Source of the DNA: Rhizobium rhododendri
GTDB taxonomy: Bacteria; Pseudomonadota; Alphaproteobacteria; Rhizobiales; Rhizobiaceae
Direction of reading: 5' to 3'
Assembly (NCBI RefSeq): GCF_007000325.2
Contig: NZ_CP117270.1
Span: 248,001-312,000, forward strand
DNA: 64,000 nucleotides
Shown here: positions 1-64,000 of the stretch, piece after piece
Layout of the letters: every line of letters starts with the position of its first letter
How positions within the stretch are numbered: position 1 is the first letter of the stretch
The notes under the pieces: model-generated
Seen by the model: the letters and a program-made list of their open reading frames with translations, nothing else
Database searches by the model: none
What the model was told of the DNA's origin: nothing
Program-made: the position numbers and the translations under genes

Positions 1-412
1 TGTCGAACATGACGAGGCGAGCCGGCGTGGCGGCGGCGAGCTTTCGAATGCGGCTTTCCGCCGGATGAAGGCGCATCTGCAGCGCCTCGAACGAGAGGTG
101 ACCGTCGATTTCGATCACCAACTCGCTGTCGATGATAAATCTCTCGGCCGGAATCTCGGCCAATAGTGCGAGAACCTCGGGAAAGTAGCGTCCGAGCGGT
201 TTGCCGGATTTCGCATGAAGCGCGACTTCCTCGCCATTTTTGAACGCGAGGCAGCGGAAGCCATCCCACTTCGGTTCGTATTGCCAGCCATCGCCCTGCG
301 GCAACGCCTCGGCGGAGCGCGCCTCCATCGGTGATGTATCGAGCGCGATGCCGAGCAGGTCTCCCTTGCTGACATCAGCCTTTTTGCCTTTCCGGCCTGC
401 CTTCACCGCCAT
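1..412 (-). CDS. ATP-dependent DNA ligase, LigC-type (3' part beyond window)
   Basis: The reading frame is open from an ATG at 412 to the window edge, about 137 codons. It shows the adenylation-site motif of ATP-dependent ligases: E-P-K-W-D-G-F-R near residue 50, where the lysine takes AMP, followed by the conserved R-Y-F-P-E and D-S-E-L stretches. The start overlaps the stop of the upstream ligD by one base (TGATG), so the two are almost certainly co-transcribed and translationally coupled. It starts directly with an adenylation domain and has no polymerase or phosphoesterase domain, which fits the stand-alone LigC-type ligases that back up LigD in alphaproteobacterial end joining. The role in end joining is inferred from the family and the neighbour. 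The C-terminal OB domain lies outside the window. Confidence 0.85.
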   Translation of the reverse strand, partial: MAVKAGRKGKKADVSKGDLLGIALDTSPMEARSAEALPQGDGWQYEPKWDGFRCLAFKNGEEVALHAKSGKPLGRYFPEVLALLAEIPAERFIIDSELVIEIDGHLSFEALQMRLHPAESRIRKLAAATPARLVMFD

Positions 413-3081
413 CAGGCCGCGTCCGCGCGCGATTTTGCGAGGCGCTTTACCGCCGGGGCGAGTGGGCGGGCGCCGTCGTTGTAGTCTTCCCAGGCCGAGC
501 TCTTCTTCAGCAGGGCGGGCACGGTGCGGATTGTGAAGCCTTTCGGGTCGAGGTCGGACTTGACCTGCGACCAAAGGATCGGCATCGACACCGTCGCGCC
601 CGGTCTCGCGCGTGTCGAAAGCGGGGCGACTGCCGTCGCCATGCGGTCGTTGCGCAGGTAATCGAGGAAGATGCGTCCGTTGCGAAGCTTCTTTGCCATG
701 TTGACGACGTAGCGGTCAGGGGCGTCATGGGCCGTCTGAAGACAGAGGTCGTGGGCAAACGTCTTCGCCTCCTGCCATGTCAGCGCCGTCTTGCCTTCCG
801 ACAGAGGTGTGACGACGTGCAGGCCCTTGCCGCCGGTGGTCTTGCAGAAGCTGACAAGGCCTAGCTCCTCGAGCCGGTCGCGCAACTCGCGCGCAGCCTC
901 GACTACGGTCGAGAATGGCACGTCAGGGCCGGGATCGAGGTCGAATACCAGTCTTCCGGGCACTTCGGGTTTTTTCGGCAGGCAATTCCAGGGATGCAGC
1001 TCGAGCGCCGCGACTTGCGCCACCGCGGCAAGGCCTTCGATGCGGTCGATTTCGAGATAGGGCTTGCGATCGCCTGATACGGTGACAAGATCCAGCAGGT
1101 TCGATGTGCTCTGCATTGCATGCCTCTGGAAGAACTGCTCGCCGCCGATGCCGTCGGGCGCCCGGATTATCGAGCACGGCCGACCGGCAATGTGGTCCAT
1201 CATCCATGGACCGACCGCCTCCAGATACTGGGCAAGATCCAGCTTGGTGACCGGCTCGCCGTCGCCGGCGTCAGGCCACATGGCCTTGTCTGGATGGGAG
1301 ATCGCCACGCCCATGACCGACGCCCGGGCTGCTGCGCCCCGCCGGGTTGCGTGGACTTTCTCTTCCGGATGCGGCACCTCTACCTTTACAGGCGATGCAG
1401 GCTTTTCGGCCTCGACCTCGGATGCGGGCTTGTCGTCGCGCAGGCCCTTGAACGCCGCCTGTCGAACCTGCCCGTCATTCGTCCAGCCGGCGAATTCGAT
1501 CTCGGCGACGAGCTCCGGCCTTGCCCAGACAATGCTCGCATCCTTGCGCGGGGCACCGATGCCGGTGAATGGCGATTTGTCAGCTTTGACGGCTTCCAGT
1601 CTTGGTTCGAGCGTCTTGAGTTTCGCCTCGCCATATCCGGTGCCTACTCGGCCGACATAGACGAAATGATCGCCTCTGTAGACGCCAACCAGCAGCGAAC
1701 GGAACCGTCCGTTGGTCGTTGCCCATCCGCCGACCACCACCTCGTGGCCGGCGCGGCATTTCGACTTCGACCACGAGGCGCTACGGCCGGAATGGTAGGG
1801 AGCGTCGAGCTTCTTCGAGATGATGCCTTCAAGGGAAAGCTGGCAGGCGGAGCGCAGCACCGCGTCGCCACCGGTGTCGAAATGCTCGACAAACCGGATG
1901 CGGGCATCGGGCTTTGCTTTGTCCAAGATCTTCTGCAGGCGAATCTTGCGCTCGGAAAGAGGTTGTTCGCGCACGTCCTCCCCGCCATCGAACAGCAGAT
2001 CGAAGGCGAAGAAAACGAGATCCTCAGTCTTTCCCTCTGAAAGGGCTGCCTGCAGGGCGGCAAAGTCCGGCGCGCCATGGCTGTCGAGCGCGGCGATTTC
2101 CCCGTCGATGATGCCATCGGGCAGAGCCTCTGCGGCGCGGGCAATCGCGCTGAACTTGTCCGTCCAGTCGAGGCCCTTGCGGGTCTTCAGGCTGACGCTA
2201 CCGCCCACTATCCGCATCTGGATGCGGTAACCATCGAACTTGATTTCGTGTACCCAGCCCTTACCGGACGGTGGCCGTGCGCCCGTGTCACAAAGCTGCG
2301 GCGGTATGAAATCCGGCATTGCCGAGCTGCTTTCCTTTGCGCCGGCTTTGCCCTTGACCTCGGCCTTGGCTGACTTGCGCGTTGGCTCTTTGGTAGCGCG
2401 TTCTTCTGCAGCCAGTCCCTCGCTGGTGTCCCAGACAGCGCCGGCGGACGAAGTGCTCTTAGCAAGCATGAAAGGTTTGGGGGCCTTTCCCTTGCCTGCG
2501 GCAATCGTTTCCAACGAGCGGCCGGACGCGACGGAGCTATCCTTCTCGAGAATTTTCTCGCCGCCGGTGTCCACGGCATGATCGTCATGATGCTTGATCA
2601 GCAGCCAGTTGGTTCGCTTGCCGCCGTTCCGGTCGTGCTTCATGCGGACAAGCACAAAGCTGCCATGCAGCTTTTCGCCCTCGAGACTGAATTTGAAATC
2701 GCCGTCTTCAAGCGCTCTTTCCGGGGTCTTGCTGCCTTCCGGCTCCCAGTATCCGCGGTCCCACAGCAGCACCGTGCCGCCGCCATACTGGCCTTTCGGA
2801 ATTGTACCTTCGAAGTCGCCGTAGTCGAGCGGATGGTCCTCGACCTCGACGGCAAGGCGCTTGTCGCCGGGATCGAGAGACGGACCCTTGGTGACTGCCC
2901 AGGACTTGAAGACGCCGTCGAGTTCCAGGCGCAGGTCATAGTGAAGCCTCGTCGCGTCGTGCTTTTGGATGACGAACCGCCTTCTGTTCGAGGCAGCAAT
3001 CTCCGTTTCGCCGCTCGGCTCCTGCGTTTTCTTGAAATCTCGCTTGGCGCGATAGGTCTTGAGATTTTCGTCGCCGACCAT
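412..3081 (-). CDS. ligD: Multifunctional DNA ligase LigD (phosphoesterase-ligase-polymerase)
   Basis: This 889-residue protein carries all three LigD activities in the order 3'-phosphoesterase, ligase, polymerase. The N-terminal domain (about 35-190) has the [12 protein letters not shown] signature with its metal-binding histidines. The ligase domain (about 255-560) has the adenylation motif K-F-D-G-Y-R near residue 280. The C-terminal archaeo-eukaryotic primase-type domain (about 590-880) shows D-L-D-P-G-P with catalytic aspartates and T-T-G-G-K-G-L-H. In known systems LigD works with the Ku ring to process and seal double-strand breaks (non-homologous end joining). No ku gene is visible in the window. 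The gene overlaps the following ligase gene by one base. Length and domain order are normal for rhizobial LigD. Confidence 0.95.
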
Positions 3082-3204
3082 GGGTGTCTCCAGAGTTCCG
3101 TCATCGACACAACGCAGGCGCGTGGCCTTTGTTCTGTGCCCGGATTCACTTTCGCCCCCTGCGCCGGAGTCTGGCGCGAGGGAGACGAAAGGATTGCGGG
3201 CGGA

Positions 3205-3543
3205 TCAGCGGTGGCGGTTGACGCCGTGTACGGCCAGTGCCAGGAGATATCCCATGCCGGCTGCGGTCAGAACGCTGAGGACCGGGTGCAGCCTGACGGT
3301 CTCGTCGACCACCGCCTCTACCGCATTCGCGTTTGACTTGAGCTTGGTGCGCGCCGCATCTGTCATATCGGCTATGGAAGTCGACAGGCTGGCGACCTCG
3401 GCCTTTAGCGCTTCAACCTGGTCGGCGACGGTATCTGAAAAGTCCGACTTCGGCTGCGCCAGGGCTTCATCGACGAGCGGCGCGTCGGAGGGCTCGATGA
3501 TGCCTAGCGGCGTAGCGGGTTTCGGTGTGAATTCTTCGGCCAT
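3205..3543 (-). CDS. Small membrane-anchored protein, DUF883/ElaB-YqjD-like
   Basis: The protein has 112 residues. Its N-terminal half is proline-rich, then comes an amphipathic, probably coiled-coil stretch (about 35-80, rich in Ala, Glu, Lys, Ser and Thr) and a single C-terminal hydrophobic helix (about 85-105) ending in H-R. This architecture matches the ElaB/YqjD/DUF883 group of inner-membrane proteins, some of which bind ribosomes in stationary phase in enterobacteria. The similarity is one of layout rather than of a diagnostic motif, so function is not assigned. It is transcribed toward ligD with 123 bp between them. The ATG is preceded by AGGAGGAC, a good ribosome-binding site. Confidence 0.65.
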   Translation of the reverse strand: MAEEFTPKPATPLGIIEPSDAPLVDEALAQPKSDFSDTVADQVEALKAEVASLSTSIADMTDAARTKLKSNANAVEAVVDETVRLHPVLSVLTAAGMGYLLALAVHGVNRHR

Positions 3544-3708
3544 GATGTCCTCCTGAGGTTGAAAAGCAGCAACCAGTCAGGATGGGATATGTTCCCATGG
3601 TTAGGAGCGTGATGGTTTCGGTTCGCGCATATGTAGGCACAGCTCATAACTTCGATCGCAAGCCACGGAGCAGCGGAAGCTTCTGGACGTCTGCGCCGGC
3701 TTTGGGGA

Positions 3709-3918
3709 TCAGGACTTCGGCTTGTGCTCGGCTTCGATAGCCGCGTCATGATACCAGCTGCCGCCATAGGCAGCATCCGCATACGCACCTTCGGAAAACC
3801 GATTGAGCTTTCGATCGAGCAATACGACGGTCGCGTCACCACCGAGGTCGCGTCGGACCTTACGGGTGATGATGGGAAACTGGTAGATCGTTGCCGTTTC
3901 TGCGTGTGTGTTTGCCAT
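3709..3918 (-). CDS. gstI: GstI-like glutamine synthetase translational inhibitor (DUF2735)
   Basis: This 69-residue protein has an N-terminal A-T-I-Y-Q-F-P motif and a C-terminal G-S-W-Y-H-D-A-A-I motif, both typical of the DUF2735 family found in Rhizobiales. It is divergent from glnII. In R. leguminosarum a small gene at exactly this place, gstI, encodes a protein that blocks glnII expression post-transcriptionally when nitrogen is sufficient. Position, size and motif agree with that assignment. I infer the function from synteny because I could not align it to the characterised protein. The gene sits 485 bp from the glnII start. Confidence 0.7.
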   Translation of the reverse strand: MANTHAETATIYQFPIITRKVRRDLGGDATVVLLDRKLNRFSEGAYADAAYGGSWYHDAAIEAEHKPKS

Positions 3919-4403
3919 TGATGTCTATCTTTCGTTTCCCCGTGGAGATCACGACTCCCGGCATTCTCAATGTAACATGTCTGCCTGCCATTTGCTCGAA
4001 ATGATTAAAAAGAAATCATTATGTTGAATATGTAGGCAATTCGCCGTTTTCCGCAAGGGAAATCGTGGTGATATTGTGGCGTAAATTTACGCTGACAGAT
4101 CATTGTCAGCGTTGTGCCGGCCTATGCCGTGAGCGAAGCGAACCGGAAGATGCGCTTCCATGCGGAAAAGGCCGCAGATGTCGCCACCAGCGCAGCGCGC
4201 TGGCCTCTTTAATATGTGAATTTTAGAATATTCTGGTTAAAGAAGTGTGCCAACCGCTGGAAGATGGCGTTGCGAAGGGGTTGGCGCAGAAACTGGCATA
4301 GCAAATGCATGTCTCTTGGCAAACGTGGACGGCCACGATCCGAGGCCGCCGACGCCGATAGACTTTACTGACCTTAGCTTCGTAAACCTATGAGAGGTTC
4401 GCC
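3919..4403. other. gstI-glnII divergent regulatory region
   Basis: This is a 485-bp gene-free stretch. It holds a sigma-54 type promoter for glnII (listed separately). The left part is AT-rich around 3960-4035. A short inverted element, TGACAGATCATTGTCA, lies at about 4091-4106. I looked for a clear NtrC palindrome and for a sigma-54 promoter reading toward gstI and found none good enough to call. Confidence 0.6.
4294..4309 (+). promoter_or_regulatory. Candidate sigma-54 (-24/-12) promoter of glnII
   Basis: TGGCAT, five bases, then ATGCA, with exactly ten bases between the GG and GC dinucleotides. The consensus is TGGCAC-N5-TTGCA. It is about 95 bp upstream of the glnII ATG. glnII of rhizobia is known to be activated by NtrC with RpoN, which supports the call. 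Confidence 0.65.
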
Positions 4404-5444
4404 ATGACGAAATATAAACTCGAGTACATCTGGCTCGACGGTTACACGCCGGTTCCCAATCTGCGCGGCAAGACGCAGATCAAGGAATTCGCCGCATTCC
4501 CAACTCTCGAGGAACTGCCTCTCTGGGGTTTCGACGGATCGTCGACGATGCAGGCCGAAGGCCGCAGCTCCGATTGCGTGCTGAAGCCCGTTGCCGTTTT
4601 TCCGGACAGTGAGCGCTTGAACGGCGTTCTCGTCATGTGCGAAGTCATGATGCCGGACGGCGTCACGCCGCATCCTAGCAATTCCCGCGCTACCATCCTC
4701 GACGATGCCGGCGCCTGGTTCGGCTTCGAGCAGGAATACTTCTTCTACGAGAACGGCCGTCCGCTGGGCTTCCCAGAAGCCGGCTATCCTGCTCCGCAGG
4801 GTCCTTACTACACGGGCGTCGGCTATTCGAACGTTGGCAGCATCGCGCGCCAGATCGTCGAAGAGCACCTCGACATCTGCCTTGCAGCCGGTATCAACCA
4901 CGAAGGCATCAACGCCGAAGTGGCGAAGGGTCAGTGGGAATTCCAGATCTTCGGCAAGGGCTCCAAGCGCGCCGCCGACGAAATGTGGATAGCCCGCTAC
5001 CTGCTGCAGCGCCTGACCGAAAAGTACGGCGTCGATATCGAATATCACTGCAAGCCGCTCGGCGACACAGACTGGAACGGCTCGGGCATGCACGCCAACT
5101 TCTCGACCGCCTACATGCGCGAAGTCGGCGGCAAGGCCTATTTCGAAGCCCTGATGGCAGCCTTCGAAAAGAACCTGATGGACCACATCAATGTCTACGG
5201 TCCTGACAACGACAAGCGCCTCACCGGCAAGCACGAAACTGCTCCGTGGAACAAGTTCTCCTACGGCGTTGCCGACCGTGGTGCATCGATCCGCGTGCCG
5301 CACTCGTTCATCAAGAACGACTACAAGGGCTACCTCGAAGATCGCCGCCCGAACTCGCAGGGCGACCCCTACCAGATCGCTTCGCAGATCCTGAAGACCA
5401 TTGCAGAAGTTCCGACCGAAGGCAGCGTCTCCGCCGCCGCATAA
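4404..5444 (+). CDS. glnII: Glutamine synthetase type II
   Basis: This enzyme condenses ammonia and glutamate to glutamine with ATP in the cytoplasm. The protein has 346 residues, the usual length of the eukaryote-like GSII found in rhizobia beside the standard GlnA. Visible signatures are W-G-F-D-G-S-S-T near residue 45, the glutamate-rich metal site F-G-F-E-Q-E-Y about residue 108, the G-I-N-H-E-G-I-N-A-E-V and Q-W-E-F-Q stretch, N-G-S-G-M-H-A-N near 230, and R-G-A-S-I-R-V-P toward the end. GSII is not adenylylated. Control is through nitrogen-regulated transcription and the divergent gstI. A ribosome-binding site (GAGAGG) precedes the ATG, and a strong terminator follows. Confidence 0.97.
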   Translation: MTKYKLEYIWLDGYTPVPNLRGKTQIKEFAAFPTLEELPLWGFDGSSTMQAEGRSSDCVLKPVAVFPDSERLNGVLVMCEVMMPDGVTPHPSNSRATILDDAGAWFGFEQEYFFYENGRPLGFPEAGYPAPQGPYYTGVGYSNVGSIARQIVEEHLDICLAAGINHEGINAEVAKGQWEFQIFGKGSKRAADEMWIARYLLQRLTEKYGVDIEYHCKPLGDTDWNGSGMHANFSTAYMREVGGKAYFEALMAAFEKNLMDHINVYGPDNDKRLTGKHETAPWNKFSYGVADRGASIRVPHSFIKNDYKGYLEDRRPNSQGDPYQIASQILKTIAEVPTEGSVSAAA

Positions 5445-5465
5445 GGTTAGTCTGTTGCGTCATCG

Positions 5466-5503
5466 ATGGGCCGCCTCCTGAAAGGGTCGCGGCCCATTTT
5501 TTT
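5466..5503 (+). terminator. Intrinsic terminator of glnII
   Basis: The arms ATGGGCCGC (5466-5474) and GCGGCCCAT (5489-5497) are perfectly complementary and are followed by a run of T residues to 5503. It lies 22 bp after the glnII stop and may also serve the convergent cyclase gene. Confidence 0.9.
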
Positions 5504-5505
5504 GT

Positions 5506-6534
5506 TTATTGGCGGTACAAGGCGAACTGGTCGCGTCCTGCCGATTTCGCCCGGTACAGTGCGTCGTCGACATTCTTCAGAAGCGTCTGCCGATCATTGC
5601 CGGCCTCCGGTGCCACGGCCGCTCCGACGCTGACGCTGACGCGGATCATTTCCCCCTCGATCACAAAAGGCTCGCGGAAGGCCCCGACCACCCGTTCCGC
5701 CAATGCGGCTGTTGCTCTGGGGCTGCCGAGTTCCGGAGAGAAGATGGCAAACTCGTCGCCGCCCATGCGCACGGCGATGTCGCTCGAGCGGATGACTGCG
5801 CGGATGCGCTCCGCCCCCTGGCGCAGGATATCGTCGCCGCCGTGATGGCCGAGCCGGTCATTGATCGCCTTGAACCCGTCAAGGTCGATATAGAGCGCTC
5901 CGAACGGGCGGTCGGATTCGAGGGCCTTTGTCAAAGCGCTATCGACGAAGGCCGGCAGCGCCGATCGGTTGAAGAAACCGGTGAGCGGGTCCGTCATCGC
6001 CGCCGTGCGGAGATCCTGCTCGGTGAGCGACATGACGATATTCGACTTTTGCAGCCGCAACAGAGCGCTGGCGACCACCGCAAAGTTTCGCAATGTCTCG
6101 ATCTGCAAGACGTCGAGCTCGCGCGGATGGGTGTCGAGAATACAGAATGCGCCCACTGCCAACCCCGGATCGAGCTCGACCGGTGCTCCTGCATAAAAGC
6201 GGAAAAAGGGATCGCCGTCGACGAAGGGGAGATGCCTGAGCTCGGGATCTTCCTTCAGATCGGGGACGACGAGCAGGTCGTTGCCGTAGACGACCCGTGT
6301 GCAGATCGACTGGTCGCGGCCGCAATCGCCGAGCACCAGGCCCGCCTGACCGGCTATGCGAAGCCAGTCCTCCTCTACGATGTTGATGGCCGCAAAGGCA
6401 GTTCCGAAAACATTGCGGGCAAGTCCTGCCAGAGCTTCCATTTCGGTGGTCGCGCCACCGCGTGCAGAACTCAGGGAACGGACGGCAATCAGCCGTTCCG
6501 CCTCGTTGTCTGGCTTCAGCCCAAGTCCTTGCAC
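5506..6534 (-). CDS. GAF-GGDEF diguanylate cyclase
   Basis: This is a predicted cytoplasmic enzyme making cyclic di-GMP from two GTP. An N-terminal GAF-like sensor domain (about 25-170, with the C-I-L-D-T motif typical of GAF-GGDEF proteins) precedes a GGDEF domain (about 180-342). The domain contains D-P-L-T-G-F-F-N-R and an intact R-M-G-G-D-E-F active site, so catalysis is expected. No membrane segment is seen. I chose the GTG at 6534 because GGAGG stands five bases before it. An in-frame GTG at 6546 is possible but lacks such a site. The gene is convergent with glnII and shares its terminator region. Confidence 0.9.
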   Translation of the reverse strand: MQGLGLKPDNEAERLIAVRSLSSARGGATTEMEALAGLARNVFGTAFAAINIVEEDWLRIAGQAGLVLGDCGRDQSICTRVVYGNDLLVVPDLKEDPELRHLPFVDGDPFFRFYAGAPVELDPGLAVGAFCILDTHPRELDVLQIETLRNFAVVASALLRLQKSNIVMSLTEQDLRTAAMTDPLTGFFNRSALPAFVDSALTKALESDRPFGALYIDLDGFKAINDRLGHHGGDDILRQGAERIRAVIRSSDIAVRMGGDEFAIFSPELGSPRATAALAERVVGAFREPFVIEGEMIRVSVSVGAAVAPEAGNDRQTLLKNVDDALYRAKSAGRDQFALYRQ

Positions 6535-6685
6535 CCTTTCCTCCACCGCTTTTCGCCTGCTTTAGACATAAGGCAGATATCATGGAAAGGTAGAGGGCGC
6601 GGTTGTGCCATTCCGGTTACCTCGCCAAGAGACCGTTAACCAACTGCGCGTAAACAGGGAGCAGTAAACGAGGGTTTTGAGTCGC

Positions 6686-6994
6686 ATGGCGTCGAAGTTG
6701 AGTGAACTGCTGAGTGTCGTTGGCAATGGCAATATCGTGGTGTTTCCGGTGGCAAGTCGTGCGGGTGATATCGAGCGTTGTGCGCGTGAACTGGACGACA
6801 AGCATGGCACCGACGCTGTCGATTACTGGAAAACTGAATGCCGAAGGTTGGCCGCGCAGCTGACGGCGGTGGGTCTTTCCGAGGATGACGTCCGCCGCCA
6901 GGTGATGCTGTTCCAGGACGAGGTACAGGCCGAGCTCGTGCGGCGCCACCAAGATCGCCAGCACGTCGAGGCGCCGGCCGAAAAGCAGGGCTGA
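6686..6994 (+). CDS. DUF6074-like small hypothetical protein
   Basis: This protein of about 102 residues has a short hydrophobic N-terminal segment containing I-V-V-F-P and R-A-G-D-I, then a charged helical region with W-K-T-E-C-R-R-L and a terminal V-R-R-Q-V-M-L-F-Q-D-E-V-Q-A-E-L. The pairing of an I-V-x-F-P strand with such a helical tail matches the rhizobial DUF6074 group, whose function is unknown. I use the ATG at 6686. An upstream TTG at 6677 is also in frame but lies only three bases after the GAGG, too close. The gene stands alone between the cyclase and aroQ. Confidence 0.6.
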   Translation: MASKLSELLSVVGNGNIVVFPVASRAGDIERCARELDDKHGTDAVDYWKTECRRLAAQLTAVGLSEDDVRRQVMLFQDEVQAELVRRHQDRQHVEAPAEKQG

Positions 6995-7108
6995 TCTCGC
7001 CTGAGAGTTTAACGTGTCGTCGAGCCGGTGGTCGACAGCAACGGGTACGATGCTGTAGCCTTGGGGTCGGCAGTTGGCATCAGCCTCCGCTACAGTCGAG
7101 AAATTACC

Positions 7109-7546
7109 ATGAGCCTGATCTACGTCCTGAACGGCCCCAACTTGAACCTGCTCGGCAAGCGCCAGCCGGAGGTCTATGGCCATGAGACCCTGTCGATGGT
7201 GGAAGCCGATTGCCACCGGGTGGCGCAGGAGTTCGGCCATACGATCCGCTTCGAGCAGAGCAACCGGGAATACGAGATTATCGACTGGATCCATGCGGCC
7301 CGCGACGAGGCGGCTGCCATCGTCATCAATCCGGCCGCATTCACCCACACGTCAGTTGCCATCCTCGACGCGCTGAACGCCTTTGACGGCCTGGTGATCG
7401 AAGTGCACATTTCGAATGTTCACAAGCGCGAGGAATTTCGGCACCATAGCTTCGTGTCGAGCCGCGCAGACGGCGTTATTGCCGGTCTCGGTACGGAAGG
7501 CTATCAACTGGCCATCCGCAGGATCAGCTCGCTGCTGAAGACCTAG
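7109..7546 (+). CDS. aroQ: 3-dehydroquinate dehydratase, type II
   Basis: The enzyme removes water from 3-dehydroquinate to give 3-dehydroshikimate in the shikimate pathway or in quinate use. The protein has 145 residues, the normal size of this dodecameric family. It starts with the N-G-P-N-L-N-L-L-G motif, followed by the catalytic-tyrosine loop (P-E-V-Y-G, Tyr about 24), N-P-A-A-F-T-H-T-S (about 73-81) and E-V-H-I-S-N with the downstream F-R-H-H-S. The open frame extends upstream to 7028, but family similarity begins at the ATG at 7109. It is not in an accB-accC context, so it may be a second, accessory aroQ copy. That last point is inferred. Confidence 0.93.
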
Positions 7547-7588
7547 TGTCTTGCTGCAGCAAACCTGAAAAAGCCAGCCGACTTTAAA

Positions 7589-7903
7589 TCAGCCCGCCTT
7601 GAGTTCCTCTGCCTTGACCTCTGGGGCGTCGAAGATTTCCTCGAGCAGCGCCAGGACCTTGCGAACACTTTCCGAATTGACGGTGTAGTAGACCGTCTGC
7701 GCATCGCGGCGGGTCTTCACCATGTGGGCCGAGCGAAGCTTCGCGAGGTGCTGCGACAGCGCCGACTGGCTAAGCCCGATCATATCGGCCAATGCGCCGA
7801 CCGGCATTTCGCCCCGCGTCAGGATATCGAGAACACGCAGCCGCTGCTCGTTGGCCATAGCGCTCAGGAACGTTGACTTTTGCTCGAAGATAGGGTTTTC
7901 CAA
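7589..7903 (-). CDS. ArsR-family transcriptional regulator, NolR-like
   Basis: The protein is 104 residues with a winged helix: F-L-S-A-M-A-N-E-Q-R-L near the start, recognition helix G-L-S-Q-S-A-L-S-Q-H-L-A-K-L-R, and wing T-R-R-D-A-Q-T-V-Y-Y. These stretches closely match NolR, the rhizobial repressor of nodulation and quorum-sensing genes, and the BigR/HlyU branch of ArsR proteins. There is no cysteine at all, so it cannot be a classical metal sensor with a CxC site. It is probably autoregulated: an inverted repeat ATTAG-N9-CTAAT lies 30 bp upstream. It is divergent from the alcohol dehydrogenase gene. I do not name it nolR because paralogues are common. Confidence 0.85.
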   Translation of the reverse strand: MENPIFEQKSTFLSAMANEQRLRVLDILTRGEMPVGALADMIGLSQSALSQHLAKLRSAHMVKTRRDAQTVYYTVNSESVRKVLALLEEIFDAPEVKAEELKAG

Positions 7904-8248
7904 AATGAAATTCCTTGAAAATTTGTTTAAAAATTAGCATCCGGACCTAATAAAGTCCAATCTAAAATGTCGGACTGATTAACGTGAGCGCATTTAACCA
8001 CTTTTACGCGTGCTAATTGTGTACTCTACCCCAGAACCATGCCGCTTGTCTCCCGTTGGCCCTGCTGGGGAGGCGATCTCGGCAGATATTTTTGGGACAT
8101 CTCTCATACAGGCTTGAAGGCATTTGGCCCAACAGACCTTTTTGCCCGAGGTTGTCCGACCAGCTTTCCTCGAAAAATGGGAACCTATCCAATAGGTCGT
8201 CGTTCGATTTTCAGGCTCCACCGCCTGAACCTTCGAAAGGACCTCCCC
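7904..8248. other. Intergenic region between NolR-like gene and alcohol dehydrogenase
   Basis: 345 bp without a supported gene. The left 50 bp are AT-rich and hold the candidate operator of the ArsR gene. A second short inverted pair (AGTCC at 7954, GGACT at 7971) lies just outside it. The rest is an apparently untranslated leader of the dehydrogenase gene. The frame is open upstream from 8039, but those codons show no family similarity. Confidence 0.5.
7933..7951. promoter_or_regulatory. Candidate NolR-type operator
   Basis: ATTAG (7933-7937), nine bases, CTAAT (7947-7951): a perfect inverted repeat centred about 40 bp upstream of the ArsR start. NolR is known to bind TTAG-based, nine-base-spaced sites, so autoregulation is likely. 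The second half does not match the published asymmetric consensus exactly. Confidence 0.5.
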
Positions 8249-9412
8249 ATGCGCGCACTCTGCTGGCACGGCAAAGAAGACATCCGTTGCGACACTGTTC
8301 CGGATCCGAAAATTCTCCATTCCCGCGATGCAATCATCAAGGTCACAAGCTGCGCCATCTGCGGCTCTGATCTCCATCTCATGGGCGGCTTTGCGCCCGG
8401 CATGAAGTCGGGCGACGTGATGGGCCACGAGACTATGGGAGAAGTGGTCGAAGTCGGCTCGGACAACAAAAAGCTCAAAGTGGGCGACAGGATCGTCGTG
8501 CCATTCACCATCGGCTGCGGTGAATGCCGCATGTGCCAGTCGGGCATGTGGTCGCTGTGCGAACGCTCCAATCCTGCTGGCGCCGAACAGGCCAAGCAGA
8601 TGGGCTATGCCACTGCCGGCCTTTTCGGCTTCTCTCATCTCTATGGCGGGTTCCCGGGCGGCCAGGCCGAATACCTCCGCGTTCCCTATGCCGATGTCGG
8701 GCCGATCAAGGTGCCGGAAGGTCTCTCCGACGAACAGGTGCTCTTCCTGTCGGATATCTTCCCGACGGGCTACCAGGCGGCCGAGAACTGCAACATCCAG
8801 CGCGGTGACACCGTTGCCGTCTTCGGCTGCGGACCGGTCGGCCTGTTCGCCATCAAGTCGGCTTTCATGCTCGGTGCCGAGCGCGTTATCGCTATCGACA
8901 CCGTTCCGGAACGCCTGGCGCTGGCTCGCCAGTCAGGCGCCGAGACGCTCGATTATGCGGCAGGTAACCTCCAGCAGCGCATCGTCGAAATGACCAACGG
9001 CAAGGGACCGGATTCGGTCATCGAAGCCGTCGGCATGGAAAGCCATGGCGAAGGCGGAATCATGGAAACCCTGCAGACCGACCTCACTTCGATGGAGCGG
9101 CCCTATGCACTGCAGCAGGCAATCATGGCCTGCCGTCCCGGGGGCACGGTGTCGCTGCCCGGCGTCTTCGTCGGCGCGGCTGTTCCGGTTGCGCTCGGTG
9201 CGGCGTTCGGCAAGGCGCTCACCTTCAAGATGGGCCAGACTCATGTCCAGCGCCATCTCGAGCCGTTGATGAAGCGCATCCTCGAGGGTGAGATCGATCC
9301 GTCGTTCATTATCACCCATCGCATCGGCCTCGAAGACGGTCCGGAAGCCTACAAGACCTTCCGCGACAAGAAAGATGGCTGCGTCAAGGTGGTCATCCAC
9401 CCTAATGCCTGA
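8249..9412 (+). CDS. Zinc-dependent alcohol dehydrogenase (formaldehyde dehydrogenase-like)
   Basis: Medium-chain dehydrogenase of 387 residues, predicted to oxidise an alcohol or aldehyde with NAD(P). The catalytic zinc site is visible as C-G-S-D-L-H (about 36-41) and G-H-E-T-M-G-E (about 57-63). The structural zinc site is G-C-G-E-C-R-M-C-x(7)-C (about 90-105). The nucleotide site is V-F-G-C-G-P-V-G-L (about 190-198). The long loop near residue 260-290 is typical of the glutathione-independent formaldehyde dehydrogenase-like subfamily. I chose the ATG at 8249 (AAAGGA eight bases upstream). An open frame reaches back to 8039 without similarity. The physiological substrate cannot be read from sequence. 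The amidohydrolase gene follows after a hairpin. Confidence 0.88.
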
Positions 9413-9422
9413 CCGATTTTCA

Positions 9423-9451
9423 CAGGGCGGCCCTTGCTTGGGGTCGCCCTG
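9423..9451 (+). terminator. Hairpin after the alcohol dehydrogenase gene
   Basis: CAGGGCG (9423-9429) pairs with CGCCCTG (9445-9451), and the inner CCC and GGG extend the stem with a small bulge. It is followed by CCCCTTTAAA rather than a clean T-run, so it may be a weak terminator or an mRNA-stabilising hairpin. Confidence 0.5.
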
Positions 9452-9485
9452 CCCCTTTAAACCTCGGAGATAGTCTTTTCCGGGG

Positions 9486-10715
9486 ATGCCCATGCCACTC
9501 GACGTCGTCATCGCCAATGCCCGCCTGCCCGGCGAACCGACGCCCGTGGACGTCGGTGTCGCCAACGGCCTGATCGCCGCGATCGCTCCCTCCCTCACAT
9601 TCGAAGGCCCTGTCGAAAATGCCAGCGGCGGATATCTCTGCAGCGGGTTCGTCGACAGCCACATCCATCTCGACAAGGCCGGCATCCTCGGTAGATGCAC
9701 CATCTGCGAGGGGACGCTTGCCGAAGCAGTGCGGGAAACGGCGCGGGCGAAAGCCGGCTTTACCGTCGAGGACGTCTATGCCCGCGCAGCCATCGTGCTG
9801 GAGCGCGCTATCCTGCAGGGAACGACCCTTCTGCGCACTTTTGTCGAGATCGACCCTCGCGCCGGGTTTCGCTCTTTCGATGCTATCCGCCAGCTGAAAG
9901 CGGACTATGCATGGGCCATCGATATCGAGATCTGCGCCTTTGCGCAGGAGGGGCTGACACAGGAGCCGGAAACCGAGGCTATGCTGGCGCAGGCGCTTGC
10001 CGACGGCGCTGATCTGGTCGGTGGCTGTCCCTACACCGATCCCGACCCCACGGAGCATATCCGCCGTATCTTCGATCTCGCGGAGCGTTTCGGCACAGCG
10101 GTGGACTTCCACCTCGATTTCGATCTGGACCCGGAGAACTCCAACCTTCCCTCGGTGATTTCAGAGACGATGGCGCGCGGTTACAGTGGGCGGGTCTCGG
10201 TCGGCCATGTGACCAAGCTTTCGGCAATGCCGCCGCAGGCGGTTTCCGAGATCGGTAGCCGGCTAGCCGACGCCGGTGTGGCAGTGACGGTGCTGCCGTC
10301 AACAGACCTCTTCCTGACCGGCCGCGACCGGGATCATCTGGTGCCGCGCGGCGTCGCCCCGGCGCTGGATCTGTCAACGCTCGGCGTGGTGACATCGATC
10401 GCCACCAACAATGTCATGAACCCTTTCACCCCCTATGGCGATGCGTCGCTGATCCGTATGGCCAATCTCTACGCCAATGTGGCGCAGGTTTCGCTCGATG
10501 CGGACATGCTGGGCGTCTTTGCAATGGTCACCGACGGCGCTGCGCGGTTGATGGGGCGGGAGCGTCATATAAAAATCGGCGCGCCGGCCGACATGATCCT
10601 CATCGATGGTAACGATCCGGCTGAGATCGTTCGCGAAATCAGGCCGGTACTGGCTGGCTGGAAAGGCGGCCGCAAGACTTTCGAGCGGCCGCGCGGACGG
10701 CTGATCAGGCCTTGA
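9486..10715 (+). CDS. Amidohydrolase family protein, cytosine deaminase-like
   Basis: 409-residue metal-dependent hydrolase of the amidohydrolase superfamily. The metal-binding H-x-H lies in D-S-H-I-H-L-D-K (about residues 57-64). Later come V-D-F-H-L-D-F-D, G-H-V-T and a C-terminal A-T-N-N-V-M-N-P with A-P-A-D-M-I-L-I-D, the pattern of the cytosine deaminase / N-isopropylammelide hydrolase group (CodA, AtzC). Those enzymes act on amino or amide substituents of pyrimidine or triazine rings, but the substrate here is not determinable. It starts 73 bp after the dehydrogenase gene and could share its transcript. A second ATG at 9492 has slightly better spacing from GGGGA. Confidence 0.82.
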   Translation: MPMPLDVVIANARLPGEPTPVDVGVANGLIAAIAPSLTFEGPVENASGGYLCSGFVDSHIHLDKAGILGRCTICEGTLAEAVRETARAKAGFTVEDVYARAAIVLERAILQGTTLLRTFVEIDPRAGFRSFDAIRQLKADYAWAIDIEICAFAQEGLTQEPETEAMLAQALADGADLVGGCPYTDPDPTEHIRRIFDLAERFGTAVDFHLDFDLDPENSNLPSVISETMARGYSGRVSVGHVTKLSAMPPQAVSEIGSRLADAGVAVTVLPSTDLFLTGRDRDHLVPRGVAPALDLSTLGVVTSIATNNVMNPFTPYGDASLIRMANLYANVAQVSLDADMLGVFAMVTDGAARLMGRERHIKIGAPADMILIDGNDPAEIVREIRPVLAGWKGGRKTFERPRGRLIRP

Positions 10716-10722
10716 CCTCCGC

Positions 10723-11829
10723 TCAAAGCACGCCCCAGCCTCGGTAGCGCCCGCGCCCGGTCATTTCGCGGATGCCGAGATCGGCGACAAGGTTGAGGGC
10801 GCCGCGCGGGGTAATACCGGCATGGCGGGCGACCATGCCGGCTGAGACGATCGGTCGCGACAGTACGAGGTCGATGGTTGCCGGCAGGCTGCTGTTGGAG
10901 CGGCGATCCTTGAGCCGTCGTTCCATCTGCGTCCTTGCCAGCGTCAGCCGGTCCAGTTCCTTCAGCCCCGCCTCGGCCGCCTCCGCCATCGCCTCGAGAA
11001 AAGCGGTCAGCCGCGTGAGGCGGTCGGGTGCGCGCCGTCGCTCGAAGCGGATGGCCTTCATCCCGACATTGAGGCAGAACAGGTGGGAGGTCACCTTGCC
11101 GCGCGACCGGAGATAGCTGGCCGTCAGAAGCCCCCCAAGCCAGTGCTGCCGACGCAGCGGCTCAAGGCGTTCCCAGGCATCGTAAAGCACCGCTGCGCCC
11201 AGTGCAGGCGGCATCCCGTCTGCATCACCGATCACGGAACGCCATTCGCGCAGGCGCTCGCTTTCATCCCATTCATCGTCGTGGATCAGGCCCAGCGGAT
11301 CGTCATCTACGGCTGCCTTGGTTTCCGGCGCGCGGCCTTTGGTCTCCTCCAGAAGCCGGTCCGAGCGGGCCAGCACCGCATCGATCGCTGCCATCTCCAG
11401 GCTGAAGGCATCTTCGGCCCCGGTCTCCGACTCGGGATCGGCGGTCGCAGTCGAAGCTTCGCTGCCGCCCGTCTCGCCCGATCCGCGCAAGGCTGCAATG
11501 CCGGCTGGATCGAGCCCCCAGCCGGGCTCCGCCTGCCACAGCCGGCGCCGCGTGCGGAGCAGCGCGTGGGCGATGGTCAGTTCATGGGTCGGCGTGCGGG
11601 CATCCATATGGGCGTCGTGCAGCACGAGATCCTCGACATGCACCAGTTCACCGCCAACCCAGAGAGCCGCGACGGCATCGAAGAAATGGCCGCGCTCGCG
11701 AAATCCGTCGCCGATGGCGTGGCGCAGCACCCGTTCGTCCAGCCGGGCCAACCGGTCTTCGGCATGAATGATGGCCGGAAGGAGGGCGGACATCTGTGCC
11801 GCAGAAAGCTCATATCGCATTGGAATCAT
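10723..11829 (-). CDS. RHE_PE00001-family protein (DUF1612 plus helix-turn-helix)
   Basis: 368 residues, cytoplasmic. The N-terminal part (about 1-130) with A-E-D-R-L-A-R-L-D-E-R and D-A-R-T-P-T-H-E-L resembles the Fic-like/DUF1612 region of rhizobial plasmid-borne proteins. The C-terminal part (about 300-368) contains a helix-turn-helix around V-A-R-H-A-G-I-T-P-R-G-A-L-N-L and ends in G-R-G-R-Y-R-G-W. Such proteins are frequent in Rhizobium and Agrobacterium accessory DNA. Their function is unknown, and a DNA-binding role is inferred from the motif. It converges with the amidohydrolase gene with only seven bases between them and is divergent from the copper operon. Confidence 0.75.
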   Translation of the reverse strand: MIPMRYELSAAQMSALLPAIIHAEDRLARLDERVLRHAIGDGFRERGHFFDAVAALWVGGELVHVEDLVLHDAHMDARTPTHELTIAHALLRTRRRLWQAEPGWGLDPAGIAALRGSGETGGSEASTATADPESETGAEDAFSLEMAAIDAVLARSDRLLEETKGRAPETKAAVDDDPLGLIHDDEWDESERLREWRSVIGDADGMPPALGAAVLYDAWERLEPLRRQHWLGGLLTASYLRSRGKVTSHLFCLNVGMKAIRFERRRAPDRLTRLTAFLEAMAEAAEAGLKELDRLTLARTQMERRLKDRRSNSSLPATIDLVLSRPIVSAGMVARHAGITPRGALNLVADLGIREMTGRGRYRGWGVL

Positions 11830-11915
11830 TTCGCACGTGTCGATTGCCTGAAGCTAACACACGAGCTGGCTTCCAGGTAGTTGCCGGTCTCGTTTGTCCA
11901 ATGCAAAGAAACTGC

Positions 11916-11946
11916 TTGACCCTCCAGTCGCTGGAAGGTTCATAAA
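11916..11946 (+). promoter_or_regulatory. CueR/HmrR-type copper-responsive promoter
   Basis: TTGACC (-35, 11916-11921), exactly 19 bases, then CATAAA (-10, 11941-11946). Between them is the dyad CCTCCAG-TCG-CTGGAAGG. The over-long 19-bp spacer with a CTTCCAG/CTGGAAG dyad is the hallmark of promoters untwisted by MerR-family copper sensors. The cognate regulator is the second gene of the operon. Confidence 0.88.
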
Positions 11947-11977
11947 GCGAAACCTCAACGGGGTTTGGAGTACTGCC

Positions 11978-14491
11978 ATGGCATCGAACGCCCACCATCA
12001 CGACGCGCATCATGGTCACTCCCATGCCTCCGGCAATGGCATGCAGCCCGTCACCCGCGATCCCGTCTGCGGCATGATCGTCGATCCCGATGCGGGTAAG
12101 CCGCATCTGGCTTACGAAGGCCGCACATACCATTTCTGCTGCAACGGATGCCGGACGAAATTCGAGGCTGACCCGGGTGCATTCCTGACGGCCCGAGACC
12201 CTGTTTGCGGCATGTCTGTCGACCGGGCGACGGCGGCGCATTTCCTGCGGCACGAGGGCGCGAAACACTATTTCTGCTCGGCCGGTTGCCAGGCGAAGTT
12301 CGAAGCCAACCCGGCAGCCTATGTCGATGGAGCGGCCCCTGCCGCTTCGGCAATGCCTGCGGGCACCCAGTACACCTGCCCGATGCACCCCGAAATCGTC
12401 AGCGACAAGCCCGGCGATTGCCCGAAATGCGGCATGGCGCTGGAGCCGATGGGCGTTCCGGCCGCAGACGAAGGCCCGAACCCGGAGCTTGCCGACTTCA
12501 TGCGCCGGCTCTTTGTGAGTGTGGTCCTTGCTGTGCCATTACTTGTTCTCGGTATGGGGCCGATGGTCGGCCTGCCTTTCGACACCCTGATCGGCGAGCG
12601 CCTGACTGGCTGGATCGAGCTTCTGCTGGCAACGCCGGTGGTGGTCTGGGCTGCCCTGCCCTTTTTCCGCCGGGCCTGGAATTCGGTGCTCAACCGCAGC
12701 CCGAACATGTGGACCCTGATCGGTCTCGGCGTCGGCGCCGCTTATCTCTATAGCGTCGTCGCCCTGCTGGCGCCCGATCTTTTTCCGATGGCCATGACGG
12801 CCCATGGCACCGGCGTGCCGGTCTATTTCGAGGCTGCGGCCGTCGTCGTGGCGCTGGTGTTTGTCGGCCAGGTGCTCGAACTCAAGGCACGCGAACAGAC
12901 CGGCTCTGCCATCCGCGCCCTGATGGCCCTCGCGCCTGACACGGCACAGCGGGTCGGGCCAGATGGCACGGACCAGACGGTGGCGCTCGATCTGGTGCGC
13001 CTCGGTGATCGCCTGCGGCTGCGTCCCGGCGAACGGGTGCCGGTCGATGGCACGGTTGCCGAAGGCAGCTCGACGGTCGATGAATCAATGATCTCGGGCG
13101 AGGCCCTGCCCGTCGAAAAGCAGGTTGGCGCAATGCTCACCGGCGGCACCATCAACGGTAACGGCACCATGGTGATGGTGGCCGAGAAGATCGGCGCCGA
13201 TACGACGCTGTCGCGCATCGTCGGCATGGTGGCGCTGGCGCAGCGCACGCGAGCGCCGGTGCAGGGCATGGTCGATCGGGTCTCGGCGGTCTTTGTGCCG
13301 ACTGTCGTACTGGCCGCTTTTTTCACCTTCGGCATCTGGATGACGGTCGGACCGGAACCTCGGCTTGCCCATGCGCTGATGGCGGCGGTTGCGGTACTGA
13401 TCATCGCCTGCCCTTGCGCTCTGGGTCTGGCGACGCCGATGTCGGTGATGATCGCCACCGGCCGTGGCGCGCGCGAGGGGGTGCTCATCCGTGATGCCGA
13501 AGCGCTGGAGCGCTTTGCCGGCGTCGATACGCTGGTGATCGACAAGACGGGCACACTGACCGAGGGCAAGCCCGAGCTCACGGATATCATCGCCGTCGAG
13601 GGTATGACGGAGGACCGGCTGTTGCAGCTCGCTGCCGGTCTCGAACAGGGCTCCGAGCATCCACTGGCAGCAGCCATCCTCGAGGCCGCGAAGCGACGGG
13701 GCATCGCTGCGGCCGCCGTTGCCGACTTCAAGGCGACAACAGGCATGGGCATTGGCGGCATCATCGAGGCAACATCCGCTGGCCTCGGCAATGGGGCTAT
13801 GATGGAGGCGCTGGGCGCCGATCCGGCACCGCTCCGCGACCGGGCAGAGAGCCTGCGCCGCGACGGCAGGACTGTGGTTTTCCTCGCCATCGACGGCAAG
13901 CTCGCCGGCCTGCTCGCTGTGGCCGACCGGATGAAGCCGACGGCCGGAGCAGCGATTGCTGCCCTGCACCGGAGCGGCCTGAAAATCATCATGGCGACGG
14001 GTGATGCGGCGGCGACGGCCGAGGCGGTCGCCCGGCAGTTGGGCATCGACGAGGTTCATGCCGGGCTGTTGCCGGAGGGCAAGAAGGCGCTGGTCGATGC
14101 GCTGCATTCCGCAGGCGCCCGGGTGGCGATGGCGGGCGACGGTATCAACGATGCGCCGGCGCTGGCCGCAGCCGATGTCGGCATTGCCATGGGCACCGGC
14201 GCAGATGTGGCGATGGAGAGCGCCGGCATCACGCTGGTGAAGGGCGATCTTGGCGGCATCCTCAGGGGCCGACGCCTGTCGCAGGCGACGATCCGCAACA
14301 TCCGCCAGAACCTGATCTTCGCCTTCGGCTACAATGCGCTCGGCATTCCGCTGGCCGCAGGCAGTCTCTATCCGGTGTTCGGCCTGCTGCTGTCGCCGAT
14401 GATCGCGGCAGCGGCCATGAGCCTGTCTTCCGTCTCGGTGATCGCCAATGCCCTCCGGCTGCGCCACGAAAAGCTTCAGGAGGCGACATGA
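11978..14491 (+). CDS. copA: Copper-exporting P1B-type ATPase with two YHS domains
   Basis: Membrane ATPase of about 837 residues pumping Cu(I) out of the cytoplasm. The N-terminus is His-rich (H-H-H-D-A-H-H-G-H-S-H), then two YHS domains each with D-P-V-C-G-M and a paired F-C-x-x-G-C (about 25-115), then a heavy-metal-binding motif Y-T-C-P-M-H-P-E with C-P-K-C-G-M (about 130-155). The usual CxxC ferredoxin-like metal-binding domains are absent. The pump core has the transport motif C-P-C-A-L-G, phosphorylation site D-K-T-G-T, the H-P loop and G-D-G-I-N-D-A-P. I start at the ATG at 11978 with GGAG eight bases upstream. A longer frame from 11894 would cover the promoter. Called actP in rhizobia. 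Confidence 0.93.
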   Translation: MASNAHHHDAHHGHSHASGNGMQPVTRDPVCGMIVDPDAGKPHLAYEGRTYHFCCNGCRTKFEADPGAFLTARDPVCGMSVDRATAAHFLRHEGAKHYFCSAGCQAKFEANPAAYVDGAAPAASAMPAGTQYTCPMHPEIVSDKPGDCPKCGMALEPMGVPAADEGPNPELADFMRRLFVSVVLAVPLLVLGMGPMVGLPFDTLIGERLTGWIELLLATPVVVWAALPFFRRAWNSVLNRSPNMWTLIGLGVGAAYLYSVVALLAPDLFPMAMTAHGTGVPVYFEAAAVVVALVFVGQVLELKAREQTGSAIRALMALAPDTAQRVGPDGTDQTVALDLVRLGDRLRLRPGERVPVDGTVAEGSSTVDESMISGEALPVEKQVGAMLTGGTINGNGTMVMVAEKIGADTTLSRIVGMVALAQRTRAPVQGMVDRVSAVFVPTVVLAAFFTFGIWMTVGPEPRLAHALMAAVAVLIIACPCALGLATPMSVMIATGRGAREGVLIRDAEALERFAGVDTLVIDKTGTLTEGKPELTDIIAVEGMTEDRLLQLAAGLEQGSEHPLAAAILEAAKRRGIAAAAVADFKATTGMGIGGIIEATSAGLGNGAMMEALGADPAPLRDRAESLRRDGRTVVFLAIDGKLAGLLAVADRMKPTAGAAIAALHRSGLKIIMATGDAAATAEAVARQLGIDEVHAGLLPEGKKALVDALHSAGARVAMAGDGINDAPALAAADVGIAMGTGADVAMESAGITLVKGDLGGILRGRRLSQATIRNIRQNLIFAFGYNALGIPLAAGSLYPVFGLLLSPMIAAAAMSLSSVSVIANALRLRHEKLQEAT

Positions 14492-14895
14492 ACATCGGCG
14501 ATGCATCGGACCGGTCGGGCCTGCCGGCAAAGACCATTCGCTACTACGAGGAGATCGGCCTTGTCAGCCCCGACCGCAGCAGCAACGGTTATCGCGACTA
14601 CCGCGAGGCCGACATCCACAAGCTGCGCTTCCTGCAGCGCTCCCGGGGCCTCGGCTTCTCCGTCGAGGAATGCCGCCAGCTGCTGGCGCTCTATGGGGAT
14701 CGCGACCGCGCCAGTGCCGACGTGCGCCAGATCGCCAGCGCCAAGCTCAGCGAGATCGACCGGAAGATCCGCGAATTGAGCGAGCTGCGCCGCACCCTCG
14801 AAACCCTGGTGCACGCCTGCCACGGCAACGACCGTCCGGATTGCCCGATCCTGGAAGAGCTCGCCGAGGGTCCGGGCGACGGGCAGCCCTCTTAG
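14488..14895 (+). CDS. hmrR: MerR-family copper sensor HmrR/CueR
   Basis: 135-residue transcription activator. The winged-helix N-terminus (about 1-70) reads I-G-D-A-S-D-R-S-G with K-T-I-R-Y-Y-E-E-I-G-L, then the antiparallel coiled coil follows. The C-terminal metal loop has two cysteines eight positions apart in H-A-C-H-G-N-D-R-P-D-C-P, the Cu(I)-binding signature of CueR and HmrR. Its start overlaps the copA stop (ATGA), so both are translated from one message under the operator at 11916-11946, which it is expected to bind. This gives a self-regulated copper export unit. Confidence 0.93.
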   Translation: MNIGDASDRSGLPAKTIRYYEEIGLVSPDRSSNGYRDYREADIHKLRFLQRSRGLGFSVEECRQLLALYGDRDRASADVRQIASAKLSEIDRKIRELSELRRTLETLVHACHGNDRPDCPILEELAEGPGDGQPS

Positions 14896-14982
14896 ATCCA
14901 ACGTCTCCCGACGATTTCTCCAGCCTGGCGCTTGCCGAATGCTGCTTTCGACCAAGATAGCGCGATTGGAGAAATTTAGACC

Positions 14983-16530
14983 ATGGCGTTTTTCGAGAGC
15001 CTGCTGACGCTGCTGCTGGTGGCAATCGTATTCCTGCAGCCATCGCGCCGGCTGATGATTCCCTATCCGACGATGCTGGCTGTCGCCGGCCTGCTGGTGG
15101 CGACCCTTCCCTGGGCGCCGACGATCTCGATCGATCCGCAGCTGGCGCTCGCCATCTTCATCGCGCCGGCCCTGTTCGATGCCGCCTACGACCTGCCGCC
15201 GAGAGCGCTGCGTGAAAACTGGGTGCCGCTGATTTCGCTTGCCGCCATCGCTGTCATCCTGACGACGGCAGCCGTCGCCTTCGTCGGCGTTACCTTTGCC
15301 GGGCTGCCTGTTGCCGCTGCCATTGCGCTCGGAGCCATCGTCGCGCCGCCGGATGCTGCGGCGGCAAGCGCGATGCTCAGCCGGTTCGCATTGCCCCGCC
15401 GAACATTTGCGGTTTTGAAAGGCGAGAGCCTGCTCAACGATGCCGTGGCGCTGCTGATCTTCGGCGCTGCCGTGGCGTTTTCCACAGGCGGAAATTCTGC
15501 GTCCGTCGTCATCCCGGAACTGGCGCTGGCAGCCCCCGGAGGCCTGGTGCTCGGCATAGCGCTTGGATTTCTCTACATCTTCATTGCGCCGCGGCTCGCA
15601 GGCACGCTGGGCGGCTCGCTGTTCGAATTCGTCGCCACGTTCGGCACTTGGGTGATTGCCGAGCGCCTGCATCTGTCGGCGGTGCTCGCCATCGTTGCCT
15701 ACGCCATGGTGATCGCCCGCTACATGCCGGAACGCCAGACGGCGCGAAATCGCATCCATTCCTATTCGGTCTGGGAGGCGACGATCTTCATGTTCAACGT
15801 GCTCGCCTTCCTGCTGATGGGCATGCAGGCGCGCGAGACGATCCAGCAGCTTTACCCGAAAAACATTGAATTCGCCTTTGCCTTCGGTGGCGCCATCCTG
15901 CTTGTGGTCGTTCTGGTCCGGCTCGGATGGGTGATGCTTTATAACCGCGTGATCAATTATCTGGCACGTCGCAAGCTGGTCTCCGAGGAGCCGCCGACCG
16001 TCGGCATGAGCCTGGTCGCGGGCTGGTGCGGCATGCGCGGCTTGCTGACGCTGGCAACGGCGATTGCTCTTCCGGCGGATTTCCCGTCCCGCGATCTCAT
16101 CGTCTTTGCCGCCCTGACGGTCGTCCTCGGCACCCTGATACTCCAGGGGCTGACGCTCGGGCCGCTCATCCGCATCCTGAAATTCGGCAACGACGACTCC
16201 ATGCGCGAGGGCATCACGAATGCTCGCATGACGCTGCTCGACACCGCCCTTGCCGACCTCGACACGCTGGAGGAAACAGGCGAGGTGCGAACGCTCCGGG
16301 CGATCTACGAGGGCGACCGCAAGCTCACCGCCAACGGCATCCACCCGCGCGAAAAAAGCGAACTCGACAGCCTCCGGCGTCGCTCCATCAAGGCCAAACG
16401 CGTCAAACTCGCCGAACTCCGCCGCACCGGCTCCATCGACGACGACGTCTTCCACGCCCTCGAGCAGGAGCTAGACTGGGCCGAAATGGCCGCCTCGCCA
16501 CCGGACAGGTTCGAGATTGTCGAGGGGTAG
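14983..16530 (+). CDS. Na+/H+ antiporter, CPA1 family
   Basis: 515-residue inner-membrane protein with about ten to twelve hydrophobic helices in the first 400 residues and a charged cytoplasmic tail (about 410-515). Family features are A-I-V-A-P-P-D-A-A-A-A (the ion-binding aspartate region, about residue 120), L-L-N-D-A-V-A-L (about 150), and G-W-C-G-M-R-G near 350. CPA1 proteins exchange Na+ or K+ for protons for pH and salt homeostasis, and which cation is used is not visible. It lies 87 bp after hmrR on the same strand, so read-through from the copper operon is possible but not shown. Confidence 0.88.
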   Translation: MAFFESLLTLLLVAIVFLQPSRRLMIPYPTMLAVAGLLVATLPWAPTISIDPQLALAIFIAPALFDAAYDLPPRALRENWVPLISLAAIAVILTTAAVAFVGVTFAGLPVAAAIALGAIVAPPDAAAASAMLSRFALPRRTFAVLKGESLLNDAVALLIFGAAVAFSTGGNSASVVIPELALAAPGGLVLGIALGFLYIFIAPRLAGTLGGSLFEFVATFGTWVIAERLHLSAVLAIVAYAMVIARYMPERQTARNRIHSYSVWEATIFMFNVLAFLLMGMQARETIQQLYPKNIEFAFAFGGAILLVVVLVRLGWVMLYNRVINYLARRKLVSEEPPTVGMSLVAGWCGMRGLLTLATAIALPADFPSRDLIVFAALTVVLGTLILQGLTLGPLIRILKFGNDDSMREGITNARMTLLDTALADLDTLEETGEVRTLRAIYEGDRKLTANGIHPREKSELDSLRRRSIKAKRVKLAELRRTGSIDDDVFHALEQELDWAEMAASPPDRFEIVEG

Positions 16531-17028
16531 CGGTGTGTTGGCAGCGCGTTTCGGGGATGATCTCGATTGACGGGAAATATGTACGATAGCGCGCGATGTC
16601 GCATGTCAGCAACGGAATTGCCGCTACGACTGCGTGGGCTCCGATGAAGAAATCGGAAAGCACTGCGAACCGCGTCTTCTGAAATTTGGTCAATTTTTTC
16701 CAGCGAGAAGAGTAGAGTTTAGTGTCAAATCTCCCTCGGGACCGATTTAGCACCTGGATAGCTATTGCGGTTTCGCAGTTTATTTTTACGCTAAGAAACT
16801 TAAATTATGTTTTTATTATTCACCTTCTGGGTTGCGCTGGAGTTTTACAGGCAGGTTCCGGATACACACGCGAGATAGCTCGGTCTCCGAAATCACCATC
16901 TATGACAAGCTATTGTGAATTCAGAACTCCGCGCATGCGCGGGCCACTGATTATTTGTCTTCAGTATTTTCTCATTAAATGAATGATAGTGGCACACGCA
17001 ATTGTCAGCCAACAGCGGAGGCGGCCGG
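16531..17028. other. AT-richer intergenic stretch
   Basis: 498 bp without a supported gene. From about 16,680 the base composition becomes visibly richer in A and T and stays so through the following gene. An 86-codon frame on the plus strand (16,722-16,982) has no ribosome-binding site and no recognisable motif, and I do not call it. No integrase, tRNA or repeat border is seen. Confidence 0.5.
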
Positions 17029-18039
17029 ATGAATTTCGAATATTCTGACCCGCAAACGCATATAGAGGGGCTTTTCGGCGGCTTTTTCCACATAAGTGCC
17101 TTTGGGCAAATAGAGGAGGGCGATGACGAGAAATTTCAGAGATTTCTTGAGCGAGTTGCACCTCCTCCTAGAACTTCAGTCTACATTAACTCAGGAGGCG
17201 GTCACCTTGAAGTAGCAATTGCTATCGGTAGGTTGATTCGTGGCGCATGGTTCTCAACTTCCATTGGCACCTATATCCTAGATCCCCAGCAGCCTGACGA
17301 GTTGATAATCCCTCGTAAGTTTGCGCCAGGAAAATGCATAAGTGCTGCAACACTCATGTTTCTTGGAGGGAGGCTCCGTTATTATCCAGATGGATCAAAG
17401 TTTGGTGTACATCAATTTTCATTTAAGAACCCGTCGCCAGAAAGCATGGAGCGTTCACAACGCCTTTCAGCGGCAATAGCGGCTTACATCGCCGATATGG
17501 GGATCCCCGCCACTTTCTTAGAGCTTTCAGCTAACACGCGCGGAGACCAAATAACGTTCGTCAGCGAAGAACAGCTTAAAGGTCTGAAAGTCATCACTGG
17601 AGGTATGACGGAAGCCACTTGGGGTGTCGAAATCCATCCAGAAGCGACGTGGGTGCGTGGCGAAAGAGACTCTTTGTGGGGGCACGGCAAGGTCATTTTA
17701 ATATACTCGAAAACAGACGGGTTCTCGTTTGCAGCTCTCATCGAAACGATGGGAAGGGACAAGGAGCTGATGAGCTTCCCGCTAGTCGAGATCGTCGTGA
17801 ACGGTGAAGATATTAGGATCGACATTTCGGACCGATGCGCGCGCGCGCCATCTGGTATTTACACCATGTTCATGGCTAGCCTCGTGGAGAACGAAGCTTG
17901 TTTGCTAGCTTTCTCTAAAAGCTTCGGGATCCAAATCCGTGGCTCCCCTCAGGCGGAGATATTTTTTGGTATCGCGGCAGTCTCTACGGACGGTGCTGAG
18001 GGAAAGCTACAAGGGCTCTATAAGCTGGGTGCAACCTAA
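17029..18039 (+). CDS. ClpP/crotonase-fold protein, function unknown
   Basis: 336 residues. The first half (about 20-165) has a ClpP-like layout: Y-I-N-S-G-G-G oxyanion-type loop near residue 55, a possible nucleophile serine in K-C-I-S-A-A-T-L-M-F-L-G-G near 105, and a possible catalytic histidine in F-G-V-H-Q-F near 128. Together these suggest a self-compartmentalising or membrane-linked serine protease related to the COG3904 group. The second half (about 190-336) matches nothing I recognise. No signal peptide or membrane helix is evident. The ATG at 17029 has GGAGG seven bases before it. The gene uses AT-rich codons (ATA, TTA, AAA), unlike its neighbours, which suggests horizontal acquisition. 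The substrate is unknown. Confidence 0.7.
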   Translation: MNFEYSDPQTHIEGLFGGFFHISAFGQIEEGDDEKFQRFLERVAPPPRTSVYINSGGGHLEVAIAIGRLIRGAWFSTSIGTYILDPQQPDELIIPRKFAPGKCISAATLMFLGGRLRYYPDGSKFGVHQFSFKNPSPESMERSQRLSAAIAAYIADMGIPATFLELSANTRGDQITFVSEEQLKGLKVITGGMTEATWGVEIHPEATWVRGERDSLWGHGKVILIYSKTDGFSFAALIETMGRDKELMSFPLVEIVVNGEDIRIDISDRCARAPSGIYTMFMASLVENEACLLAFSKSFGIQIRGSPQAEIFFGIAAVSTDGAEGKLQGLYKLGAT

Positions 18040-18275
18040 AGCAACGCCATTTTGATGATTTTTCCGTTTAGCCAAAATGCCCGCATTCAACTTAGGCGAT
18101 GTATTAGCTTTTGTGTAAGAAGTGCAATCCATTTTCGCATCCAGAGGCGTTCATTTTCCCGTCACCACTTGGGGGATGATCCAAGGTAGCTTTAGTGACT
18201 GAAGCGAGGGCGCAAAACAGTCCTCGTGCATTTTTAGCACGGCGACACTGATACTTATTTCCAAGAAAATTGAAT

Positions 18276-18539
18276 CTATTGCAATTGGCGCACTTTAGAT
18301 TCCGCTACAATGTCACCCCGCGTCAGGGCCATGATTTCGTCGGTTGTCAGCCCCGCGCCAGCGTGTCCACGCAGACTACCAAACCCGTCGGTACGGACCT
18401 TGCCTTGAGCCGGCACCATGATGACATTGCCGTCTGGTGTCTGGCGGAAATCGACCTGCGTCCCGGGCTTGAGCCCAAGCAGCTCGCGGACTGCCTTCGG
18501 AATGGTGACCTGGCCTTTGGCGGTAACGGTCGTGCTCAT
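18276..18539 (-). CDS. AbrB/MazE-type DNA-binding protein (orphan antitoxin-like)
   Basis: 87 residues. The N-terminal swapped-hairpin domain reads T-V-T-A-K-G-Q-V-T-I-P-K-A-V-R-E-L-L-G, the standard AbrB/SpoVT motif that binds DNA as a dimer. The C-terminal part (M-A-L-T-R-G-D) resembles antitoxins that wrap around PIN toxins. A toxin gene would be expected immediately downstream on the minus strand, but the 230 bp below 18,276 hold none. It is either an orphan antitoxin or a stand-alone regulator. Start taken at the ATG at 18,539. The frame is open for four more codons to 18,551. Confidence 0.82.
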   Translation of the reverse strand: MSTTVTAKGQVTIPKAVRELLGLKPGTQVDFRQTPDGNVIMVPAQGKVRTDGFGSLRGHAGAGLTTDEIMALTRGDIVAESKVRQLQ

Positions 18540-18590
18540 TGCAAGCCTCAATTATATCTAGGAAAGAAGTATTCCTTTCCCGACGGTCGT

Positions 18591-19034
18591 TCAAGACCCG
18601 CCCTCACCCTCTCTGCGTCTGCTAAACGGCCACGTCACCAACCCGCCCGCATAGAGCGCCCACCAGACCAGCACCGGTTGCAAGGCGAGCCTCGGGGCGT
18701 GGTACCACCAGCCGAGAACGGGTGGGGTGGGGGCGGAGAGGCTGTCGATGGCGTGCTTGATGTTGGCGGGGTAGACGCAGACGGCGTAGGCGGCGAGAGC
18801 GATGCCGGCGATGGCGCGCGTGCGGCCGGTGAGCAGGGCTGCGGCGCCGGCAAGTTCGCAGAGCCCGGTGACAATAATCACCTCGTGCGGCTTGGGGACC
18901 CAGGCCGGGGTGATGGTGACGAACACGTCGGGGACAGTGAGATGAAACGCACCGGCGACCGCGTAGATCACGGCGAGCGGGATGCGTGCGCCCCAGCGCT
19001 GCGGCTTTGCCTCAGATGCCAGCATACCACTCAT
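18591..19034 (-). CDS. DoxX-family membrane protein
   Basis: Small inner-membrane protein of 147 residues with four hydrophobic helices, including I-P-L-A-V-I-Y-A-V-A-G-A-F-H near the N-terminus and G-L-C-E-L-A-G-A-A-A-L-L-T-G in the middle, features of DoxX/DoxD-like proteins. I place the start at the ATG at 19,034 because GGAGG stands nine bases before it. The longer open frame to 19,193 runs inside the upstream gene. It overlaps the end of the molybdoenzyme gene by 23 bp, so it is translationally linked to it as the last gene of a four-gene minus-strand operon. DoxX proteins often accompany redox enzymes. The exact role is unknown. Confidence 0.8.
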   Translation of the reverse strand: MSGMLASEAKPQRWGARIPLAVIYAVAGAFHLTVPDVFVTITPAWVPKPHEVIIVTGLCELAGAAALLTGRTRAIAGIALAAYAVCVYPANIKHAIDSLSAPTPPVLGWWYHAPRLALQPVLVWWALYAGGLVTWPFSRRREGEGGS

Positions 19035-19788
19035 AGCCCCTGTCCTCCCAGAACCCGCCCTTGCCACCCCAGAGATCGTCGAAGCGGTCGCGGATTTCGA
19101 TGCGCATGAGATATTTCGCGTGCTTGTAGCCGAGATGGCGCTCGACGCGCAGCCGCAGCGGTGCTCCGTGTTCCACCGCCAGATCCTTGCCATTCAGCGA
19201 ATAGGCAAGGATCGATTGCGGATGGAAGGCGTCGATGAGGTCGATGCTTTCGTAGTAGACGCCGCTGCCGTCGAGCGTCTGCTCTAGTTCATCGGCACAA
19301 TGCAAAACGGCATAGCGGGCGCCCGGCTTCAGCCCCGCCGTCTGCAGGATCAGCCCGAGCGGCACGCCCTGCCATTTGCCGATAGCGCTCCAGCCCTCGA
19401 CGCAGTCGTGGCGGGTGATCTGGGTGCGCGACGGCAGCTTCTTGAGGTCGGCCAGCGAGAATTCCATTGGCTGGTTGACCATGCCGTCGATCTTCAGGCG
19501 CCAGTCGACAAAGCCTGTTTCGCTCATGCGGACGTAATCCGGGCTGTTTGGCTGGGTCGAGCCGTTCGGATGGAAGCTCGGCGATATCTCGGCTTCGGTG
19601 AACTCTGGCGCCAGCGCCTGGCGCGACACCAGCAGGCGCTGGCTGCCCATGGTCAGTTTTTCCGCCATCGCCAGCACCTTCTGGACCTGCTGGTTGCCGG
19701 CGACATCGTCACAGCCGGTAAGGCCGATGGCGCCGAGGCCTGCGGCCGAACCGATCAGGAAGCGGCGACGGGAGAGAATATTGCTCAT
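19012..19788 (-). CDS. Tat-exported molybdopterin enzyme, MsrP/YedY-like (sulfite oxidase fold)
   Basis: 258 residues. The N-terminus carries a twin-arginine signal (S-R-R-R-F-L-I-G, then a hydrophobic stretch ending near L-T-G-C), so the folded molybdenum protein is sent to the periplasm. The C may also be a lipidation site. The catalytic domain shows R-H-D-C-V-E-G-W, whose cysteine ligates molybdenum, and G-A-P-L-R-L-R-V-E-R-H-L-G-Y-K-H near the end. Family members reduce oxidised methionine (MsrP) or oxidise sulfite. The substrate is not determinable here. Its partner is the cytochrome b gene upstream, which overlaps it by four bases (ATGA-type), so electrons probably pass between haem and the Mo centre. 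Confidence 0.88.
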   Translation of the reverse strand: MSNILSRRRFLIGSAAGLGAIGLTGCDDVAGNQQVQKVLAMAEKLTMGSQRLLVSRQALAPEFTEAEISPSFHPNGSTQPNSPDYVRMSETGFVDWRLKIDGMVNQPMEFSLADLKKLPSRTQITRHDCVEGWSAIGKWQGVPLGLILQTAGLKPGARYAVLHCADELEQTLDGSGVYYESIDLIDAFHPQSILAYSLNGKDLAVEHGAPLRLRVERHLGYKHAKYLMRIEIRDRFDDLWGGKGGFWEDRGYEWYAGI

Positions 19789-20642
19789 GGCTTGGTCTCC
19801 GCGGATATCGCATAGCGGCCGGTCACCATGGAGCGCATATTGTTCCAGAGGCCGGACAGAATGACCATGATCACATGGACGACGACGAAGAGCACAAGGC
19901 TCCAGGCGGCGATGAAGTGGATACCGCGGGCCGACTGGCGGCCGCCGAATATGTCGAGCAGGAAGGGATAGCCGGCATCCATCGCCGGAGACATGGTGAG
20001 CCCGGAGCCGACCATCAGCGGCAGCAGGATGAAGATCACGAGGATATAGGTCAGCTTCTGCAGCGCGTTATAGCGGCGCGCCTTCTCTCCCTTGGGAAAG
20101 CGCAGCCGGGCGTGATCCTTTATCTCCTGCCAGACATTGCGCGGGGCTATGTCATGGGCGGTTGGTGCGAGGTCGCGCCGGAAGTGGCCGCCGATCAGGC
20201 CGTAGAGAACGTAGAGCAGGCCGTTGATGACGAACAACCAGGCGAAGAAGAAGTGCCAGCGGCGGCCGGTCGCCAGATCCTGGAAGCTCGGAATGGTGGC
20301 CCAGGCCGGAAAGGCCCTCGCTGTCATCTCGCCATCCACCCGGGATGCTCCGAGCACGCCGGTGGTGGTCAGCGTCACGCTGCCGATGCGGGTGGTGCCG
20401 ATGATCTTGTCACCGTCCTCGACGCTGGCAATCTCGAACCAGGATGGGTCCTCGACCGCGCCGTATTGTCCCCAGTGAAGCTGCGGATGGGCATTGAAGA
20501 TCTGCATGCCGCTCATCAGCAGCAGCGTCAGACAGAGAACGTTGATCCAGTGGGTGATGCGGGTGACGACCGAGTGGCGCCTGATGTAGATCTTTGCCGG
20601 CTCTGGCGGCGGAGCGACCCCGATGTCTTCGATGCTGGCCAT
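19785..20642 (-). CDS. Cytochrome b561-type membrane subunit
   Basis: 285 residues with four to five transmembrane helices. Haem-ligand histidines are expected in the helices with R-I-T-H-W-I-N-V (about residue 30), W-H-F-F-F-A-W-L-F-V (about 130) and G-I-H-F-I-A-A-W with V-V-H-V (about 240-258). This is the pattern of the Ni/Fe-hydrogenase-type cytochrome b family. A soluble loop of about 60 residues follows the first helix. It overlaps the molybdoenzyme gene downstream and very likely links it to the quinone pool. It is not the smaller canonical MsrQ. Confidence 0.88.
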   Translation of the reverse strand: MASIEDIGVAPPPEPAKIYIRRHSVVTRITHWINVLCLTLLLMSGMQIFNAHPQLHWGQYGAVEDPSWFEIASVEDGDKIIGTTRIGSVTLTTTGVLGASRVDGEMTARAFPAWATIPSFQDLATGRRWHFFFAWLFVINGLLYVLYGLIGGHFRRDLAPTAHDIAPRNVWQEIKDHARLRFPKGEKARRYNALQKLTYILVIFILLPLMVGSGLTMSPAMDAGYPFLLDIFGGRQSARGIHFIAAWSLVLFVVVHVIMVILSGLWNNMRSMVTGRYAISAETKP

Positions 20643-20773
20643 GGACAGTCCTCGTGCGATGCCGCTGACGCAGCCGGATCATTTTGAAGTGCGACGGTGC
20701 TGTGGCGGACGAACAGAACAGCCCGACTGCATGGTGCAGCCGGGCCGTATGACGATAGCGCATGAGCGCTGGA

Positions 20774-21397
20774 TCACATAGGCGGAACGACGCCGTTGAT
20801 GCCGACGACGACGCGGTCGGCTTCGACCATGTTGTCGCCTGCCGTGGTGCCGTTGATGATCACGCCGGCGCCAGCCTTGATGTCGCTCTTGGTGGCCGGG
20901 GCGATGGTGACGACAGGCGTGCCTGGCGGGATGGAGATCTTCTTCTCGCCGCCCTTGTAGGTCAGTGACAGCGTCGGACCGTTAACGGAGGTCACCGCGC
21001 TTGCAACCGTCGCATTGGTCATCGAGCTTTTTGGCTTCAGGTCCCAGCCGTAGTCGCCTTCGCCGGTGCCCTTCATGGCGGCCGGGAAGATCAGCACTTC
21101 GAGCGCGCCGTTGACGCCGCTGTCGGTCGGCATGGAAGCAATCCCGACGAAATCGCCCGGCTTGATGTCGCTGACGTCTGCCTTGACGATGCCGTTGACG
21201 GCCCAGCCGGACTTCAGCATGATCATCACATCCTTGCCTTCGCGCGACTTTACCTTCAGCGTATCGCCGCTCAAGCTCTCGACCACGCCGCGCACGCGGA
21301 TCTTGTCGGCAGCCTGCGCACCCTGCGGGCCGACAACGGAAATCATCAGTCCGGCGGCCAGCGCCAGGGCGCCCGTCTTCATCTGTTTGCTGTTCAT
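20774..21397 (-). CDS. Secreted DUF5666-like protein
   Basis: 207 residues with a cleavable signal peptide (about 1-29, ending A-Q-A-A-D). The mature part has two beta-rich repeats: R-V-R-G-V-V-E-S-L-S-G-D-T-L-K-V and later S-V-N-G-P-T-L-S-L-T-Y, each followed by a P-G-D or P-P-G turn. These are typical of the DUF5666 OB-like fold. It is the first gene of the operon leading to cytochrome b, the molybdoenzyme and DoxX (131 bp gap to the next gene), so a periplasmic accessory role there is likely but unproven. I use the ATG at 21,397. An upstream frame to 21,508 has no signal-peptide logic. Confidence 0.78.
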   Translation of the reverse strand: MNSKQMKTGALALAAGLMISVVGPQGAQAADKIRVRGVVESLSGDTLKVKSREGKDVMIMLKSGWAVNGIVKADVSDIKPGDFVGIASMPTDSGVNGALEVLIFPAAMKGTGEGDYGWDLKPKSSMTNATVASAVTSVNGPTLSLTYKGGEKKISIPPGTPVVTIAPATKSDIKAGAGVIINGTTAGDNMVEADRVVVGINGVVPPM

Positions 21398-21621
21398 GAT
21401 TTTCTTCCTTGATTGACCGCCCAACCGGACGGACTTCCGGCAATCGAGCACCTGCTCCCATGCCAATTTCGGGTCGCATGGCCAAAAAGCAAATTCGGTC
21501 GTGCGCAATACAAATATCTTATCGGTCAGGTGCGAGAGCAGCCAATCAATCTATAGTGAGACAGGAAGGCGAGTTTTGCTGAAACTCTCCGCCCCCGGCC
21601 GCCGTTACCTATTTCTGTTTT

Positions 21622-22566
21622 TCACGGGCTGAGAGAGCCTCGGGCCAGATGGCCGAGGACATGGCAGACGAGGCGACCGACCACGATGGCGGAGATGTCG
21701 TTGATATCCGCCCGTGGCTGGAATTCGACGATGGAGAACCCGGCCAGCCGGCGACCTCGTAACGCTTCGGCGATCAGCGTGGTCATTTCCTCGAATGAAA
21801 ATCCGCCCGGCGATACAGCGTTGACGCCCGGGCACGTTCCGGGATCCATTGCATCGCAGTCGATATGGATCAGCACCGCGCCGTCTCTCGGGATGCCGCC
21901 GATCACGGCACTCAATCCCAGCCGTCGCGTTTCAGATACCGTCACCAGCCGCGAGCCCCAGGCTTCTGCGGCTTCAACCTCCGGCCGCCGTGCGCTGCCG
22001 ACGGCGCGGATGCCGACCTGCGTCATGGATGCAACGAACGGCAGTTCCGACGCCCGGCGCATCGTGCTGGAGTAACCGAGCCTTTCGTCGCCAATGTTGT
22101 CGCGCCAGTCGATATGGGCGTCGACCTGGAGAACATGCAGCGGGCCTGCTGCCCCGAGGCCGCGCATGAACGGGATGGCGACGGAATCGTCACCGCCGAT
22201 CAGCACGGGAATGGCACCGGCGGCAAGGACGGCGCGCGTCGTGCGCTCGATATTTTCGCGGTTGGCGGCCGCATCCTGTGGATCGGTGAAGACATCGCCG
22301 AGGTCAATGACTTCGAGCGCGCCGTCATTCAGCAAGGGGCCGCCGAAATCGAAGTCCCAGTTTTCGAGATGGACGCACGCAGCGGAAATTGCCCTGCGAA
22401 CTGCCTCGGGACCTGTCTCGCCGTCCTGGCGAGTGGCATCTGGATAGGGTGTGCCGTGCACGGCACCGAAGATCGCAACCGAGCCGGCGTGTGGCATGAC
22501 TGCAGCAGGAATGCCGAGGAATGTCTGCCGTGCAGCCTTCAATGTTTCGGTGAGATCGGTGTGCAT
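21622..22566 (-). CDS. Ureohydrolase, agmatinase-like
   Basis: 314-residue enzyme of the arginase/agmatinase superfamily, which hydrolyses guanidino compounds to urea and an amine using two Mn ions. Metal-site motifs are present: G-G-D-D-S (about 122-126), D-A-H-I-D (about 147-151) and H-I-D-C-D-A-M-D-P (about 233-241). The first motif reads G-G-D-D-S where most characterised members have G-G-D-H-S, so one metal ligand is changed from His to Asp. Substrates of relatives include agmatine, guanidinobutyrate and formiminoglutamate. With the hut genes nearby a formimino substrate is conceivable, but hutF and hutG already cover that step. Confidence 0.82.
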   Translation of the reverse strand: MHTDLTETLKAARQTFLGIPAAVMPHAGSVAIFGAVHGTPYPDATRQDGETGPEAVRRAISAACVHLENWDFDFGGPLLNDGALEVIDLGDVFTDPQDAAANRENIERTTRAVLAAGAIPVLIGGDDSVAIPFMRGLGAAGPLHVLQVDAHIDWRDNIGDERLGYSSTMRRASELPFVASMTQVGIRAVGSARRPEVEAAEAWGSRLVTVSETRRLGLSAVIGGIPRDGAVLIHIDCDAMDPGTCPGVNAVSPGGFSFEEMTTLIAEALRGRRLAGFSIVEFQPRADINDISAIVVGRLVCHVLGHLARGSLSP

Positions 22567-22782
22567 ATATTGCTCCTCGTTCGATGGTGCATCGCTCTGG
22601 ACTTGCCTAGGCGCTCTTCCTCAGATGCTCGCGCATCGCTGGCAACGTGTCGATAGGGGGCAACGGACCGAAATAGTTTGAGTTCGACCCATTTCTCAAT
22701 CAATGTGCCTTGAGTGTTTCCGCGGCGCAAAGCCAAGAGTGTCGTTTCCGCCCACTATGCTGTCAGCAGGAAAGGCATCGAA

Positions 22783-22965
22783 GTGAACAAGCCTATTGCT
22801 GCTATACCTGCATTCGAAAATGAAACGGAAGAGCGCGCGTTCTGGGAAGATAACGATTCCGCGCTTTATCTCGATTGGAGCAAAACCCAGACCGTAGTGC
22901 TTCCCAACCTGAAAAAGAGTGCAATGTCGTCTGAGCCAGATAACGGGCCGCGCACTGACTCATAA
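22783..22965 (+). CDS. CopG/BrnA-like antitoxin, orphan
   Basis: About 60 residues from a GTG start at 22,783 with GGAAAGG upstream. The core I-P-A-F-E-N-E-T-E-E-R-A-F-W-E followed by Y-L-D-W-S-K and V-V-L-P-N-L-K matches the CopG-type antitoxin family that is usually paired with a BrnT toxin. No toxin gene is found immediately upstream or downstream. The frame extends upstream to 22,714, but the added residues look random. It is probably a remnant or solitary antitoxin. Confidence 0.62.
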   Translation: MNKPIAAIPAFENETEERAFWEDNDSALYLDWSKTQTVVLPNLKKSAMSSEPDNGPRTDS

Positions 22966-23007
22966 AAACTGTGGCCGCAAACGGCACGCAAGCCATCACC
23001 ATGACCC

Positions 23008-24162
23008 TCACTTCCGCGCCGCGAGAAATCTCTCCATCGTGCCAAACGAGAATGCGGAGATCGGCAGGTCTGTTCGGCCATCGAGAGCGAGGTCTGCGAG
23101 TATTTCGCCGATGACGCTGGTGAACTTGAAGCCGTGGCCGGAACAGGGCGAGGCGACGACGATGCGCGGGTTGCCGGGCATCAGGTCGATCAGAAAATCC
23201 TCGCTCGGCAGCATGGTGTAGCGGCAGGTAATGGCGTTGACGCGCAGCCCGTTCGCAGCGGGCAGGCGCCTGGCGATGAAGGCGTCGAGGAGCGCCGTAT
23301 CGGCGTCGTTCACCGGTGGATTGGGCTCGTTCGGATCGATCGGTTCGCGGAAATGCGCATGGCGACCGATCTTGACCCCGTCGACGCCGATGGCCGGAAA
23401 TCCGAAATAGGAGCCGTCGTCGCCTTCGTCGCGTATGAAGGCGGGCATGCGCTGCGGCTGGGTCACGAAGCCGTCGCGCGGCTGGTACCAGGCGACCACC
23501 TGCCGGATCGGCACTGCATGCTCTTTCAACTGCGGCACGAGTTCAGAAATCCACGACCCGGTGGCGACGATCACCTTGTTTGCCCGATACTTGCCCACGG
23601 CAGACGTAACAGTCACGCCGGCGTCGTCAGGCTCGATCCCGGTGACTTTCTCGCCGAAATGCAGCACGGCACCGTCTTCGGCGGCAAGCCTTATATAGCC
23701 CGCGACAGCCGCTTCCGGGCGGATATAGCCTCCCTGAGGATCGAGCAGGGCGATCTCGCCGGCATCCAGTGAGAACACCGGAAACCGCGCCTTCATCGCC
23801 GCCCGGTCCAGCTCTTCGATGGTAAGATCGTGCAATTTGCAGGAGGCGCGCGTGCCTGTCACGATAGTGCTGTCGGGCGCGCCGATTTGCAGCACGCCGG
23901 TGATTGTCAGGACTTCGCTGCGCAGCCGCCCTTCCAGTGCCCGCCAGTTGGCATAGGCCCGCTGCAGCAGCGGCACATAGGACGGGTCCTCGAAATAGCC
24001 GAGCCGGATAAGCCGGCTGTCGCCATGGGAAGAGCCCAGCGTATGGGCCGGATAGTAGGCATCTATGCCGATGGCTTGCACGCCGCGGGCGGCAAGATGC
24101 GACAGGGCCGCGCTGCCCATGGCACCGAGACCGATGACGGCGACGTCGAATTGCGGTGTCAT
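23008..24162 (-). CDS. FAD-dependent oxidase, sarcosine/N-methyltryptophan oxidase family
   Basis: 384 residues. The N-terminus has the dinucleotide motif V-I-G-L-G-A-M-G-S-A, then S-S-H-G-D-S-R-L-I-R, a signature of monomeric sarcosine oxidase and SolA. Near the C-terminus C-R-Y-T-M-L-P-S-E-D keeps the cysteine that carries covalent FAD in these enzymes. They oxidise secondary N-methyl amines of amino acids to imines with release of formaldehyde and peroxide. It is the last gene of a tight operon (16 bp after the ammonia-lyase homologue) with an amino acid ABC transporter, so the substrate is probably an N-alkylated amino acid entering through that transporter. This is inference from context. 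Confidence 0.85.
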   Translation of the reverse strand: MTPQFDVAVIGLGAMGSAALSHLAARGVQAIGIDAYYPAHTLGSSHGDSRLIRLGYFEDPSYVPLLQRAYANWRALEGRLRSEVLTITGVLQIGAPDSTIVTGTRASCKLHDLTIEELDRAAMKARFPVFSLDAGEIALLDPQGGYIRPEAAVAGYIRLAAEDGAVLHFGEKVTGIEPDDAGVTVTSAVGKYRANKVIVATGSWISELVPQLKEHAVPIRQVVAWYQPRDGFVTQPQRMPAFIRDEGDDGSYFGFPAIGVDGVKIGRHAHFREPIDPNEPNPPVNDADTALLDAFIARRLPAANGLRVNAITCRYTMLPSEDFLIDLMPGNPRIVVASPCSGHGFKFTSVIGEILADLALDGRTDLPISAFSFGTMERFLAARK

Positions 24163-24178
24163 GGCTACATTCCCGATT

Positions 24179-25669
24179 TCAGTGAGGCGGCGGTGGCACG
24201 TCGCGGATCAGCGACCTGATCGCCTCGATGTCGCCGCCAAGCGGACGGTCGTCGGCATAATGCGCGACGCGGCTGCGGACAAGCCGGTAAATCGTCTCTG
24301 TGCCATCGGCGCGCGCTGCCACCTTAGACAGGAAGTCGTGTGCCTGTGCGGCTGCCATCAGTTCGATCGCAAAGATGTACTCGGCGTTGTCGAGCACCGC
24401 GAGCAACTTGTTGGCGGCCGCGGTCGGATGGGCGAGAAAATCCTCCTGCAACGCCGATGTCAGGCCGCCATCGGTGCTGGCGGGAGCAGCCAGTCGACGG
24501 TTTTCGTTGGCGAGCGCTGCCGCACTGTACTGGGCGATCATCAGGCCGGAATGGCTGCCTGCGTCGCTGGCGAGGAACGGCGGCAGGCCGCTCACCAGTG
24601 GATTGACCAGTCGGTCCATCCGGCGTTCGCTCATGCCAGCGATCTGCGCCAACGCAATCGCGAGGCCGTCCGCTGCCTGGCCGAGTGCCGGCGATACGGC
24701 ATGGGCCTCCGAGGAGACGACGGGATTGTCCGGCGTGCCGTAGACGGCCGGATTGTCGGTGACGGAGGCCAGTTCCTGGTCGACCACGCGGGCGGAATTT
24801 TCGAAGACATCGCGGGCCGCGCCATGGGCATGCGGGATGGCGCGCAGGCTGAGGGCATCCTGAGTGCGTTTGCCGAGCGCTGCCGCAATCAGACCGCTGC
24901 CGGCGAGCAGCCGCCGTAACGATGCGCCGACTTTCTGGACGCCATCCGAAACCTTGAGGGCGAGCGCGGTCTCGTCGAAGGCTGCCATCTGTCCGCCGGC
25001 TGCCTCGAGCGTCAGCGCGGCAATGGCATCCGCCCATTCGAGAAGATTGGCTGCACGCGCCAGTGCCACGCAAGAAAGCCCGGTGGCGCAGGCCGTGCCA
25101 TTGACGAGACTGAGCCCCTCCTTGGCGCCCAGCACCAGCGGCACAAGGCCGATAGCCGCAAGCGCCTCGCCACCGGTCATCGGCTGTCCTGCAACATGGG
25201 CCGCACCCTCGCCGATCAGCACCAGTGCCGTGTGGGCATTGTGGGTGAGATAGCCTGCCGATCCCCTGGAGGGGACGTCTGGAATGCAGTCCTTGTCGAG
25301 AAACGTCCGGAGGTGGTCGACGATCTCGCGGCGCACACCGGAATAGCCGTGGGAAAAATTGGCGATCTGGGCGGCGATGATCGCCCTGACTTCGCGCCGG
25401 GACAGAAGCGGTCCGACGCCGCAGGCATGGCTGAGGATAATGTTGCGTGACAGCTTGCTCTGCGATGCGAGGTCTACCACTGTATCCGATAGGGCGCCGA
25501 CGCCGGTGTTGATGCCGTAGGCCCGCTGGCCCGTTTCGACGATGCGGGCAACGATGCGGCTGGCATTGTCGATGCGCGCCCAGACTGCGGGGGCGAGCGA
25601 CAGGCTTTCGCCGCCTGCGATGGCCGCGACGTCGCGCCAGCCGAGCTTTGCTTCGAGAGTGACGGTCAT
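24179..25669 (-). CDS. HAL/PAL-family lyase homologue lacking the MIO triad
   Basis: 496 residues, colinear with histidine ammonia-lyase. Conserved sites: Y-G-I-N-T-G (Tyr51), L-V-N-G-T, S-L-R-A-I-P-H-A-H-G with the substrate-binding Arg, S-V-T-D-N-P and L-Q-E-D. In normal HutH the Ala-Ser-Gly of [14 protein letters not shown] cyclises to the electrophilic MIO cofactor. Here the segment reads G-S-A-G-Y-L-T-H-N-A-H (136-146), three residues shorter and with no A-S-G. I checked this on the DNA at about 25,235-25,270: the frame is clean. It cannot form MIO, so a simple ammonia elimination is unlikely. A better leaving group, such as trimethylamine in ergothioneine or hercynine, could be eliminated without it. 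It starts 4 bp after the ABC ATPase gene. A true hutH lies at 32,247. Confidence 0.88.
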   Translation of the reverse strand: MTVTLEAKLGWRDVAAIAGGESLSLAPAVWARIDNASRIVARIVETGQRAYGINTGVGALSDTVVDLASQSKLSRNIILSHACGVGPLLSRREVRAIIAAQIANFSHGYSGVRREIVDHLRTFLDKDCIPDVPSRGSAGYLTHNAHTALVLIGEGAAHVAGQPMTGGEALAAIGLVPLVLGAKEGLSLVNGTACATGLSCVALARAANLLEWADAIAALTLEAAGGQMAAFDETALALKVSDGVQKVGASLRRLLAGSGLIAAALGKRTQDALSLRAIPHAHGAARDVFENSARVVDQELASVTDNPAVYGTPDNPVVSSEAHAVSPALGQAADGLAIALAQIAGMSERRMDRLVNPLVSGLPPFLASDAGSHSGLMIAQYSAAALANENRRLAAPASTDGGLTSALQEDFLAHPTAAANKLLAVLDNAEYIFAIELMAAAQAHDFLSKVAARADGTETIYRLVRSRVAHYADDRPLGGDIEAIRSLIRDVPPPPH

Positions 25670-25673
25670 GGGA

Positions 25674-26444
25674 TCAGCTTCCGAAATTGCCGATGAACTG
25701 GCGGAAAGCCGGCGAGCCGCCGCCGCCAAACATCTCTTCCGGGCTGCCGGAACTGTCGATCAGCCCTTCGCGCATGAAGACGACGCGGTTGGAGACGTTG
25801 CGGGCAAAGCTCATCTCGTGGGTGACGACCAGCATGGTCATGCCCTCTTCTGCCAGCGCCCGCATGACGCGCAGCACCTCGCCGACCAGTTCCGGATCGA
25901 GTGCGGATGTCGGTTCGTCGAACAGCATCACCTTCGGCTTCATCGCCAGCGCCCGCGCTATCGCCGCGCGCTGCTGCTGGCCGCCGGAAAGATGGGCCGG
26001 ATAGGCATGGCGCTTGTCCGCGATGCCGACCTTCTCGAGCAGCGCCTCGGCGTCAGCAATGGCTTCCGCACGAGGCCGCTTCAGCACGTGGATCGGGCCC
26101 TCGATGACATTCTGCAGGATGGTCATATGGGACCAGAGATTGAACGACTGGAACACCATGCCGAGTTCCGAGCGGATGTGGTCGACCTGCCGGTTGCTCT
26201 CCGGCTTGCTCCGTCCGTTCTTGTGGATCATGCGGATTTGCTCGCCATCCACCCAGATTTCGCCGTCGTTGGCGACTTCGAGAAGGTTGATGCAGCGGAG
26301 GAATGTCGACTTGCCGGAGCCGGAAGCGCCGAGCAGGGATATGACGTCGCCATCCTCGGCATCCAGCGAGATGCCGCGCAGCACCTCGTGGGTGCCGAAG
26401 CTCTTGCGGATATTGCGGACCGAAAGTCGGTTGACGCGGGCCAT
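25674..26444 (-). CDS. Polar amino acid ABC transporter ATP-binding protein
   Basis: 256 residues, the cytoplasmic ATPase of a HisP/GlnQ-type importer. Walker A is G-A-S-G-S-G-K-S-T (about 38-46), the signature L-S-G-G-Q-Q-Q-R (about 160), Walker B V-M-L-F-D-E-P with the following T-S-A-L-D, and the switch histidine in V-V-T-H-E-M. The insertion I-R-M-I-H-K-N-G-R after the first strands is typical of histidine-type transporters. It sits between the two permease genes and the MIO-less lyase gene with gaps of 22 and 4 bp, so it belongs to the same operon. Confidence 0.93.
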
Positions 26445-26466
26445 GGTCGCTCCAGTTCAGACTGCG

Positions 26467-27171
26467 TTACGCCTTCAAAGCCTGCGGCGCTGCGCGGCGA
26501 TGGCGGGAGAGGCGATATTCTAGCAGGCCGAAGGCCTGCAGGATGATGAAATTCAGGACGAGATAGATGACGGCGGCGCAGAGAAATACCTCCATCGTCC
26601 GGTAGGTGTGCGAGATCAGCCGCTGTGCGACGCCGGTTACCTCCCAGACGGTTACGAGGCTTGCGAGCGCCGTCGACTTCAACATCAGCACGATCTCGGT
26701 CGAATAGGCAGGCAGCGCATGGCGGAAGGCGATGGGCGCCAGAATGCGGCGCACCAGCAGAAAGCCGGACATGCCGATCGAGCGGGCTGCCTCGATCTCC
26801 TTCGGCGAAACGGCGCGGATGCCGCCGCGAAAGATCTCTGCCGTGTAGCCGGCCGTGCAGAGCGCCAGCGACAGCACGGCGCAGACAAAGGGCTCGCGCA
26901 GCAGCGGCCAGAGAAACGAGTAGCGGATGATGCCGAACTGGCCGAGGCCGTAAAAGATCAGGAACATCTGGATCAGCAGCGGCGAGCCGCGAAACACGAA
27001 GATATAGGCCTTGGCGAAGGCCGAAAGGATCGGATTGCCGCCGGTGCGCATCCAGACGAGCCCCAGCGCCAGCAGGCCGCCAAGGGTGATCGACGTGATG
27101 AACAGGGCCAGCGTCATCGGCAAGGCTGCGAGCAGCGTGGCCATGGTCGATGACAGGAAGGCGATATCCAT
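26467..27171 (-). CDS. Polar amino acid ABC transporter permease (HisM type)
   Basis: 234 residues with about five membrane helices. The conserved cytoplasmic loop that contacts the ATPase is seen as E-A-A-R-S-I-G-M-S (about 135-143), preceded by A-E-I-F-R-G-G-I, both diagnostic for the HisMQ permease family. It starts three bases after the stop of the companion permease, and the two are expected to form a heterodimeric channel. Substrate range is set by the binding protein at 27,970. Confidence 0.92.
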   Translation of the reverse strand: MDIAFLSSTMATLLAALPMTLALFITSITLGGLLALGLVWMRTGGNPILSAFAKAYIFVFRGSPLLIQMFLIFYGLGQFGIIRYSFLWPLLREPFVCAVLSLALCTAGYTAEIFRGGIRAVSPKEIEAARSIGMSGFLLVRRILAPIAFRHALPAYSTEIVLMLKSTALASLVTVWEVTGVAQRLISHTYRTMEVFLCAAVIYLVLNFIILQAFGLLEYRLSRHRRAAPQALKA

Positions 27172-27174
27172 GGC

Positions 27175-27900
27175 TCAAGCCTTCCCCATCGTTGCCGACG
27201 GCATGCTACGGTTGGCGCGACGCTCGGCTCGGTTGAAAACCTGGTCCGAAAGACTGGTCAGGATCAGGTAGAGGCACCCGCCGGCGATAAAGAACAGGAA
27301 ATAATGCCGCGTCGAGCCGGCCGCCACCTGGCTGGTGCGCATCAGTTCGGCAAGCCCGGTAACAGAGATCAGGGCTGAATCCTTGAGGCTCAGCTGCCAG
27401 ACATTGCCGAGGCCGGGGATGGCAAGCCTCAGCACCTGCGGCAGGATGATCCGGCGGAAGCGCAGTCGCGTGCCCATGCCGATCGCCGAGGCGGCTTCCA
27501 GTTCGCCCTTCGAGATCGCCAGGTAGGCGCCGCGAAACACTTCAGCCTGGTAGGAGCCGGAGATGACCCCCACGGCAAGGGCGCCGGCGGCAAAGGACGG
27601 CAGGCCAAGGAAGCCGTCGTAGCCCAGTGCCTTGCCCATGGAGGTCAGGGCGCTCGAGCCGCCAAAATAGATGAGATAGATGATCAGCAGTTCAGGCACG
27701 CCGCGAAAGACGGTGGTGTAGGCATGGCCGAGCGCCCATAGGAGCCGGTTGCCGGAAAGCTTGGCTGCGGCGACGAGCGTGCCGAGCACGGCGCCGATCG
27801 CCAGCGCCGCTGCAGTGACGGCGAGCGTCAGCAGCGTTGCCACGAGAAGCAGGGCGCCCCACCCGGTCGAACCGAAGCCCAGCAGTTGCAATGTCGACAT
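27175..27900 (-). CDS. Polar amino acid ABC transporter permease (HisQ type)
   Basis: 241 residues with about five membrane helices. The HisMQ motif is Q-A-E-V-F-R-G-A-Y with E-A-A-S-A-I-G-M-G (about 135-160), the coupling loop to the ATPase. It lies 69 bp after the binding-protein gene and 3 bp before the second permease gene. The longer gap after the binding protein fits the usual surplus production of the soluble component. Confidence 0.92.
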   Translation of the reverse strand: MSTLQLLGFGSTGWGALLLVATLLTLAVTAAALAIGAVLGTLVAAAKLSGNRLLWALGHAYTTVFRGVPELLIIYLIYFGGSSALTSMGKALGYDGFLGLPSFAAGALAVGVISGSYQAEVFRGAYLAISKGELEAASAIGMGTRLRFRRIILPQVLRLAIPGLGNVWQLSLKDSALISVTGLAELMRTSQVAAGSTRHYFLFFIAGGCLYLILTSLSDQVFNRAERRANRSMPSATMGKA

Positions 27901-27969
27901 CTGTTATTCCGAAATGACGAAAACAGTGACGCCCCCGGCCCTATCGACCGGAGGCATCTGTTGGAAAAG

Positions 27970-28812
27970 TTATTTCGGGCTGACGTCGGTCTTGAACCAC
28001 TTCATCGACAGGGTCTTGACGGTGCCATCGGCGAGTGCCGACTTGATCGCCGCGCTGAACATGTCGCGCAGGTCTGTGTCGGACTTGCGAACGCCGAGGC
28101 CTTCGCCGATACCCCAGATGGGTCCGGCAATCTGCGGGCCGGAGAAGCCGAGCGCGCCATTGGCTGCTTCGAAGGCGGTTTCGAAATAGACGGCGTCGTC
28201 GAAGCCGAGGTCGATGCGGCCGTTCTGCAGGTCGAGGTCGCGGTCTGCGCCGGTCTTGTATTCGCGGATCGTGGCGATGTCTGCAAAGTTGTCATAGACG
28301 AACTTGGCGTAGACGGTGGCCGCCTGGATGCCGATGGTCTTGCCCTTGAAGGCTTTCTTCAGGGCATCGATCTCAGCCACGCCGGTCTGGCCGGGCGTCA
28401 TGGTGATGGTCTTGCCGGTGCCGGCGGCATTCGCCAGCGGACTGTCCTTGGCGACGGCAAAGGCTGCCGGGGTGGCGGCATAGGGAACGGTGAAGTCGAT
28501 GACCTGCTTGCGCTCGTCGGTGATCGACAGGGCATCCATGATGATGTCGAACTTGCCGGCGTTGAGCGCCGGGATCATGCCGTCCCAGTCGGAGGCCACG
28601 AGCTTGCACTCGACCTTGGCCTTTTCGCAGAGCACCTTGGCCAACTCCGGCTCGAAGCCGCCCAGCGTGCCGTCGGCATTGGTCATGTTCCAGGGCGCAT
28701 AAGCGCCTTCGAGCGTGATGGTGACGGTTTTCCAATCCTTGGCTTCGGCGGCAGGTCCGGCAAGGGTGGCCAGCGCCACGGCGCCCGATAGTAGCAATGC
28801 ATTGATTTTCAT
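27970..28812 (-). CDS. Periplasmic amino acid-binding protein of ABC importer
   Basis: 280 residues, family 3 solute-binding protein. A signal peptide of about 23 residues (K-I-N-A-L-L-L-S-G then A-E-A) is followed by the two-lobed fold with E-G-A-Y-A-P-W-N, G-F-E-P-E-L-A, D-G-M-I-P-A-L and F-T-V-P-Y. Histidine, arginine and opine binders share this pattern, so the ligand cannot be read directly. The frame is open 44 codons upstream, but the ATG at 28,812 has GGAGAG just before it and begins the signal peptide. It is the first gene of the six-gene operon ending with the oxidase at 23,008. Confidence 0.92.
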   Translation of the reverse strand: MKINALLLSGAVALATLAGPAAEAKDWKTVTITLEGAYAPWNMTNADGTLGGFEPELAKVLCEKAKVECKLVASDWDGMIPALNAGKFDIIMDALSITDERKQVIDFTVPYAATPAAFAVAKDSPLANAAGTGKTITMTPGQTGVAEIDALKKAFKGKTIGIQAATVYAKFVYDNFADIATIREYKTGADRDLDLQNGRIDLGFDDAVYFETAFEAANGALGFSGPQIAGPIWGIGEGLGVRKSDTDLRDMFSAAIKSALADGTVKTLSMKWFKTDVSPK

Positions 28813-29133
28813 GGTCTCTCCTCTGGGGGCAAAATTGGCCGCGTCGTTGCACTGCCGGTCTGTGCCGGGTTGCTGCCTCGACATGGCCTCGGTGTAAAAT
28901 GGTTTAAAGCCAATGCACCATATGAGATTTCGGAGGCGCGGCAAGCCGCCCCTTATTTAATATGCAAATTTGATTGCTGCTCAATGATTGGGCGATCCAG
29001 TCTGCGTCTCGCATAGGCCTCGCTGCGACATAAGTCTATATTTATGAAAATGCCGGATATGCCTCAGAAACTTCAAGCATTTCTGATAGACCTATGATTC
29101 TCAAATTTCGGTGATGAACGGAGACAGCCGCCG
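28813..29133. other. Upstream region of the ABC-lyase operon
   Basis: 321 bp without a recognisable long gene. It must contain the promoter of the minus-strand operon. An AT-rich segment lies around 28,950-29,060. I looked for the TGTA-N2-TACA palindrome that marks the hut promoter and did not find it here. Confidence 0.5.
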
Positions 29134-29283
29134 ATGGCCATTCGCCCCCTCTTGATCGGTCTCACTCTCATTCTTGCGCTGGTGATGATCGTGCTCAGCA
29201 TTCTGCTGGTCAATCCGACGCACACCATCCGCCAGGCCGAACCCTTTGCGCCGCAGCAACCTGGTGCAAATCCGCAGCAGTAA
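29134..29283 (+). CDS. Small single-span membrane protein
   Basis: 49 residues: a short basic start (M-A-I-R-P), one hydrophobic helix of about 22 residues rich in Leu and Ile, then a polar, proline- and glutamine-rich tail. GGAG lies about ten bases before the ATG. I know no family for it. Such short membrane peptides are common in rhizobia, and it lies just upstream of a second one on the same strand. No function can be assigned. Confidence 0.5.
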   Translation: MAIRPLLIGLTLILALVMIVLSILLVNPTHTIRQAEPFAPQQPGANPQQ

Positions 29284-29369
29284 GCTGGTATTGTCGGGCC
29301 CAGGACCCCACCTACGGAACTGTCTGCTACGCGGTGCGTTTGTCGGGCAAGTTCACAAGGAAAAGTCCA

Positions 29370-29492
29370 ATGCGAGTAATGATAGCCGTCGTAACGATCA
29401 TGGTGGTGTCTGTTCTCAGCCTGTCGATGCTGACACCGGCCGGCGAAGAGATGACCGGCAAGGGTTCCAAGCTGGAAGCCTCCATCAACTAA
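29370..29492 (+). CDS. Small hydrophobic peptide gene
   Basis: 40 residues with an N-terminal hydrophobic helix (V-M-I-A-V-V-T-I-M-V-V-S-V-L-S-L) and a polar tail with Glu, Lys and Ser. A good ribosome-binding site (AAGGAAAAG) precedes the ATG. It could be a membrane-anchored or exported micro-protein. It is convergent with hutF, whose stop is 27 bp away. Family unknown. Confidence 0.45.
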   Translation: MRVMIAVVTIMVVSVLSLSMLTPAGEEMTGKGSKLEASIN

Positions 29493-29519
29493 TTTGCGCT
29501 CTGATGACATGCTTCTCGT

Positions 29520-30872
29520 CTAAGCCGAAAGCAGACGGGTCATGGTGGCAACAAAACGCTTTCGGATCCGGTCCCGCCCGACATGCACTCCACCGCTGAC
29601 CTGCTTGCGCCCGAGTGCCCAGACACTGTCGATCTTCACGCCTCCGGCAAACATCCAGTGATCGAGCAACTGGTCGCCTTCCAGATAGGGCACGGCGGAT
29701 ACATCCAGCGATACGAGATCGGCGTAGTTTCCTTCTTGCAGTCCTGTCGCGGTCTGTAGGGCGATACCACCGCCTCTTAATGCCTGATCGAACAACGCAC
29801 GACCGGTCGAGCCGTTTTGAGGTGCCACCACGTTGCGGGCGCGGAGGTCGAGGCGCTGCGAATACTCCAGCTGGCGTAACTCTTCAGGCACCGAGATCAG
29901 GACGTTCGAGTCCGAGCCGATGCCGAACCGCCCTCCCTCTGACATGAACTGCGGGGCAGGAAATGTCCCGTCTCCAAGGTTGGCCTCGGTGATCGGGCAG
30001 AGGCCTGCCACCGCGCCGCTCTTGGCCATGCGTGTCGTTTCATCCTCCGTCATATGTGTCGCATGTATCAGGCACCAGCGCGCATCGACATCGGCATGGT
30101 CGAGCAGCCATTCGACGGGCCGTGCGCCGGACCAGGCAATGCAGTCCTCTATTTCCTTGACCTGCTCTGCGACGTGGATGTGGATTGGCCCGTTCCGCCC
30201 AAGCTCTGCGGCAAAACTCAGTTCTTCCGGCGTCACCGCCCGCAGGCTATGCGGCGCAAGGCCGAGCACGCCGCCTTCCAGTGCGCCAATCACCTGCCGG
30301 CATCCCTCCATCAGTGTCGCAAAGCTATCCGGCGTATTGATAAAGCGGCGCTGGCCCTCGATCGGCTGACCGCCTCCGAAACCGGACCGCGCGTAAAGCA
30401 CCGGCAGCAGCGTCAGCCCGATACCGGCTTGACTGCTGGCAGCGCCGATACGTTCGGCCAATTCGGCAATATTGGCATAGGGCCTGCCGTCCTTGTCGTG
30501 GTGCAGGTAGTGGAATTCCCCGACGCGGCAAAAGCCGGCCTCCAGCATCTCCATGTAGAGTTCGGCCGCGACCGCCTCGACATCCTCGGGCGTCATCGTC
30601 AGGGCGAATTTGTACATCACCGTCCGCCAGCTCCAGAAGCTGTCGCTGCCGGGGCCTCGCACTTCGGCAAGACCTGCCATCGCCCGCTGGAAAGCGTGGC
30701 TGTGCAGGTTTGGCATGGCGGGTACGAGCACTGCGTGGCGCTCGTCGGCGGCCTCGGCCGGTACGCCCGCAGCGATGCTGACGATGCGCCCGTCGGCAAT
30801 CTCTATGCGTACGTTCTTTTGCCAGCCGGTTGGCAATAGGGCTGATCCTGCGTGAAGTCCGACCATCGGCAT
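29520..30872 (-). CDS. hutF: Formimidoylglutamate deiminase
   Basis: 450 residues, amidohydrolase superfamily. It converts N-formimino-L-glutamate to N-formyl-L-glutamate and ammonia, the fourth step of the five-step histidine route. The metal-site motifs are N-L-H-S-H-A-F-Q (about 55-62), H-I-H-V-A-E-Q (about 230), H-A-T-H (about 265) and G-S-D-S-N (about 317). It is divergent from hutIHGU with a HutC-type palindrome in the 115 bp between them, so both units should be induced together by urocanate. Two ATGs six bases apart are possible starts. Confidence 0.93.
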   Translation of the reverse strand: MPMVGLHAGSALLPTGWQKNVRIEIADGRIVSIAAGVPAEAADERHAVLVPAMPNLHSHAFQRAMAGLAEVRGPGSDSFWSWRTVMYKFALTMTPEDVEAVAAELYMEMLEAGFCRVGEFHYLHHDKDGRPYANIAELAERIGAASSQAGIGLTLLPVLYARSGFGGGQPIEGQRRFINTPDSFATLMEGCRQVIGALEGGVLGLAPHSLRAVTPEELSFAAELGRNGPIHIHVAEQVKEIEDCIAWSGARPVEWLLDHADVDARWCLIHATHMTEDETTRMAKSGAVAGLCPITEANLGDGTFPAPQFMSEGGRFGIGSDSNVLISVPEELRQLEYSQRLDLRARNVVAPQNGSTGRALFDQALRGGGIALQTATGLQEGNYADLVSLDVSAVPYLEGDQLLDHWMFAGGVKIDSVWALGRKQVSGGVHVGRDRIRKRFVATMTRLLSA

Positions 30873-30946
30873 TCCCCTTCTATTTGCGGGCGATCCGTCC
30901 TAGGTTCCTCGCCAGCTGCCATATTTTTGCTTGTCACACGACTATT

Positions 30947-30958
30947 ATGTATATACAT
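30947..30958. promoter_or_regulatory. HutC-type operator
   Basis: ATGTATATACAT, a perfect 12-bp palindrome with the TGTA-N2-TACA core bound by GntR-family HutC repressors. It lies between hutF and hutI, 30 bp before the hutI start, with TTGTCA 16 bp upstream as a possible -35. No hutC gene is present in the window. Confidence 0.72.
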
Positions 30959-30987
30959 GTTAGGCCATAAAGAAAGGCGCAAAGCTG

Positions 30988-32250
30988 ATGACCGGGAACA
31001 ATTCCTCCGAACAGAATACCGCATTTCTAGGCCGCCCACGTTTGCTGCGCAACGCCCGGCTTGCGACGCTGGACAGCCGCCTGCCCGGCCTCGGCCTTAT
31101 CGAAAAGGCTGCAATCGTCGTCGAAAATGGCCGCATCGCCTATGCTGGCCCCGAGAGTGAATTGCCGGTCTGGGCCATCGAGACCGCCGATATCCTCGAC
31201 CTCGAAGGGCGCTGGGTGACCCCCGGACTGGTCGATTGCCACACGCACATCATCTATGGTGGCAATCGCGCCCGCGAGTTCGAAATGCGGCTCGAGGGCG
31301 CCACTTACGAAGAGGTTGCGCGCGCCGGGGGCGGCATCGTTTCCTCGGTCAATGCCACAAATGCCCTGTCCGTCGAAGGACTGGTGGCGGCCGCCTTGCC
31401 GAGGCTGGACACGCTGCTGGCCGAAGGCGTCACCACCATCGAAATCAAATCCGGCTACGGGCTGAACGTCGATGCCGAACTGCGGATATTGCGCGCCGCC
31501 CGAGCCATTGAGCGCATCCGTCAGGTCCGCGTCGTCACCTCCTATCTCGCAGCACACGCGACGCCCGTCGACTACAAGGGGCGCAACGACGCCTATATCG
31601 ACGAGGTTGTGCTTCCCGGCATGCGGCAGGGCGCGGCGGAAGGCCTGATCGATGCCGTCGACGGATTTTGCGAAGGTATCGCATTCTCGCCGTCCGAAAT
31701 TGCCCTGGTGTTCGACGCTGCCAAGGCGCTCGGCCTGCCGGTCAAGCTGCATGCCGAGCAGCTTTCCAATCTCGGTGGCGCCAGGCTCGCTGCATCCTAC
31801 GGGGCCCTGTCGGCCGATCATCTCGAATATCTGGATGCTGCAGGCGTGGCTGCACTTGCCGCGAGCGGCACGGTGGCCGTGCTGCTGCCCGGCGCCTTCT
31901 ATGCCATCAACGAGAAGCAGAAGCCGCCGGTCCAGCTGTTGCGAGACGCCGGGGTGAAGATCGCCATTGCCACCGACAGCAATCCCGGCACCTCGCCGCT
32001 GACATCCCTGCTGCTCACCATGAACATGTCGGCGACCCTGTTCGGCCTTACGGTCGAGGAGTGCATTGCCGGGACGACCCGCGAGGCCGCGCGGGCCCTA
32101 GGCGTGCTTGCTGAAACCGGAACTATCGAGGTCGGGAAATCGGCGGATCTCGCCACCTGGAACGTCGATAGCCCGGCCGAACTTGTCTACCGGATTGGTT
32201 TCAATCCGCTTTATGCGCACCTGTTCAAGGGCGAGAGGATCGATCGATGA
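30988..32250 (+). CDS. hutI: Imidazolonepropionase
   Basis: 420 residues, amidohydrolase superfamily. It opens the ring of 4-imidazolone-5-propionate to N-formimino-L-glutamate, the third step of histidine degradation. Typical motifs are [11 protein letters not shown] (about 78-88, metal histidines), K-L-H-A-E-Q-L (about 255), A-D-H-L-E-Y (about 277) and T-D-S-N-P-G-T-S-P (about 330). Its stop overlaps the start of hutH by four bases (ATGA). First gene of the plus-strand hut unit. Confidence 0.96.
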
Positions 32251-33782
32251 CCATCACACTCCATCCAGGTTCGGTGACGCTCGCCGATCTCTCGATTATC
32301 TACTGGACGGGCGAACCTGTCGTCCTCGATCGCTCGTTCGACGCCGGTATCGAGCGCGCCGCCGCCCGTATTGCCGAGATTGCCGCCGGCAATGCGCCGG
32401 TCTACGGCATCAACACCGGCTTCGGTAAACTGGCGTCGATCAAGATCGACCGTGCCGATGTCGCGACGCTGCAGCGCAATCTGATCCTCTCCCATTGCTG
32501 CGGCGTCGGCCAGCCCCTGGCCGAGAATATCGTCCGGCTGATCATGTCCCTGAAGCTGGTGTCGCTCGGGCGCGGCGCATCCGGCGTGCGGCTCGAAATG
32601 GTGCGGCTGATCGAGGCGATGCTTGAGAGGGGCGTTATCCCCGTCATTCCGGAAAAAGGCTCTGTCGGCGCCTCCGGCGACCTCGCGCCGCTCGCCCACA
32701 TGGCGGCGGTCATGATGGGTGAAGGCGAAGCATTTTTAGCCGGCGAACGAATGAGTGGCGGTGCGGCATTGGAAAAGGCCGGGCTGACGCCGATGGTGCT
32801 GGCCGCCAAGGAAGGCCTGGCGCTGATCAACGGCACTCAGACCTCGACGGCGCTGGCGCTCGCAGGCCTCTTCCGCGCCCACAGGGCCGCCCAGGCGGCG
32901 CTGATCACAGGAGCGCTGTCGACCGATGCGGCGATGGGCTCGTCGGCGCCGTTCCATGCCGATATCCACACCCTGCGCGGCCATCAGGGCCAGATCGACA
33001 CGGCGGCGGCTCTGCGGGCTTTGCTCGACAATTCGGTCATCCGCGCAAGCCATATCGAGGGCGACGAGCGCGTCCAGGATCCCTATTGCATCCGCTGCCA
33101 GCCACAGGTCGACGGCGCCTGCCTCGATCTGTTGCGCCAGGTGGCAAAAACGCTGGAGATCGAAGCCAATGCGGTGACCGACAATCCGTTGGTGCTGTCA
33201 GACAATTCGGTCGTCTCCGGCGGTAATTTCCACGCCGAGCCCGTGGCCTTCGCCGCAGACCAGATCGCGCTCGCCGTCTGCGAGATCGGCGCCATCGCCC
33301 AGCGCCGCATTGCGCTCCTGGTCGATCCGGCGCTGTCGCATGGCCTGCCGGCCTTCCTTGCCAAAAAGCCCGGGCTCAATTCCGGGCTGATGATCGCCGA
33401 GGTAACATCTGCCGCGCTGATGTCTGAGAACAAGCAGATGTCGCACCCGGCCTCGGTCGATTCCACACCGACCTCGGCCAACCAGGAAGACCACGTCTCC
33501 ATGGCCTGTCACGGTGCCCGCCGACTGCTGCAGATGACCGACAACCTGTTTGGCATCATCGGGATCGAAGCGCTGACGGCGGCCCAGGGGATCGAGTTCC
33601 GCGCGCCGCTGGTCACCAGCCCCGAACTCACCGCCGCCGTCGCCGCCATCCGCCGCGTCGTGCCGACGCTCGAAGAGGACCGCTACATGGCAAACGACCT
33701 TGCCGCAGCCAGCGACCTGGTATCATCTGGCACACTGAATGCAGCGGTGTCCGAGGGTATCCTGCCGGGTCTGGAGGGCTGA
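32247..33782 (+). CDS. hutH: Histidine ammonia-lyase (MIO triad intact)
   Basis: 511 residues. It removes ammonia from L-histidine to give urocanate, the first step. The MIO-forming A-S-G is present at residues 142-144 within [20 protein letters not shown] (about 53), [13 protein letters not shown] and N-Q-E-D are all as expected, so it should be fully active. It is coupled to hutI by a four-base overlap. It contrasts with the MIO-less homologue at 24,179-25,669 in the same window. Confidence 0.97.
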
Positions 33783-33851
33783 TCTTATGGAGGCTATTCC
33801 AAGCGGCAGTTTGCGCACGCAGAGGCCGACAACCGCCAAGGAGACCATTCA

Positions 33852-34658
33852 ATGAGCGCTCCTGCTTTCGAAGTCCACCAGGGCTCCTCGCCCGTTGTGC
33901 TCGCCTTTCCCCATACCGGCACAGACGTACCAGCCGACATCTGGGAGCGGCTGAACGACAATGGGCGCATCCTCGCCGATACCGACTGGCACATCCACCG
34001 GCTCTATGACGGCCTGCTCGACGACGCGACGACGGTTCGGGCCACCTTCCACCGCTATGTCATCGACGCCAATCGCGATCCCGATGGGTCAAGCCTCTAT
34101 CCCGGTCAAAATACCACCGGCCTTATCCCGGGCACGGATTTCGACGGCAAGGCGATCTGGAAGAATGGCGCCGAGCCTTCCGACTCCGATACCGCAGCCC
34201 GGCTGTCCGCCTTCCATGCACCCTATCATGCGGCCCTCGCTGCCGAGATCGCACGCGTCAAGGCGATCCATGGCATTGCCGTGCTCTATGACTGCCACTC
34301 GATCCGTGCCGACATTCCCTTCCTGTTTGAGGGCACGCTTCCGGATCTCAACATCGGTACCGACATGGGCAAGACCTGCGCGCCGGCGATCGAGGCTGCA
34401 ACCGTTGCCATCGCCGCTGAAGCCGCCGGCTACACCAGCACGCTGAATGGCCGTTTCAAGGGCGGCTGGACAACGCGCTATTATGGCCAGCCGGCATCGG
34501 GCGTTCATGCCATCCAGATGGAGCTGGCGCAATCGACCCATCTTGCCGCCGAAGCTCCGCCCTTCGCCTATGATCCTGAAAAGGCCGAGGCGCTGCGCAT
34601 TCCGCTCAAGTCCATCCTGTCGCGCATCGAACAGATCGCGCTCGACCTCATCAGCTAA
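33852..34658 (+). CDS. hutG: N-formylglutamate deformylase
   Basis: 268 residues, zinc-dependent N-formylglutamate amidohydrolase. It gives glutamate and formate, the last step of the five-step route. F-P-H-T-G-T-D-V-P near the N-terminus, D-A-N-R-D-P-D-G (about 75), Y-D-C-H-S-I-R near 150 and late E-L-A-Q-S-T-H are the family signatures. AAGGAGA precedes the ATG by eight bases. It lies 69 bp after hutH and 12 bp before hutU. Its presence with hutF shows that the formylglutamate route is used instead of formiminoglutamase. Confidence 0.95.
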   Translation: MSAPAFEVHQGSSPVVLAFPHTGTDVPADIWERLNDNGRILADTDWHIHRLYDGLLDDATTVRATFHRYVIDANRDPDGSSLYPGQNTTGLIPGTDFDGKAIWKNGAEPSDSDTAARLSAFHAPYHAALAAEIARVKAIHGIAVLYDCHSIRADIPFLFEGTLPDLNIGTDMGKTCAPAIEAATVAIAAEAAGYTSTLNGRFKGGWTTRYYGQPASGVHAIQMELAQSTHLAAEAPPFAYDPEKAEALRIPLKSILSRIEQIALDLIS

Positions 34659-34670
34659 GGGGATTTCGTC

Positions 34671-36344
34671 ATGACCAATTCACGCCACAACATCCGCGAG
34701 ATCCGCGCGCCGCGCGGGCCGGATCTCAACACCAAGAGCTGGATGACGGAAGCGCCGCTGCGCATGCTAATGAACAATCTCGACCCTGACGTCGCCGAAA
34801 ACCCCAACGAACTCGTCGTCTACGGCGGTATCGGCCGGGCGACACGCACCTGGGAAGACTTCGACAGCATCGTCGCGACCCTGAAGACGCTCACCGAAGA
34901 AGAGACGCTGTTGGTGCAATCCGGCAAGCCGGTCGGCGTGTTCCGCACCCACAAGGATGCGCCGCGCGTGCTGATCGCAAACTCCAACCTCGTGCCACAC
35001 TGGGCGACATGGGATCATTTCAACGAGCTTGATAAGAAGGGCCTTGCGATGTATGGCCAGATGACGGCCGGCTCGTGGATCTATATCGGCGCCCAAGGCA
35101 TCGTCCAGGGCACTTATGAGACCTTCGTCGAAGCCGGACGCCAGCACTATGGCGGCAGCCTCAAGGGCAAATGGATCCTCACCGGCGGTCTCGGCGGCAT
35201 GGGTGGCGCCCAGCCGCTCGCCGCGGTCATGGCCGGTGCCTGCTGCCTCGCCGTCGAATGCGACGAAACCCGCGCCGATTTCCGACTGCGCACGCGCTAT
35301 GTCGACGAAAAGACCGACAGCCTGGACGAGGCACTGGCCAAGATCGATCAGTGGACCAAGGCCGGCGAGGCAAAATCGATCGCGTTGATCGGCAATGCTG
35401 CCGAAATCTTCCCCGAGCTTTTCAAGCGCGGCGTCCGACCGGATATCGTTACCGACCAGACCTCCGCCCACGACCCGCTGCACGGCTACCTGCCGCTCGG
35501 CTGGACCGTGGCGGAATGGAAATCCAAACAGGAGACTGCGCCAAAGGAAGTCGAGGCCGCTGCGCGCGCCTCGATGAAGATCCACGTCGCCGCCATGGTC
35601 GATTTCTGGAACGCCGGCGTGCCGACGCTCGATTACGGCAACAACATCCGCCAGGTCGCGAAAGACGAGGGCCTGGAGAATGCCTTCGCCTTCCCCGGCT
35701 TCGTCCCGGCCTATATCCGGCCGCTGTTCTGCCGCGGTATCGGCCCGTTCCGCTGGGCGGCGCTGTCGGGCGATCCGGAGGATATCTACAAGACCGACGC
35801 CAAGGTGAAGGAACTGACGCCCGGCAATACCCATTTGCACAACTGGCTCGACATGGCGCGTGAACGCATCGCCTTCCAGGGCCTGCCCGCCCGCATCTGC
35901 TGGGTGGGTCTCGGCGACCGTGACCGGATCGGTCTGGCCTTCAACGAAATGGTCAAGAACGGTGAGCTTTCGGCGCCCGTCGTCATCGGCCGCGATCATC
36001 TCGATAGTGGCTCCGTCGCCTCGCCGAACCGCGAAACCGAGGCTATGAAGGATGGCTCGGACGCCGTCTCCGACTGGCCGCTGCTCAACGCCCTGCTGAA
36101 CACCGCCTCGGGCGCCACCTGGGTATCGATCCATCACGGCGGCGGCGTCGGCATGGGCTTTTCACAGCATGCCGGCATGGTCATCTGCTGCGACGGCTCG
36201 GAAGACGCCGCCCGCCGCATCGCCCGCGTCCTCTGGAACGACCCGGCCACCGGCGTCATGCGCCACGCCGACGCCGGCTACGACATCGCTATCGACTGCG
36301 CCAAGGAAAAGGGCCTGCGCCTGCCGGGAATTCTCGGCAACTGA
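34671..36344 (+). CDS. hutU: Urocanate hydratase
   Basis: 557 residues, the normal length. It hydrates urocanate to imidazolonepropionate using tightly bound NAD+ as an electrophile, the second step. Motifs seen are Y-G-G-I-G-R-A (about 49), [10 protein letters not shown] (about 175), T-D-Q-T-S-A-H-D-P near 262, and the C-terminal [10 protein letters not shown] with the catalytic-region cysteines in I-C-C-D-G. It is the last gene of the hutIHGU unit. A strong hairpin follows 17 bp later. Confidence 0.97.
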
Positions 36345-36360
36345 GGTCGCGAGGTCAGTA

Positions 36361-36387
36361 AAGGCCGCCGCCTTTGGTGGCGGCCTT
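36361..36387 (+). terminator. Hairpin after hutU
   Basis: Twelve base pairs: AAGGCCGCCGCC (36361-36372) and GGTGGCGGCCTT (36376-36387) with a three-base loop and one G-T wobble. It is followed by a G-run rather than Ts. It probably ends or protects the hut message. Confidence 0.7.
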
Positions 36388-36459
36388 GGGGGATTGAGTC
36401 GCAGCGGGGCGTGGATTGGCGATTTTTCCGGCACGACGCGAGTAAGTCCCGCTGGTGAT

Positions 36460-37164
36460 CTAGGACCGGTGCCAAAAGCGGAGAACTTCGCGTGACAACG
36501 CCGCCATGGCGCGCGCAGCATCTTGGCGTTTCATCTGCAACGCATCGCAAACGTGCTGTAATTCCACCCTGTCGGCCAACCTGTCAACGACCCACAAAGC
36601 TTTGCGTCCGATATCGCCGCCATAGGCATTTTCCGCCTTCGTGACTGCGTCTTGCGAAATCGCGCCGTGATAATCTATCAGCATGCCGAGATCGATTGCA
36701 TCGCGATATGCGACTGCGCGATCCTGGCACCGGTCGGCATTGGCAAGCAATTTCTCCGCCATCATGTCGCTCGGCAAAAGGACTGGTACGCCGAGCCCAG
36801 CATTCATTATGCCGTCCAGCGGAATGCGGCTTTCCCGAACGATTTCGAAACGGATCGTTTGTTCGTCGAGCGAGAGCAGCGTGCGTACGCCATACTGATC
36901 TGCCCTCACTTCGCGTAAGGCTGTAACCGGCGCCGCAAACAGGCCACCGACACCCTTTTCGACGGCGAGGCTGCGCATGGCGCGGTAGCCATCCATATCG
37001 GCACAAAGGAAGTCTACGTCGAGGGAACGACGGTATTCGCCGTGCATCATGACAACGGCCGTGCCTCCGGCAAACCAGCAACGATTTAACACGAGAAGTG
37101 TCGGATCCATAAGCCTCAATGCCTTGGCAATTATCCGATGCTCCGGTCGCTGGAAGTCAGTCAT
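36460..37164 (-). CDS. Nucleotidyltransferase, AbiEii/AbiGii toxin-like
   Basis: 234 residues. F-A-G-G-T-A-V followed by R-R-S-L-D-V-D-F-L (about 31-53) is the G-G-x(n)-R-x-S-x-D-x-D-F active site of MenT/AbiEii nucleotidyltransferases, which act as toxins on tRNA or give phage abortive infection. K-L-L-A-N-A-D-R near residue 140 and R-D-A-I-D-L also fit the family. The small gene upstream on the same strand (38 bp away) has the position of an antitoxin. The toxin function is inferred from the family and not demonstrated. Confidence 0.78.
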   Translation of the reverse strand: MTDFQRPEHRIIAKALRLMDPTLLVLNRCWFAGGTAVVMMHGEYRRSLDVDFLCADMDGYRAMRSLAVEKGVGGLFAAPVTALREVRADQYGVRTLLSLDEQTIRFEIVRESRIPLDGIMNAGLGVPVLLPSDMMAEKLLANADRCQDRAVAYRDAIDLGMLIDYHGAISQDAVTKAENAYGGDIGRKALWVVDRLADRVELQHVCDALQMKRQDAARAMAALSREVLRFWHRS

Positions 37165-37202
37165 GTGGTTCCTGCCCTCTGTGGCGACCGGGTGCGTGGC
37201 GG

Positions 37203-37430
37203 CTAACTTGAAACCAATAGTTCCCCGTGTCCGAACCGAGCGGTCAGCTCTTCGATAAGGGCTTTCTCACTGGGTGTCAGTCGCTGCCGATCGACAAAGC
37301 GCCAGTTCCGCTCGTAAATTGCAAACGCCTCGGCTGCGGCAACCGGGCGTGTCGCATCCCGGCTCCACACTATCAGGGCAAGCTCCGGGTAATCTGCAGG
37401 AACGATCATCATATCGGCATCGATTGTCAT
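37203..37430 (-). CDS. Small protein upstream of AbiEii-like gene, putative antitoxin
   Basis: About 75 residues, acidic and with no known motif: a segment containing I-V-W-S-R-D-A-T-R-P, then E-A-F-A-I-Y-E-R-N-W-R and a helical end. It precedes the nucleotidyltransferase gene by 38 bp on the same strand, the usual antitoxin-first order. It lacks the winged helix of AbiEi, so it would be a different kind of partner. Start at the ATG at 37,430. A TTG at 37,448 is also in frame. Confidence 0.55.
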   Translation of the reverse strand: MTIDADMMIVPADYPELALIVWSRDATRPVAAAEAFAIYERNWRFVDRQRLTPSEKALIEELTARFGHGELLVSS

Positions 37431-37782
37431 GGTGGCATAATAGGCCAAGATCGGGGTCCGGGGAAGAGCGGCCGATTTTTGTAATCAAGTTCGAAGGCAT
37501 TCGAGGCAGGGTCGTGACGTTAATTACGTGACTTTCGTTCACTTGTCATGGATGTCATAAGAGCTATGAAAGCTCGGGTCTTTATCACAGATATCGTAGT
37601 TTTTTCTGATTGACGAAACGGCTTGATCCCGGTCTTTCAACGAAAAACAAAAGGAACCGCGGCACCAACGCCCCAGCCTAAAAAAAATCCACCACCGCTC
37701 GCGGGTGCAGACACCGTTGTCGCGGGGCGTATGGTCGGGTAGTTCTTGTTCTCCACGCGGCGGAATGACGAGGGACATCAGG
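37431..37782. other. Intergenic region before the sulfite-oxidase-fold gene
   Basis: 352 bp without a supported gene. It contains AT-rich DNA around 37,540-37,620 with two loosely similar segments (TTGTCATGGATGTCATA and TTATCACAGATATCGTA). No promoter or operator is clear enough to call. Confidence 0.4.
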
Positions 37783-38442
37783 ATGACGGACGAGCCGGTT
37801 TTGGATAGCAAGCTGACCACTTCCAAGCGGCGGTGGGCGGCGGAGGGCAAGTTTCTGACCGGTCGCGTCAGCCGGGCGGAGAGCGAGCGGTTGCCGCCGG
37901 GGCAGCATCTGGTGAAGAACTGGCCGGTGCTCGATCTCGGCACCCAGCCGGAGATCGCGCTTTCCAGCTGGCGGCTGGAGGTCGGTGGCCGGGTCGAGGC
38001 GCCGCTATCGCTCGACTGGGCGGCATTCGGCGCCCTTGAGCAAAGCAGCAAGGTCAGTGACATGCACTGCGTCACCACATGGTCGCGCTATGACAACAAA
38101 TGGGACGGGGTTTCCACCCGCGATCTTCTCGATCACGTCATGCCCAAGTCGGATGCCGACTATGTGATGCTGACCAGCTATGACGGCTATACGACCAACC
38201 TGCCGCTGGCCGATTTCGCTGCCGAGGACGCGATCCTTGCGACCGCCTGGGAAGGCCAGCCGCTTAGCCGCGATCACGGCGGACCGATGCGCCTCGTCGT
38301 GCCGCATCTCTATCTCTGGAAGAGCGCCAAATGGTTGCGCCGCATCGACCTGATGAAATCGGACAAGGCCGGTTTCTGGGAGAAGAACGGCTATCACATG
38401 CGCGGCGATCCCTGGCGGGAGCAGCGCTACACGGAAGACTGA
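37783..38442 (+). CDS. Soluble molybdopterin-dependent oxidoreductase, sulfite oxidase fold
   Basis: 219 residues. The core M-H-C-V-T-T-W-S-R-Y-D-N-K-W-D-G-V holds the cysteine that would ligate molybdenum. D-H-G-G-P-M-R-L-V-V-P-H-L-Y-L-W-K-S-A-K-W matches the cofactor-binding end of YedY-like domains. Unlike the enzyme at 19,012 it has no Tat signal or membrane helix, so it should be cytoplasmic unless carried by a partner, and it has no cytochrome gene beside it. The substrate is unknown. GGGAC and a nearby AGG precede the ATG. Confidence 0.85.
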   Translation: MTDEPVLDSKLTTSKRRWAAEGKFLTGRVSRAESERLPPGQHLVKNWPVLDLGTQPEIALSSWRLEVGGRVEAPLSLDWAAFGALEQSSKVSDMHCVTTWSRYDNKWDGVSTRDLLDHVMPKSDADYVMLTSYDGYTTNLPLADFAAEDAILATAWEGQPLSRDHGGPMRLVVPHLYLWKSAKWLRRIDLMKSDKAGFWEKNGYHMRGDPWREQRYTED

Positions 38443-38542
38443 ATTCGACATTACGCCGGCAATTTGCCGACATCTCAATCGCACTCGGCGCAATTGAGCC
38501 GAGAGTGACGCCTGTCGGCTCTTCAATTTTACCGTGATCGCA

Positions 38543-38568
38543 GCGGGGCACGGAACTTAGCCCCGCTC
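38543..38568 (+). terminator. Hairpin after the sulfite-oxidase-fold gene
   Basis: AGCGGGGC (38543-38550) and GCCCCGCT (38561-38568) form an eight-bp stem with a ten-base loop. No T-run follows, so termination strength is uncertain. Confidence 0.45.
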
Positions 38569-38613
38569 CATGTGTTCCCCTGCCATCGCATATCACAATG
38601 ACAGGAGAGCATG

Positions 38614-38910
38614 ATGTTTCTCAAATTATTTGCCGCCTCGACACTCGCTTTGAGCATGGCTACCGCTGTTGTCGCGGAGCCGCTCACCCTGCGCGTCACT
38701 CCAAAAGGTCCGCGCGTAGTTACCGTTTACAGCGCCGTTATCGATCACTCCAAGGATGCAATCTCGCCAAGCGGTATCATCAATGTCGACCTGCCGTTCA
38801 CGGGCACCACCAACCGCACGCCGATCCGTATCCAGTGCGATTCAAACCCGACGACGTCTGTGATGCGCAGCAACACTTTCGATGCTGCACCGCTTTCTGA
38901 CTGCCCGTAA
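38614..38910 (+). CDS. Small secreted protein of unknown function
   Basis: 98 residues with a clear signal peptide (F-L-K-L-F-A-A-S-T-L-A-L-S-M-A-T-A, cleavage about V-V-A-E). The mature part of about 75 residues is Thr/Ser-rich with two cysteines (C-D-S and the near-terminal D-C-P), which could form one disulfide bond in the periplasm. AGGAG precedes the second of two adjacent ATGs by six bases, and I use that one. I do not recognise the family. Confidence 0.6.
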   Translation: MFLKLFAASTLALSMATAVVAEPLTLRVTPKGPRVVTVYSAVIDHSKDAISPSGIINVDLPFTGTTNRTPIRIQCDSNPTTSVMRSNTFDAAPLSDCP

Positions 38911-38933
38911 GGGCGGCGTGGCGCGGTCTCGCC

Positions 38934-39341
38934 TCAAGCGGCCTCCATGTCCGTAGCAGCAAAGCCGTTGCCAGAAAAAAGCAACGGCTGGCGGTAATAT
39001 TTGGCGCAAGCATATGTCAGGCAGTCGTCGAGACTGAGACCGGCGCCGCCTTTACCAAAATTGTCGTTTTTACCAAAATTGGAGTAGGCCTCCACCGCCA
39101 GTGAAGCGGCTCGCGGGGGCACAGCCACTGACTGGATATTCATCAGTTGCAGGAAGGTGGCGACAGCCTCGGACGCTTCATCGACCGGAATTTCCAATTC
39201 GGCGACAAGCGCCAGTGTCGTTCGAGCCACAGTCATTGGCGACGTGAGGCGCACGGTCGACGCCTGCATCCGCCTTGCAAATTCGCGCGCGGCTTCCTCG
39301 TCGGTCATCATTGCCAGCAGTACAGAGCCATCGATAAACAT
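38934..39341 (-). CDS. vapC: VapC-type PIN-domain toxin
   Basis: 135 residues, a PIN ribonuclease of the VapBC systems. The first catalytic aspartate is in M-F-I-D-G-S (residue 4), the helix E-E-A-A-R-E-F follows, and the last acidic pair is in L-S-L-D-D-C-L-T-Y-A-C-A-K (about 105). It ends with P-L-L-F-S-G-N-G-F-x-x-T-D, as in FitB-like toxins. A six-residue unit is duplicated (N-F-G-K-N-D then N-F-G-K-G-G, about residues 89-100), not seen in typical members. Its start overlaps the antitoxin stop by one base. The toxin cleaves specific RNAs in known systems. Confidence 0.83.
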   Translation of the reverse strand: MFIDGSVLLAMMTDEEAAREFARRMQASTVRLTSPMTVARTTLALVAELEIPVDEASEAVATFLQLMNIQSVAVPPRAASLAVEAYSNFGKNDNFGKGGAGLSLDDCLTYACAKYYRQPLLFSGNGFAATDMEAA

Positions 39342-39559
39342 CAGCGCGGCTCTGCATCGGCGTTTCGCACGTTGGTCTTCGTGCGCAGGTTTCGGCAGAA
39401 GGCCACGGCGATATCTTCCAGCACCGGCTTTGCCAGTTCGGTATCGAGCGCCAGTTGCAGCGCCTTGCGGACAGCCTCGGTCTTCGATGGCGCCTTGGTC
39501 AGCGCCTGATAGCGACGTGCCAGGCGGTCGATGGCATCGTCCTTGATGTAGAGTGGCAT
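39341..39559 (-). CDS. vapB: VapB-type antitoxin
   Basis: 72 residues. The N-terminus (P-L-Y-I-K-D-D-A-I-D-R-L-A-R-R, then S-K-T-E-A-V-R-K-A-L-Q-L-A-L) is a ribbon-helix-helix type DNA-binding region of the PSK/VapB family. The C-terminal third would bind and neutralise the toxin. The stop codon overlaps the vapC start (TGATG), so expression is coupled, and the complex is expected to repress its own promoter. Confidence 0.82.
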   Translation of the reverse strand: MPLYIKDDAIDRLARRYQALTKAPSKTEAVRKALQLALDTELAKPVLEDIAVAFCRNLRTKTNVRNADAEPR

Positions 39560-39674
39560 GGATCTGTCTCCTTGATGCCGCGGTGTTACGACCTCGGGGA
39601 TGGCTGGACAAGCCGGCATCTGCGGCGCAGATGGTGAGAACACGTAGCCAGTTTCATTCGAGGCAGATATCGCT

Positions 39675-40412
39675 ATGACACCTCCCGTCGCACTCGTCAC
39701 CGGCTCGACATCGGGCATCGGTGCGGCAATCGCCCGGCGGCTTGCCGCAGAAGGCTATGCAATCGTCCTCCATTCCCGGTCGTCTGTTGACGCCGGGCTG
39801 GCGCTTGCAAGCATGCTGCCGATGGCGACCTATATCCAGGCCGATCTCGCTGTCGATGCCGACAGGGCAAGGCTGGTCGCCGGGGCGGTTGCCCAATGGG
39901 GCCGGCTCGACGTGCTTGTGAACAATGCCGGCATCAGCCGCGTCATTCCCCATTCCGATATGGCTGCGGCCACGCCGGCGATCTGGCATGAGCTCTACGA
40001 GGTCAACGTCGTCGCGCCGTTCCGGCTGGTGGCCGAGGCAGAACCGGCGCTGCGAGCAGCCGCTGGCACGGGACGACCGGGCTCTGTCGTCAATATTTCC
40101 TCCCATGCCGGTATCCGCCCCAAGGGTGCCTCCATCCCCTACGCTGCTGCAAAGGCGGCACTCAACCATGCGACGCAGCTGATGGCCCTGTCGCTGGCAC
40201 CCGATATCCGCGTCAATGCCGTCGCGCCCGGTCTGGTCGATACGCCGCTGACGGCGGACTGGACTGCCGCACAGGATTTGTGGCGAAACCATTCGCCGAT
40301 GCGCCGGGCGGCGACACCGGAAGACATCGCGCACGCTGTCTGGATGCTTGTCTCTTCGGACTATGCGACGGGAGAGATACTGTTGCTGGACGGCGGTATC
40401 AATCTCACCTAG
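39675..40412 (+). CDS. Short-chain dehydrogenase/reductase
   Basis: 245 residues, classical SDR. The cofactor motif is T-G-S-T-S-G-I-G (about 8-15), N-N-A-G is near 83, the catalytic serine lies in N-I-S-S-H-A-G (about 139), and Y-A-A-A-K (about 155) supplies Tyr and Lys. It uses NAD(P)H to reduce or oxidise a carbonyl or alcohol. The A-S-I-P-Y-A and C-terminal L-L-L-D-G-G stretches resemble 3-oxoacyl-ACP reductase-like members, but the substrate cannot be told. It stands alone, convergent with the PAS protein gene. Confidence 0.87.
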   Translation: MTPPVALVTGSTSGIGAAIARRLAAEGYAIVLHSRSSVDAGLALASMLPMATYIQADLAVDADRARLVAGAVAQWGRLDVLVNNAGISRVIPHSDMAAATPAIWHELYEVNVVAPFRLVAEAEPALRAAAGTGRPGSVVNISSHAGIRPKGASIPYAAAKAALNHATQLMALSLAPDIRVNAVAPGLVDTPLTADWTAAQDLWRNHSPMRRAATPEDIAHAVWMLVSSDYATGEILLLDGGINLT

Positions 40413-40439
40413 TCCCAGCCCCAAAAGCCGTCCTGGCCC

Positions 40440-40982
40440 TCAGTGCGGGTGGTGTTGAAGCCGCGCTGGCGCCGGCTCCTCGGCAAGGTCGTCGAGAACG
40501 TCACGCAGTGTCCTTGCGATATCCAGCCGACCGCTTTTCAGCGCGGCACGGTGGGCTTGCGAGCAGAGATCCTGCAACGTCGCGCTCTCCTCGACGACGG
40601 GCACGACGGGGAAAACGATGCCTGCATATTGCGAGGGTGTGCCGTCTGCGTTTCGAAAGCAGCGGCCGAAGGCCATGATCTCGGTATAAAAACCTCTTGC
40701 AGACCGGACGCGGTAATTTTGCTGGCAGGGATACCCCGAAACCACGGCTTCATGCACGGCTTTTGCCACACGCGCCTTATCTTCCGGATGGACGCGATCG
40801 AGGTATCGCTCCATCGGCAGGCCGACCATCGTTTCTGACGGATCTAGGCCGAAAAGGGAGGCGAAAGCGCTATCGGCGAAGAATTGGTCGGTTTCGATAT
40901 CCCAGGTGAAAACTCCCGAGTCCATCGGAGATGGCTGCGAATTCCGGACCAAAATCTTGTCTTTTGCCATGTACCTCTCCAT
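40440..40982 (-). CDS. PAS-domain protein
   Basis: 180 residues consisting essentially of one PAS_3-type sensor domain (about 22-130): G-V-F-T-W-D-I-E-T-D, F-G-L-D-P-S-E-T, R-V-H-P-E-D-K-A-R-V and G-R-C-F-R-N-A-D-G-T-P. No kinase, cyclase or DNA-binding domain follows, only a short helical tail. Single-PAS proteins of this kind in rhizobia are presumed signalling adaptors, and the ligand is unknown. The start may be at 40,982 or at an in-frame ATG at 40,970 that follows GGAGAGG. Confidence 0.8.
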   Translation of the reverse strand: MERYMAKDKILVRNSQPSPMDSGVFTWDIETDQFFADSAFASLFGLDPSETMVGLPMERYLDRVHPEDKARVAKAVHEAVVSGYPCQQNYRVRSARGFYTEIMAFGRCFRNADGTPSQYAGIVFPVVPVVEESATLQDLCSQAHRAALKSGRLDIARTLRDVLDDLAEEPAPARLQHHPH

Positions 40983-41128
40983 GCCCGTTATTCAACATGA
41001 GCGCGCGGGCAGGCCTCTGCAAGGGACAAAAGGGCATGGCGCTGAAAAATATCGACGTTTCCTCGTCAGAATGCGTCGTAAGTACCCGCGTCATGCCGGA
41101 AAATCATCGACTTGCCGACGTGCCTGCC

Positions 41129-41611
41129 TCACCGCCCTTGCATTTCACTCGCGTGCCGGACAGCGGCCACGAAGGAGATCTCAGTCTTGATCTCCCGCGT
41201 CGACATCGACGTGACCGTTCGGCGCACGCCCGGCAGGCGGCTGAGCTCCTGACGCAGCTGGCGATCGAGTGCCACCATGTCGACGGCCAGGATATGTAGC
41301 AGGTAGTCGGCGTCGCCGGTCGTCGCATGACAGCGCCAGATCAGCGGGTTTTTCCGGACTGCTTCCTCGAACGCGTCCGACAGTTCGAAATCGATAGATA
41401 CCTGGACAAACGCCTCGAGGCCGAAGCCGAGCTGGGCCGGATCGAGCGTCGTGGTGTATCCCCGGATGAGACCGGCAGCCTCCAGAGCCTTGACGCGCTT
41501 CCAGCAGGGCGTCTTGCTCAGCCCGACCTGCTCGGCCAGCGCTGCGAACGACATGCGGGCATCGCCTTCCAGCGCCGAAACGATTTTGAGATCCACCGGG
41601 CTTAAGATCAT
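41129..41611 (-). CDS. Lrp/AsnC-family transcriptional regulator
   Basis: 160 residues. The N-terminal helix-turn-helix (about 5-60) includes D-L-K-I-V-S-A-L-E-G-D-A-R and G-L-S-K-T-P-C-W-K-R-V-K-A-L-E. The C-terminal RAM domain (about 65-145), with G-D-A-D-Y-L-L-H-I, binds amino acids. It is divergent from the tryptophan dioxygenase homologue with 131 bp between the starts, so it most likely controls that gene in response to tryptophan or a related amino acid. The effector is inferred from context. Confidence 0.9.
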   Translation of the reverse strand: MILSPVDLKIVSALEGDARMSFAALAEQVGLSKTPCWKRVKALEAAGLIRGYTTTLDPAQLGFGLEAFVQVSIDFELSDAFEEAVRKNPLIWRCHATTGDADYLLHILAVDMVALDRQLRQELSRLPGVRRTVTSMSTREIKTEISFVAAVRHASEMQGR

Positions 41612-41742
41612 CGTTCTCTCTCTTCGCGCTAAAACAGAGCGATCGTTCTATCAGCTACGCATACTGCATGACAGAAAGGAACAATGTTCGAGAGAATATT
41701 TCGTATTCTTCCGAAAAAGAGCTGCTCAATAAGGGGACCAAA

Positions 41743-42495
41743 ATGGATAAGCAGGAATACTGGGAGCGTATCGAGACACCCGATATGAAGGATTACGGCG
41801 TCTATCTGCAGTGCGACAAGCTGCTTACCTGCCAGAAGCCTCTGTCTGAAATGGCCAATGCAGACGAACTGCAGTTTCAGATCGTCCACCAGGTAGAGGA
41901 GCTGTGGATGAAGCTCATCGCCTACACGCTGGTCGAGGTGATCGGCTACATCGAGGAAGACAATCCCCACCGTATCGTCACGTTGATGGGCCGGGTGCAC
42001 CGGCTGATGCGGATGATGACCACGCAACTCGATATGCTGGAAACGATGTCGCCGAAGGAATACCAGGAAATCCGCCTTCAACTCGGCAATGGCAGCGGAC
42101 AGGAGTCACCGGGCTTCAAACTGCTGCTGCGTATGCCTGCCGATCTCTGGCGAGCCTTCAAGGCGACCTATCTGGATGGAAAGGGCCTCACCGTCGACGA
42201 TGTCTATGACGGCAAGTACGACCATGGTGACAGCTATGTGGTGGCCGAGGCGCTGATAGAGTTCGACGAACTTTTCCAGAAGTTCCGCGCCAACCATGTC
42301 TACCTCATCCACCGCTCGATCGGGCTTGGATCAAAATCGCTGAAGGGTCGGCCGGTAGATCTTCTGCAAGCCGGCGCCCGGCACCGCTTTTTCCCCGATC
42401 TCTGGGATGTCCGCTGTTCGATGACGGACGCCTGGGGTAGCCAGTATGGCGTCGTCAGGGACAGTATCTCGAAGCCGGAGGCCGTGGCAGAATAA
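41743..42495 (+). CDS. Tryptophan 2,3-dioxygenase-family haem protein, divergent
   Basis: 250 residues, all helical. Matches to tryptophan dioxygenase: H-Q-V-E-E-L-W-M-K (distal histidine region, about 45), M-S-P-K-E-Y-Q-E-I-R (about 107), and F-R-A-N-H-V-Y-L-I-H-R-S-I-G (about 200, where the proximal haem ligand lies), then F-P-D-L-W. The G-T-G-G-S-type loop that recognises the amino acid carboxylate and ammonium in true TDO is replaced by G-S-K-S-L-K-G-R-P. No kynureninase or kynurenine formamidase gene is nearby. It may therefore oxidise a different indole. I chose the ATG at 41,743 (AAGGGG upstream). The frame is open 25 codons further. Confidence 0.78.
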   Translation: MDKQEYWERIETPDMKDYGVYLQCDKLLTCQKPLSEMANADELQFQIVHQVEELWMKLIAYTLVEVIGYIEEDNPHRIVTLMGRVHRLMRMMTTQLDMLETMSPKEYQEIRLQLGNGSGQESPGFKLLLRMPADLWRAFKATYLDGKGLTVDDVYDGKYDHGDSYVVAEALIEFDELFQKFRANHVYLIHRSIGLGSKSLKGRPVDLLQAGARHRFFPDLWDVRCSMTDAWGSQYGVVRDSISKPEAVAE

Positions 42496-42669
42496 GGCAG
42501 CTCGCCGCGCAACTCCGCTGAAACTTGCGCCTGGGATGTGTAAGCGTCTCGAAACTTGCGCAGGGATTGTGTCAGGCTGTGTATATTGACGACGGGTGTC
42601 GGCTCGCCTAGTTTTGGCCACGTTCTCCCATAATTTGGGGCGAGCTAAATCCGAGGGCAATCCGTTTTC

Positions 42670-44475
42670 ATGACTGAAGGTCCGCTTTACGTCCAGTTCC
42701 CCGCGGAAGCGGCGATACCGGCGCAGCCGCATCATGAAACATTCCACCTGCCGTTTTTTCCGCGCTCCGCCCATGCACGTCATCTCATCGCGCTCGGACT
42801 TGCCAGCGCCGGATCGATGGCGCTGCTGGCAGGTGTGCTTTATCCGCTGATCACCCGCAGCGCCGTGGCGTTGCCGGTGTTCGTTCCTCCCGCCCAGATC
42901 GTCCAGCCGATGCCTCTCGCACTGAAGGGCAACCGTCTCGAGGCGAAGCGTCACTTCGACGGCTCGCGCTTTGCCCAGGTGGCCGAAAAGCTGTCGACGG
43001 GGGAAACGCGTATTTTCACCTATCACCGGCTGACGCTGGTCTTCAATGGCGATAGCGAGCAGCGGGATGCGCCGGTCGCCTCTTCCTTCACCGAGGAAAA
43101 CGAGGCCGACACACCGATTGCGACGCCAGCAGTGGCAACTTTTGCCGACAGCATCTATCCGAGATCGGCAAATTTTGCCTCGCAGCGCCGGTCGCGTTTC
43201 CCGATACGCGGCGTTCCGCTGAATGTCAGTGTGGCGACGGCGGGTACCACGCAGCCGCACCGGGAATTCCAGCGGCTGGTGTCCATGCCGAAAAGCCGCC
43301 AGGATCTTACCGATATCCTGAAGACCGCCGGTATCGCGGAGGACCGTCGTGAGCAACTGGTCCAGGCGCTGGCAACGGATACGGTCGTGCCGGGCGATAG
43401 TCTCGAACTGCTGATGGAAAAGGGCCGCGCGGAGGGTTCGCCAAAGCTGGTGCTCGCCAAGTTGCGGAGCGAGAACGGCAGCGAGCGGGTGGTGGCCAGC
43501 GACGATTCCAACGGGTTCAAGCCGCTGGCAGATGACCGGCTGTTTTCAACGCTTTACAGCGAAGGCCAGCCGGATGCGCCGTCTTCCTCAGAAGTCGCTG
43601 CCGTCGACCTGAAGGATCTCGGCAGTGGCGACCAGAAGGACGTGCGGGAGCGCCTGACGAAAGCCGGCTTGTCGGACACGGCAATCGAGCGCCTCGTAAA
43701 GCTTGCCGCTGCCAAGGGCATTCCGCTGGCCGGCACCACCGGTACGCCTGACAGCGTCGATCTGCTGTTCCGCAAAGCCGATGACAGCGACAGCGAGCTG
43801 ATGTTCATCGAGTTTCACTCCGGTGACGAGGCGCACCGCTTTTATCTGCACAAGGACGGAACAGACTCGTCTGAATATTATGACGACAAAGGCCATTCGG
43901 TCGCCAAGGTGCTGAATCCCAAGCCTGTCCCCAACGGACAGCTGGGAGACGGCTTTGCTTGGCGCATCCACCCGATCCTCGGAGTGCGGAAATTCCACAA
44001 CGGGGTCGATTTCCGCGCACCGATGGGCAGCCCGATCATGGCGGCAGGCGACGGCACGGTCGAACTGATCTCCACCGAGGTCGGATACGGCAAATATATC
44101 CGCATCCGCCACGATGGCGGCTATGAGACCACCTACGCGCACATCTCGGCCACGCCCTCCGGCTTGAAAGTCGGGCAGCGCGTCAAGCAGGGCCAGGTGA
44201 TCGCCTATGTCGGGTCGACCGGCTATTCCACCGGCCCGCATCTCTACTACGAACTCCGCGTCAATGGCCGCTACGAAAACCCGCTGACGGCCAAGCTGCC
44301 GGCCGGGACAAACCTGACCGGTGCCTCCCTCGACAGCCTCCGATCGCAGGTCGATCATGTCGACAGCATCATGAGCTACCTTGACGTGCCGACACCGGAG
44401 GTTTCACGCTCCTCGCTGCCGATGGACAGGCCCTTCGGCCTGTTCCAGGATCATGCGGGCCACATCCACCGTTGA
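42670..44475 (+). CDS. M23/LytM-domain envelope protein
   Basis: 601 residues. A cytoplasmic N-terminus with one membrane helix (about 40-62) leads to a long periplasmic region and a C-terminal LytM/M23 domain (about 435-545): F-H-N-G-V-D-F supplies the His-x3-Asp zinc pair, followed by G-Y-E-T-T-Y-A-H. The final H-x-H of active enzymes reads G-P-H-L-Y-Y-E, so one zinc ligand is a tyrosine. It is therefore either an atypical endopeptidase or, like EnvC and DipM, a regulator of cell-wall amidases. Single gene with 174 bp free upstream. Confidence 0.87.
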   Translation: MTEGPLYVQFPAEAAIPAQPHHETFHLPFFPRSAHARHLIALGLASAGSMALLAGVLYPLITRSAVALPVFVPPAQIVQPMPLALKGNRLEAKRHFDGSRFAQVAEKLSTGETRIFTYHRLTLVFNGDSEQRDAPVASSFTEENEADTPIATPAVATFADSIYPRSANFASQRRSRFPIRGVPLNVSVATAGTTQPHREFQRLVSMPKSRQDLTDILKTAGIAEDRREQLVQALATDTVVPGDSLELLMEKGRAEGSPKLVLAKLRSENGSERVVASDDSNGFKPLADDRLFSTLYSEGQPDAPSSSEVAAVDLKDLGSGDQKDVRERLTKAGLSDTAIERLVKLAAAKGIPLAGTTGTPDSVDLLFRKADDSDSELMFIEFHSGDEAHRFYLHKDGTDSSEYYDDKGHSVAKVLNPKPVPNGQLGDGFAWRIHPILGVRKFHNGVDFRAPMGSPIMAAGDGTVELISTEVGYGKYIRIRHDGGYETTYAHISATPSGLKVGQRVKQGQVIAYVGSTGYSTGPHLYYELRVNGRYENPLTAKLPAGTNLTGASLDSLRSQVDHVDSIMSYLDVPTPEVSRSSLPMDRPFGLFQDHAGHIHR

Positions 44476-44528
44476 GCGGCCTCTTGATGCGTTAAGTTGG
44501 CGACAACGCTTGAGTTATTCCTGCTCTC

Positions 44529-45269
44529 TCAGCGCAGCGTCTCACCGAAGAAGTCGAGTAGCCGTTTCCAGTGACGTTCCGCTGCCTTCTCATTATAAAC
44601 GCCGGCATGGTCGGGGATCGTCCAACCATGAGCGGCGCCGACATAGTTCTCGATGACATGATCGACTTCGGCAGTCCGCAGAGTTTCTGCCAAACGAGCC
44701 GATTGCTCCGGCGGAAAGCTTCCGTCGACGCCCGCCGTACCGACGTAAATCCGGGCCTTGCCCTTTGCCGCCGCCTTGTGCGGGCTGTCGTCCGCATCGG
44801 TAGCAAGACCACCGCCGTGGAAGCTGGCGGCAGCTGCGATCCGCTCCGGATAGGCGCCGGCTGCCGTCAGTGCACGGCCGCCGCCCATGCAATAACCGAC
44901 GGCCCCGACCGGCCCCGTGGCACCTTCGTCGTCGAGGGTCTTGAGAAAGGCGGCTGTATCGCTTTTCGTCATCGCCTGGGTCGTGCCGTGCAGCATGCCC
45001 ATGATCTGGTCCCGCATCACAGGATCGGCAAATGCCGACGACTGGAACGGTCCATATGCACCATAGCGATAGAAGAGGTCGGCAAGCAGCACGATATAGC
45101 CAGCGTCTGCCAGGCGCTGCGCCATTCCATCCATCGCCGGCCGTGGCCCGAGTGCATCCATGTAGAGCAGAATGCCGGGCGCGGGGGCTTCCGCCGACTG
45201 TGCGTCGCTGCGGAAAATCGCTGCCTTGGCGACGCCATCGGCGGTCGTGATATCGATGGTCTTCTTCAT
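44529..45269 (-). CDS. Dienelactone hydrolase family protein
   Basis: 246 residues, alpha/beta hydrolase. The nucleophile is the cysteine in V-G-Y-C-M-G-G-G (about 110), with the acid in G-T-A-G-V-D-G-S-F (about 180) and the histidine in G-A-A-H-G-W (about 213): the Cys-Asp-His triad of dienelactone hydrolases. Classical members open the lactone of chlorocatechol breakdown, but most genomic copies have unknown ester or lactone substrates. It lies 41 bp upstream, in reading direction, of nothing else and is preceded by the hybrid kinase gene on the same strand, so co-transcription with it is possible. Confidence 0.87.
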   Translation of the reverse strand: MKKTIDITTADGVAKAAIFRSDAQSAEAPAPGILLYMDALGPRPAMDGMAQRLADAGYIVLLADLFYRYGAYGPFQSSAFADPVMRDQIMGMLHGTTQAMTKSDTAAFLKTLDDEGATGPVGAVGYCMGGGRALTAAGAYPERIAAAASFHGGGLATDADDSPHKAAAKGKARIYVGTAGVDGSFPPEQSARLAETLRTAEVDHVIENYVGAAHGWTIPDHAGVYNEKAAERHWKRLLDFFGETLR

Positions 45270-45310
45270 GGGCTCGTCCTTTTTGTCGACGGTCGGTCGG
45301 TTGTTGTTGG

Positions 45311-48300
45311 TCAGACGGCGCTGATTGCGCGCAGAAGGCTGCGGTTGTTATAGGGCTTTTGCAGCAAAACAGGTTTCGGACCGATGGAAACGGCAGGCAT
45401 GTCCGCATTGCCCGTTGCGAAGATGATGCCCATCTGTGGGTAGATTGTCCGGATCTTCTCGGCCAGTTCGCCGCCGGAGAGGCCCGGGAGGCCGAGATCG
45501 GTCAGCAGGATGTCAAAGCGTTCGGACTTTACCAGGACCAGCGCCTCCTCGGCGCTACCGGCATCCACCACGTCGTGGCCAGCCTCCTGGAGCTGTTCGA
45601 CGGTATCGAGCCTGATCAGTGCGTCATCCTCGACGACGAGTATCTTTAGTGGTCTGGGCGCTGGAGCGGAGACAGGGGGCGGCGTGATCGCAGCTTCGGC
45701 TGCGGCGGCCATGTCGATCTGCCGTTGATCTAGCAATTGGCGGATGCGCCGGGCCAGGGCGTCGCGGCTGTAGGGCTTCGACAGCAATTCGACCCCGGCA
45801 TCTAGCCGCCCACCGTGGACGATGGAGTTCTCGGTGTAGCCCGAGGTGAAAAGAACGGCCATGTCGGGCTGTCGCTGCTTGGCCTTGCGAGCCAGTTCCG
45901 CGCTCTTCAGCGGGCCGGGCATGACGACGTCGGTAAACAGCAGATCGATCGGCAGCCCGCTCTCGATGATGGTCAGGGCGCTTGCGGCATCGACGGCCTT
46001 CAACACCCGGTAGCCGAGGTCTCCGAGCATCTCGACCACTGTCGCCCGTACATCCTCGTCATCCTCCGCCACCAAGATGGTTTCCGTTCCGCCACTGGCG
46101 GGGCCGAATTCCGTCTCGGTCAGCCGGTCCTCGGCCTGCATCGAGCGTGGCAGATAGATACGGATCGTCGTTCCCTGGCCGTTCTCGCTATAGATCTTGA
46201 TATGTCCGCCGGACTGCTTGACGAAGCCGTAGACCATCGACAGGCCCAGGCCGGTTCCCTTGCCGAGCGGCTTTGTCGAGAAGAACGGCTCGAAGACCTT
46301 TTCGATGATGTCGGCAGGAATGCCGGTACCGGTATCGGTCACCGCCAGCATCACATACTGGCCCGGATCGACGTCGACGTGCTTGTGTGCATAGGCCTCG
46401 TCGATAAAGGCGTTGCCGACTTCGATCGTCAGCTTGCCGCGGCCGTCCATGGCATCGCGGGCGTTGATGGCAAGGTTTAGTATGGCGTTCTCGATCTGCG
46501 CGGGATCGACGAATGTGTTCCACAGGCCGCCCGCCTGGATGGTCTCGATCTCGATCGCCTCGCCGATTGTCCTGCGCAGCATGTCTCCCATGCCGGCGAC
46601 GAACCGGCCGATATTCATCACTTTCGGCTCCAGAGCCTGGCGCCTGCCGAAAGCCAGCAGCTGGGCGGCGAGCTTTGCACCACGGTTGACGCCGGCCAGC
46701 GCATTGTCGATGCGCGCCCGTGCCCGAGCGTTGTCAGCCACTTCCTTGCTGAGCAGATGCAGGTTGCCCGATACCACTTGCAGCAGGTTGTTGAAATCGT
46801 GTGCCACGCCGCCGGTAAGCTGGCCTATGGCCTCCATTTTCTGGGCTTGGCGGAGTTGTTCCTCGACCCGATCGAGCGCCGCAGCTTGCTCTCTTTCCGC
46901 TGTTATATCGCGTCCATAGGCGAATATCATACCGTCCTGGGAGGAGATCCGCCAGGAAATCCAGCGGGGCGAGCCGTCCTTGTGGCGATTGCGAGCCTCG
47001 AAGCTTTCGAGATCTGCGACCGATGCGGCGCCTTGCAGTGCCCGCTTTGTAAGCCGCAGATCGTCCGGCCAGACGAAATCGAAGAACGATCGGCCGATCA
47101 CCTCAAGCTTGGCATGCCCAAGCACTGCCGGCCAGGCGGGATTTACGGCGTGTAGCAGCCCGTCGCTTCCGATGATCACCAGCAGATCCCGGGAGTTTCG
47201 CCAGACGCGGTCGAGATCGGCGGTACGGGCAGCCACCTGTCGCTCCAGCGAACTGGCGAGTTGCTGGAGATCCTGTTCCGCGCGGCGACGCTCGACGGCG
47301 GTGCGGGTGCGCTCGGCGACTTCCCGGATGAAGACAAGCTCCTCGGGCTTCCAGTCTCGCGCAGTCGCATGGTTGAGATAGAGCAGCGCGACAAGTCCAC
47401 CGTGCTCGGAGATCGGCATGTTGACGACCGACTGGGCGCTGATAGCAATGAGTTCGGCCGCATTTTCGCAGGTGCGGGGATCTTTCGTCGCGTCGGAAAA
47501 AACAACAGTTTCTCCTCGCTTGAGGTCCTCGATGTAACTGCCGTAGTCGCGAAAATGCAGCACACCGGCCAGCGTCTCTATGCCGGGGGCATTCCAGTCA
47601 CGCTCGATGGTGATGGTTTCGCGTAGCGGGTCGATTGTCCCATAGCCGACACGACTGACATTCATTGTCTGCCCGAGGATCCTGGCGGCGTTGAATGCAA
47701 TATCTGCGGGGTCGCCGACGTCGCGAAGGCTGTCGTTGAGCGAAATCAGCGCCGAGCGATAGACTTCCTGCAGGCGCGTGTCGGTGATGTCATTGTCGAC
47801 GCCGATCAGCCCCAGGAAGGCCCCCGCCACGTCGTAGCGTGGCTGGGCCTCGGTCTGGATCAGCCGATAGTTGCCGATAGCATCGCGATACCGTGCCTCT
47901 AGGGTGACCCGGCTTTGATGGCGCATCGAACGGTCGAGCTTGGCAAGGAACGCTTCCCGGTCGTCGGGATGCACGGTCGCGCCCCAGTCAAATGTCGGGA
48001 CTGCCGCCTCGGAAATATTCCAGAATGCGCGCTTTCGGGCGTTGAAATAGACACTCTGTCCGTTCGCATTCGCCATCCAGAGCATCACCGGAGCGTTTTC
48101 AGCGATAAGTCTGAACCGGGATTCGCTTTCCCGAAGCGCCTCTTCGGAGACGCGGCGGTCGGTAACGTCATTGCCCTGCACAAAAATCCCGGTGACTGAG
48201 CCCCACTCGTCGAACGTAGGTTGGTAGATGAAATCGATATAACGCTCCGCCTGCTCCCCATTACGCTGCTTCAGCGCGATCAGTGCAGATTGACCGATGA

Positions 48301-49030
48301 ACGGCTTGCCCGACCTGAAGACGTTGTCGAGTAGATCCACAAACCCCTGCTCGACAACTTCCGGCAGGGCCTCGCGAACTGGTTTGCCAAAAATGTCGCG
48401 GTTGCCGATGAGGTCGAGGTAGGCCTTGTTGGCGATCTCAAAAATGTGGTCCGGCCCGGAGACTGTTGCAACGAAGCCGGGCGCCTGCTCGAACATCTTG
48501 CGCAGACGATCGCTTTCGCCTCTCAGCCTCCGCTCTGCCCGTACCTTGCCAGTGGTCTCGACAACGATGGCGATAACACCGACAGGCTTGCCGTCGTCGC
48601 CCAGCAATGGCGAGTAGTCGAGGTTGAGCCAGACCTGCTCCGGCTGTCCGTTCCGGTGCAGGACGAATTCCTGGTCGCGGTAGGCCAGGCGCTCTCCGGA
48701 GAGACAGGTCCTCATGACATGGTCGTTGAAATCTGCGGCTTCTGGCCAGCCTTCCCGCACCTTCGATCCCAACAGCGCAGGATGGCGTTTTCCGGCCACC
48801 ACCGAATAGGCATCGTTGTAGATCATTATGCCGTCTTCGCCCCAAAGGGTCGCGATCGGTACGGGCGAGCCGAGTATGAGGCTACAGGTCGCTTTAAGTC
48901 CATGCGGCCATCCTTCGATTGGTCCAAGGGGTGTTTTGGACCAGTCGAAACTGGCTATAACGGAGGCAGCCTCGCCCCCTGAAGCCAGGAATGCAGGAGC
49001 CGGTTTGGTTGGTTCCGCGCCCTCGGTCAT
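45311..49030 (-). CDS. Hybrid sensor histidine kinase with PAS, GAF and two receiver domains
   Basis: 1,239 residues with no clear membrane helix, so a cytoplasmic sensor. Order: PAS-like (about 25-145), PAS (about 175-295), PAS (about 300-430), GAF (about 445-600), PAS (about 625-740), HisKA with H-box [10 protein letters not shown] (about 770), HATPase ([22 protein letters not shown]), then two receivers. The first receiver has A-E-D-D-E-D and the phospho-acceptor in L-L-F-T-D-V-V-M-P. The second has V-V-E-D-D-A and L-L-T-D-L-G-L-P-G. The signal and output are not visible, since no DNA-binding regulator is encoded nearby. Confidence 0.93.
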
Positions 49031-49310
49031 GGCTGGTCGCCTTTTCCGGCGTCTACGGGCATCCCCTGCATCGATATACTCTCTGTTCGCATGACGTGCC
49101 GCCTTTCCAAGGGCGGCGACGGACAGCTTTGAGAAATATAAAAGTGCCGTCGATTGGCAAGGTTCTCGTGGCGTTTATTATCGGTTGCAAGAGGTGCCGG
49201 CGAATAGCGAGAACGACGGTTGGCGGACAAAGCGGTGCGCCGGTCTTGCATAACCCAAATTTTCGATTATCTTCATCTCATCATTAACGCAACGAAAGGA
49301 AGGTGATCCA

Positions 49311-49385
49311 ATGTCTAATGAGATTTCGGTACTCGTGATGGACATGGGAATTGTTGGGAACGAAGCGGGGCAGCCCTCGCTCTGA
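49311..49385 (+). CDS. Possible 24-codon ORF at the head of a structured RNA
   Basis: ATG to TGA, 24 residues, beginning S-N-E-I-S-V-L-V-M-D-M-G. It is preceded by a very strong Shine-Dalgarno sequence (AAGGAAGGTGAT, four bases before the ATG), which makes translation plausible. The peptide has no biased amino acid that would suggest an attenuator, and no known family. It is followed within 15 bases by three stem-loops ending in a terminator, so it may be a small mRNA, a dual-function RNA or a coincidence. Confidence 0.35.
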   Translation: MSNEISVLVMDMGIVGNEAGQPSL

Positions 49386-49389
49386 TCCT

Positions 49390-49469
49390 ACCTTCCTGAG
49401 GATTGCCACTGCAATCCAGGTCTTTCACAGACCAAAGCTCATGGAGGGCCGCGTCAAGCGGCCCTTTTT
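49390..49469 (+). ncRNA. Candidate small RNA with three tandem stem-loops
   Basis: Three consecutive perfect hairpins with short loops: GGATTGC/GCAATCC (49400-49417, loop CACT), GGTCT/AGACC (49419-49433, loop TTCAC) and GGGCCGC/GCGGCCC (49446-49464, loop GTCAA) followed by a T-run. Such packing is unusual by chance and typical of bacterial small RNAs. The 5' end is unknown and probably lies upstream of the short ORF at 49,311, between the kinase gene and this element. Confidence 0.55.
49446..49469 (+). terminator. Intrinsic terminator of the small-RNA unit
   Basis: Seven G/C-rich pairs (49446-49452 with 49458-49464), five-base loop, then TTTTT. No protein gene lies upstream on this strand other than the 24-codon ORF, so the terminator itself argues for a separate short transcript. 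Confidence 0.85.
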
Positions 49470-49522
49470 GATTCCGGAGAACAGGTCGGGCCAGAAGTCT
49501 CCGACGAAAGCGATCGTCTGTG

Positions 49523-51664
49523 TCACGCGACCTTGCGTTTCGGCTTTTCGGGCTCGGCTTTGCGCCTTGCGATATCCTGCCGAGCACGACGGTTCTCGAT
49601 AAAAGCCTCTGCATCCGCGCGCGCCATGGGGTGCCCGATCAGATAGCCCTGCCCTTCCCCAAACCCCTCGGCCTTCAGCGCTCGCATCTGCTCTTCGGTT
49701 TCGATGCCCTCAGCTGTCGTCGTCGCGCAGAAGCCGATACCGATCCCCACCACGGCGCGGATGATCGACAGGCTGCCGGGGTCCGTTTCTATGCCGGAGA
49801 CGAAACTGCGGTCGAGCTTGATCTTGTCGAAGTGAAAAGCGCGGAGATAACCGAGCGATGAATAACCGGTGCCAAAGTCGTCGATTGCTATGCGGATACC
49901 GAGAGCCTTCATCTCGTGTAGCAGGGGAACGCTCTGGGCGCTGTCGGAGATGAACACCGATTCTGTAATTTCGATCTCAAGGCGATCCGGCCTGAGATTG
50001 GTCTCGTCGAGCGCGGACGTGATGGTTGCCAGAAGGCCCTGATGGCGGAACTGGCATACTGACAGATTGACCGCAATTCGCAACTGATCCGGCCAATTGG
50101 CAGCGGTAGCGCAGGCTTGCCGAAGGACCCAGGCGCCGATGGTCGTGATCAGCCCGGTCTCCTCGGCTACCGGAATGAATTCTTGCGGCGCAACGAGGCC
50201 GCGTTGCGGATGGCGCCAACGCAGCAGCGCTTCGAAGCCGACCAGGGTGTCGTCCTGCAGCGAGACGATCGGCTGATAGTGCAATTCGAATTGCTGCTGG
50301 TCGATCGCCTGGCGCAATTCGCCCATGAGATCGTGGCGACGCTTTGCGGCCAGCCGCATCGAAATTTCATAGAACCTGTAGGTCGAGCGTCCTGCCGCCT
50401 TGGCGGCATAGAGGGCGAGGTCGGCGTTGCGCAACAGCACCTCGGCGTCACCACCGTCCTGGGGCGCGACGGCAATGCCGATGCTGCAACTGATGTATTC
50501 TTGGATTCCTTCCAGATCGATCGGCTGTGCTAGCGATGCGAGCAGCCGGTCGGCGAACTCACGGGCGCGGTCGACGCCAGCATGAACCTGCAGGGCAACG
50601 GCGAATTCATCGCCACCGAGACGGGCTATCAGGTCGTCGCTGCGTGTGATCCGTCGAAGGCGGGTCGCAACCTCGCGCAAAAGCGCATCTCCGGCGGGAT
50701 GGCCGAGGCTGTCGTTGATATGCTTGAAGTGATCTATATCGAAATAGAGCAGGGCAATCGGGTTTTCTTCCGTCGCCTGATCGGCGAGGTCGCGGATGCG
50801 GTCTGAAAAGAACGACCGGTTCGGCAGCCCGGTCAAAGCGTCGTGCATGGCGATATGCGCCATCTTCGCCTCGACCGCCCTCGCGACGGTCACGTCCTCC
50901 GTGATGCCGAGAAGATAGCGGGGACGTACGCCGTCCGGGGTCGGAAGGGCGCGTTTGAACGTCCGCACCAGTCTCTTCTCCCCGTCGAAGCCTTCCACTT
51001 CTTCCTCGACGGTCAATGTCTTGTCGGCGTCGAGGATCACCTGGTCCTGCTCGCTGAAACGCATGGACTGGCGCGGCGAAAACAGTTCCTTGTCTGTCTT
51101 GCCGACGATCTCGCCCGAGGACAGACCGACGATATCGCTGCTCGCCTGGTTGTGGAGCACGTAACGACCTTCATCCATCAGGTCCTTGACGAAGACCCCC
51201 ACGGGCAGGTTTTCGACGATGCTGTTCAGCAGGGACTGCGTGTCGCTCGCCTGCTGGTGGGCGGCGTTGACCTCGGTCCTGTCCTGGACGACGGCAAGAA
51301 TAGCTGCCGAACCCTCGAAGCGGACGCTGCGACCGTAGGTTACGACCTCGAAGACCTCGCCATTGGCTTTCAGGTGCTGCCAGCGCTTGACGCGCTCCAT
51401 ATCAGTGCCGCCCGCGACGGCTTCGATCATCCGCTGGCGCTCGCTGGCCGGGCGAATGTCGAGTACCGTCATCTGCAGGTATTCTGCGGGGCTGTATCCG
51501 TAAAGTTCGACAGCCGCTTCGTTGACGATCAGGAACCGCAGGCTGATCGGATCATAGACCCACATCGGGCTCGGATGGGTGGCAAACAGCGAACGGAAGT
51601 CGTCATCGGACGATGCCGCGTGCGGTCCGAGCTCGTGACTTTTCGATTGCTTCGTTTTCCCCAA
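49523..51664 (-). CDS. PAS-PAS-GGDEF-EAL cyclic di-GMP enzyme
   Basis: About 713 residues. Two PAS domains (about 25-130 and 150-270), then GGDEF with D-A-L-T-G-L-P-N-R and R-L-G-G-D-E-F (about 370), then EAL with F-E-A-L-L-R-W, the metal-site E-I-T-E-S and D-D-F-G-T-G-Y-S-S. Both catalytic motifs are intact, so synthesis and breakdown of cyclic di-GMP are both possible. I chose the TTG at 51,664 because GGAG stands seven bases upstream and the PAS region follows directly. The frame runs 47 codons further, but that part looks like non-coding sequence. Confidence 0.9.
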   Translation of the reverse strand: MGKTKQSKSHELGPHAASSDDDFRSLFATHPSPMWVYDPISLRFLIVNEAAVELYGYSPAEYLQMTVLDIRPASERQRMIEAVAGGTDMERVKRWQHLKANGEVFEVVTYGRSVRFEGSAAILAVVQDRTEVNAAHQQASDTQSLLNSIVENLPVGVFVKDLMDEGRYVLHNQASSDIVGLSSGEIVGKTDKELFSPRQSMRFSEQDQVILDADKTLTVEEEVEGFDGEKRLVRTFKRALPTPDGVRPRYLLGITEDVTVARAVEAKMAHIAMHDALTGLPNRSFFSDRIRDLADQATEENPIALLYFDIDHFKHINDSLGHPAGDALLREVATRLRRITRSDDLIARLGGDEFAVALQVHAGVDRAREFADRLLASLAQPIDLEGIQEYISCSIGIAVAPQDGGDAEVLLRNADLALYAAKAAGRSTYRFYEISMRLAAKRRHDLMGELRQAIDQQQFELHYQPIVSLQDDTLVGFEALLRWRHPQRGLVAPQEFIPVAEETGLITTIGAWVLRQACATAANWPDQLRIAVNLSVCQFRHQGLLATITSALDETNLRPDRLEIEITESVFISDSAQSVPLLHEMKALGIRIAIDDFGTGYSSLGYLRAFHFDKIKLDRSFVSGIETDPGSLSIIRAVVGIGIGFCATTTAEGIETEEQMRALKAEGFGEGQGYLIGHPMARADAEAFIENRRARQDIARRKAEPEKPKRKVA

Positions 51665-51893
51665 TGCCCCGCTCCACCGCAATCGCTGGCAGGCGCATGG
51701 ACATCTGCCCGTTGCCGCACTGCACCGACTGACGGTAGAAAGTATGCGCGAAACGTGAATATTTTGCCAACTAACTCCTTGATTAAATTGGCGGCAGAGG
51801 CGCAAAAGATGAGCATTTTAGCGATTTTTTCGGCACATCCGGAGGTAGCCTATCCCGGGATATCGCAGCGGGCGAAGTGTATCTCCACGGCTC

Positions 51894-53186
51894 TCAGATG
51901 ATCCCGCCACTGCCGCCGGTAGACGCCGGCCGGATGGCGCTGACCATCGCGCGATATCCGCTGGCCCGATAGGTCGCAACCGGATCGATGGCGCCGCCAG
52001 CCCGGCGGCGGGCCTCGGCCAGGATCGGCTCGACATCGGCGCGATAGGCGCGTTTCAGCGTGTCGGATGCCATCAGCGCGTCGTTGGCGTCCTGATAGCC
52101 TGATAGCGCAGTGCGATCGACGAGCAATGCCTGGGCATAGGCGCGGCGGATTTCGTTGGCGCTGGAGATCAGGCTTTCGATCGGGTCGGTGACGTTGTGC
52201 GACTGGTCGATCATGTGCGCCGGGTGGAAGCCCTTGACGCCACGGTGCTCGGCGTCGACCAGTTCGTTGAATACCAGGAACAGCCGGTAGGGATCGATCG
52301 AGCCGGCGTCGAGGTCATCGTCGCCGTATTTCGAATCGTTGAAATGAAAGCCCCCGAGCTTCTCGAACTGGATCAGCCGCGCGACGATCATCTCGATATT
52401 GGTATTCGGCGCATGGTGGCCGAGATCGACGAGGCAGAAAGCCTTTGGACCGAGCGTCTGGGCGATCAGGTAGTTGGTGCCCCAGTCCTGGACGATGGTC
52501 GAATAGAAGGCCGGCTCGTACATCTTGTGCTCGGAAAAGATACGCCAGTCGTCCGGCAGCGCCTTGTAGACTTCTGCCATGGACGAGAGATAGCGCTCGA
52601 ATGCCTTGGTGAAATTGCTCTGGCCAGGAAAGTTCGAACCGTCGCCGATCCACACGGTCAGCGCCTTGGAGCCGAGCGCGTTGCCGATCTCGATACATTC
52701 GATGTTGTGCTCGATTGCCTGCGTCCGCGTTGCTGCGTCGACATGGCTGAGCGAACCGTATTTGTAGGAGTGGTCCTGGCCGGGCGCGTCCGAGAAGGTG
52801 TTGGAATTCATCGCGTCGAAGGAAAGTCCCAGGCTTTCGCCCTTGGCCTTCAGATCGCGGACGTCGGTTTTGTCCCACGGGATATGCAGCGACACAGCCG
52901 GCGTTGCGCGGGTCAACTGGTTGATGACCGCGCAGTCGTCGAGCTTGTCGAAGATGCCGCGCGGCTCTCCGGTGCCGGGGAAGCGGGCAAAGCGCGTGCC
53001 GCCGGTGCCGACGCCCCAGGACGGCACGGCGACGAAAAATTCGGAGACTTTCTGCGTGACGGCCTCGATGTCGATGCCACGGCGATCGAGGCTGGCGCCG
53101 AGCGCCTGATAGTCGGCGTCCAGCGCGCTGGCACGTTTTTCGTTCTCCTGCGCAACGACATCCTGCGCGATCTTCAGCTCAACCAT
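51894..53186 (-). CDS. rhaI: L-rhamnose isomerase (RhaI type)
   Basis: 430 residues, xylose-isomerase-like barrel. It converts L-rhamnose to L-rhamnulose, using a divalent metal. Signatures are S-W-G-V-G-T-G-G-T-R near residue 65, S-E-H-K-M-Y-E-P (about 216), V-D-L-G-H-H-A-P-N-T-N (about 250) and G-F-H-F-N-D-S-K-Y (about 280), with the metal-binding His and Asp. This is the Pseudomonas/Rhizobium type rather than E. coli RhaA. GGGAGG precedes the ATG at 53,186 by five bases. Transcribed after rhaD on the minus strand. Confidence 0.95.
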   Translation of the reverse strand: MVELKIAQDVVAQENEKRASALDADYQALGASLDRRGIDIEAVTQKVSEFFVAVPSWGVGTGGTRFARFPGTGEPRGIFDKLDDCAVINQLTRATPAVSLHIPWDKTDVRDLKAKGESLGLSFDAMNSNTFSDAPGQDHSYKYGSLSHVDAATRTQAIEHNIECIEIGNALGSKALTVWIGDGSNFPGQSNFTKAFERYLSSMAEVYKALPDDWRIFSEHKMYEPAFYSTIVQDWGTNYLIAQTLGPKAFCLVDLGHHAPNTNIEMIVARLIQFEKLGGFHFNDSKYGDDDLDAGSIDPYRLFLVFNELVDAEHRGVKGFHPAHMIDQSHNVTDPIESLISSANEIRRAYAQALLVDRTALSGYQDANDALMASDTLKRAYRADVEPILAEARRRAGGAIDPVATYRASGYRAMVSAIRPASTGGSGGII

Positions 53187-53253
53187 AAAATCCTCCCTTG
53201 GTGCGGCGAACAAAAGGGCTCCCCCTGCGTTCTACCGCCCGAACTCCCAATTC

Positions 53254-53427
53254 ATGAACGAGGCGACCTTGGATATCATACGCATACTGCTCGCAATCTT
53301 CCTGCCACCGGTTGGCGTCTTCCTGCAGGTCGGTCTCGGCCTGCAATTCTGGCTCAACATCCTGCTGACCCTCTGCGGCTACTTTCCGGGCATTATCCAC
53401 GCCCTCTGGGTGATCCTCCGGAAATAG
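53254..53427 (+). CDS. YqaE/Pmp3-family small membrane protein
   Basis: 57 residues, two hydrophobic helices joined by a short turn: L-A-I-F-L-P-P-V-G-V-F-L-Q-V-G-L and F-W-L-N-I-L-L-T-L-C-G-Y-F-P-G-I-I-H-A. This is the full Pmp3/YqaE motif of small stress-inducible proteolipids found in bacteria and plants. It lies on the opposite strand between rhaI and rhaD and ends four bases from the rhaD stop, an odd insertion into an otherwise continuous rhaDI unit. No strong ribosome-binding site is seen. Confidence 0.85.
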   Translation: MNEATLDIIRILLAIFLPPVGVFLQVGLGLQFWLNILLTLCGYFPGIIHALWVILRK

Positions 53428-53430
53428 CCC

Positions 53431-55524
53431 TCAGCGGGTGAAAGCCTGCGCGTTGCCTGCGTCGACGTTGATGATGTTGCCGGTCGACTTGGCCGACGCG
53501 TCCGACGTCAGGAAGTAGATCGCCTCGGCGATGTCTTCCGGAAAAACGTTGAGCTTTAGCAGCGAGCGCTTGCGGTAGTGCTCCTCGAGATCGTCTATCT
53601 CTATCTTCGAGGAAGCCGCACGCTGCTCGCGCCATTCTCCATTCCAGATCTTGGAACCGCGCAGCACAGCGTCCGGGTTGACGGTGTTGACGCGGATACC
53701 GGCGTCTGCACCCTCTAGCGCCAGGCAGCGGGCAAGGTGGATTTCTGCCGCCTTGGCCGTGCAATAGGCTGCCGCACCCGGTGACGAGGCAAGCCCATTT
53801 TTCGAGGCGACGAATACGACATTGCCGCCGAGATTTTGCCTGCGGAACAGCCGAAAGGCCTCGCGCGACACCAGGAAATAGCCGGTCGCCAGAATATCGA
53901 TGTTGCGATTCCACATCGACAACTCGGTGGTCTCGATCGGTGCCGACGAGGCAATGCCGGCGTTCGAGACGAGAATATCGATGCCGCCAAATTCGACACA
54001 GGCGTCGGCGAAGGTGGAAATGACCCCCTCTTCCTTGGTGACATCGAGCCTGACGCCGCGCACCGTATCGGCGCCGAACTGTTTTGCGAAATCAGCCTTT
54101 GTTGCTTCAAGCGCCGCTTCGTCGATGTCGGCGAGCACGACGCATGCGCCCTCTGCTATCAGCCGCGAGGCTGTGGCGCGTCCGATGCCGCCAGCACCGC
54201 CGGTGACGAAGGCGACACGGCCGGCAAGGCTCTTCGGCTTCGGCATGCGCTGCAGCTTGGCCTCCTCTAGCAACCAGTATTCGATGTCGAATGCTTCCTG
54301 CGCCGGCAGGCCCTGATACTCGGAGACCGTCGATGCGCCGCGCATGACGTTGATCGCGTTGACGTAAAATTCGCTGGCAATGCGGGCGGTCGCCTTGTCG
54401 CGGGCAAAAGACAGCATGCCGACGCCGGGGATGAGGAAAATCACCGGATTGGCGTCGCGCATGGCTGGGGAATTCGGATGCTTGCAGCTCTCGTAGTAGC
54501 TGGCGTAATCGGCGCGGTAGTCTTCCAGTGCCTTGTCGAGACCGGCAATGACCGCATCGACGTCAGGCATGGAAGGATCGAAGTCGACGATGAGCGGCTT
54601 GATCTTGGTGCGCAGGAAATGGTCGGGGCACGACGTGCCCAGCGCACCCAAGGGTGCCAGATGCCTGGAGTTGACGAATTCGAGCACGGCATCCTGGTCA
54701 TCGAAATGGCCGAGCTTGCGCTCTGCCTTGCCGATGCGGCCGCGAATTTCCGGCATCAGTTTGGCAGCGATGGCGCGGCGGTCGCTTGCCGGCAGGCTCG
54801 TCGTCACCGCGCCGCCGAAAATCGTCTTTCCTTCGGTCTCTGCTGCAAACCAGACGATTGCCTTGTTGATGATGTCGAGCGTCAGCTCATAGCAGGCCTT
54901 GGCGTCATCAGCCCAGGTGAAGAGGCCGTGGCTTTCGAGCACGACACCTTTGGAATTCGGATGGTCCTTGACGAAGGCACTGAGGTCGAGGCCGAGTTGG
55001 AAGCCCGGCCGGCGCCAAGGCAGCCAGCCGATGTCGTCACCAAAGATCTGTTGCGTCAGTTCCTTCGAGCTTTTGGAGGCCGCAATGGCGATAATGGCGT
55101 CTGGGTGCATGTGGTCGACATGGGTAAAAGGCACGAAGCCATGCAGCGGCGTGTCGATCGAGGCGGCGCGGCTGTTGAGATTGAAAGTGCAATGGGGCAG
55201 GAAGCCAACCATGCGGTCCTCGTCATGGAGACCCTTGTAGAGGCCCTTCAGGGCGTCGAGCTTGTCCTGGTAGAGAGTGGCGAAACCATCGAGCTTGATC
55301 GTGCCGACATCGCCTCCGGAACCCTTGACCCAGAGCACCTTGACCTTCTCACCGGTGAGCGGATCGGTTTCCATCACCTTGGCTGACGTGTTGCCGCCAC
55401 CGTAATTGGTGATGCGCTTGTCGGCACCGAGCAGGTTGGAGCGGTAGAGCAGCTTGCCCGGCTCATCCAGCCCGGCAGCGTAATTATCGTCCCAACGATT
55501 ATCGAGAAGCCTGATATCAGCCAT
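53431..55524 (-). CDS. rhaD: Bifunctional rhamnulose-1-phosphate aldolase / L-lactaldehyde dehydrogenase
   Basis: 697 residues, a fusion. The first 400 or so residues are a class II aldolase domain (Y-G-G-G-N-T-S-A-K, zinc-site histidines in V-D-H-M-H-P-D) that splits L-rhamnulose 1-phosphate into dihydroxyacetone phosphate and L-lactaldehyde. The rest is a short-chain dehydrogenase (T-G-G-A-G-G-I-G, N-A-G, Y-C-T-A-K) that oxidises the aldehyde. The start is the ATG at 55,524 with GGAGGAAG before it. The open frame to 55,650 would run through the operator region. Divergent from rhaRSTPQUK. Confidence 0.95.
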   Translation of the reverse strand: MADIRLLDNRWDDNYAAGLDEPGKLLYRSNLLGADKRITNYGGGNTSAKVMETDPLTGEKVKVLWVKGSGGDVGTIKLDGFATLYQDKLDALKGLYKGLHDEDRMVGFLPHCTFNLNSRAASIDTPLHGFVPFTHVDHMHPDAIIAIAASKSSKELTQQIFGDDIGWLPWRRPGFQLGLDLSAFVKDHPNSKGVVLESHGLFTWADDAKACYELTLDIINKAIVWFAAETEGKTIFGGAVTTSLPASDRRAIAAKLMPEIRGRIGKAERKLGHFDDQDAVLEFVNSRHLAPLGALGTSCPDHFLRTKIKPLIVDFDPSMPDVDAVIAGLDKALEDYRADYASYYESCKHPNSPAMRDANPVIFLIPGVGMLSFARDKATARIASEFYVNAINVMRGASTVSEYQGLPAQEAFDIEYWLLEEAKLQRMPKPKSLAGRVAFVTGGAGGIGRATASRLIAEGACVVLADIDEAALEATKADFAKQFGADTVRGVRLDVTKEEGVISTFADACVEFGGIDILVSNAGIASSAPIETTELSMWNRNIDILATGYFLVSREAFRLFRRQNLGGNVVFVASKNGLASSPGAAAYCTAKAAEIHLARCLALEGADAGIRVNTVNPDAVLRGSKIWNGEWREQRAASSKIEIDDLEEHYRKRSLLKLNVFPEDIAEAIYFLTSDASAKSTGNIINVDAGNAQAFTR

Positions 55525-55610
55525 GTCTTCCTCCCATGTCGTATCCGGGCGTTCTGATCGTAATTTGCCGCCCATTGTTGCGAGGGTATCGCTCACTGAA
55601 ACTCTCTTTG

Positions 55611-55679
55611 TCAATCGAAAACGATCATATTCGGTTATGCTGCGGCGCAATATGAAATTTTATGATCGTTTCTGATTGA
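55611..55679. promoter_or_regulatory. Long inverted repeat, candidate RhaR operator
   Basis: The arms 55611-55629 and 55661-55679 match as inverted repeats at 17 of 19 positions, with an uninterrupted 11-bp core (AAACGATCATA / TATGATCGTTT) and centres 50 bp apart. It lies in the 198 bp between the divergent rhaD and rhaR genes, where the DeoR-family repressor is expected to act on both promoters. Confidence 0.7.
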
Positions 55680-55722
55680 CACATTGTCACCGTTAAGAAA
55701 TAAACGGCGCCAGGAGGGGACG

Positions 55723-56538
55723 ATGCACGAACGCGAACGCCATCGCATCATCATCAGCGCAGTCCAGGAAAAGTCGGTCGTCACAATTCAGGATATTGCC
55801 GAATTGACCGAGGCTTCCGAGGCGACGATCCGCCGTGATATTGCTGCCCTGCACGTACAGGGCAAGATTCGCCGCGTCCGTGGCGGTGCAGAGGCCGTGC
55901 ATCCGCCGCAGCTGGGCAATCTCGCTGGCCGTCCATTCCGTGTGTCCGAATCCGTCAATATCGACAAGAAGCGCGCAATTGCCCGCCAGGCTGTCGAGCT
56001 CTGCGACCCCGGCGATGCGATCATCATCAACGGCGGTACGACGACGTTCCAGATGGTGCATTTCATGGCCGCCCATCGACTGCAGGTGATGACCAATTCC
56101 TTTGCCATCGCCGAGCATCTGGTCAAGCATTCGAAAAATTCGGTGACGGTCCCGGGCGGCGCGATCTACCGCGAGCAGAGCCTGATCCTTTCGCCCTTCG
56201 ACAACGACACGACGCGCAATTTCTATGCCCGCCGGATGTTCATCGGTGCCCAGGGCGTTGGCCCGCTGGGGATCATGGAGGCCGATGCGCTGATCATCCA
56301 GAGCGAACAAAAGCTTATGCATCAGGCGGACGAACTGATTGTCATGGTCGATTCCAGCAAGTTCCATCGCCGGTCGAGCCTGATCTTGTGCCCGCTCGAC
56401 CGGGTGACGACCGTTATCACCGACGACGGAATCTCGGAGGAGTCCGTCAGAATGATCGAAGACGCAGGCGTGGGGCTCGTGATTGCGAGCGTCGCGGCAT
56501 CGCAGTCGGGCAGGGAGGATTCCTCGTCGGTCGCATAA
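55723..56538 (+). CDS. rhaR: DeoR-family regulator of rhamnose genes
   Basis: 271 residues. The N-terminal helix-turn-helix (about 18-50: I-Q-D-I-A-E-L-T-E-A-S-E-A-T-I-R-R-D-I-A) and a C-terminal sugar-phosphate sensor domain with I-N-G-G-T-T-T (about 106) and I-G-A-Q-G (about 175) are typical of DeoR repressors. AGGAGGGGAC precedes the ATG. It is the first gene of the plus-strand unit and faces rhaDI across the inverted repeat at 55,611. In R. leguminosarum RhaR represses this locus. The inducer is likely a phosphorylated rhamnose intermediate. Confidence 0.93.
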   Translation: MHERERHRIIISAVQEKSVVTIQDIAELTEASEATIRRDIAALHVQGKIRRVRGGAEAVHPPQLGNLAGRPFRVSESVNIDKKRAIARQAVELCDPGDAIIINGGTTTFQMVHFMAAHRLQVMTNSFAIAEHLVKHSKNSVTVPGGAIYREQSLILSPFDNDTTRNFYARRMFIGAQGVGPLGIMEADALIIQSEQKLMHQADELIVMVDSSKFHRRSSLILCPLDRVTTVITDDGISEESVRMIEDAGVGLVIASVAASQSGREDSSSVA

Positions 56539-56587
56539 TCGAACCGGCGTGGCGTGACGCAGACCAATCAACTCGGGAGGAAGAGAC

Positions 56588-57583
56588 ATGCATATTGTGA
56601 AGAAACTGGCGATCGGCGTTGCGCTGGTCGCAGCCTTGATGTCCGGCACGGCAAACGCCAAAGACATCAAGATCGGCCTCGTGGTCAAATCGCTCGGCAA
56701 CGGCTTCTTTGAAGCGGCCAACAAGGGCGCTCAGGAAGCAGCCAAGGAACTGGGCGGCGTCGAGGTCATCTATACTGGCCCGACCACGACGACGGCCGAA
56801 GGCCAGATCGAAGTCATCAATTCGCTGATCGCCCAGGGCGTCGATGCCATCGCCATCTCGGCCAACGATCCCGATGCTGTCGTACCGGCCCTGAAGAAGG
56901 CGGCCCAGCGCGGCATCAAGGTGATCTCGTTCGATTCCGGCGTCGCAAAGGCCGGCCGTATCCTGCAGCTCAACCCGTCGTCCAACGAGTTGATCGGCAA
57001 GATGTGCCTGACGCTGGTCAAGGATCATCTCGACGGCGGCAAGGGTGACTTCGCCATCCTGTCTGCCACGACCACCTCGACCAACCAGAACATCTGGATT
57101 GCCGAGATGAAGAAGCAGATGAAGGACTTTCCGGGCATGACCCTCGTCACGACCGTCTACGGCGACGATCTGTCGGACAAGAGCTACCGCGAAGCGCAGG
57201 GCATCCTGACCTCGCATCCTGAAGTCAAGGTCATCGTTGCGCCGACCACCGTGGGTGTTCTCGCCGCCTCGCAGGCTGTCAAGGATGCCGGCAAGATCGG
57301 CCAGGTCTATGTCACCGGTCTCGGACTGCCCTCCGAAATGGCCGGCGCCATCAAGTCCGGCGCAACCAAGGAATTCGCCATCTGGAATCCGATCGACCTT
57401 GGCTATTCGGCCACACAGATCGCCTACCGCCTCGTGAAGGGTGAGACCAAGGGTGCGCCAGGCAGCGAAATCCCGGCCGGCCGCATGGGCAAGATCAAGG
57501 TCGACGACAAGGGCGAAGCCGCCATGTCCGATCCCTTCGTCTACAACGCGTCCAACATCGACCAGTTCTCGAAAGTCTTCTGA
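56588..57583 (+). CDS. rhaS: Rhamnose ABC transporter substrate-binding protein
   Basis: 331 residues. A signal peptide of about 24 residues (K-K-L-A-I-G-V-A-L-V-A-A-L-M, cleavage after A-N-A) precedes a periplasmic-binding fold of the ribose-binding type: V-V-K-S-L-G-N-G-F-F, A-I-A-I-S-A-N-D-P-D-A-V, V-T-G-L-G-L-P. It delivers L-rhamnose to the RhaTPQ importer. A strong hairpin follows the gene, consistent with raising the level of this message segment over the downstream genes. Confidence 0.94.
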   Translation: MHIVKKLAIGVALVAALMSGTANAKDIKIGLVVKSLGNGFFEAANKGAQEAAKELGGVEVIYTGPTTTTAEGQIEVINSLIAQGVDAIAISANDPDAVVPALKKAAQRGIKVISFDSGVAKAGRILQLNPSSNELIGKMCLTLVKDHLDGGKGDFAILSATTTSTNQNIWIAEMKKQMKDFPGMTLVTTVYGDDLSDKSYREAQGILTSHPEVKVIVAPTTVGVLAASQAVKDAGKIGQVYVTGLGLPSEMAGAIKSGATKEFAIWNPIDLGYSATQIAYRLVKGETKGAPGSEIPAGRMGKIKVDDKGEAAMSDPFVYNASNIDQFSKVF

Positions 57584-57608
57584 TCGGCTCTCAGCCAAAG
57601 CTCACCAC

Positions 57609-57629
57609 CCGGCGGCACCGTGCCGCCGG
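57609..57629 (+). repeat. Intercistronic palindromic hairpin rhaS-rhaT
   Basis: CCGGCGGCA and TGCCGCCGG pair perfectly around a three-base loop, 26 bp after the rhaS stop. No T-run follows. Probably a 3'-end stabiliser of the rhaS message or partial terminator, as is common behind binding-protein genes. Confidence 0.75.
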
Positions 57630-57658
57630 GACTGGAAATCTTAACCGGTAGACCGCTG

Positions 57659-59194
57659 ATGACTGCTGCCCTTCAATACCCCGTCGTGGATAGCCCGCCA
57701 GCGCCGGAGACGGCGATCCTGGAAATGCGCGGAATTTCGCAGATCTTTCCGGGCGTCAAGGCGCTCGATAACGTCAGTATCGCGCTCTATCCCGGCAAGG
57801 TGACGGCGCTGATCGGCGAGAACGGTGCCGGCAAGTCGACGCTGGTGAAGATCCTGACAGGCATCTACCGTCCGAACGAAGGCGAGATCCTTGTAGACGG
57901 CAAGCCAACAACGTTCTCCAGCGCCCAGGCCTCGATCGACGCCGGCGTTACGGCAATTCACCAGGAAACCGTGCTGTTCGACGAACTGACGGTGGCGGAA
58001 AATATCTTTCTCGGCCACGCGCCGCGCACGGCATGGCGGACGATCGACTGGAAGACGATGAACAGCCGCGCCAAGGCGCTGCTCGTTTCGCTCGAAAGCG
58101 CCATCGATCCTACGATCCGCCTGAAGGACCTGTCGATTGCCCAGCGCCATCTCGTCGCCATCGCCCGCGCGCTGTCCATCGAGGCGCGCATCGTCATCAT
58201 GGACGAGCCGACGGCCGCCCTCTCGCGCAAGGAGATCGACGATCTCTTTCGCATCGTCGAGGGCCTGAAGGCGAAGGGCAAGGCGATCCTGTTCATCAGC
58301 CACAAGTTCGATGAGGTCTATGAGATCGCCGACAATTTTGCCGTCTTCCGCGATGGCCGGGCCGTCGGCCATGGCCGTCTGAAGGACACGCCGCAGGACG
58401 AGATCGTCCGCATGATGGTCGGCCGCGACGTCAAGGATGCCTTTCCGAAGATGGCCGTCGACATCGGCGCCACGGTCCTTGCCGTCGAGCGCTATTGCCA
58501 TGCGACGGAATTCCGCGACATCTCCTTCGAGCTCCGTCGTGGCGAAATCCTCGGCATCTACGGGCTCATCGGCGCCGGCCGCTCGGAACTCTGCCAGTCG
58601 CTGTTCGGCATTACCAAACCTCTTTCCGGCAAGCTGACGCTTGACGGCAAGGAGATTGCCATTCGCTCGCCGCTGGATGCGATCCGGGCCGGCATCGTCT
58701 ACGTGCCGGAAGAGCGCGGCCGCCATGGGCTGGCTCTGCCGATGCCGATTTTCCAGAACATGTCGCTGCCGTCTCTGGTGCGCACATCGCGCAAGGGTTT
58801 CCTGAACGCTGCGAGCGAGCTGGCACTGGCCCGCAAATACGCCGAGCGGCTGGACCTGCGCGCGGCTGCCCTGTCCGTGCCTGTCGGCACGCTGTCGGGC
58901 GGCAACCAGCAGAAGGTGGTGATCGGCAAATGGTTGGCGACGCTGCCGAAGGTCATCATTCTCGATGAGCCGACCAAGGGCATCGATATCGGCTCCAAGG
59001 CTGCCGTCCACCAGTTCATCAGCGAACTGGCCGCCGAGGGCCTGAGCATCATCATGATCTCGTCGGAGCTGCCTGAAATCATCGGCATGGCGGACCGGGT
59101 GCTCGTCATGAAGGAAGGCCTGTCGGCAGGCCTGTTCGACCGCGATGCGCTGACGCCGGAAACCCTGGTGCGCGCTGCCACCGGCAATGTTTAG
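57659..59194 (+). CDS. rhaT: Rhamnose ABC transporter ATPase (two nucleotide-binding domains)
   Basis: 511 residues with duplicated ATPase modules, as in RbsA. The first has Walker A G-E-N-G-A-G-K-S-T (about 53) and Walker B V-I-M-D-E-P (about 183). The second has the degenerate G-L-I-G-A-G-R-S-E (about 305), the signature L-S-G-G-N-Q-Q-K and Walker B I-I-L-D-E-P. The degenerate second site is normal for this family. It powers L-rhamnose import with RhaP and RhaQ. The ATG at 57,659 is chosen. The frame extends 13 codons into the hairpin. Confidence 0.95.
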   Translation: MTAALQYPVVDSPPAPETAILEMRGISQIFPGVKALDNVSIALYPGKVTALIGENGAGKSTLVKILTGIYRPNEGEILVDGKPTTFSSAQASIDAGVTAIHQETVLFDELTVAENIFLGHAPRTAWRTIDWKTMNSRAKALLVSLESAIDPTIRLKDLSIAQRHLVAIARALSIEARIVIMDEPTAALSRKEIDDLFRIVEGLKAKGKAILFISHKFDEVYEIADNFAVFRDGRAVGHGRLKDTPQDEIVRMMVGRDVKDAFPKMAVDIGATVLAVERYCHATEFRDISFELRRGEILGIYGLIGAGRSELCQSLFGITKPLSGKLTLDGKEIAIRSPLDAIRAGIVYVPEERGRHGLALPMPIFQNMSLPSLVRTSRKGFLNAASELALARKYAERLDLRAAALSVPVGTLSGGNQQKVVIGKWLATLPKVIILDEPTKGIDIGSKAAVHQFISELAAEGLSIIMISSELPEIIGMADRVLVMKEGLSAGLFDRDALTPETLVRAATGNV

Positions 59195-59203
59195 GATAAA
59201 CCC

Positions 59204-60208
59204 ATGTCCCGTCTCCTGAAAAAGCGCGAAACGCTGCTGTTCATCATCATTCTGGTGATGATATCAGGCTTTTCCACCCGCGCCGCGGGTTTCGCCGCGC
59301 CCGGCAACCTTTCCAACATCTTCAACGACACCTCGATCCTCATCATCCTGGCACTGGCCCAGATGACGGTAATCCTCACCAAGTCCATCGACCTGTCTGT
59401 TGCCGCCAACCTTGCGCTGACCGGCATGGCAATTGCCATGCTGAATTCCAGCTTCCCCGGCATTCCGCTGGCGGCCCTCATCTTGGTCGCCATCGTCATC
59501 GGTGCAGCACTCGGCGCTATCAACGGCTACCTCGTCTGGGCGCTGGAAATGCCGCCGATCGTCGTTACCCTTGGCACGCTGACTATCTATCGCGGCATGG
59601 CTTTCGTGCTGTCGGGCGGGGCGTGGGTCAACGCGCACCAGATGACGCCGGTCTTTCTCAACGTCCCGCGAACGATGATATTCGGCCTGCCGGTGCTCGG
59701 CTGGATCGGTATCGTTGTCGTCGCGCTCATATACTTTGTTTTGAAATTCACGCCCTTCGGCCGCGCCGCCTATGCCGCAGGCGGCAATGCCGTTGCTGCC
59801 GTCTATGCCGGTGTCGATGTCGGCAGGACGCGCTTCTTTGCCTTCGTGCTGTCGGGAGCGCTGGCGGGCCTGAGCGGCTATCTCTGGGTGTCGCGCTATG
59901 CGGTCGCCTATGTCGATATTGCCAACGGCTTCGAGCTCGACAGCGTCGCCGCCTGCGTCATCGGCGGCATCTCGATTGCGGGCGGCGTCGGCTCTGTGGC
60001 CGGCACCGTGCTCGGCGCACTGTTTCTCGGCGTCATCAAGAACGCGCTGCCTGTGATCGGTATCTCGCCGTTCACGCAGATGGCGATCTCCGGCACCGTC
60101 ATCATCCTCGCCGTCGTCTTCAATGCGCGCCGTGAACGCAATCGCGGCCGTATCATCCTGCGCGACAAGGCGGCCCGCGACACCATCACCAACGAGGTGG
60201 CAGCATGA
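59204..60208 (+). CDS. rhaP: Rhamnose ABC transporter permease
   Basis: 334 residues with eight to ten membrane helices, ribose-type permease. Typical stretches are [13 protein letters not shown] (about 62), [10 protein letters not shown] (about 122), Y-A-A-G-G-N and the cytoplasmic coupling region with A-G-L-S-G-Y. It starts nine bases after rhaT and overlaps rhaQ by four bases. Together with RhaQ it forms the membrane channel. Confidence 0.93.
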
Positions 60209-61218
60209 GTGCCGTTCCCGAGACACAGACCGAGCGACGCGCCATTCCCGACCGGCTGGGAACGCCCTTCCGGCGTATCATGGCCAGCTGGGAGGTGCTG
60301 CTGTTTGGCGTCGCCATCCTGATCTTCATCTTCAACTCGCTGGCCTCGCCTTACTTCCTAGACGCCTACAATCTTTCGGACGCGACATACAATTTCACCG
60401 AAAAGGCGATGATCGCCTTTGCCATGGCGCTGCTGATCATTGCCGGCGAAATCGACCTGTCGGTGGCAGCGATCATTGCGCTTGCCTCGACGGCGATGGG
60501 CTATGCGGCGCAGGCCGGCGTCGATACCGTCGGGCTGGTTGCCATCGGCCTCGGTGTCGGGCTGCTGTGTGGGCTGTTCAACGGCATTCTGGTCTCCGTG
60601 CTAAAGTTGCCGTCTATTGTGGTTACCATCGGCACGATGAGCCTGTTTCGCGGCATTTCCTACATCGTCCTCGGGGACCAGGCGTTCGGGAGCTATCCCG
60701 AGGACTTCGCCTTCTTCGGACAGGGTTACGTCGTCTGGGTTTTCTCATTCGAGTTCGTGCTGTTCCTCGTGCTTGCGATCCTGTTTGCCATCCTGCTGCA
60801 TGCCACCAATTTCGGACGGCAGGTCTATGTGATCGGAAACAACGAGTTTGCAGCGAGGTTCTCCGGCATTCCGGTCGAGCGGATAAAGTTCATCCTCTTC
60901 CTTTTGACCGGCGTCATGAGCGGCCTGGCTTCGGTCTGCCTCACCTCGCGGCTCGGTTCGACGCGGCCGTCGATAGCGCAAGGGTGGGAGTTGGAAGTGG
61001 TGACCATGGTCGTGCTCGGCGGCGTGTCCATCCTCGGCGGCTCCGGCACTATCGGCGGCGTCGTCATTGCTGCCTTTGTCATGGGTCTCGTCACCTTCGG
61101 CCTCGGCTTGCTCAATGTTCCCGGCATCGTCATGTCGATTTTCATCGGCCTGCTGCTGATTATCACCATCGCGCTGCCCATCATCGTGCGGCGCATAAAG
61201 GCCATGGGCGGCAAATGA
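60205..61218 (+). CDS. rhaQ: Rhamnose ABC transporter permease
   Basis: 337 residues, multi-spanning membrane protein of the same family as Rha[15 protein letters not shown] (about 90), [10 protein letters not shown] (about 150), [14 protein letters not shown] (about 210) and [13 protein letters not shown]. It overlaps rhaP and rhaU by four bases at each end, so the chain is translationally coupled. Confidence 0.93.
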
Positions 61219-61541
61219 CCGGCGAACTCGAAAAGTACGCTTTCAAGATGCGGCTCAATCCCGGCATGGAAGCCGAATACCGCCGGCGTCACGACGAGAT
61301 CTGGCCGGAACTGGTCGACTTGCTACACATTTCCGGGGCCAGCGACTATTCCATCCATCTCGACCGCGAAACCAACACGCTGTTCGGCGTGCTGACGCGG
61401 CCGAAGGGTCACACGATGGCGAGCCTTCCGGCCCACCCGGTGATGCAGCGCTGGTGGGCGCACATGGCCGATATCATGGCCACCAATCCGGATAATTCGC
61501 CTGAGCAGAGCGATCTCGTGACGCTCTTTCATCTGCCATGA
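61215..61541 (+). CDS. rhaU: L-rhamnose mutarotase
   Basis: 108 residues, ferredoxin-like dimeric fold. It interconverts alpha and beta anomers of L-rhamnose so that the isomerase receives the right form. The family marks are Y-A-F-K-M-R-L near the start, [12 protein letters not shown] (catalytic His about 26), S-D-Y-S-I-H-L-D and the W-W-A-H-M-A-D-I-M region. It overlaps rhaQ and rhaK by four bases each. Confidence 0.95.
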
Positions 61542-62920
61542 GCGCGGCCTTCCGGCGCATCGCCGTCCTCGACATCGGCAAGACGAATGCCAAGGTGGTC
61601 GTGCTCGATGCCCGGACCGGTAGGGAGGTCGCCGTCGTTAAGACCGGCAACGGCGTACTGCAAGACGGCCCCTATCCCCACTACGATATCGAAGCCTTGT
61701 GGCGCTTCACGATGAAAGCGCTGGCCGATTTCGCGGTTGCGCCGGGTTTCGATGCTGTGTCGATCACCACCCATGGGGCTTGTGCCGCATTGCTCGATGC
61801 CGAGGGCGCGCTCGCGCTGCCCGTGCTGGATTATGAGCATCCCTACGACCCGGCCATTCGCGCGGAGTACCTCGCTCTGCGCCCGGATTTCGCCGAAACG
61901 TTCTCGCCCTCGCTTGCCGTCGGCCTTAATCTCGGTGCGCAGTTGCATTACCAGAAGACGGTCTTTCCCGAGGCCTTTGCCAGGGTTGCGACCATTCTTA
62001 CCTATCCGCAATACTGGGCCTGGCGGCTGACCGGCGTAGCTGCCAACGAAATGACATCGCTCGGCTGTCATACGGATCTGTGGCTGCCGGCATCCTCAGA
62101 CTACTCGCCGCTCGTTGACCTGCTTGGCATCCGTGCCAAAATGGCGCCGATCCGTTCGGCGTTCGATGTCCTTGGGCCGATCTCTGCTTCGATTGCCGCC
62201 GAGATCGGAGTTGGCGGTGAAATTCCTGTCTTCTGCGGCATCCATGACAGCAACGCTTCGCTGCTGCCACACCTGATCGGCCGCCCCTCACCCTTCACTG
62301 TAGTCTCGACCGGGACATGGGTGGTCAGCTTTGCGGTTGGCGGCGATATGGACGGGCTCGATCCTGGCCGCGATACGCTCGCCAATGTGGACGCCTATGG
62401 TCGCGCCGTTCCCTCGTCGCGGTTCATGGGCGGTCGGGAGTTCGAAGTGCTGGCGAGAGCGTTCGGCGATGTCGCCCCCGAGGATGCCGAGAAGGCGGTG
62501 AGTGCCGTCATCGAGCGACGTCTGATGCTGTTACCAAACGTGGTCCCCGGTTCAGGTCCCTTTCCCGGCGCACAAATGCAATGGTTGAACGACGCGGAGG
62601 CGACACTTGCAGAGCGGTGTGCTGCCGCCGGACTGTATCTCGCCCTCATGACGCAGGCCTGCCTCGATCTGATCGGCGCCGGCGGCAGCATTGTCGTCGA
62701 AGGACCGTTCGCGCTCAACCGCATCTATATAGCGGCGCTCTCCGCACTGACCGGCCTCGATGTCGTCGCGCTGCCGGGCTCCACGGGCACCAGCCTCGGT
62801 GCTGCACTGCTGACGGGCATTGCGCCGGCGGGTCTGACCGTGCGGGCCCAGGCCGGTTTCCCCCTGCCCCCGCTCGATGACTACAGCGCGCTATGGCATC
62901 AGCGCACGCGCCAGCGCTAG
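61538..62920 (+). CDS. rhaK: Rhamnulokinase, FGGY family
   Basis: 460 residues. It phosphorylates L-rhamnulose to L-rhamnulose 1-phosphate, the substrate of RhaD. The first ATP-binding motif is [10 protein letters not shown] (about 9-18). T-T-H-G-A is at 74, and the domain-2 motif has S-T-G-T-W-V (about 252) with the catalytic aspartate region in G-I-H-D-S-N-A-S. In R. leguminosarum RhaK is also needed for transporter activity. Last gene of the plus-strand operon. Start overlaps rhaU (ATGA). Confidence 0.94.
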
Positions 62921-63097
62921 CCTCCTCGTTGCACTTCCCCGCCGTCGGCGATTTTGGCCGGGATTGCGTCTTCGTGTCTTGCCAAGAGTGGCGGTTACCA
63001 CAGATAGTATATGAGACGATTGGCAGCCATGGCGGCGCCGCGTATCGATCAAGACAGCAACGACCCGTCAAACCAAGGCCTCGCGCTAGGGGACGCT

Positions 63098-63319
63098 ATG
63101 CCAAAAACGCCGAAGAACCCTCTGCTGCTTGCCGACGACAGCAACTGGCGCTGCCGGGAGTCTCTTCGCCGTGCGGTGGAAAGGGTGGTGCGTGAGGCCC
63201 TTGATGAAGGCTGGAAACCCGAGGATATCGCAATTTCGCTGGTCGAAGTGGCTGATGAGCATATGGACCAGATGATCGGCGAGGCGATCTGCCCCGGCCA
63301 CCCCATCGTTATTCACTGA
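63098..63319 (+). CDS. Small hypothetical protein
   Basis: 73 residues, predicted mostly helical: W-R-C-R-E-S-L-R-R-A-V-E-R-V-V-R-E-A-L-D-E-G-W-K-P-E-D-I-A followed by L-V-E-V-A-D-E-H-M-D-Q-M. No membrane segment or signal peptide. GGGGA stands four bases before the ATG at 63,098. The frame is open from 63,011, but the added residues look unstructured. I do not recognise the family. Confidence 0.5.
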   Translation: MPKTPKNPLLLADDSNWRCRESLRRAVERVVREALDEGWKPEDIAISLVEVADEHMDQMIGEAICPGHPIVIH

Positions 63320-63560
63320 AGGCTTTTGCGCTATTTCTTGAAGTGAGCGCAACGACTTCGGAGCTATGCGGACAGAATTCCGCAGATGGCTGACGCTCCA
63401 GGCCAATATGCCCTGAAAATCAATTTTCCTGCCCGCCCGAAAAGTGTCTGCCGGAGGATAAACCTGCTCGTCGGCGGAACAATGGAGGCTGCCTACCGTT
63501 CCACTTGGCAAACCAAAATCCGGTCGCAGCCCTCCGGCTCGGCCAGCGGGGCCGAGAACG

Positions 63561-64000
63561 ATGCAAGCGTCTACCTTACGGAACGATCAGCAAACACGGC
63601 GTCGACCACCACGCATTTATTACGTCCATCCCCTGATGCTCGACGGCATGAGCGCCTGGTCGGCTGTCTTCGATCACGCCTCAGCCCTGGGTTTCGACAC
63701 CGTCCTTTCAGCCCCGCCGTTCCTGACACTGCCGGGCGAAAGCGTGTTCGTTCCCAGCGACCCGGATCGGCTGACGCCATCGCTGCAAAGCCTCGGGAAT
63801 ACCGTCGAGGGGCTTCAGGCCCTCGCCGCCGCGGCCCGCCAACGCGGCCTCAACTTCATGATCGACATCGTCATAGATCGCATTTCAACTGTAGAATCGA
63901 CGAACGGCGGCGTAGTTTCCGATCCGCGCATTTCGCCCGAGGAGAGGCATGCCAAGCACTTTTCAACCGGCAGCGAGGCGGAGGAGGAAAACCTGCGCCA
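63561..64000 (+). CDS. GH13-like alpha-glucan enzyme, N-terminal fragment
   Basis: The first 146 codons of a gene running off the window. R-I-Y-Y-V-H-P-L-M near residue 19 and A-L-G-F-D-T-V-L-S-A-P-P-F about residue 48, then R-G-L-N-F-M-I-D-I-V-I-D-R near 115, are the first strands of a GH13 amylase barrel. The wording resembles the N-terminal amylase-like domain of long GlgE-type maltosyltransferases in rhizobia, which extend alpha-glucan from maltose 1-phosphate. The catalytic part is not in view, so the exact enzyme is uncertain. The start at 63,561 has only a weak ribosome-binding site. Confidence 0.6.
   Translation, partial: MQASTLRNDQQTRRRPPRIYYVHPLMLDGMSAWSAVFDHASALGFDTVLSAPPFLTLPGESVFVPSDPDRLTPSLQSLGNTVEGLQALAAAARQRGLNFMIDIVIDRISTVESTNGGVVSDPRISPEERHAKHFSTGSEAEEENLR

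Follow-up and report, generated by a model that had tools for sequence, protein, structure and literature searches.

Textbooks treat MIO as a requirement for aromatic amino acid ammonia-lyases, and histidase (HutH) has both the Ala-Ser-Gly segment that forms it and a catalytic Tyr in the motif QDPYxxR, which we take to be Tyr280 in Pseudomonas putida HutH numbering (the residue numbers and roles used below are assumed in the same way). The hutH1 gene of Pseudomonas (SBW25) is reportedly dispensable for growth on histidine, and Boncompagni 2000 is said to have described Sinorhizobium hutXWV-hutH2 as a histidine transporter plus a putative histidase, with some growth loss on histidine reported for the Sinorhizobium meliloti hutH2 mutant. 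An excerpt of PMC8871633 gives the P. fluorescens SBW25 gene order as hutU, transporter genes, hutXWV, hutH1, hutH, and a passage of PMC3410850 lists hutH2 among putative selection targets in Sinorhizobium. Ergothionase (structure 6s7j) works without MIO, according to a section of PMC13405746.

A MIO-less histidase homologue beside a hut cluster

The window analysed here is a stretch of 64,000 nucleotides of Rhizobium rhododendri DNA (contig NZ_CP117270.1, positions 248,001 to 312,000). It holds a canonical hutH and a second histidase homologue that belongs to a distinct MIO-less clade, to which we give the name HALx. The features are as follows, in window coordinates:

21622..22566, minus strand: ureohydrolase (agmatinase/formimidoylglutamase family) that follows solA, an arrangement seen in 7 of 116 HALx loci
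23008..24162, minus strand: FAD-dependent N-methyl amino acid oxidase (SolA/MTOX, sarcosine oxidase family), directly downstream of HALx
24179..25669, minus strand: HALx, MIO-less histidase homologue, 496 aa, start ATG at 25669
25232..25264, minus strand: codons of GSAGYLTHNAH (read 25264-25232), replacing the MIO-forming segment of HutH
25674..26444, minus strand: ABC transporter ATPase, polar amino acid type, directly upstream of HALx
26467..27171, minus strand: ABC permease, ArtM/HisM-like (profile match)
27175..27900, minus strand: ABC permease, HisQ-like (profile match)
27973..28812, minus strand: periplasmic solute-binding protein, SBP_bac_3 (best PDB matches octopine- and nopaline-binding proteins)
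29520..30872, minus strand: hutF, formimidoylglutamate deiminase (over cut-off)
30948..30957, no strand: TGTATATACA palindrome, HutC-operator-like by the consensus that we assume, between hutF and hutI (one match in the window, 0.08 expected)
30988..32250, plus strand: hutI, imidazolonepropionase (over cut-off)
32247..33782, plus strand: canonical hutH with GASGD and QDPY
33852..34658, plus strand: hutG, N-formylglutamate deformylase (70% to a protein annotated as such)
34671..36344, plus strand: hutU, urocanate hydratase (TIGR01228, 972.8 bits)

The HALx ATG sits 4 bases past the TGA of the ABC ATPase gene and the frame is open to 24179, and the PF00221 profile (aromatic amino acid lyase family) spans nearly the whole length of the protein with 466 bits. 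The sequence-only reading of this DNA had seen the loop G-S-A-G-Y-L-T-H-N-A-H, three residues shorter, in the place of the HutH segment, with Tyr51, N-G-T, S-L-R and Q-E-D kept in an intact frame, and all of this is confirmed by codons 25264-25232, by the alignments and by the 496-codon ORF from ATG 25669 to 24179; the Tyr is that of Y-G-I-N-T-G, and in S-L-R it is the Arg that is kept. It had also raised the possibility that the A-S-G triad is merely displaced, which is ruled out, as there is no ASG among all 496 residues (read by eye).

The catalytic Tyr is replaced as well: the window HALx reads QDALSLR where HutH reads QDPYxxR, and Leu stands at this position in 27 of 27 HALx rows of alignment A1, a diverse set to which the GSxGY-type MIO-less loop is common. 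The equivalents of HutH Tyr53, His83, Arg283 and Glu414 are kept in all 27 rows, and those of Asn195 and Met382 in at least 90% of them. Across the clade the carboxylate- and ring-side residues are retained and the amine-side MIO and Tyr280 are gone, as one would expect if the substrate resembled histidine but carried an amine that already leaves readily.

The window HALx scores 457.7 bits against TIGR01225, the HutH equivalog, below the cut-off of 539.15, and is one of three PF00221 genes in the R. rhododendri genome, with the canonical hutH (32247-33782) and a third on contig C1. The SolA-type gene (23008..24162) scores 424.5 bits against NF008425 (cut-off 257), with 7exs and 2uzz as its best PDB matches. 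The window hutU is a normal urocanase and not of the thiourocanate type, being below the cut-offs of NF058530 and NF058531, and the window's own transporter is of the SBP_bac_3 type, not the betaine type.

Distribution and selection

Close HALx relatives are present in 106 of 120 Rhizobium genomes (E up to 1e-100; G041 holds the gene only in part). At E up to 1e-110, 21 of 297 genomes sampled from the order and 23 of 398 sampled from the phylum hold one (these two samples overlap and each takes in the window's own genome). The clade occurs in Alpha-, Beta- and Gammaproteobacteria, and its named holders include Rhizobium, Sinorhizobium, Agrobacterium, Thalassospira, Burkholderia pyrrocinia and Erwinia sp. 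E602. The best 120 protein relatives among the matches listed all have G-S-[AV]-G-Y-L-[TVI]-H and QDALSLR; because these motifs are shared and the gene recurs in 106/120 Rhizobium genomes, HALx is not the product of chance or of an assembly error. Among the first 60 loci, 58 have G-S-x-G-Y-[LI] within the match, counting two that represent the window's own gene; five of the 58 additionally contain a canonical hutH, and the remaining two loci are the C1 gene (L003) and a canonical hutH (L001). Two operons with identical HALx sequence (L065 and L066) lie near both ends of one 1.6 Mb contig (G016) and are perhaps an overlap of the contig ends.

The dN/dS values (Nei-Gojobori) are 0.049-0.189 in all 12 HALx pairs computed, several of which have high dS. 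The sequence-only reading had taken a value near 1 as the sign of a pseudogene and had judged HALx not to be a decayed hutH; this judgement is upheld by the conservation and the purifying selection.

Relation to ergothionase and the other MIO-less branches

The window HALx gives 174.5 bits to ergothionase 6s7j, versus 300.8 bits to 7tqr, a probable histidase. By score it is nearer HutH, and in alignments with ergothionase and HutH it has neither the G-E-[GAS]-D loop of the ergothionase type nor the Q-K-T lysine; the kinship with ergothionase implied by the sequence-only reading is no more than an analogy. The ergothionase-type gene of this genome is the one on C1, whose best PDB match is 6s7j (233.9 bits), but, unlike in 6s7j, the equivalent of the HutH ring His is Arg, and for this reason its product need not be an ergothionase. 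The C1 gene (L003 1474-2988, G-E-A-D loop) directly follows an ornithine cyclodeaminase/mu-crystallin gene (429-1433).

The best tree of 95 sequences, built with the MIO and Tyr columns removed, groups the 27 HALx together (100/100), places 6s7j and the proteins with G-E-A-D, G-A-A-D and comparable loops away from them, and has the MIO-bearing HutH and PAL-like rows on HALx's side; 6s7j is a long branch there, its position unsure (program warning). In a reduced tree, from which 10 rows were dropped (nine long-branch rows and 6s7j), the MIO-bearing rows form one side in 0 of 200 bootstraps. The MIO-less homologues, which had been proposed for a common tree, part company in the best topology, with HALx a separate clade, and the AU test leaves a single MIO side unrejected (p 0.066 with 95 rows, 0.0895 without the 10); a loss of MIO that was independent in HALx and in the ergothionase-type branch is favoured.

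Thirteen other PF00221 paralogues (L213-L225) have no MIO triad, with loops GAAD, GAGD, GEAD, GEGD, GASD and GCAD, and in the rows with a correctly read ORF the catalytic Tyr is replaced by Leu, or by Glu in L220. A further lyase homologue (L226 5-1573, minus strand) has GSVGYLGPEGH yet keeps the catalytic Tyr (QDTYSLR), on a long branch of unsure place. MIO-less members look common within the PF00221 family.

Neighbourhoods of the relatives

We compared 116 HALx loci, made up of 35 picked loci (genomes and annotated plasmids), L092 and the best 80 of a scan of named genomes, the last part being biased to close relatives; the pairs L065/L066 and L068/L170 share a HALx sequence. Directly upstream of HALx there is an SBP_bac_3-type ABC ATPase in 75 of the 116, a ChoXWV/ProX-like ATPase (with OpuAC) in seven, hutC preceded by a second betaine-type (OpuAC) ABC transporter in another seven (Agrobacterium and kin; family scan for L133 only) and hutC alone in three, and in 24 loci no reference transporter or hutC was found at this position. 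In two of these 24, L088 and L089, a BCCT carrier gene separates hutU from HALx; the neighbour family scan in this class gave no family for L070 and L144, and unrelated families for L077 and L087.

A hutC or hut enzyme gene is present in 95 of the 116 loci, and none was found within the stretch examined in the other 21. The solA/MTOX gene is present in 43/116, mostly rhizobial, and was not found in HALx loci with ChoXWV-like or BCCT betaine carriers. In Sinorhizobium sp. M103, hutC, hutF, an OpuAC-like (ChoXWV/ProX-type) transporter and HALx stand together. In the HALx module of an Erwinia plasmid (L228 8992-11880), which is additional to the 116 loci, an ABC transporter is followed by HALx and then by a cytosine-permease family gene; the annotation shows no hut gene within 9 kb.

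Is HALx always accompanied by a true histidase? HutH over the cut-off occurs in 21/21 HALx genomes of the order versus 133/276 genomes without HALx (n = 297; Fisher p = 6e-7, uncorrected for relatedness). In a second set of 33 HALx genomes, every one has two or more PF00221 matches; GASGD is present in all of the 30 strongest, which come one each from 30 of the 33, G225 and G411 also have HutH over the cut-off, and a strong HutH match is present in 32/33. The rule that HALx always occurs with HutH was nevertheless rejected: in the complete genome G684 (locus L089) HALx stands with BCCT, hutU, hutI, hutG, hutF and hutC, and no HutH over the cut-off was found there, the PF00221 genes being HALx (494.2 bits), PAL-like and G-A-A-D paralogues. 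Either HALx supplies urocanate from another compound in G684, which is our reading, or it is that genome's histidase.

The HALx of the Agrobacterium Ach5 pAt plasmid is a member of the clade, 53% identical to the window's, and adjoins an OpuAC transporter. It is the sole lyase of its family in an S-methyl-ergothioneine cluster that also holds S-methyl-thiourocanate hydratase (975.8 bits, cut-off 880), S-methyl-thiohydantoin desulfurase (555.1, cut-off 450), ErtD (782.8, cut-off 600) and ErtE (576.1, cut-off 520); no standard hut genes and no hutH were found nearby in the stretch examined. The missing first step of this cluster would be trimethylamine elimination from S-methyl-ergothioneine, for which we infer HALx to be the candidate. 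The ring-pocket Met is Gln in P0242-P0247, the nearest listed kin of the Ach5 HALx, and Met is present in the 14 entries that come after them (P0248-P0261).

Regulation

The transporter-HALx operon of Rhizobium lies opposite a hutC paralogue of its own, and the palindrome ATATGGTACCATAT is found with at most one mismatch in 54/59 gaps between hutC and the solute-binding protein gene (e.g. L091), where shuffled gaps give three mismatches at best; this site of the dedicated repressor differs from the hut operator. HutC-like TTGTATATACAA sites, for which we assume a consensus of the HutC operator, occur with at most two mismatches in 33/37 other picked loci (0-0.8 expected per locus by mononucleotide shuffle); they lie just before the transporter-HALx genes in L073, L078, L079, L085, L086 and L094, and elsewhere precede other hut genes. 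No hutC was found in the window, and ATATGGTACCATAT has no match there under three mismatches. For these reasons, and since TGTATATACA is present in the window only between hutF and hutI, the local HutC palindrome was rejected as evidence that would prove regulation there. The P. aeruginosa HutC is reported in an excerpt of PMC12772324 to bind an unrelated site, and therefore the operator argument is not general.

Proposed function

We propose, with a probability of about 0.6, that HALx is a MIO-independent lyase that removes trimethylamine from a histidine betaine, most likely hercynine (N-alpha-trimethyl-L-histidine), leaving urocanate. The trimethylamine-lyase class appears firmer than the exact substrate, the hercynine assignment resting on neighbours and residues. 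Substrate, product and mechanism are inferred here from the observed loss of MIO and Tyr, the conservation, the clade and the neighbourhood. We prefer this reading because the amine-side residues are lost and the carboxylate- and ring-side residues kept across the clade; because HutH co-occurs in 21/21 HALx genomes and hut or hutC genes in 95/116 loci; because betaine-type transporters (ChoXWV/ProX-like, the second OpuAC type and BCCT) adjoin HALx elsewhere; because the Ach5 cluster would otherwise miss a betaine lyase as its first step; because sites resembling the HutC operator stand ahead of HALx operons in several lineages; because dN/dS is 0.05-0.19 in 12 pairs; and because G684 has HALx and hut genes without HutH over the cut-off. 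The earlier suggestion of an elimination enzyme acting on a pre-activated amine is strengthened by the conservation, the purifying selection, the kept and lost residues and the betaine-class transporters of relatives, and ergothionase serves it as an analogy only.

In this mechanism Arg, Asn, His, Met and Glu, all retained, would hold the carboxylate and the imidazole as in HutH, and the active-site Tyr (the Tyr53 equivalent) would take the beta-proton. Trimethylamine, a good neutral leaving group, could then depart without MIO or a Tyr280-type residue, and the urocanate would enter the adjoining hutU-hutI-hutF-hutG pathway. The window ABC transporter would import the betaine, and the SolA-type oxidase could take methyl groups off incompletely methylated histidines.

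Several observations count against hercynine. The window transporter is SBP_bac_3, with best PDB matches that bind octopine and nopaline, and keeps an ammonium-type Asp; solA and the ureohydrolase do not follow from a conversion of hercynine to urocanate; 24/116 loci have no upstream reference transporter or hutC, 21/116 have no hut or hutC gene in the stretch examined, and there is the Erwinia plasmid HALx; the HALx of G684 can be read as its only histidase; and the S. meliloti hutH2 mutant reportedly (Boncompagni 2000) shows some loss of growth on histidine. We found no hercynine lyase in the open-access literature searched, and prior work may exist.

Alternative explanations

HALx might instead be a MIO-independent lyase for another N-substituted histidine (opine-like N-carboxyalkyl-histidine, or N-methyl- or dimethyl-histidine), with the SolA-type oxidase and the ureohydrolase as partners. 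The octopine- and nopaline-binding proteins that best match the window's solute-binding protein speak for this, as does the N-methyl amino acid oxidase gene in 43/116 loci, but we consider it unlikely: a secondary amine is no better a leaving group than ammonia, solA/MTOX is not found in the ChoXWV-like or BCCT loci, and nearly all HALx-linked solute-binding proteins retain an Asp where opine-binding proteins have Asn or Ser. In the SBP_bac_3 fold this Asp presumably holds a free alpha-ammonium.

A catalytically dead HutH paralogue, acting as regulator or as mixed-tetramer subunit of HutH, would fit the strong HutH match in 32/33 HALx genomes and the loci, several in number, in which HALx adjoins hutH. 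We regard it as improbable, since the active-site Tyr, His, Arg and Glu are conserved, HALx often stands in its own operon with a transporter (in Rhizobium with its own repressor and operator), the G684 hut cluster has HALx in a genome without HutH over the cut-off, and the Ach5 HALx lies in a pathway cluster with no hutH nearby.

An ergothionase proper, converting ergothioneine to thiourocanate and trimethylamine, is very improbable for HALx, even though the loss of MIO and the change of Tyr to Leu are as in 6s7j and the Ach5 relative lies within a sulfur-betaine cluster. HALx is a separate clade in the best tree and has a different loop without the QKT lysine, the window hutU is a normal urocanase below the thiourocanate cut-offs, and the change of Met to Gln is seen in P0242-P0247, closest to Ach5, and absent from P0248-P0261, the window HALx keeping Met. 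Decay of a hutH copy, or an error of sequencing or assembly, would explain the loss of two catalytic elements of HutH; it is refuted, and the pseudogene rejected, by the presence of the gene in 106/120 Rhizobium genomes, the dN/dS of 0.05-0.19 in 12 pairs and the same loop in 27 diverse sequences.

Wider implications of the proposed hercynine cleavage

The trimethylamine lyase reading can be extended tentatively, and with rather less confidence than we place in it, as follows: hercynine, from fungi and actinobacteria, would rank among the everyday nutrients of soil; the histidase family would have a second branch without MIO, which it lost separately from ergothionase, and this branch would strip trimethylamine from hercynine and feed urocanate, the hut inducer, into the hut pathway; and what has been read as spare histidine genes, Pseudomonas hutXWV-hutH1 and Sinorhizobium hutXWV-hutH2, would be modules for hercynine. 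Many relatives of R. rhododendri appear to carry HALx as a second, mislabelled histidase, and its neighbours suggest hercynine as food.

A large MIO-less clade is annotated as histidase. The HALx proteins of G686 (545.8 bits), G540 (549.5) and L081 9169-10656 (545.1) pass the NCBI hutH cut-off of 539.15, and automatic annotation would therefore name a MIO-less protein, that of L081, a histidase. If the proposal is true, hutH1 of Pseudomonas hut operons gains a testable role; a real HALx function could explain why SBW25 hutH1 is dispensable on histidine and why such hut operons have a betaine-type transporter, and would add a microbial source of trimethylamine.

Comparison with known systems

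HALx shares with HutH (TIGR01225) the fold, the Pfam family, the carboxylate- and ring-binding residues and the neighbouring pathway, but is without the Ala-Ser-Gly and the catalytic Tyr280 that HutH has. Ergothionase 6s7j (Treponema denticola) is MIO-less like HALx and both have Leu for Tyr280, whereas its loop has a one-residue deletion (G-E-G-D type) and that of HALx a three-residue deletion; 6s7j and most of its kin here have the Lys of Q-K-T where the window HALx has Q-Y-S, and the ergothionase substrate is a trimethylated histidine that bears sulfur.

The order in L081 and L082 is hutU, betaine-type ABC transporter, HALx, hutH, so that HALx (52-53% identical to the window's) holds the place of SBW25 hutH1, a likeness that rests on gene order. 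Sinorhizobium hutXWV-hutH2 resembles the M103 arrangement of hutC, hutF, OpuAC-like transporter and HALx, with a transporter class unlike the window's, and the HALx loop is present in the S. medicae protein P0283. The Ach5 HALx has Gln in the ring pocket where the window HALx has Met, which suggests that the ring pocket sets the substrate of HALx, and the Ach5 cluster ties the clade, as a candidate, to trimethylamine elimination.
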